Origin: a virus
Strand: one strand, 5' to 3'
Virus record (IMG/VR): IMGVR_UViG_3300008267_006819
Coordinates: 1 to 22,166 of that record
Length of the DNA: 22,166 nucleotides
Position numbers and translations under genes: made by a program. The notes below the pieces were generated by a model. That model had not been told where the DNA came from. It did not search any database and saw only the letters and a program-made list of their open reading frames with translations. This document shows, in pieces, positions 1 to 22,166 of this stretch (positions within the stretch are counted from its first letter, which is position 1; each line of letters starts with the position of its first letter).

Positions 1-1
1 A

Positions 2-853
2 CGATGGTTCCAAGATTATGCACGAACTTCTGGGAGTAGGGTTAATTATCAGTCCGTTGGTTCTGGTGCTGGTGTTCGTCAATTCATTGCGGGCACAGTT
101 GACTTCGGAGCAAGCGATGAACCTATCAAAGCATCAGAAGCAAAGCAAGTAAAGCGTGGTGTTGTTCAAATTCCTATGGTTGGTGGAACGATTGCCGTTG
201 CTTATAATAAATCAGGTTGCAAACTGAAACTGACTCAAAAGCAAACTGTTGATATTTTTATGGGTCGCATCAACGACTGGAAGCAAGTTGGTTGTGCTGC
301 TGGAAAGATAGTGACCGTTCATCGTTCTGACGGTTCTGGTACTACCTTTGCCTTCACTAACTCTCTGGATGCTTTCGGTGGTTGGGCTCCTGGTGTTGGT
401 AAGTCTGTAAAGTGGCCTGTTGGTGTGGGTGCCAAGGGCAACGAAGGAGTCTCTGGAACCATCAAGAACACTCCTGGTGCCATTGGTTACGTGAACACGG
501 GATTTATTCGTGCTAACAAACTTCAAGCAGCGGTTCTTCAAAACAAAGCAGGTAAGTTTGTCGGACCTTCTGCTGTGACTGGTGCTGCTGCTCTCAATGG
601 TATCACTCTGGATGCAAATCTTGCTGGTGAAAACCCTAACCCATCTGGCACTAATGCATATCCTATTTCTACTCTGACTTGGATTCTTGCTTATAAGACT
701 GGAAATGGTGCTAAGACGAATGATATTCGTGCTGCTCTAAATTATGCCCTAAGTTCTAATGCACAAATGATTGCTGATGATTTGGGTTATGTTCCTCTTT
801 CGGGTAGTATCCTTAATAAAGCACGTATTGCTGTCAACAGAATCGGTAACTGA
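2..853 (+). CDS. pstS: Phosphate ABC transporter substrate-binding protein PstS (5' end missing)
   Basis: The reading frame is open from base 2 and ends at TGA 851-853, so 283 C-terminal residues are present; the signal peptide and first lobe are cut off by the window edge. PstS binds phosphate in the periplasm and hands it to the PstCAB importer. Visible family motifs are SVGSGAGVRQF and TVDFGASD near the start of the visible part, and the phosphate-binding RSDGSGTT. Cyanophages commonly carry pstS as an auxiliary gene thought to keep up phosphate uptake in infected, P-limited hosts. The stop codon is followed 10 nt later by a terminator hairpin, so pstS is the last gene of its transcript. 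Its promoter and any Pho box lie outside the window. Confidence 0.95.
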   Translation, partial: RWFQDYARTSGSRVNYQSVGSGAGVRQFIAGTVDFGASDEPIKASEAKQVKRGVVQIPMVGGTIAVAYNKSGCKLKLTQKQTVDIFMGRINDWKQVGCAAGKIVTVHRSDGSGTTFAFTNSLDAFGGWAPGVGKSVKWPVGVGAKGNEGVSGTIKNTPGAIGYVNTGFIRANKLQAAVLQNKAGKFVGPSAVTGAAALNGITLDANLAGENPNPSGTNAYPISTLTWILAYKTGNGAKTNDIRAALNYALSSNAQMIADDLGYVPLSGSILNKARIAVNRIGN

Positions 854-863
854 TATACATATG

Positions 864-887
864 GGGGGTTGACAAAATCCCCTTTTT
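864..887 (+). terminator. Rho-independent terminator of pstS
   Basis: A 7-bp stem (864-870 with 876-882, one G-U pair) closes a 5-nt loop, GACAA, and is followed directly by five T residues (883-887). The -35 box of the next promoter straddles the stem and loop. Confidence 0.75.
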
Positions 888-897
888 GATGTATTAT
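869..897 (+). promoter_or_regulatory. Sigma-70-type promoter embedded in the pstS terminator
   Basis: TTGACA (869-874), a 17-bp spacer and TATTAT (892-897) match the housekeeping consensus closely. The -35 box overlaps the hairpin loop of the terminator. The first downstream start codon is at 919, so the untranslated leader would be about 15 nt and contains AGGAG at 911-915. Confidence 0.8.
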
Positions 898-918
898 AGA
901 TAACGAGTTAGGAGTTTT

Positions 919-1122
919 ATGTCTCTTATTTCCCAACGCGATAGAGAAGTTACTATAACTGTCTTTAATCATTATGTTGATTTTCTTTCGAGTGAAATCG
1001 AATTCTTTGAGAATGAAGAAATGTTTGATGATACTGACTACCTAAACTATAAGTCAGAAATCACAGAAGTTTATGCACTTCTTAATTGGGTAAAACTGGA
1101 ATATTTCAAGAATGAAAATTAA
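919..1122 (+). CDS. Hypothetical small acidic protein (67 aa)
   Basis: I do not recognise this protein. It is 67 residues, rich in Glu, Asp and aromatic residues, with no membrane segment or cysteine motif, and looks like a small soluble helical protein. The start is supported by AGGAG a few bases upstream and by the strong promoter at 869-897. Its TAA overlaps the start of the next small gene (ATG at 1112), which suggests translational coupling. Small genes of this kind are usual in the early-expressed parts of T4-like cyanophages. Confidence 0.75.
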   Translation: MSLISQRDREVTITVFNHYVDFLSSEIEFFENEEMFDDTDYLNYKSEITEVYALLNWVKLEYFKNEN

Positions 1123-1279
1123 TCTTTGGTATTGTAATGAAATGAATCAGTGGCGTTGGACCTTAACCGACGATCATCGTCCTATTATTAAACAGGAATC
1201 TGGTCAAAGAGAAAATCTACGAGATGCTATGAATGATGTAGCAAATACGGTAGAATATATGCTTAGTCAAGTGAAGTAG
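1112..1279 (+). CDS. Hypothetical small protein (55 aa)
   Basis: An open frame of 55 codons runs from ATG 1112 to TAG 1277-1279, overlapping the preceding gene by 11 nt. The product starts MKINLWYCNEMNQWRWTLTD, a Trp-rich N-terminus, followed by a charged helical C-terminal half. I do not recognise the family. Coding is supported by the tight overlap with the upstream gene and by the lack of any other use for this stretch. It would share the promoter at 869-897. Confidence 0.6.
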   Translation: MKINLWYCNEMNQWRWTLTDDHRPIIKQESGQRENLRDAMNDVANTVEYMLSQVK

Positions 1280-1286
1280 AATAGTT

Positions 1287-1294
1287 TATAAATA
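1287..1294 (+). promoter_or_regulatory. T4-type late promoter (TATAAATA)
   Basis: The exact octamer TATAAATA, the -10-like element of T4 late promoters, lies 22 nt before the ATG of the HNH gene at 1317 and just after the stop of the previous gene. No -35 box is seen, as expected for this class. Confidence 0.6.
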
Positions 1295-1316
1295 ACTATG
1301 TGCTCTACTAAATACT

Positions 1317-1748
1317 ATGTTGTTAGAAGCAACTTGCTTAAACTGCAAAACTTTTTTTAAGTATAATCCTTACCATAAAAAGGGAAAATACTGCAGTAAT
1401 CAGTGTCAGCAAGACCATAATAAAACCTTATATATAACAGAATGGAAACAAGGATTAGTCTCTGGGGGAAAGTCTTATAACCTTTCTCAATATGTAAGAA
1501 ACTATCTTATTGAAGATGCTGGCAATAAATGCTCTAAATGTGGTTGGAGTGGTGTTAATATCCATACCGGAAGAACACCATTAGAAATAGACCATATTGA
1601 TGATGATCCATTTAACCATTCTCCAAATAACTTACAGGTATTGTGTCCTAACTGCCATTCGTTGAAAACACAACCGCCACAAAAAAGTAAGGGTGGTAGA
1701 TATAAAAATGGCACACATCCTAAATATGGGCGAATAGCTCAGCGGTAG
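1317..1748 (+). CDS. HNH endonuclease with N-terminal zinc-finger-like Cys pairs
   Basis: This 143-residue protein carries a C-terminal HNH domain: Cys72/Cys75, the core LEIDHIDDDP with the catalytic-type Asp92-His93, Asn104/Asn105, and Cys110-x2-Cys113-His114 as zinc ligands. The N-terminus has another Cys set (CLNC at 7-10, CSNQC at 26-30), a small zinc-binding fold seen in many free-standing phage HNH nucleases. Such enzymes cut or nick DNA and often act as homing endonucleases in T4-like phages. It follows a late promoter word. The last six codons and the stop lie inside the tRNA-Val gene (overlap 1728-1748). The family is clear; whether it homes, and to what target, cannot be told from sequence. 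Confidence 0.88.
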   Translation: MLLEATCLNCKTFFKYNPYHKKGKYCSNQCQQDHNKTLYITEWKQGLVSGGKSYNLSQYVRNYLIEDAGNKCSKCGWSGVNIHTGRTPLEIDHIDDDPFNHSPNNLQVLCPNCHSLKTQPPQKSKGGRYKNGTHPKYGRIAQR

Positions 1749-1800
1749 CAGCGTCTGCTTTACACGCAGAATGTCGGGGGTTCGAATCCCTCTTCGCCCA
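1728..1800 (+). tRNA. tRNA-Val (anticodon UAC)
   Basis: The cloverleaf reads clearly. The acceptor stem pairs GGGCGAA (1728-1734) with TTCGCCC (1793-1799), and the discriminator is A1800. The D arm is GCTC-AGCGGTA-GCAGC. The anticodon stem TCTGC/GCAGA encloses the loop TTTACAC with anticodon TAC at 1761-1763, and the T arm is GGGGGTTCGAATCCC. CCA is not encoded. The HNH gene runs into its 5' part, and a late promoter word starts 3 nt after its 3' end. Confidence 0.96.
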
Positions 1801-1802
1801 CT

Positions 1803-1810
1803 TATAAATA
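1803..1810 (+). promoter_or_regulatory. T4-type late promoter (TATAAATA) of the Dps-like gene
   Basis: The exact octamer TATAAATA lies 19 nt before ATG 1830. The spacing is nearly the same as for the late promoter word before the HNH gene, which strengthens both. Confidence 0.65.
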
Positions 1811-1829
1811 CTTCAAAAACAGAAGTATA

Positions 1830-2264
1830 ATGGAAAAACTTTATAAATCACTCTCTGATACTCAGGCAAGTCTTTTTCTTCTGTTTCAAAAGACTTGGGT
1901 TTATCATTGGCATATTGTAGGTCCCGATTTTAAACAAATTCACGATTTGTTTGGGGAGCAGTATGTTGCTATTCAAGAAGAGGTTGATAGAATTTCTGAG
2001 CATATGCGATTTCTTCGTATTAAGCCAATTAGTTCTTTATCGAGAGTTGTAGAAGTATCTGGAGTTTCGGAAGCAAAATCTAATATTTCTGAAATGGAAA
2101 TGATTCGTGATCTTCTTGAAGATCATAAAAAGATTGTTGAAATGCTTTCTTCAGCAGCAGTAGAAGCAGAAAACCAAAAATCAAGAGGTACTATTAATCT
2201 TCTTGATGATTTAAATGAAGCACACGGTAAATTTATTTGGATGTTAAGATCATTCACTGAGTAA
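1830..2264 (+). CDS. Dps-like ferritin-family protein
   Basis: This 144-residue, mostly helical protein matches the Dps/ferritin-like family, whose members form hollow 12-mers that oxidise and store iron with peroxide and can shield DNA. The hallmark N-terminal stretch is present: YHWHIVGPDF (25-34), IHDLF (37-41), and EVDRISEH (51-58). By alignment with E. coli Dps, His26, His38, Asp53 and Glu57 match ferroxidase residues His51, His63, Asp78 and Glu82. The position matching Asp67 is Gly42, with Glu43 next to it. The usual length is about 160-170 residues, so this is a short version. A late promoter word suggests expression late in infection; a role in limiting oxidative stress from free iron is an inference. 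Confidence 0.85.
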   Translation: MEKLYKSLSDTQASLFLLFQKTWVYHWHIVGPDFKQIHDLFGEQYVAIQEEVDRISEHMRFLRIKPISSLSRVVEVSGVSEAKSNISEMEMIRDLLEDHKKIVEMLSSAAVEAENQKSRGTINLLDDLNEAHGKFIWMLRSFTE

Positions 2265-2265
2265 A

Positions 2266-2454
2266 ATGACTAAGTATCATATTCAACATATTCAAAACAT
2301 TGGTGATGCTGATAAAATAATTTTTTATCAGGGAAATAACCATTGGACAACCGAACACGAACACAGAAAAATTTATAACAAAAAAGCAGATGCAACTGCT
2401 GAATTGTATGATTTTGGTGGGAATGTAATTAAAGACACTGACTATACGCTATAA
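2266..2454 (+). CDS. Hypothetical small protein (62 aa)
   Basis: A 62-codon frame starts one base after the stop of the Dps-like gene, so the two are probably co-transcribed and coupled. The product is His-, Lys- and Asp-rich (MTKYHIQHIQNIGDADKI at the start) with no membrane segment. I do not recognise the family and see no catalytic motif. Confidence 0.65.
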   Translation: MTKYHIQHIQNIGDADKIIFYQGNNHWTTEHEHRKIYNKKADATAELYDFGGNVIKDTDYTL

Positions 2455-2464
2455 TTTAAATACA

Positions 2465-2722
2465 ATGGAAAATTTAAGAATCAGATGCCGCTCCTGTGGT
2501 AGGGAGTTAGAAGGGCATCCTACGAAAACTGTGACCTGTGGTTGTCCAAATATGGCGACCATTCGTGGAGGAGTCATTTCTGCAGTTGACTTATCCAATA
2601 TAGTTATGCTAAACTCTTATAGTCATAAATCAAAGTCTAGTATTCTTACTAACGAAGATCTTGCTTTCCAGGAAGCAAGACGCCAGCGTAAAGTAAAGCG
2701 TTTAGATTTTGAAGTCCGTTGA
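2465..2722 (+). CDS. Small zinc-ribbon-like protein
   Basis: An 85-residue protein starts with a compact Cys motif: CRSC at 8-11 and CGC at 25-27. This is a plausible single zinc ribbon, followed by a polar stretch and a basic C-terminal end (EARRQRKVKR). Small zinc-ribbon proteins in phages often bind nucleic acid or proteins; the partner here is unknown. It starts 10 nt after the previous stop and ends 11 nt before tRNA-Ser. Confidence 0.75.
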   Translation: MENLRIRCRSCGRELEGHPTKTVTCGCPNMATIRGGVISAVDLSNIVMLNSYSHKSKSSILTNEDLAFQEARRQRKVKRLDFEVR

Positions 2723-2733
2723 GGACTCATTTT

Positions 2734-2819
2734 GGAAGATTGGCCGAGTGGTTGATGGCGATAGTCTTGAAAACTATTAACGTTAGTAGCGTTCCAGGGT
2801 TCGAATCCCTGATCTTCCT
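2734..2819 (+). tRNA. tRNA-Ser (anticodon UGA)
   Basis: The acceptor stem pairs GGAAGAT (2734-2740) with ATCTTCC (2812-2818). The anticodon stem ATAGT/ACTAT closes the loop CTTGAAA with TGA at 2768-2770. A long variable arm (AACG...CGTT) marks a class II tRNA as expected for serine, and the T arm is CAGGGTTCGAATCCCTG. The base at the discriminator position is T rather than the usual G of serine tRNAs, and CCA is not encoded. Confidence 0.93.
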
Positions 2820-2841
2820 TGTTACAAATATTACAAAATTT

Positions 2842-2864
2842 TAGATTTTTTTAATCTATATTTT
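2842..2864 (+). terminator. Weak AT-rich terminator after tRNA-Ser
   Basis: TAGATT (2842-2847) pairs with AATCTA (2853-2858) around a 5-nt T loop and is followed by TATTTTT. The stem is short and AT-rich, so termination would be weak. A consensus-like promoter follows directly. Confidence 0.4.
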
Positions 2865-2879
2865 TGTATCAACACAAAC

Positions 2880-2907
2880 TTGACATAGTAAAAATACTTA
2901 CTAGAAT
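2880..2907 (+). promoter_or_regulatory. Sigma-70-type promoter before the small-gene string
   Basis: TTGACA (2880-2885) and TAGAAT (2902-2907) are separated by 16 bp in the gap after tRNA-Ser. The first start codon downstream is at 2935. This promoter probably serves the run of small overlapping genes that leads into gnd. Confidence 0.65.
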
Positions 2908-2934
2908 AACTAGTAGTATTCAGCAAAAACCTTT

Positions 2935-3084
2935 ATGGATCAGCACACCTATGATAACTGGGTGAAGATCAAGGAGACTTTTGAATCTTCTGGGAACACA
3001 GGTAATATGTTCTACAAAAGAGCAGTTGAAATTGTGAAAACCAAGAGAGATCCTCTCGCAAAGTTTCTTGGGGACGAGAAATGA
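2935..3084 (+). CDS. Hypothetical small protein (49 aa)
   Basis: ATG 2935 opens a 49-codon frame that ends at TGA 3082-3084 and overlaps the next start (ATG 3081) as ATGA. The product (MDQHTYDNWVKIKETFESSG...) is charged and soluble, with a basic C-terminal helix. No family is recognised. Its position right behind a promoter and the overlap with the next gene support real coding. Confidence 0.65.
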   Translation: MDQHTYDNWVKIKETFESSGNTGNMFYKRAVEIVKTKRDPLAKFLGDEK

Positions 3085-3284
3085 TGCACGAACAAGAAGA
3101 ATTTATTACACGTTCTGAAGTTCAGGAGATGATTGATGCTGCTATCAGAAGACACAACCGTAATGCTTCTATCATTAGTATGTGCGTCGGTTGGGTGGTT
3201 CTTGCTTTATTTGCTGAGGGACTTTTAAGACTTATTGGTGTAATTCCACCTTTACTTCCATTTCTCAAGATTACTTTGAACTAA
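3081..3284 (+). CDS. Small membrane protein, one transmembrane segment (67 aa)
   Basis: The protein has a soluble, charged N-terminal half (MMHEQEEFITRSEVQEMIDA..., a likely helix, to about residue 30). A hydrophobic segment at about 32-52 (IISMCVGWVVLALFAEGLL) is followed by a second hydrophobic stretch with Pro residues. This suggests a membrane-anchored protein with its N-terminus in the cytoplasm. It overlaps the preceding gene by 4 nt and the following by 1 nt (TAATG). Function unknown. Confidence 0.7.
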   Translation: MMHEQEEFITRSEVQEMIDAAIRRHNRNASIISMCVGWVVLALFAEGLLRLIGVIPPLLPFLKITLN

Positions 3285-3397
3285 TGGCAACAATTACAGA
3301 AGAAGATTTACAAAAATTAAACCGAAGAGTTTTTCAACAAAAAATGAAAGAACTCTTCGAAGAACCATCTACTTATGAGGATGAAGAAGATGATTAA
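3284..3397 (+). CDS. Hypothetical acidic miniprotein (37 aa)
   Basis: A 37-codon frame starts with the last base of the previous stop codon (TAATG) and ends at TAA 3395-3397. The product is a charged helix with a strongly acidic tail (YEDEEDD). It overlaps the next small gene by 8 nt. The tight packing on both sides is the main reason to call it. Function unknown. Confidence 0.55.
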   Translation: MATITEEDLQKLNRRVFQQKMKELFEEPSTYEDEEDD

Positions 3398-3485
3398 AAC
3401 AATAATATCAGCAATTCTTCTTTTTTCCTCCATCGGACTTTTTATACATTGGGGACTTACACACGCTTATTCAGAGGTTTTATGA
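3390..3485 (+). CDS. Membrane miniprotein (31 aa)
   Basis: ATG 3390 to TGA 3483-3485 encodes 31 residues: a Lys near the start, then a hydrophobic helix at about 4-23 (TIISAILLFSSIGLFIHWGL), then a short polar tail. It could be a single-span membrane peptide or a signal-like sequence. It overlaps its neighbours by 8 nt upstream and 4 nt downstream (ATGA with gnd), so gnd translation is probably coupled to it. Confidence 0.5.
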   Translation: MIKTIISAILLFSSIGLFIHWGLTHAYSEVL

Positions 3486-4414
3486 GAGTAGGATTAATTG
3501 GTCTAGGTAGAATGGGCGAAGGCATGTCACGCCGCATGATGAAAGCAGGTATTGAAGTTTGGGGTTATCGTAGGAATTATGAAAAAGCAAACGAAGCATA
3601 CGAAAACGGATATGTTAACGGTGTTACAACTTCTATACAAAGCCTTGTTCAAGTAGTCAAACAAAATAATAAAGGTGGAACACGACCAGGAATCTTTCAA
3701 ATGGTTGTGCCTGCCGAAACCGTAGAGGAGACGATTAATGAGTTACTACGATATTGTGGTGAAGGAGATATTATTATTGATCATGGCAATAGCAATTTTA
3801 AGGACAGTCGGAAGAGAGCAGAACGTCTGGCAAAATTGGGTATCCAATATATTGATTGTGGCACTAGCGGTGGTGTTTACGGCTTGGATCGTGGATACTG
3901 TCTTATGGTTGGTGGCGGAAATACTGCGGTCGCCACTTGTGCAAGCATTTTTGATGCCCTTGCCCCAGGAATCGCCGCTGCCCAGAGGACTCAGTTTGAC
4001 TCGGATGTAACTTCCGCTGAGTTTGGTTGGTTACATTGTGGTGGTCCAGGTGCAGGACACTTTGTAAAGATGGTTCATAATGGTATTGAATACGGTATTA
4101 TGCAAGCATATGCCGAAGGATTTAACATCATCAAAAATGCGAATGCAGGTGCCCAGTATGTCAGAGAAGGAGACGCAGAGGTTGCCCCAATGGCAGACCC
4201 TGAATCCTATTGCTATGATATTGACGTTGCTGAGGTTGCTGAGCTATGGCGTCGTGGTAGTGTGGTTGGGTCTTGGTTACTCGATCTTACTGCTGATGTG
4301 TTACGCAGGGATGGTAGCCTTAAACAGTTCTCTGGAGGCGTATCCGACAGCGGTGAGGGTCGTTGGACTGTTTCTGCCGCTGTGGATATGTTTGGAGGTC
4401 ATCATGTTAGGTAA
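3482..4414 (+). CDS. gnd: 6-phosphogluconate dehydrogenase, short form, with C-terminal internal deletion
   Basis: Gnd oxidises and decarboxylates 6-phosphogluconate to ribulose 5-phosphate with NADP+ or NAD+. In infected cyanobacteria phage gnd is thought to push carbon through the pentose phosphate pathway to supply NADPH and ribose. I start it at ATG 3482, which overlaps the upstream stop as ATGA and gives MRVGLIGLGRMGEGMSRRMM with the Rossmann motif GLGRMG. Other family motifs are DHGNSNFKDS, GTSGGVYGLDRGYCLMVGG and GPGAGHFVKMVHNGIEYG, which holds the catalytic Lys. After SGEGRWTVSAAVD the protein jumps to MFGGHHVR and stops. Short-form enzymes carry about 30 more residues between these two motifs, so 310 residues is short. 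The tail overlaps the RBS and start of the next gene. Confidence 0.92.
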   Translation: MRVGLIGLGRMGEGMSRRMMKAGIEVWGYRRNYEKANEAYENGYVNGVTTSIQSLVQVVKQNNKGGTRPGIFQMVVPAETVEETINELLRYCGEGDIIIDHGNSNFKDSRKRAERLAKLGIQYIDCGTSGGVYGLDRGYCLMVGGGNTAVATCASIFDALAPGIAAAQRTQFDSDVTSAEFGWLHCGGPGAGHFVKMVHNGIEYGIMQAYAEGFNIIKNANAGAQYVREGDAEVAPMADPESYCYDIDVAEVAELWRRGSVVGSWLLDLTADVLRRDGSLKQFSGGVSDSGEGRWTVSAAVDMFGGHHVR

Positions 4415-4523
4415 AGCACTTATTTTTGTTGCTATTCCTTTTGTATTGTCTACACTCTATTTCGGAACACGAGGAGGATACTATGATTCCGAAGACTATA
4501 AAGGAAATGGAACCGCACATTAA
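4404..4523 (+). CDS. Membrane miniprotein (39 aa)
   Basis: ATG 4404 follows GGAGG at 4394-4398 with good spacing and overlaps the gnd 3' end by 11 nt. The 39-residue product has a hydrophobic N-terminal segment (LGKALIFVAIPFVLSTLYF) and a polar tail rich in Gly, Tyr and Asp. It is probably a single-span membrane protein with unknown function. The next gene starts inside it, at 4483. Confidence 0.6.
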   Translation: MLGKALIFVAIPFVLSTLYFGTRGGYYDSEDYKGNGTAH

Positions 4524-4710
4524 GCAAAGATATTTTTTTGCATTATCTGCTTTTTCCAGGATGTATGGAGTAAGGACCACTGCTAGTGATATACATATTA
4601 AACAGTTTTGTATTGAGTGGTCTTATTGGGATGTCCATGCACCTCTGAGCGGTCTTGATCAAGTCGATCAATACTTTCATTATGAATATAAGAATTGGAG
4701 GGGAGTATGA
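4483..4710 (+). CDS. Hypothetical protein (75 aa)
   Basis: I chose ATG 4483 because GAGGAGG (4471-4477) sits 5 nt before it; an upstream in-frame ATG at 4426 has no such site. The 75-residue product (MIPKTIKEMEPHIKQRYFFA...) is soluble, rich in Tyr, Trp, His and Phe, with no recognised motif. It overlaps the preceding miniprotein by 41 nt in another frame and the following one by 4 nt (ATGA at 4707). Confidence 0.65.
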   Translation: MIPKTIKEMEPHIKQRYFFALSAFSRMYGVRTTASDIHIKQFCIEWSYWDVHAPLSGLDQVDQYFHYEYKNWRGV

Positions 4711-4823
4711 TTTTTCACATTGTAGAGGTACTTGCTGCAAGTCCAGTCTGGTTGGGACTTTGTGGGGCAGGCTTGACAGTTGCCCCGATTATGGGTATAA
4801 TGCTTATACACCGAAATAAATAA
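4707..4823 (+). CDS. Membrane miniprotein (38 aa)
   Basis: ATG 4707 overlaps the previous stop (ATGA) and has GGGGAG just upstream. The 38-residue product is hydrophobic nearly throughout (VEVLAASPVWLGLCGAGLTVAPIMGIMLI) and ends HRNK, as expected for a single-span membrane peptide. A perfect promoter for the downstream tRNA lies inside it (4773-4801), so this stretch may serve two roles or be coding only by chance. Confidence 0.5.
   Translation: MIFHIVEVLAASPVWLGLCGAGLTVAPIMGIMLIHRNK
4773..4801 (+). promoter_or_regulatory. Perfect sigma-70-type promoter before tRNA-Pro
   Basis: TTGACA (4773-4778), 17 bp, TATAAT (4796-4801) is an exact consensus match inside the small membrane-peptide gene and 30 nt before tRNA-Pro. 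The -35 box also sits in the loop of a GGGGCA/TGCCCC hairpin (4764-4769 with 4781-4786); there is no T tract after this one. Confidence 0.75.
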
Positions 4824-4831
4824 CGGTGTGA

Positions 4832-4905
4832 CGGGGTGTAGCGCAGTTTGGTAGCGCATCCGCTTTGGGAGCGGGAGGTCGTAGGTTCGAATCCTATCAC
4901 CCCGA
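4832..4905 (+). tRNA. tRNA-Pro (anticodon UGG)
   Basis: The acceptor stem pairs CGGGGTG (4832-4838) with CACCCCG (4898-4904), and the discriminator is A4905. The D arm is GCGC-AGTTTGGTA-GCGC. The anticodon stem TCCGC/GCGGG closes the loop TTTGGGA with TGG at 4866-4868, and the T arm is GTAGGTTCGAATCCTAT. CCA is not encoded. Confidence 0.96.
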
Positions 4906-4906
4906 T

Positions 4907-4926
4907 TGCCAGTTACTTCACTGGCA
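4907..4926 (+). other. Hairpin after tRNA-Pro, possible terminator or processing signal
   Basis: TGCCAGT (4907-4913) pairs perfectly with ACTGGCA (4920-4926) around a 6-nt loop, starting 2 nt after the tRNA. No T tract follows, so it may help 3' processing or act as a T-less terminator. Confidence 0.45.
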
Positions 4927-4929
4927 CAC

Positions 4930-4958
4930 TTGACACAAAAGTCTTAAACCCTTATAAT
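4930..4958 (+). promoter_or_regulatory. Perfect sigma-70-type promoter
   Basis: TTGACA (4930-4935), 17 bp, TATAAT (4953-4958) is an exact consensus match in the gap between tRNA-Pro and the gene at 4981, giving a leader of about 16 nt. It should drive the three genes 4981-5697. Confidence 0.85.
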
Positions 4959-4980
4959 ACTAAGGCAACAATTCAAAACA

Positions 4981-5193
4981 ATGTCTCTGATTCAAAAGTT
5001 CAAAAAGGATGTTAGCACTCTTCGCTCTGCTGCTAACGGGGAATTCTACCTTGACGTAAAGAGTCCGAAACTTTATAAAAAGGTGCGCCGCTTCTACGAA
5101 AATGAAGGCGTCGTGTTTTCAGGAGACCCCCTTGACGACTACGAAATGCTTATGGAGTATGTCGCCAGTGATCTTGAAGTAGTTGAAGCATGA
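4981..5193 (+). CDS. Hypothetical protein (70 aa)
   Basis: A 70-residue soluble protein with a basic N-terminal half (MSLIQKFKKDVSTLRS...) and an acidic C-terminal end (DDYEMLMEYVASDLEVVEA). It is first in a strong-promoter operon and overlaps the next gene by 4 nt (ATGA). The consensus promoter suggests early, high expression in infection. I do not recognise a domain; a host-takeover role would be only a guess from position. Confidence 0.75.
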   Translation: MSLIQKFKKDVSTLRSAANGEFYLDVKSPKLYKKVRRFYENEGVVFSGDPLDDYEMLMEYVASDLEVVEA

Positions 5194-5441
5194 ACAAGGT
5201 TCTCCTGGAACGTGAAGGATATCGCTTTGTTGAGGCAGGTATCCTTGAGATAAACGGCAAACCCGATTATCGTATGCAAAAGCAAAACTACTATACCAAA
5301 CGCTGGAACGATATCTATCTTTTTGATAACGTTCTTCAATGTTCTACCGCTATGGAAGACATTGAGTATGCTAAATGGTTGGATCCTGATAGAGTTCCTT
5401 GTTATGTAAGAGACGATGAAGAAGACACGGATGGTCTATAA
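5190..5441 (+). CDS. Hypothetical protein (83 aa)
   Basis: An 83-residue soluble protein rich in Tyr, Asp and Arg, with an acidic tail (RDDEEDTDGL). It starts inside the stop of the preceding gene, so the two are likely coupled. No catalytic or metal-binding motif is visible, and I cannot name its family. Confidence 0.75.
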   Translation: MNKVLLEREGYRFVEAGILEINGKPDYRMQKQNYYTKRWNDIYLFDNVLQCSTAMEDIEYAKWLDPDRVPCYVRDDEEDTDGL

Positions 5442-5469
5442 CAGCACTGGTCGGTGATGAATCCCCCTT

Positions 5470-5697
5470 ATGTCTAAAACAAGTATCCTGAGATACATTG
5501 GCAACTTTCTCCTCTTACTTGGTTATCAAATCATGTTATGGGGAGATTTTAAAAACGGTTTGATCATTAAGTTTATTGGAGGACTACTCGGTATTCCTTT
5601 TGCTATCAAACTCAAACTTTGGGATGTGCTATTTTTAATCGCATTCTTTGGTATCACCGAAATATCAAAGTTAACCCAACTTTTCTTGGTTTCGTAA
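5470..5697 (+). CDS. Small integral membrane protein (75 aa)
   Basis: The 75-residue product has two to three hydrophobic stretches: about residues 8-24 (RYIGNFLLLLGYQIMLW), 31-46 (LIIKFIGGLLGIPFAI) and 50-72 (LWDVLFLIAFFGITEISKLTQLF). It should be a small inner- or thylakoid-membrane protein. It is third in the operon from the 4930 promoter, 28 nt after the preceding stop. Its stop codon lies in the loop of an 8-bp hairpin (5685-5704). Function unknown. Confidence 0.7.
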   Translation: MSKTSILRYIGNFLLLLGYQIMLWGDFKNGLIIKFIGGLLGIPFAIKLKLWDVLFLIAFFGITEISKLTQLFLVS

Positions 5698-5717
5698 AAC
5701 CAAGTGGTGGAGTCAAA

Positions 5718-5732
5718 ATGACCCTGTTATGA
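5718..5732 (+). CDS. Possible 4-codon leader ORF
   Basis: ATG ACC CTG TTA TGA follows GGAG at 5709-5712 with a 5-nt spacing, a good ribosome site. Its stop overlaps the ATG of a second leader ORF at 5729. It may be chance; it matters only if the leader acts as an attenuator. Confidence 0.2.
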   Translation: MTLL

Positions 5733-5800
5733 GTTTCCAATCTCTCTCAAGGATTGGTGGTGCGGATGGGACTCTCTCCCGCCTAGTTTCTTGCTTCTAG
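5729..5800 (+). CDS. Possible 23-aa leader peptide in the attenuator region
   Basis: ATG 5729 overlaps the stop of a four-codon ORF (ATGA) and opens 23 codons starting MSFQSLSRIGGADGTLSRLV, rich in Ser and Leu. The frame runs through the CCAATC/GATTGG hairpin and the competing antiterminator strand, so a ribosome moving along it would change the leader fold. It could equally be a remnant of a lost gene. Confidence 0.25.
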   Translation: MSFQSLSRIGGADGTLSRLVSCF

Positions 5801-5834
5801 TCAAAGAGCAAGTGGCGAGCCTGCAATACTGAGC

Positions 5835-5863
5835 AAGAGAGGTTGCATAAACCTCTCTTTTTT
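5835..5863 (+). terminator. Strong Rho-independent terminator before gmd
   Basis: AAGAGAGGTT (5835-5844) pairs perfectly with AACCTCTCTT (5850-5859) over 10 bp, around the 5-nt loop GCATA. A run of T follows (5858-5863). It separates the small-gene operon from the glycan cluster. Confidence 0.88.
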
Positions 5864-5871
5864 AGTATAAT
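5843..5871 (+). promoter_or_regulatory. Promoter of the glycan cluster, embedded in the terminator
   Basis: TTGCAT (5843-5848), with the loop at its core, is followed after 17 bp by a perfect TATAAT (5866-5871). The start codon of gmd is at 5891, so the leader would be about 12 nt. The -35 box is weaker than in the other promoters here. I found no further clear promoter in the gaps of the next 15 kb. Confidence 0.65.
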
Positions 5872-5890
5872 GATAAAAAGTATTTGCTTT

Positions 5891-6892
5891 ATGAAGGTTG
5901 CATTAATCACTGGTATTACAGGACAAGATGGATCATATCTTGCTGAACTTCTTTTGGAAAAAGGTTATGAAGTTCATGGTATTATTCGTCGTTCTTCGTT
6001 AATTAATACTCATCGTATTGACCATTTGTATCAAAATGTTAAGTTACATTACGGAGACTTAACAGACTCTACTAATATAGTAAGAGTTATACAAAAAGTC
6101 CAACCTGATGAAATTTATAATCTTGGTGCTCAGAGTCACGTTAAAGTATCCTTTGAGATGCCTGAATACACTGCTGATGTGGATGGTGTGGGAACTCTCC
6201 GTATTCTTGAAGCAGTCCGTCTCTTGGGTATGGAAGACCGTGTACGCATCTATCAGGCATCTACAAGTGAACTCTATGGATTAGTTCAGGAAACCCCACA
6301 AAAGGAGACTACACCCTTCTATCCTCGCTCTCCATATGGTGTGGCAAAACTTTATGGGTATTGGATTACAAAGAATTATCGTGAGGCATATGGAATGTAT
6401 GCTTGTACTGGTATTCTTTTTAATCATGAAAGTCCCCGTCGTGGTGAGACATTTGTTACCCGCAAGATTACTCAGGCACTTTCTAAGATTTCTGTTGGAC
6501 TTCAAGATGTTCTTGAACTGGGCAATCTAAATGCAAAACGTGACTGGGGACATGCCAAAGATTTTGTGGAAGCAATGTGGTTGATGCTTCAGCAAGATGA
6601 ACCAGAAGATTATGTGATTGCTACTGGAAAACAGTACTCTGTTCGTGAGTTTGTAGAAGAAGCAGCACCTTATTTTGGTATGCAAATTACATGGAGAGGT
6701 GAGGGATTGGATGAGATTGGATATGATATTTTCAGTGGAAAAGAGGTTATCCGAGTCAATCCTAAATATTTTCGACCTGCTGAAGTAGAAACCTTATTAG
6801 GTGATGCCACTAAGGCAAAGGAAAAACTAGGTTGGGAACCTAAGATTTCTTTTAAACAACTTGTTGAGGATATGTGCATTTATGGACAGTGA
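5891..6892 (+). CDS. gmd: GDP-mannose 4,6-dehydratase
   Basis: Gmd converts GDP-D-mannose to GDP-4-keto-6-deoxy-D-mannose with bound NADP(H), the first committed step to GDP-L-fucose. It is a cytosolic extended short-chain dehydrogenase. The protein is 333 residues with the cofactor motif TGITGQDG (7-14), LGAQSHV (78-84), the active-site strand STSELYG (124-130), the catalytic pair Tyr149-x3-Lys153 (PRSPYGVAK) and the family motif [17 protein letters not shown] start at ATG 5891: the longer frame begins with 16 residues that lie across the promoter -10 box and do not fit the family N-terminus. It overlaps fcl by 11 nt and leads the glycan cluster. The GDP-mannose substrate probably comes from the host. 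Confidence 0.96.
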
Positions 6893-7817
6893 TTCCAGAG
6901 TATTGGTTGCAGGTGCCAACGGAATGGTTGGTTTTGCAATTGTTAGGAACCTTGAGAGTAAAGGTTATACCAACATCATTAAGGGAACTCGTGATGATGT
7001 TGATTTTACAAATCAAGATGAAACGGAAAGATATTTTTGTTCAGAAGAACCTGAATATGTTTTTATTGCCGCTGCAAAGGTGGGTGGCATCATGGCAAAC
7101 AATAACTATAAGGCAGAGTTTCTGACTGAAAATCTACAAATCCAAACCAATCTTATTCAACAGTCCTATAACTTTGGTATAAAGAAACTTTTGTTTCTTG
7201 GATCTTCATGTATCTACCCTAAGTTTGCCACTCAACCAATTACAGAAGATCAGTTAATGACTGGTCCTCTGGAACCAACTAATGATGCTTATGCGATTGC
7301 AAAAATCACTGGCATTATGATGTGTCAGGCATATCGGCAGCAGTATGGATTCAATGCCATCTCTTTGATGCCTACGAATCTTTATGGACCCAATGATAAC
7401 TTTGATCTGGAAACCTCACACGTTCTTCCTGCAATGATCGCCAAGTTTCATGCTGCTCTGGATCATAGTAAGTATTGGGAAGTCAAACTCTGGGGAGATG
7501 GATCTGCAATGCGTGAGTTTCTACATGTTGATGATCTTGCAGAAGCGTGTTATGTCTGTATGCAAAATTATGAAGAATCTGGGCATATTAACGTTGGTAC
7601 TGGTGAGGATGTAACTATTAAAGAACTTGCAGAAACAGTTGCTAATGTTGTTGGTTATGATCGTGAAATTAACTGGGACATAACAAAACCAAACGGAACT
7701 CCCCGCAAAGTAATGAACGTAGATCGAATTAAATCACTTGGATGGGAACCAAAGATTGGTCTTCGTGAAGGGATTGAAAAAACTTATCAATGGTATAAAG
7801 AAAATGCTTGCAAATGA
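6882..7817 (+). CDS. fcl: GDP-L-fucose synthase (GDP-4-keto-6-deoxymannose epimerase/reductase)
   Basis: Fcl (WcaG) performs the 3,5-epimerisation and NADPH-dependent 4-reduction that finish GDP-L-fucose. Of 311 residues, the cofactor motif is AGANGMVG (10-17), the catalytic Ser-Tyr-Lys set is GSSCIYP (107-113) and Tyr137-x3-Lys141 (DAYAIAK), and [13 protein letters not shown] is the family substrate loop. ATG 6882 is preferred because it starts six residues before the first strand; a longer in-frame start at 6861 would run further into gmd. It overlaps gmd by 11 nt and the fucosyltransferase by 14 nt, a layout that fits translational coupling of the GDP-fucose steps and the fucose user. Confidence 0.95.
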
Positions 7818-8604
7818 TGATTTAGGAAATCTGGGAAGACTTGGAAACCAGATGTTTCAATATACTGCATTGCGTGGTTTGGCACAAAGACACGGATATG
7901 AGTATTGCTTACCTCCAAGAGCAGTTGTAGCAACCAGAGATATTAACTGTGTAAACTCAGACATTACGATGTTCGAGTGCTTTAAGATTCCTGATGCTCC
8001 TAAGTATGTAACTAATTTTCCCAAAGTGATGGAAGCAAACTTTGGTCTTGATCAAAACCTTTGGGAAAACTGCCCAGATAATATCAGTCTATATGGATAC
8101 TTTCAAACTGAAAAGTATTTCAAACATATTGAAAAACAGATTCGTGAAGCATTCACTTTTGCTGATGAAATTGCTCAACCAACAGAGGAGGCATTTAAGT
8201 CAAACTTTGATGATACTGAAGTAATTGCAATTCATCTTCGTAGAGGAGATTACTTAAAATATCCACATCATCCTGTTCAGACACTTGAGTATTACGCAGA
8301 AGGTTTAAGTCATATGCCAGAGAATATTCCCGTAATGATATTCTCTGATGGTATTGATTGGTGTAAAGAACAAGATATTTTTCAAGGTGATCGCTTTATT
8401 TTTGCAGAAGGAAATAGTACAGGAGTTGATCTTTGTTTGCAATCTCTTTGTACCTATCACATTATTGCCAATTCTTCATTCTCTTGGTGGGGTGCTTGGT
8501 TGGCAAAAAGTAAAAAAACTGTGGCACCTAGCATTTGGTTTGCTGGACCTGATGCATCCAAAGATTTGAGTGATCTTTATCTTCCAAACTGGATAGTGAT
8601 ATGA
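7804..8604 (+). CDS. GT11 family alpha-1,2-fucosyltransferase
   Basis: GT11 enzymes are inverting transferases that move fucose from GDP-L-fucose, typically to the 2-OH of a terminal galactose (H-antigen type linkage). The 266-residue protein has all three hallmark motifs: GRLGNQMFQY (11-20), the GDP-binding HLRRGDY (144-150) and NSSFSWWGAW (223-232). ATG 7804 overlaps the end of fcl by 14 nt; the GT11 core starts about ten residues later. A fucosyltransferase right behind gmd-fcl gives a complete make-and-transfer fucose unit. The linkage and acceptor cannot be read from sequence; alpha-1,2 is the commonest activity known for the family. A 52-nt AT-rich gap follows with a small GATAT/ATATC hairpin and no clear promoter. 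Confidence 0.9.
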   Translation: MLANDDLGNLGRLGNQMFQYTALRGLAQRHGYEYCLPPRAVVATRDINCVNSDITMFECFKIPDAPKYVTNFPKVMEANFGLDQNLWENCPDNISLYGYFQTEKYFKHIEKQIREAFTFADEIAQPTEEAFKSNFDDTEVIAIHLRRGDYLKYPHHPVQTLEYYAEGLSHMPENIPVMIFSDGIDWCKEQDIFQGDRFIFAEGNSTGVDLCLQSLCTYHIIANSSFSWWGAWLAKSKKTVAPSIWFAGPDASKDLSDLYLPNWIVI

Positions 8605-8656
8605 AAATATCAATAATTTTATGATTAATATATAAACTATTAAATAATTTTTTAAA

Positions 8657-9367
8657 ATGGAAAAAATCAATTTTGAAATTAATATCCTATCAGAAGAAGA
8701 TATAATAAAATTATATCAACTTCATGTCGATAAACCTGAAGAATATTATCGAAAGGCAAATGATGAATATCAAAAATTTTCTGATATTGAAAAGGCAGAA
8801 TGGTTCCCAAAAGATTTTCCTCGTCTGGCATCTTTATTTGATTATAAAGAATGGGTTGAAAAGTATAATTTGAACACGGTTGATAAGTTACTATCTACTT
8901 GTGCAAGTGACCCAGAATTAAAATATATTAAGTGTAATGATATTACAGTCTGTGATTATACGATTGACAAAAAGTATGATCTTCATATCATAGATTTAGA
9001 AAATAAAGATTATGATATGATAATTTTTAATCAGACATTGGAACATTTATATAATCCTTTCGTTGCAATGAAAAATCTTTTTAATCATCTGAAACCAGGT
9101 GGTTATCTCTACACTACGGTTCCCACAATTAATATTCCGCACCAAGTTCCTTTTCATTTTTGGGGAATTACTCCAATTGGTTTGTGCGCATTAGGTTCTA
9201 GTGTGGGATTTAAAGTTCTTGAATGTGGATATTGGGGAAATCTCTCATATATTAATCATATATTTACGCATTTTGGGTGGCCAAATACGTCAGATGTTAT
9301 GAAAGATGGATTAATTGAAAACGTTGATCATTGCCAATCGCAAACCTGGGTGTTACTTCAAAAATGA
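8657..9367 (+). CDS. SAM-dependent methyltransferase-like protein (type 11/23)
   Basis: The C-terminal half (about 115-175) has the second part of a class I methyltransferase fold: YDMIIFNQTLEHLYNPF, then MKNLFNHLKPGGYLYTTVP, the usual acidic/His strand followed by the LKPGG turn. The N-terminal half is poor in Gly and shows no clear GxGxG SAM-binding loop, so it is either divergent or uses a different N-terminal fold. In glycan clusters such proteins usually methylate sugars. The gene is clearly more AT-rich than gmd-fcl before it. It overlaps the cupin gene as ATGA. The family call is fairly firm; the substrate is unknown. Confidence 0.75.
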   Translation: MEKINFEINILSEEDIIKLYQLHVDKPEEYYRKANDEYQKFSDIEKAEWFPKDFPRLASLFDYKEWVEKYNLNTVDKLLSTCASDPELKYIKCNDITVCDYTIDKKYDLHIIDLENKDYDMIIFNQTLEHLYNPFVAMKNLFNHLKPGGYLYTTVPTINIPHQVPFHFWGITPIGLCALGSSVGFKVLECGYWGNLSYINHIFTHFGWPNTSDVMKDGLIENVDHCQSQTWVLLQK

Positions 9368-9708
9368 AAAACATGGAATCGAAACCTTGGGGTTCTTATA
9401 CAAATCTTCTAGATGAAGAATATACTAAAGTTAAAAAGATTGTTATTAAACCTGGCGAATCGCCTAGTTATCAATATCACTTTAAGAGAAGTGAAGTTTG
9501 GATTATTGTCAAGGGTGAGGCGGAAGTTAAAATTGATGATGTTGTGATTAAACATAAGGTTGGTGATATCATTAAAATTCCAGTTGAAGCAGCACATCAG
9601 GTTACAAATATTGATAATGATGAACTAGTTTTTATTGAAGTTCAGTTAGGAACTTACTTTGGTGAAGATGACATTGTTAGATTGGAGGATAAGTATGGTA
9701 GAGTATAA
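9364..9708 (+). CDS. Single-domain cupin, mannose-6-phosphate isomerase type II (ManC C-terminal) family
   Basis: This 114-residue protein matches the C-terminal isomerase domain of ManC-type enzymes: KPWGSY (7-12), VKKIVIKPGESPSYQYH (23-39), RSEVWIIVKGEAEV (42-55), GDIIKIPVEAAHQV (67-80) and GEDDIVRLEDKYGR near the end. The family interconverts mannose 6-phosphate and fructose 6-phosphate, the entry to GDP-mannose and fucose. One metal ligand seems lost: the usual QxHxH reads Gln37-Tyr-His39-Phe-Lys41, while Glu44 and His78 remain. It may therefore be weak, altered or regulatory. It stands alone, without a guanylyltransferase half. It starts at the ATGA overlap at 9364 and overlaps the next gene by 14 nt. 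Confidence 0.82.
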   Translation: MKNMESKPWGSYTNLLDEEYTKVKKIVIKPGESPSYQYHFKRSEVWIIVKGEAEVKIDDVVIKHKVGDIIKIPVEAAHQVTNIDNDELVFIEVQLGTYFGEDDIVRLEDKYGRV

Positions 9709-11242
9709 GGTTCTTTTAACTACAAGTGGACTTGGTTCTAGACTTGGAAATCTAACTAAGTTCACAAATAAGAGTTTGGTTAGAGTTGGTGATAAGGCAG
9801 TCATCTCTCATATTATTGAAACCTATCCAAAAGATGTTGAGTTTGTTGTAACTCTGGGTCATTATGGGTCTCACGTTAAGCAGTATCTGACTCTTGCACA
9901 TTCAGATCGTAAAATCACTTTTGTAGAAGTAGACAACTATACGGGTGAGGGAAGTAGTTTACTTTATTCAATCTCTTTGTGTGAGGAGCATTTGCAATGT
10001 CCATTTGTTTTTCATGCTTGTGATACACTGCTTCCAAAAAACTATATTTCCACCATTGACTTTTCATCAAATTGGTCAATAGGTGGAGTTGGAGATAACA
10101 GTCAATCGTATAGAACTCTTAATTGTTTAAATGAAAAAATATCATCTATCAATGAAAAGGGTGAGCAGAACTTTGATTATGTTTATGTTGGTGTCTCTGG
10201 TTTCAAAGACTATCAATCATTTTGGAATGCTTGTAAGAGTATTTTGAAGTCGGTAAAAACTAGTGACCTGAGTGACTGTCATGTTATTCGTAAGATGAAT
10301 GACTTTTCAGTTGTTGCTATTGATGAATGGTATGATATTGGAAATATTGATGCACTCAAAAGAACTCGTTCAAAGATAAAGGGAACCATACAAGTTCTTG
10401 ATAAAGAAGATGAAAATATTTTTGTGTTTAAAGACTTTGTAATTAAGTTTTTCCATAATAAAAAGATTTGCTACGATAGGGTTCTTAGAAGTAAAAGTTT
10501 ACGTGGACTGACTCCTAATCTTTTAGACAGCACAGAAAATTTTTATAAGTATGAGTATGTTGTTGCAGACTTACTATCCGATACAGTAAACCGTATTAAG
10601 TTTTCGAAACTATTGAACTGGACAAAAGAAAACCTTTGGATTCCAAAAGAACAAGAAAACTTTTATGAAAATGCTTTATCTTTTTATAAAGATAAAACAT
10701 TACTAAGAATTGAAAAATTTTTAGATAAGCATAATTTGTCTGATAAAGTTGAATATATTAATGGCATTGAAGTTCCTAAGATTAGGGATCTTGTATCTCA
10801 AATCAACTTTGAGGATATTATTGGGAAGGAACCAACTGGGTTTCATGGTGATTTTATTCTAGATAATATTCTAACATCAGAGTCATTTACATTAATTGAT
10901 TGGAGACAAGACTTTAATGGTATAATTGATTCTGGTGATATGAACTATGATCTTGCTAAGTTGAATCATAACTTAGTTCTGAACCATGATATGTTATATC
11001 ACAACTATTTTGAAATCGATTTTTCTAAGGGCATTACTTGTGATGTTCACGTGAAGAAGTCTTTAATTGATTGTAAAAGTATTCTCAAAACATTCTGTGA
11101 TGAGAATGATATCAACTTCAATAGTATTGAAATACTTACATCATTAATATGGATTAACATGTCTCCACTTCATGAACATCCTCTTGATATGTTCTTATAT
11201 TATTTTGGAAAGTATAACTTATTTCTAGCATTATCTAAATGA
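9695..11242 (+). CDS. Fusion: sugar nucleotidyltransferase + APH/choline-kinase-like phosphotransferase
   Basis: Two catalytic domains are visible in 515 residues. Residues 1 to about 230 form a nucleotidyltransferase domain with the signature TTSGLGSRLGNLTKFTNKSL (9-28), an FHACDT metal site and WYDIGN near its end. The C-terminal domain carries the kinase catalytic loop HGDFILDN (384-391) and the metal-binding Asp402 in IDWRQDF, as in aminoglycoside/choline/sugar kinases. The enzyme would phosphorylate a small alcohol, amino alcohol or sugar and activate it as an NDP derivative, much as LicA and LicC do separately. ATG 9695 has GGAGG at 9684-9688; an earlier in-frame ATG does not fit the domain start. 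It overlaps the next gene by 4 nt. The substrate is unknown. Confidence 0.85.
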   Translation: MVEYKVLLTTSGLGSRLGNLTKFTNKSLVRVGDKAVISHIIETYPKDVEFVVTLGHYGSHVKQYLTLAHSDRKITFVEVDNYTGEGSSLLYSISLCEEHLQCPFVFHACDTLLPKNYISTIDFSSNWSIGGVGDNSQSYRTLNCLNEKISSINEKGEQNFDYVYVGVSGFKDYQSFWNACKSILKSVKTSDLSDCHVIRKMNDFSVVAIDEWYDIGNIDALKRTRSKIKGTIQVLDKEDENIFVFKDFVIKFFHNKKICYDRVLRSKSLRGLTPNLLDSTENFYKYEYVVADLLSDTVNRIKFSKLLNWTKENLWIPKEQENFYENALSFYKDKTLLRIEKFLDKHNLSDKVEYINGIEVPKIRDLVSQINFEDIIGKEPTGFHGDFILDNILTSESFTLIDWRQDFNGIIDSGDMNYDLAKLNHNLVLNHDMLYHNYFEIDFSKGITCDVHVKKSLIDCKSILKTFCDENDINFNSIEILTSLIWINMSPLHEHPLDMFLYYFGKYNLFLALSK

Positions 11243-12228
11243 TATTCCCAAAGTACTATATTGGACCGATGAGTAAAAATGTAGTTGACTGTGTGATTAA
11301 ACATAGTCAAAAGCATCCTATTGGTTTGATACCATCAAGACGCCAAGTAGACTACTGTGGTGGTTATGTAAACAAGTGGGACACAAAAAGTTTTTCAAAA
11401 TATTTTGCAAATAAAAAAGTATTATTGTGTAGGGATCATGGTGGACCTAAACAAGGTTTAGAACTTGATGACGGTATCGGATCATTTTTAGATGACTGTG
11501 ATAATCTTGATCTGATTCACATTGATCCATTTAGGGACTCTGATACTATCAATGAAGCAGCAGAGAAGACCGTTCATTATATTAAGATGTGCTTCTCAAA
11601 AAATCCAAATGTTCTTTATGAAGTTGGAACTGAAGAAGCAATCTTTAAATATGAACCAGAACAACTCGGGTGGTTCTTGTCCCACCTAAAAGATTTTCTT
11701 AGTGAAGAAGAGTTTTCTAAAATTAAATATGCCGTTGTTCAGTCTGGAACACGCTTAGATTTATCAACAAGAACTAATACTGGTAACTTCAATAATAGTA
11801 GATTACTTAATTTTATTGATATTGTAAAAGAATTTGATTTGATGAGTAAAGAACATAATGGAGACTATTTAATCGATTCTTTTGATGTTGAGACTCGTTA
11901 TGCTTCTGGTCTTGATGCTATTAATATTGCTCCTGAGTTTGGACAAATAGAGTCTGAGTTTTATTTGGAGCAGTGTAAGGGAACTTCTTTATTTGATGTT
12001 TTCTATGAAATATGCTATACTTCTGGAAAGTGGAAAAAATGGATTCCGGATGTAAATAGGGTATCCAAAGAGCAAATTATCATTACATGTGGTCATTATA
12101 TTTTATCGGAAATTAATTTTGAAAAACAGATAAAAATACATTTTCCAAATGCCGATAAATTAATACGTAGCAGAATTACTTCTAAATTGAAATTGTTAAA
12201 TGAGCAAACAAAAAACTATTGCATTTGA
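11239..12228 (+). CDS. TIM-barrel protein related to tagatose-bisphosphate aldolase subunit GatZ/KbaZ
   Basis: The 329-residue protein has a run of motifs that resembles the GatZ/KbaZ-type class II aldolase-like family: IGLIPSRRQVDYCGGYVN (28-45), VLLCRDHGGPKQG (61-73), LDLIHIDPFRDS (90-101) and VLYEVGTEEAIFKY later. His67, Asp96 and the Glu residues of YEVGTEE are plausible metal or substrate ligands. These proteins act on small phosphorylated sugars. Its position between the nucleotidyltransferase-kinase (4-nt overlap) and a HAD phosphatase (29-nt overlap) suggests that the three genes make one activated building block. The family match is moderate; the reaction is inferred. Confidence 0.6.
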   Translation: MIFPKYYIGPMSKNVVDCVIKHSQKHPIGLIPSRRQVDYCGGYVNKWDTKSFSKYFANKKVLLCRDHGGPKQGLELDDGIGSFLDDCDNLDLIHIDPFRDSDTINEAAEKTVHYIKMCFSKNPNVLYEVGTEEAIFKYEPEQLGWFLSHLKDFLSEEEFSKIKYAVVQSGTRLDLSTRTNTGNFNNSRLLNFIDIVKEFDLMSKEHNGDYLIDSFDVETRYASGLDAINIAPEFGQIESEFYLEQCKGTSLFDVFYEICYTSGKWKKWIPDVNRVSKEQIIITCGHYILSEINFEKQIKIHFPNADKLIRSRITSKLKLLNEQTKNYCI

Positions 12229-12574
12229 TCTAGACGATGTTATTTGTTTTAGACCAAATGGATATGAGCATCTGGGACCGGAAAAATATTCATATTGTGA
12301 ACCATATGAGGAAACAATAGAACTAATCAATTCTCTTTATGATGATGAATATAAAATTGTCATTTATACTGCAAGGGGAATGAGTCAGTTTGCTGGTGAT
12401 ATTATTGAGATTTATAGTAAGTTATATAATCAGACTAATGATCAACTTAAATCTTGGGGAGTAAAATATCATCAACTTATTATGGGTAAAATACATTATG
12501 ATGTTTTGATTGATGATAAGGCACTAAATTCTCATAAAATAGACAAGCAAAGTATTACTAATTTTTTAAAATGA
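12200..12574 (+). CDS. HAD-superfamily phosphatase of the capsule-biosynthesis EcbF/BcbF type
   Basis: This small (124-residue) HAD phosphatase has motif I FDLDDVIC (9-16) with the nucleophile Asp10, motif II IYTARGM, and the C-terminal pattern WGVKYHQLIMGK followed by VLIDDKALN (motifs III and IV). Phosphatases of this size without a cap domain occur in capsule and LPS loci, where they remove phosphate from a sugar or sugar-acid intermediate. It overlaps the GatZ-like gene by 29 nt and the next gene by 4 nt (ATGA), placing it in the same activation cassette. The family is clear; the substrate is not. Confidence 0.85.
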   Translation: MSKQKTIAFDLDDVICFRPNGYEHLGPEKYSYCEPYEETIELINSLYDDEYKIVIYTARGMSQFAGDIIEIYSKLYNQTNDQLKSWGVKYHQLIMGKIHYDVLIDDKALNSHKIDKQSITNFLK

Positions 12575-13383
12575 AATATGATATTATTATTTCAATAAAT
12601 GTTCATGAAAAACCTGAATATTTAATGAATCAAATAAAAAATATTAACGATTATGTTTCTTTAAAAAAGAAAATAATACTTAACTGTAATGATTTTATGT
12701 TTGATCAGATGATCGGTCAAAACATACCAGACGTTGAAGTTTTTCCAGAAGCATTAAATAAAAAACCATTTCACGGGTCACTAATGCATGGTATTGCTTG
12801 TAATATGTCTCATGCTTTGAACAATTATGACTTTGATTATTTCTTAGTCATGTCATCAAGAGAATTTTTCTGCAATAAATTAGACTCTACTGCACAAATA
12901 CTAGATCATATTATTGATGAAAAAAATTCCAAAACAAGTAAAGTTGATTTTGGAGAACCAAATTTTTATCCTGCCGGTAATTACTGCAAAAAAAGAGGTA
13001 ACTTTCACGTTGAATGGTTTGAGCATTCAAAACTTCCAGAAAGAGTTTTATTGGAAGGTGATGCGGTAAATATGTGGTGGTGGCCAAAGTTCAGTCAAAC
13101 ACAATTGTATCAATATCTTGAACAAAACAATATGAGCTTTGCACACTCTATGCATGAGGGATTGTGTTTTGGTATAGATACCTGTGAAAGTATTATAAGT
13201 TTCTTCGGTGATAACCAAGATATTATGAATGAATTGTTTGTGTTTGATGGGTGCGTGGAGGAGTTTGCTTTGCAGTCTCTTGCTAGCAATTATGGGGGAT
13301 TTTATTATATTGGTAATGGGTGTGATACTAAATCTTTAGAAGAAGTTAATCCAAATAAATTTACATACAAAAGAAAAAGATGA
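12571..13383 (+). CDS. Glycosyltransferase-like protein of unrecognised family (270 aa)
   Basis: The start MKYDIIISINVHEKPEYLMNQ looks like the first strand and helix of a GT-A or core-2-branching (GT14-like) transferase, and YDFDYFLVMSSREFF (about 88-102) sits where such enzymes have their sugar-nucleotide motif. No DxD is present there (SSREF instead). Later residues include aromatic-rich EGDAVNMWWWPKF and many Cys. It lies in the most AT-rich part of the cluster and overlaps both neighbours by 4 nt. I cannot assign a CAZy family; membership in the cluster is the main support for a glycan role. Confidence 0.5.
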   Translation: MKYDIIISINVHEKPEYLMNQIKNINDYVSLKKKIILNCNDFMFDQMIGQNIPDVEVFPEALNKKPFHGSLMHGIACNMSHALNNYDFDYFLVMSSREFFCNKLDSTAQILDHIIDEKNSKTSKVDFGEPNFYPAGNYCKKRGNFHVEWFEHSKLPERVLLEGDAVNMWWWPKFSQTQLYQYLEQNNMSFAHSMHEGLCFGIDTCESIISFFGDNQDIMNELFVFDGCVEEFALQSLASNYGGFYYIGNGCDTKSLEEVNPNKFTYKRKR

Positions 13384-14144
13384 AAATATACTGTATTGAA
13401 GAAGCTGGAAAAGGATGGATTGGACATTGGTTTTGGTATATGGTTGGTGCTCTTAATAAAATACCAGAATTTGGAAAAGAAAAAATCAAATTGTGCTTCT
13501 TGGATGAAAACTGGACTCCATATCAGTTAGAAACTTTTGAAATTCTTAAAGATAAAATAGAAGTGGTCCCATATACTACGGACCACATTTACGTCGAACA
13601 TCATCATCCACGTCATTCTCAAAATGGTGTGGAAGTTTCTCATATTGATCCTTCTGTGTGGATTTTTGTAAAAGATCTTTTCCTGTCATCAATTGATGAC
13701 ACTAAAATTGAAGGTTATGATAGGATTTATATTCGCAGGAATTTATCACATTTATCTCAGGGAAATATAGGAGATAATTATATTCGTAGAAGACAAATTG
13801 TAAATGAAGATGAATTGGTAGAGAGAATTAAAGAATTTGATTTTAAAATCATAAATCTTGAAGATTATCATACAAGAGATAAAATACGAATCTTTCACAA
13901 TGCTTCAGTAATACTTGGACCAAATGGTGGCGGAATGTGTTTTACATTCGTGGCACAACCCAAAACAAAATATATTGAAATTCTTCCATCGAATCCACAT
14001 CAATATATTGATATGTACAGAGATATGTGTAGGGAGTTTGATTTAGAATTTCATCGTTTTCAAGATGTTTTAAAAGAAGATAGTCTTGATAATATGACTG
14101 TTAATATTGATTCTTTAATTTTATACCTTAAAAGTATTCTTTAA
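13380..14144 (+). CDS. GT61-family (DUF563) glycosyltransferase
   Basis: The 254-residue protein fits the GT61/DUF563 pattern: YDRIYIRRN (about 118-126), an arginine-rich RRRQIVNEDELVERIKEF segment, INLEDYHTRDKIRIFHNASVILGPNGGGM (the GPxGxG nucleotide-sugar loop), and KYIEILPSN close to the C-terminus. GT61 enzymes transfer pentoses, hexoses or GlcNAc in various glycans. There is no signal peptide or membrane segment, so it should act in the cytosol. It overlaps the preceding gene by 4 nt and is followed after 4 nt by the first GT2 gene. Donor and acceptor are unknown. Confidence 0.8.
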   Translation: MKIYCIEEAGKGWIGHWFWYMVGALNKIPEFGKEKIKLCFLDENWTPYQLETFEILKDKIEVVPYTTDHIYVEHHHPRHSQNGVEVSHIDPSVWIFVKDLFLSSIDDTKIEGYDRIYIRRNLSHLSQGNIGDNYIRRRQIVNEDELVERIKEFDFKIINLEDYHTRDKIRIFHNASVILGPNGGGMCFTFVAQPKTKYIEILPSNPHQYIDMYRDMCREFDLEFHRFQDVLKEDSLDNMTVNIDSLILYLKSIL

Positions 14145-14148
14145 TCCA

Positions 14149-14892
14149 ATGAATGAAATAACCTTAGCAATACCTTTCTATAATACATCTCATTACTTTA
14201 AAGAGGCAGTTGAGATTGCACTAGGCAATGACTTTGTAAAAGAAGTGGTTGTAAATGATGACTGCTCCTCTGTGGAAGAATGGGAAAATCTTAATGAAAT
14301 TGTCGCTACTTTGAATACTAATAAAATAAAGTTATTCAGAAATGAAATTAATCTTGGTGGATTTAGAAACAAGTATACTGCCGTTAAAAACTCAACTTGC
14401 GAGTGGGTTTATCTTTTAGATAGTGATAATCATCCTGCGGAAACTACGTTAGAAATTATTCAATCCATAGAAAATCCAGATCCAGATATTTGTTATATTC
14501 CCCAACGTTTACTTTTATATAAGGATGATGGATATCGTAATGAAGTTTTTTATAACTTCAAGTATGAAAAAATAGGTATTGATGAAGCGCAAGATGCTCT
14601 TCTAAAAAGAACAAAATGGTTTGATTGGTTTTTGAATACTGGGAACTTTGTATTCAATCGTGAAAAGTATCTTGAAAAATTACAGTCTGGTTTTGATGAC
14701 AAAGATGAACCGGTTTATGCTTGTAGTATTGCTTTTTCATATCACTGGATGAGTAAGGGTGGATATTATAAAGTCACTCCAGATATGGAATACTACCATA
14801 GACTTCGTAATGATAGTTATTGGAACGCTTGTGGAGGAAATTCAGATCTTTCCGCACAATATTATCACCAAAAAATTATAGATCTATCATGA
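14149..14892 (+). CDS. GT2-family glycosyltransferase, first of a tandem pair
   Basis: A GT-A fold transferase of 247 residues: TLAIPFYNTSHYFKEAVEIA (5-24), the first metal/nucleotide site VVVNDDCSS (33-41), NEINLGGFRNKYTAVKNS (63-80 region) and the DxD-type WVYLLDSDNHP. A Cys-free central part and HHW-type aromatic residues near the end (SYHWMSKGGYYKV) complete the domain. It has no membrane segment. The next gene is a clear paralogue with the same motif order. It overlaps that gene as ATGA. Sugar specificity cannot be read from sequence. Confidence 0.88.
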   Translation: MNEITLAIPFYNTSHYFKEAVEIALGNDFVKEVVVNDDCSSVEEWENLNEIVATLNTNKIKLFRNEINLGGFRNKYTAVKNSTCEWVYLLDSDNHPAETTLEIIQSIENPDPDICYIPQRLLLYKDDGYRNEVFYNFKYEKIGIDEAQDALLKRTKWFDWFLNTGNFVFNREKYLEKLQSGFDDKDEPVYACSIAFSYHWMSKGGYYKVTPDMEYYHRLRNDSYWNACGGNSDLSAQYYHQKIIDLS

Positions 14893-15611
14893 TTACTGTT
14901 GCCATACCTTACTATAATAATGAAAAATACTTAGAAAAAGTTTTGGAATTGTTACTAAGTTCCGATTTTGTATCTGAGATTATCATTCATGATGATTTTT
15001 CTGATCATCAGATTGAGTCTAATGATCCTAAAATTAAAGTTTATAGGAATGATGTAAATCTTGGAGCATTTAAAAATAAGTATCTTGCTGTTTCCAAATC
15101 AACCAATGAATGGGTTTATCTTTTGGATAGTGATAACTATTTCTTTGATAATTCTTTAGATGTTGTAAAAAACATTACACCAAAAAGAGGAAGATACTAT
15201 TCTCCTTCACAACTTCATTTGGTTGATGATGGACTAGATCCTAAACTGAATGGGAAAATTATTAAGTATGAATTTGGAGTTGATCTTATCGATTCCAATA
15301 ATGCAAAAAAATTATTAACTTCCGAGTTTGGGGAAAAATTTTGTTGGTTAATTAATACTGGAAACTTTTTTGTTCATCGTGACGATTACATTGAAACTAT
15401 GAAAGAAGTTTTTGAAGATTCAAACTATCCATATTTTGAGGCAGATGCAATTGTTTTTTGTTATAATTGGTTAAAGAGTGGTAATATTATTGAAATTGTT
15501 AAAGAACTGCGCTATAATCATACGGTAAGAAGTAATAGTTATTCGCATTCTGTTGGGAATAAAAATGCAGAATCTTTAAACTACCATAAAAATTTAATTG
15601 CACAGTTATGA
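14889..15611 (+). CDS. GT2-family glycosyltransferase, second of a tandem pair
   Basis: This 240-residue GT-A transferase starts MITVAIPYYNNEKYLEKVLE at the ATGA overlap (14889); an earlier in-frame ATG would add residues not seen in its paralogue. Motifs are IIIHDDFSD, RNDVNLGAFKNKYLAV and WVYLLDSDNYF, lining up one to one with the preceding gene. The region near INTGNFFVHRDDY also matches INTGNFVFNR-type sequence there. The two are thus products of a tandem duplication that have diverged to a moderate degree. It overlaps the exostosin-like gene by 4 nt. Confidence 0.88.
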   Translation: MITVAIPYYNNEKYLEKVLELLLSSDFVSEIIIHDDFSDHQIESNDPKIKVYRNDVNLGAFKNKYLAVSKSTNEWVYLLDSDNYFFDNSLDVVKNITPKRGRYYSPSQLHLVDDGLDPKLNGKIIKYEFGVDLIDSNNAKKLLTSEFGEKFCWLINTGNFFVHRDDYIETMKEVFEDSNYPYFEADAIVFCYNWLKSGNIIEIVKELRYNHTVRSNSYSHSVGNKNAESLNYHKNLIAQL

Positions 15612-16483
15612 TTAGAATTGCTGAAGTACCTCAAGAGTTTCTTCCAAAAATGCCTGTTCAGTATCCCCCTCATCAAGGATACAATCCTATGATTGAAGAG
15701 AGAGCATATTCATTTTTTGCAACTCAAAAAAACCTAGAATCTGATTATATTTACATCCCAATTCAATGGACATCCTGGCACGTAAATCCTGGCGGTGAGT
15801 ATGGGCAAAATACTCAACCATTAATTGATTATTGTAATCAACTTATTGAAAAGTATCCAAATGAAAAGTTTTTTACTGTTGTGCAATATGATGGTGGGAC
15901 ATTAATTCCAATTGATAACTGCACTATTTTTGCATCTTCTGGAGACTTCAGTTCTCCTGTTGGTAAAAATTCTTCTTATCAACCCATTCCTCTTCTTTGC
16001 GATCCTCACGGAGGTGCTCCAAGAGAAGTCAGAGAGTATAAAGTTGGATATGCTGGTAGAGACACGCATCCACTCAGAGTGAGAATGAATGAACTTCTAT
16101 CACATTTACCTCAGTATAAGTTTGCGGTCAACTTAGATCACAACCAAACTGAGGTCTTTCGTGACGTTCTATATAATTCAGTATTTGCACTTTCTCCTAG
16201 AGGATTTGGACCTGCTTCATTCCGAATGTATGAAGCAATACAAATGCAATGCGTTCCCATTTATATTAGTGATGAGTTTTGGATCCCCTTTACAAAATAT
16301 ATCGAATGGGATAAGATGTGTTTATTGATCAAACAGGATGAAATTGAGACTATTCCAGAAAAAGTTGATGCTTTATTGGAAAGTGGAGAATATCAAAATA
16401 TGATTGATTATGGACAAGAGATGTATGAAAAACATTTGACCTGGGATGGTTGCCTTAACACGATTGCGAGGATTGTATGCTGA
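15608..16483 (+). CDS. Exostosin-like (GT47-type) glycosyltransferase
   Basis: The 291-residue protein shows the exostosin-domain core in its C-terminal half: KVGYAGRDTHPLRVRMNELL (about 144-163), FALSPRGFGPASFRMYEAIQ (about 193-212) and MQCVPIYISDEFWIPF (about 213-228). The acidic/Arg sugar-nucleotide loop and the CVPIYISD strand are the hallmark of this family. There is no N-terminal membrane anchor, in contrast to eukaryotic exostosins. These enzymes transfer hexuronic acids, galactose, xylose or similar sugars. It overlaps the next gene by 7 nt. Confidence 0.82.
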   Translation: MIRIAEVPQEFLPKMPVQYPPHQGYNPMIEERAYSFFATQKNLESDYIYIPIQWTSWHVNPGGEYGQNTQPLIDYCNQLIEKYPNEKFFTVVQYDGGTLIPIDNCTIFASSGDFSSPVGKNSSYQPIPLLCDPHGGAPREVREYKVGYAGRDTHPLRVRMNELLSHLPQYKFAVNLDHNQTEVFRDVLYNSVFALSPRGFGPASFRMYEAIQMQCVPIYISDEFWIPFTKYIEWDKMCLLIKQDEIETIPEKVDALLESGEYQNMIDYGQEMYEKHLTWDGCLNTIARIVC

Positions 16484-17097
16484 TTAATTTTACAAATTTG
16501 CGTAAAAAATATAACATGAATATCAAAGGGATTATTCATGTTGGTGCTCACTATGGAGAAGAAATTCAAGAGTATGTAGATAATGGTATTCAAAATATTA
16601 CTGTATTTGAGCCACTATCTGATAACTTTAATACCTTATCTGAAAGACTACAAAAGGTCAATGCAGATATACAGGGATATCAGGTTGCTCTTGGTAGTAA
16701 GAAAGGAACTGCTACAATGTATCTCAGTAGCAATGATGCGCAAAGTAGTTCTATCTTAAAACCAAAAGAACATTTAGAACATCATCCAGATGTATCTTTT
16801 GGTGGAACCGAAGAAGTTGAGGTTGATACTCTTGATGCATTTGATATTGGAGAATCAAACTTTATCAATATTGATGTTCAAGGATATGAATTGGAAGTTT
16901 TTAAGGGTAGTCAAAAAACTCTTGAACAAATTGATTATGTTTATTGTGAAGTCAATCGTGGGGAAATGTATGAAGGAAATCCTATGGTTGAAGAATTGGA
17001 TGAGTTTTTAGGTGAGTATGGATTTGAAAGAGTCGAAACTCATTGGCCAGAGACCTGGTATAAATGGGGTGATGCACTTTATATTAAAAAGAAATGA
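16477..17097 (+). CDS. FkbM-family SAM-dependent methyltransferase
   Basis: The 206-residue protein has the FkbM pattern: GIIHVGAHYGEEIQEY (about 19-34) with the SAM loop HVGAHYG, ITVFEPLSDNF, the VALGSKKGTATMYLS strand pair, then VDTLDAF and the FINIDVQGYELEVFKGS motif. FkbM proteins O-methylate sugars or polyketides. In a glycan cluster the likely role is capping or marking a sugar. ATG 16477 gives a 7-nt overlap; a second in-frame ATG at 16516 is closer to the domain and also possible. It overlaps the GT6 gene by 4 nt. Confidence 0.9.
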   Translation: MLINFTNLRKKYNMNIKGIIHVGAHYGEEIQEYVDNGIQNITVFEPLSDNFNTLSERLQKVNADIQGYQVALGSKKGTATMYLSSNDAQSSSILKPKEHLEHHPDVSFGGTEEVEVDTLDAFDIGESNFINIDVQGYELEVFKGSQKTLEQIDYVYCEVNRGEMYEGNPMVEELDEFLGEYGFERVETHWPETWYKWGDALYIKKK

Positions 17098-17789
17098 AAA
17101 TTTGTATTTTAACCATTGCCACAAACAAATACATACAGTTTGTTGAACGTCTTCTTGATAATATTGAGGAGAACTTTCTTAATGAACATGAAATTGAATG
17201 TCTTCTTTTCACAGATCATGAAGTAGAAGCGTCTGATAATGTAAGAGTTTGTCAGATTGGCCATGAACCTTGGCCAATGCCTACTTTGAAGAGATACAAT
17301 TACTTTGTAAAAGAAAAAGAGTTTATATCCCAGTTTGATTATTGCTACTATTTTGATGTTGATATGGGTCTGGTGGATAAGGTTGGTGATGAGGTTCTGA
17401 GCGATCTGGTTGCCACTCAGCACCCCTACCAGTCCTTCTATCCGAAGGAGCAGAGGTCATATGATAGAAATCCACAATCGCTGGCATACGTGCCTGTGGG
17501 TGAAGAAGGGGAGCATTATTATGCTGGTGGATTTAACGGTGGATCTACCAAAAAGTTTCTTGAAATGGCAGAGGTTCTTGCAGACCGTGTAACCAAAGAC
17601 CTTGAGAAAGGAGTCATTGCTCTTTGGCACGACGAGTCTCAAATGAACCGTTACCTGATTGATAACCCACCTACACTTAGTCTGACTCCATCTTATTGCT
17701 TTGCGGAAGAACAGATGGAAAATCCAGATTATCCATTTTCCCCTAAAATTATTGCTTTGAAGAAAAATCACAATGAACTTAGATCTTAG
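17094..17789 (+). CDS. GT6-family (ABO/alpha-1,3-Gal(NAc) type) glycosyltransferase
   Basis: GT6 enzymes are retaining transferases that add Gal or GalNAc in alpha-1,3 linkage; the vertebrate members include the ABO blood-group enzymes, which act on fucosylated H acceptors. The 231-residue protein has the family landmarks: PWPMPTLKRYN (59-69), YYFDVDMGLVDKVG (85-98) with an intact metal-binding DVD (88-90), HPYQSFYPKEQRSYDRNPQS (110-129), YYAGGFNGG (142-150) and WHDESQMNRYL (178-188). Bacterial GT6 proteins often have NxN in place of DxD, so DVD here is notable. A GT6 homologue has been noted before in cyanophage P-SSM2. With the GT11 and the epimerase in this cluster it could build an A/B-like trisaccharide, which is an inference. 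It overlaps the next gene by 17 nt. Confidence 0.9.
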   Translation: MKICILTIATNKYIQFVERLLDNIEENFLNEHEIECLLFTDHEVEASDNVRVCQIGHEPWPMPTLKRYNYFVKEKEFISQFDYCYYFDVDMGLVDKVGDEVLSDLVATQHPYQSFYPKEQRSYDRNPQSLAYVPVGEEGEHYYAGGFNGGSTKKFLEMAEVLADRVTKDLEKGVIALWHDESQMNRYLIDNPPTLSLTPSYCFAEEQMENPDYPFSPKIIALKKNHNELRS

Positions 17790-18417
17790 AGAAATTCCTG
17801 CTGTTTATATGAATCTTGAACAGCACGTTGAAAAAAATCAGAATATGCAAAAGATTCTTAAAGAATGTGGGTTTAAGACTATCATCCGTGTTGAAGGTGT
17901 TCCTCGCCCTGATCGTCCTGTTGCTGGATGTTCTCTGGCTCATCTTAAAGGATTGCAAGAAATTGATCCCCCTTTTATCCTTTTTGAAGATGATTGTATG
18001 ATTAAAAACTTCCGCCAAGAGATTGAAGTTCCTGACGATGCTGATGCAGTTTATCTTGGTATTTCATCTTGGGGAAGAATGAATGCACACTCTGGACCTT
18101 ATGTGCAATATGAACATATTAATGATGATCTTTATCGGACATATAATATGCTTGGTGGGCACTCTATCTTGTATCTAACCAATGAATATGTTAGAATGTG
18201 CCAGAGAGTGTGTCATCACGCTGGATATATAATCGAAGATTATCAAGACATTGGATTTGCTGAAATTCAGCGTTGGTTCAATGTTTATACCTTTGATGAT
18301 CCATTTTTCTATCAAACAAGTGGATATCACGGAACTGTGAACCCACTTACAAGCTATCCTACTGAGGAATGCTTTAACTATAATAAGAATTATTTTTTAC
18401 CTGAGAGAGTTGTATGA
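17773..18417 (+). CDS. GT25-family glycosyltransferase (LPS type), first copy
   Basis: The 214-residue protein shows the GT25 layout of LPS enzymes such as LgtB/Lex2: an N-terminal AVYMNLEQHVEKNQNMQKIL strand-helix, VAGCSLAHLKGLQEI (about 49-63), the acidic site FILFEDDCMI (about 67-76) and a later LGGHSILYLTNEYV segment. The family adds beta- or alpha-linked galactose or glucose to lipooligosaccharide cores. This copy is short for the family. A second GT25 gene lies at 20056. It starts inside the end of the GT6 gene and overlaps the epimerase gene by 4 nt. Confidence 0.82.
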   Translation: MNLDLREIPAVYMNLEQHVEKNQNMQKILKECGFKTIIRVEGVPRPDRPVAGCSLAHLKGLQEIDPPFILFEDDCMIKNFRQEIEVPDDADAVYLGISSWGRMNAHSGPYVQYEHINDDLYRTYNMLGGHSILYLTNEYVRMCQRVCHHAGYIIEDYQDIGFAEIQRWFNVYTFDDPFFYQTSGYHGTVNPLTSYPTEECFNYNKNYFLPERVV

Positions 18418-19313
18418 CTAAATCACTAGTTACTGGTGGTGCTGGATTTATTGGTTCTAACCTTGTTGACCGTTTGCTTGAACTTGGGCACGAGGTTGTT
18501 GTAATTGATAATGAGTATTCTGACGCTCATGATCATTTTTACTGGAATGATAAGGCACAAAACTATAAGTATGATATTCGGGACTACCAAAATACACGTT
18601 CACTCTATGATGGTGTAGACTATGTGTTTCATATTGCAGCAGAGGCACGTATTCAACCTGCTATTGAAAATCCCATTGAAGCAGTCAGCATCAACTCTGT
18701 TGGTACTGTGACTGTTCTTCAATGTGCTCGTGAGGCAGGTGTCAAGCGTGTGATGTATTCCTCCACATCTTCTGGATATGGACTAAACCAAACACCTAAT
18801 ATTGAAACTCAATCTGATGACTGCCTGAATCCTTATTCAGTTTCAAAGGTGAACGGTGAGAAACTGTGTAAGATGTATACTGAACTGTTTGGTCTTCAAA
18901 CAGTTTGTTTCCGTTACTTTAATGTTTATGGGGAGCGTCAACCGCTGCGTGGACAGTATGCTCCTGTGATCGGTATTTTCCTTCGTCAGAGGGCAGCAGG
19001 AGAACCTCTGACCATCGTTGGTGATGGAAACCAACGCCGTGACTTTACTTACGTTGGAGACGTTGTAAAAGCAAATATTATGGCAGCAATCTCAAATCCA
19101 GATCCAGAAGCATTTGGACAGGTATATAATGTTGGAACTGGAAATAATTACTCTGTTAATCAGATTGCACGAATGTTTAACCATGAAACAGTAAACATTG
19201 CTCCTCGTCCTGGTGAAGCGAGGGTTAGTCTTGCAAACAATCAAAAACTTCGTAAGACATTTGGTTGGGAACCTACTATGAAACTTGAAGATTGGCTTGC
19301 ATCACATTTATGA
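18414..19313 (+). CDS. NAD-dependent sugar-nucleotide 4-epimerase (GalE/WbpP type)
   Basis: An extended short-chain dehydrogenase of 299 residues. It has the NAD motif TGGAGFIG (7-14), HIAAEARIQPAIENP (73-87), the active-site segment MYSSTSSGYG (114-123), the catalytic Tyr141-x3-Lys145 (NPYSVSK), FRYFNVYGERQP and GDGNQRRDFTYVGDVV. The RQPLRGQYAPVIGIF loop is like UDP-glucose/UDP-GlcNAc 4-epimerases. Such an enzyme would supply UDP-Gal or UDP-GalNAc, the donors used by GT6 enzymes three genes upstream. It overlaps both neighbours by 4 nt. The epimerase class is firm; Glc versus GlcNAc preference is open. This gene is richer in GC than the genes between 8657 and 16500. Confidence 0.9.
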   Translation: MTKSLVTGGAGFIGSNLVDRLLELGHEVVVIDNEYSDAHDHFYWNDKAQNYKYDIRDYQNTRSLYDGVDYVFHIAAEARIQPAIENPIEAVSINSVGTVTVLQCAREAGVKRVMYSSTSSGYGLNQTPNIETQSDDCLNPYSVSKVNGEKLCKMYTELFGLQTVCFRYFNVYGERQPLRGQYAPVIGIFLRQRAAGEPLTIVGDGNQRRDFTYVGDVVKANIMAAISNPDPEAFGQVYNVGTGNNYSVNQIARMFNHETVNIAPRPGEARVSLANNQKLRKTFGWEPTMKLEDWLASHL

Positions 19314-20056
19314 TTCATATTTTTACTTCTGTTGTTAATAGACCTGACTTTGTTGAACTTCAAAATAAACTTTTTCAAAAATTTTTGAAGAACGAATATC
19401 AGTTTCATATTATTGATGATTCACTGGTTGAATCTATTGAATCACAATTTCAATCCATCTGTTTCGAAAATGGATTGAAGTATTATAAAAAACCTTCCAG
19501 ATCAGTTGCTATGAATCCAGCACAAGCTTGTGCTGATACTGTTCAGTGGACTTATGATAATATCATTTGTAAGAATCATAGTGGTGATATTGTATTCTTT
19601 TTAGACTCTGATATGTTTCTCATCGATGAGTTTGACCTCGTAGAGTATATGAAAGATACTATTATTTCTGGTCTTCCGCAAGTGAGAGGTCACATCACTT
19701 ATATGTGGAATGGTATTATGTTCTTTAATATGCCCAAAATTGAAGATAAAAATATTGATTTTTCTGATGGTGTTGTTGAAGGACATATGACTGATGTTGG
19801 TGGTATGACTTACTGGTATTTTAAAAAGAATTCAATCCAAATGAAGGAAACTGATGTTCAGTATCCAACTCATTACAATGAGATTGATTTGCAGAAAGAT
19901 TCTGGTGGGTATAATATGGAACTTCACTTAGACGGTAAGTTTCTTCATTATCGTGCCGCAACTAATTGGCATTCAAATTGGAGAGGATTTGATGATCCTC
20001 TGGTTGGTAAAACCAAAGTATTCAAACAAATTATGGAAAGCATTCTTTCTGAATAA
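19310..20056 (+). CDS. GT-A-like glycosyltransferase of unrecognised family (248 aa)
   Basis: The start at ATG 19310 (overlapping the epimerase stop as ATGA) gives MIHIFTSVVNRPDFVELQNK, a typical first strand and helix of a GT-A fold. IVFFLDSDMFLIDEFD (about 92-107) holds a DSD metal/sugar-nucleotide motif in the expected place. Later parts are rich in Trp, Gly and Met (HITYMWNGIMFFNM, WHSNWRGF). I cannot assign a CAZy family. It is joined to the next gene by TAATG, and its place between the epimerase and a GT25 supports a transferase role. Confidence 0.65.
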   Translation: MIHIFTSVVNRPDFVELQNKLFQKFLKNEYQFHIIDDSLVESIESQFQSICFENGLKYYKKPSRSVAMNPAQACADTVQWTYDNIICKNHSGDIVFFLDSDMFLIDEFDLVEYMKDTIISGLPQVRGHITYMWNGIMFFNMPKIEDKNIDFSDGVVEGHMTDVGGMTYWYFKKNSIQMKETDVQYPTHYNEIDLQKDSGGYNMELHLDGKFLHYRAATNWHSNWRGFDDPLVGKTKVFKQIMESILSE

Positions 20057-20853
20057 TGGATAAAAATAAATCAGTGCATAAACTTAAAGGTCTTCCACCA
20101 ATTTACTGTATTAATCTGGACGAAAAACCAGATCGGTGGAAGTTTATGGAAGACCAATTTAAGTATTGGGAAATTGAAAACTATGAACGCATCTCTGCCT
20201 ATGATGGTAGAGGTGATAGGGATCTTGGTGACATTCTAAAAGGACGCTATCCAGATATGATGACATCTGGTGAAGTTGGGTGTGTGACTTCACATCTCAA
20301 AGCAATGAAGCATTGGTTGGAAACTTCCGATGCTCCTTGTGCATTGATGATGGAGGATGATTGTGATATCAGTACAGTCACTCACTGGGGATTTTCTTGG
20401 AAAGATTTTTATGCAAAAGTTCCTTATGACTATGATGTAATTCAATTAGCAATTATTAATCCCGCATCAGTTCACGTTCAGATGCATAAAAGATTTGTTA
20501 ATGATTTTTCCACAGCTTGTTATATGATCACTCGTCATCACGCCGAGAAACTGATTCGTCTCCATTGTCGTGATGATAAGTATAAACTAGATCAGGGAGT
20601 CAAACCTCGTGCCGTTGCAGATGATTTGATCTATAATTCTGGCAATACTTTTGCTATTCCTCTGTTCTTATATAAAATTGATCTAGGATCTGATATTCAC
20701 GATATTCACGTTGATGTTTTTCATCGCAGTAGTCACGATGGACTGTGGCAATTTTGGAGAAATGAATCCTCAGATATTAAAGATTGGAATCAGTTTTTTG
20801 ATTATAATCCTTATCTTGGGAGACTTCCTCCTGGATTAGAAGATAAACAGTAA
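20056..20853 (+). CDS. GT25-family glycosyltransferase, second copy
   Basis: Of 265 residues, the GT25 domain reads PPIYCINLDEKPDRWKFMED (14-33), ERISAYDGRGDRD, the conserved GEVGCVTSHLKAMKHWLE (about 73-90) and ALMMEDDCDIS (about 96-106) with the EDD acidic site. These match bacterial LPS galactosyltransferases more fully than the shorter GT25 copy at 17773. It is the last gene of the cluster; its TAA is followed by a terminator 23 nt later. It starts with the last base of the previous stop (TAATG). Confidence 0.85.
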   Translation: MDKNKSVHKLKGLPPIYCINLDEKPDRWKFMEDQFKYWEIENYERISAYDGRGDRDLGDILKGRYPDMMTSGEVGCVTSHLKAMKHWLETSDAPCALMMEDDCDISTVTHWGFSWKDFYAKVPYDYDVIQLAIINPASVHVQMHKRFVNDFSTACYMITRHHAEKLIRLHCRDDKYKLDQGVKPRAVADDLIYNSGNTFAIPLFLYKIDLGSDIHDIHVDVFHRSSHDGLWQFWRNESSDIKDWNQFFDYNPYLGRLPPGLEDKQ

Positions 20854-20875
20854 GCATTTATACATATCATTTTGT

Positions 20876-20902
20876 AAGGGGGCTTGACGCCCCTTTATTT
20901 TT
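20876..20902 (+). terminator. Rho-independent terminator of the glycan cluster
   Basis: An 8-bp stem (20876-20883 with 20889-20896, one G-U) closes the 5-nt loop TTGAC and is followed by ATTTTT. It marks the 3' end of the 15-kb glycan transcript. The loop doubles as the -35 core of the next promoter. Confidence 0.8.
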
Positions 20903-20912
20903 GCTATATAAT
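20884..20912 (+). promoter_or_regulatory. Sigma-70-type promoter of the hli-petF operon, embedded in the terminator
   Basis: TTGACG (20884-20889), 17 bp, TATAAT (20907-20912). The first five bases of the -35 box are exactly the terminator loop. The hli start codon is at 20940, about 20 nt past the expected transcript start. Confidence 0.8.
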
Positions 20913-20939
20913 TGTGTAACAATTCTTAACGAATTAACA

Positions 20940-21134
20940 ATGACTGTAACTACTAATGAACTTGGGCAACAAAATATGTTTGCCAAAGAACCTGTGATGT
21001 ATTATGAGAACTATGGGCAACTGACTCCCAATATGGTAAAGGAGAGAACTAATGGACGCTGGGCTATGGTCGGTTTTGTTGCTGGGATCATTTCTTATGT
21101 TAGCACTGGCAACTTCTTCTTCGGCATCTTCTGA
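20940..21134 (+). CDS. hli: High-light-inducible protein (Hli/Scp)
   Basis: Hli proteins are single-span thylakoid proteins that bind chlorophyll and carotenoid and protect photosystems from excess light. The 64-residue product has a soluble N-terminus of about 33 residues and then the chlorophyll-binding helix ERTNGRWAMVGFVAGIISYV (35-54) with Glu35, Asn38 and Arg40 in the ExxNGR pattern. It ends TGNFFFGIF. ATG 20940 is chosen because it is the first after the promoter; an in-frame ATG at 20901 would lie in the promoter. Phage hli genes are common in marine cyanophages and likely keep photosynthesis running during infection. Confidence 0.93.
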   Translation: MTVTTNELGQQNMFAKEPVMYYENYGQLTPNMVKERTNGRWAMVGFVAGIISYVSTGNFFFGIF

Positions 21135-21141
21135 CAATTGA

Positions 21142-21170
21142 TTGACAATGACCGAACTTTTATTTACAAT
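21142..21170 (+). promoter_or_regulatory. Possible internal promoter before petF
   Basis: TTGACA (21142-21147), 17 bp, TACAAT (21165-21170) lies across the start of the 28-aa membrane peptide gene and about 64 nt before petF. The fit is good but the site is within coding sequence, so it may be chance. Confidence 0.4.
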
Positions 21171-21234
21171 GACTTCTGTTGCCTTCTTCATATTGTTGGC
21201 AGCATCCGTAGAAAAACTTTGTGAAACTTACTAA
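21148..21234 (+). CDS. Membrane miniprotein between hli and petF (28 aa)
   Basis: ATG 21148 to TAA 21232-21234 encodes 28 residues with one hydrophobic segment ([20 protein letters not shown]) and a short charged tail (EKLCETY). It is linked to petF by TAATG. Its size and shape recall small photosystem or cytochrome b6f subunits, but I could not match it to PsbT, PsbN, PsbM, PetN, PetG, PetM or PsaM from memory. Its place in a photosynthesis/redox operon suggests a thylakoid-membrane role, which is inference. Confidence 0.55.
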
Positions 21235-21527
21235 TGGCAACTTATAACGTTACTCTTCAATCCCCTGACGGCACCGAACAAACTATTCAGTGCCCTGATG
21301 ACCAATACATCCTTGAAGCAGCAGAAGAAGCAGGAGTAGATCTCCCTTCATCGTGTAAAGCAGGTGCTTGTTCTGCTTGTGCCGGTAAACTGATCAGCGG
21401 CACTGTGAATAACGAAGAACAATCTTTCCTAGATGATGATCAACTTGCAGAAGGTTGGGTGCTCACCTGTGTTGCTTATCCTACCAGCGACTGTGTGATC
21501 CTCACTGAGCAGGAAGAAAACCTGTGA
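21234..21527 (+). CDS. petF: Plant-type [2Fe-2S] ferredoxin
   Basis: This ferredoxin carries electrons from photosystem I to reductases and, in cyanophages, possibly to phage bilin reductases or ribonucleotide metabolism. The 97-residue protein has the full cluster motif: Cys41, Cys46, Cys49 ([15 protein letters not shown]) and Cys79 (WVLTCVAYP), with the acidic surface usual for the family and an [10 protein letters not shown] stretch. It starts with TAATG and overlaps the next gene as GTGA. Length and motif are normal for photosynthetic ferredoxins, so it should be functional. Confidence 0.96.
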
Positions 21528-21799
21528 GTGCTGGAATGCTTGGGCAATTTGCGATTGCTCTTGAAACACTTGGATGGGATAAAGATGATGACATCTCAGT
21601 TGAGATTGGTGGAGTTGCAGTAACAGGAACTGCCACCCACCCAGATGCAAATCCAAAATGGGCAAAACCATTTGGAACCGTATCTTATCAAAATGATGCT
21701 TTTATTGTAATTAAAAACAAATCAAGGAACCCAGTTGTTCCTTCACAACCAAATCCTGAACTTAAACAACACCATTCTTATCAAGGAGAAAACAAATGA
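21524..21799 (+). CDS. Hypothetical protein (91 aa, GTG start)
   Basis: The frame starts with GTG 21524, overlapping the petF stop as GTGA; an ATG at 21536 is an alternative. The product has a mixed N-terminal domain ([36 protein letters not shown]) and a polar Pro/Asn/Gln tail ([15 protein letters not shown]). I do not recognise the family. It overlaps the second hli as ATGA, so its expression is tied to this redox operon. Confidence 0.7.
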
Positions 21800-21915
21800 G
21801 CAAAATTTTTACTGAAAAAGCAGAACGTATTAATGGTTGGTTCGCAATGATTGGTTTCGTTGCTGCTGCTGGTTCTTATCTGGTCACTGGTCAAATTATT
21901 CCTGGCGTGTTCTGA
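21796..21915 (+). CDS. hli: Short high-light-inducible protein (39 aa)
   Basis: This minimal Hli consists almost only of the chlorophyll-binding helix: AERINGWFAMIGFVAAAGSY (9-28), then LVTGQIIPGVF, the typical C-terminal end of cyanobacterial Hli proteins. Glu10 and Asn13 are kept, but the position after NG is Trp15, where the first Hli of this operon has Arg40. GGAG lies 5-10 nt upstream in the preceding gene (AAGGAGAA). It overlaps neighbours as ATGA and by one base. Confidence 0.9.
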   Translation: MSKIFTEKAERINGWFAMIGFVAAAGSYLVTGQIIPGVF

Positions 21916-21926
21916 TGGAGGTTAAA

Positions 21927-22166
21927 ATGCGTAAAGAACAATATGAAGTTCCTCAGGTACAATTTGTATTTCGCGAGAATGGGGAATTCGTAACTCGTAC
22001 TACTTCAGAACTCTTTGATGGAAAGCGTGTGGTCTTGTTTAGCCTGCCTGGTGCTTTCACTCCTACTTGCAGTGCCTATCAGCTTCCTGGATTCGAAGAG
22101 AAATTTGACGACTTTGTTGGTAGTGGCATCGACGCTATTTACTGCATCTCTGTTAATGATGGGTTT
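21927..22166 (+). CDS. Peroxiredoxin (Prx5-like), 3' end beyond the window
   Basis: Eighty codons of an open frame run to the window edge. The Prx active site PGAFTPTCS (41-49) with peroxidatic Cys48 and the following LPGFEEKFDDF segment are those of the Prx5 group, which reduces H2O2 or alkyl hydroperoxides with thiol donors. Cyanophages and bacteria also carry Prx-glutaredoxin fusions; the missing C-terminus would decide that. ATG 21927 is preferred over 21915 because GGAGG (21917-21921) precedes it. It is at least the sixth gene of the hli-petF operon. Confidence 0.9.
   Translation, partial: MRKEQYEVPQVQFVFRENGEFVTRTTSELFDGKRVVLFSLPGAFTPTCSAYQLPGFEEKFDDFVGSGIDAIYCISVNDGF

Follow-up and report, generated by a model that had tools for sequence, protein, structure and literature searches.

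The window analysed here, 22,166 bases long, covers an IMG/VR record in full and derives from a T4-like cyanophage, a relative of Synechococcus phage S-SRM01 (Kyanoviridae); viruses of this group infect cyanobacteria of the sea and of lakes. Its genes include pstS, 6-phosphogluconate dehydrogenase, a high-light-inducible-type gene, ferredoxin and a sugar operon headed by GDP-mannose 4,6-dehydratase (GMD). At three gene boundaries, a putative intrinsic terminator overlaps the predicted promoter of the next gene, with the -35 box positioned in or across the loop of the hairpin, an arrangement termed the module below. The features concerned are the following:

2..853, + strand: pstS-like phosphate-binding protein, upstream of site 1 (phrog_5385, E 1.6e-119; 5' end off the window)
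864..882, + strand: putative terminator hairpin of site 1, GGGGGTT-GACAA-AATCCCC, 7 bp, loop GACAA, T tract 883-887
869..897, + strand: predicted promoter of site 1, TTGACA 869-874, 17 bp, TATTAT 892-897
919..1122, + strand: small ORF (MSLISQRD...) downstream of site 1, no PHROG match
4930..4958, + strand: consensus promoter TTGACA-17-TATAAT without a hairpin
5729..5826, + strand: wcaG RNA (RF01761), 101.6 bits, E 8.1e-19, above the Rfam gathering score of 42
5835..5859, + strand: putative terminator hairpin of site 2, AAGAGAGGTT-GCATA-AACCTCTCTT, 10 bp, loop GCATA, T tract to 5863
5843..5871, + strand: predicted promoter of site 2, TTGCAT 5843-5848, 17 bp, TATAAT 5866-5871, kept in relatives even without the hairpin
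5891..6892, + strand: GDP-mannose 4,6-dehydratase, first gene of the sugar operon (phrog_540, E 9e-107; annotated relatives)
20875..20897, + strand: putative terminator hairpin of site 3, TAAGGGGGC-TTGAC-GCCCCTTTA, 9 bp, loop TTGAC, T tract 20898-20902
20884..20912, + strand: predicted promoter of site 3, TTGACG 20884-20889, 17 bp, TATAAT 20907-20912
20940..21134, + strand: high-light-inducible-type protein (MTVTTNELGQQNMFAKEP...), first gene past site 3 (from the translation; hli named from the annotated S-SRM01 neighbour order)
21234-21527: ferredoxin, after the hli-type gene (phrog_844)

Three tRNA genes are also located in the window (1728-1800, 2734-2819 and 4832-4905); an HNH endonuclease ORF (1317-1748) overlaps the first, and a consensus promoter (4773-4801) lies just 5' of the third. 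An open frame running from 21837 to the window end at 22166 matches the high-light-inducible family over its first 35 residues and peroxiredoxin over the remainder, possibly reflecting a fusion or a wrong start.

At all three sites, a T tract comes directly after a stable G+C-rich hairpin of the same strand, the configuration of an intrinsic terminator. In a blind scan of both strands of the window, these are the only + strand intergenic terminator-like hairpins with a strong T tract, and the T tract is absent from the reverse strands of the three sites. The RNA folding energies are -12.6, -14.4 and -15.3 kcal/mol for sites 1, 2 and 3, corresponding to z-scores against shuffles of -2.1 (modest), -4.1 and -3.7. 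The predicted promoters have the sigma70 layout, their spacers falling in the usual range of 16-18 bp and their hexamers being kept in relatives at the pstS and GMD boundaries. The -35 box of site 2, TTGCAT, is weak (3/6), and its backing comes from conservation in relatives only. A GMD start at the listed TTG 5843 was rejected; the position falls inside this -35 box. The site 1 promoter is proposed to drive the small ORF at 919..1122, in whose family the module is present at 20 of 21 promoter sites. The initial annotation had described three such overlaps with 17-bp spacers at unrelated boundaries. All three are present, each with a spacer of 17 bp, against 0 in 200 whole-window dinucleotide shuffles; the boundaries are indeed unrelated in gene context (pstS/unknown ORF, wcaG RNA/GMD and glucosyltransferase/hli), as are the stem sequences. 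What it had missed is the wcaG RNA beside site 2 and the ability of each half of the module to exist without the other.

The recurrence of the module was followed in 320 viral loci collected with four queries (pstS, GMD, ferredoxin and DNA polymerase), the scanned set comprising 330 sequences and 4.46 Mb, including pieces of Syn9 and S-SRM01. The commonest terminator loops in this set include GCATA, CTTGA, GACAA, TGAC and TTGAC, all of which are parts of TTGCATA or TTGACA plus neighbouring bases. Among 866 distinct promoter-like sites, 85 lie inside a hairpin with a T tract, compared with 0.46 expected when the flanks and spacer of each promoter are shuffled. After clustering, the -35 starts concentrate at loop offsets -2 to +1 and not at other hairpin-to-gene offsets. 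Clustering of promoters by DNA similarity merged all modules, the module itself being common to them, and was replaced by clustering of the downstream proteins. The families share descent, so the sequence counts exceed the number of independent events; at the family level, the module is found in 9 of 171 downstream-gene families, and the figure is 6.6 against 0.06 when a single member is drawn at random from each.

The geometry was measured on hairpins picked blind to the -10 box. The loop holds a -35 core in 238 hairpins, and a -10 box lies at most 26 nt from the arm in 221 of them. In the latter, the -35 to -10 spacing is 17 bp in 202 cases, 18 in 8 and 16 in 3, while the gap from the hairpin arm to the -10 box varies from 4 to 13 nt. 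The promoter geometry is thus held independently of the stem: the predicted promoter is the ruler, and the hairpin is fitted round it. Control hairpins without a -35 core show TATAAT at scattered distances (173/606). The downstream ORFs start at a median of 27 nt past the -10 box, as a short leader requires and compatible with a transcription start about 7 nt after it. TTGCAT is the commonest loop core, yet a poor -35 box, and in some loci (L334, L386) the loop core is kept and the -10 box has decayed.

Related arrangements occur in the same set. Before tRNA genes in L188 (about 4870) and L248 (about 5130), hairpins enclose TTGACA and are followed by TATAAT; they have no T tract and so may not be terminators. 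Downstream of pstS in L066, L085, L088 and L055, the -35 box (TTGACT/TTGACA) is situated in the 3' arm of a hairpin rather than in its loop, and TATAAT lies further downstream.

In eight whole genomes of T4-like cyanophages, the -35 box lies in the loop at 21 of 171 terminators, against 2.7 expected from other offsets. The count per genome is seven in S-SKS1, four in S-SRM01, three in P-SSM2, two each in S-PM2, P-SSM4 and DSL-LC03, one in S-RSM4 and none in Syn9; some of these 21 modules have weak boxes, and single cases are not to be over-read. The comparison set consists of T4, KVP40, T5, SPO1, FelixO1, two podovirus and one siphovirus cyanophages, 400 kb of WH7803 and 80 cyanobacterial loci. 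Here the module occurs at 1 of 367 terminators, with 4.5 expected (Fisher test against the cyanophages, 2e-10). Among the genomes compared, the module is restricted to T4-like cyanophages. The scan against shuffled controls suggested initially for this group thus gives a strong enrichment. Chance overlap, with promoters and terminators crowding into the short gaps of AT-rich, compact genomes, is extremely improbable: the two elements do occupy the same short gaps, and consensus scans do pick up coding sequence, for example TTGACTGCACCCGCAATCGGTTGATATAAT where psbA ends, but the -35 peak at the loop, the 85 modules against 0.46 expected and the lack of any excess in the compact T4, T5, SPO1 and KVP40 genomes speak against it.

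The psbA 3' end (S-PM2 136594, S-SRM01 209760) itself bears a promoter-like match, TTGACTGCACC...GGTTGATATAAT, which is at least partly coding and misleads consensus scans. A second promoter-like peak about 40 nt upstream of the hairpins includes this coding 3' end, and was therefore set aside as a probable homology artefact. The late promoter ATAAATA is also placed directly after terminators in cyanomyovirus genomes, with 17 occurrences in the first 20 nt past the arm of cyanophage terminators against about one in each later 10-nt bin.

The stems of the modules change while their pairing is retained. In 26 distinct TTGCATA modules, 98.7% of the stem pairs are standard and six of nine pairs are changed on both sides, a level of pairing equalled by none of 500 shuffles and abolished by sliding the arms. 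The loop, TTGCATAAA, is invariant in these modules and the -10 box nearly so. At the pstS boundary of the relatives, TTGAC is likewise enclosed by differing stems. The reading of the module as a shared design, not a copied repeat, is supported by the 33 versions of its inner arm, by compensation between changes in the stem and by the several gene families that it precedes; no sequence common to the copies, as expected of a copied repeat or mobile element, was found. The two halves also occur separately. Upstream of GMD, four loci (L059, L165, L169 and L131) carry a TTG-type -35 box with TATAAT at 17 bp and have lost the hairpin; elsewhere, L049 and L067 carry the hairpin without the promoter. 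The predicted terminator and promoter are hence two superposed elements rather than one motif.

Repressor sites, too, are classically laid out as an inverted repeat around a -35 box, and the palindrome could be an operator bound by a dimeric regulator that controls the promoter. This is very improbable, as the 33 inner arms differ with compensatory changes and have no arm sequence in common, the T tract is always on the downstream side, and the hairpins of sites 2 and 3 fold far better than shuffles, that of site 1 only modestly better.

Judged from these sequence patterns, each site is most likely a functional intrinsic terminator that lies on top of the next operon's sigma70-type promoter. 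In this arrangement, the -35 hexamer stands between the two arms, the spacer of 17 bp is taken up by the 3' arm with the T tract, and the -10 box comes next. A polymerase arriving from upstream would transcribe the hairpin and halt in the T tract, and a polymerase at the module promoter would start about 7 nt past the -10 box, beyond the hairpin. The new transcript would then lack the hairpin, allowing termination and initiation, both predicted, to operate without conflict. The terminator and promoter can share DNA because the loop is the sole part of the hairpin that needs no partner. Adjacent operons would plausibly be insulated in this way within about 35 bp. The module promoters are probably early and used by the host RNA polymerase. 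Rho is not known from cyanobacteria, so dependence on intrinsic terminators is to be expected, and the module would offer a simple rule by which T4-like cyanophages pack operons in hosts without Rho.

The superposition could also couple the two operons, the polymerase freeing its RNA at the T tract, staying on the DNA and restarting at the promoter beneath, so that upstream transcription would feed the downstream operon. After termination in vitro, E. coli RNA polymerase remains on the DNA, slides and restarts at nearby promoters in 37-55% of terminations (PMC6978380, PMC6978322), and here the distance between terminator and promoter is zero. Against this, pausing of a polymerase in the T tract would also block the promoter, and such coupling appears quite improbable. 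As natural zero-distance pairs of terminator and promoter, the modules could nonetheless be used to probe polymerase recycling.

Compared with known systems, the module resembles an ordinary intrinsic terminator in its G+C-rich hairpin of 6-10 bp, short loop, T tract and position just after a stop codon; it differs in that the loop is constrained to the -35 hexamer and the T tract lies within the promoter spacer. A T4-type late promoter abutting a terminator likewise fuses a terminator and the next promoter in the T4-like cyanophages, but it has no -35 box and hence leaves the loop empty. In phage N4, the virion RNA polymerase uses hairpin promoters in which the DNA hairpin itself is recognised. 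These too have a hairpin within the promoter, whereas in the module only the RNA hairpin would matter for the proposed function. The predicted host-type sigma70 (early) promoters of T4-like cyanophages also combine a TTGACA-like box and TATAAT 17 bp apart, 5' of phage genes (Sullivan et al. 2010, PMC3037559). In the available part of that text, promoters and terminators are predicted separately and their overlap is not mentioned; the module is unlike the promoters described there in that its -35 box sits in a terminator loop. No earlier account of a terminator loop that holds a -35 box was found in the open literature searched, which does not prove that none exists. Knowledge of the module should improve promoter and terminator annotation for a very abundant virus group.

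At site 2, the hairpin begins 8 nt past the wcaG RNA, which Weinberg et al. (2010, PMC2864571) put forward as a candidate riboswitch of exopolysaccharide and high-light genes. A set of 135 wcaG RNAs with distinct downstream sequence was assembled from viral contigs by an exact core pattern and from loci fetched with GMD, a selection that may favour one clade. Downstream of these RNAs, a hairpin with a T tract is found in 122 of 135, a promoter-like site in 116 (12 expected from shuffling) and the complete module in 110, with a spacing of 17 in 108 of the 110. The distance from the wcaG core to the hairpin start is nearly fixed (median 16 nt, 10th-90th percentile 13-19, 110 cases), and the genes downstream of the modules belong to 16 families, mainly sugar genes. 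On the other side, a median of 61 nt separates the wcaG core from the end of the nearest long ORF upstream. Only 9 of 124 wcaG RNAs have, in the 420 nt before them, a promoter-like site that could serve the RNA itself.

The nearest predicted promoter of the downstream gene is therefore 3' of wcaG in 110 of 135 cases, and the RNA and the gene would share a transcript only by read-through. The position of the sugar gene's own predicted promoter calls into question the role of wcaG as the 5' leader of that gene. The RNA and its neighbours, exopolysaccharide genes and cyanophages, are of the same types as those of Weinberg et al. (PMC2864571), where wcaG is described as regulating the next gene; here a putative terminator and a fresh predicted promoter intervene in those 110 cases. 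The wcaG RNA would accordingly form the end of the upstream operon, from which the terminator and new promoter separate the sugar gene. In the window, the promoter at 4930..4958 would start a transcript that passes through the wcaG RNA and ends at the site 2 terminator. This terminated transcript would bear the RNA, and GMD would start at its own promoter 3' of wcaG.

A riboswitch with its expression platform presents an alternative for modules of the site 2 type: a ligand would decide on read-through into the sugar operon, and the promoter would serve as a bypass in another phase of infection. The near-fixed distance between the wcaG core and the hairpin in the 110 cases and the standing of wcaG as a riboswitch candidate favour this reading. 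It is unlikely, though by no means negligible, since sites 1 and 3 have the module and no wcaG, as do three relatives upstream of GMD (L116, L139 and L146), and no convincing antiterminator was identified. Pairing of the wcaG RNA with the terminator arm, tried as an antiterminator, scores 16.70 for the arm's own RNA and 16.27 for swapped RNAs, an excess that is too small and that relatedness could give.

With the module read as a terminator superposed on a promoter, the wcaG RNA may be the 3' end of the upstream transcript rather than the 5' leader of the sugar genes. Together, wcaG, terminator and promoter may constitute a composite boundary element that determines how the phage turns on its sugar genes, whether through a terminated RNA or through a read-through switch backed by a bypass promoter; this reading is quite possible, if somewhat short of probable. 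It would alter the working model of wcaG, an orphan riboswitch candidate since 2010. The RNA also seems to extend further 5' than the Rfam model: 95 of 124 cases have TGGTGGAG or TGGTCGGGA elements in the preceding 110 nt. In the window, this upstream extension (5690-5728) appears as a further GUUUC-stem-GUGG unit.
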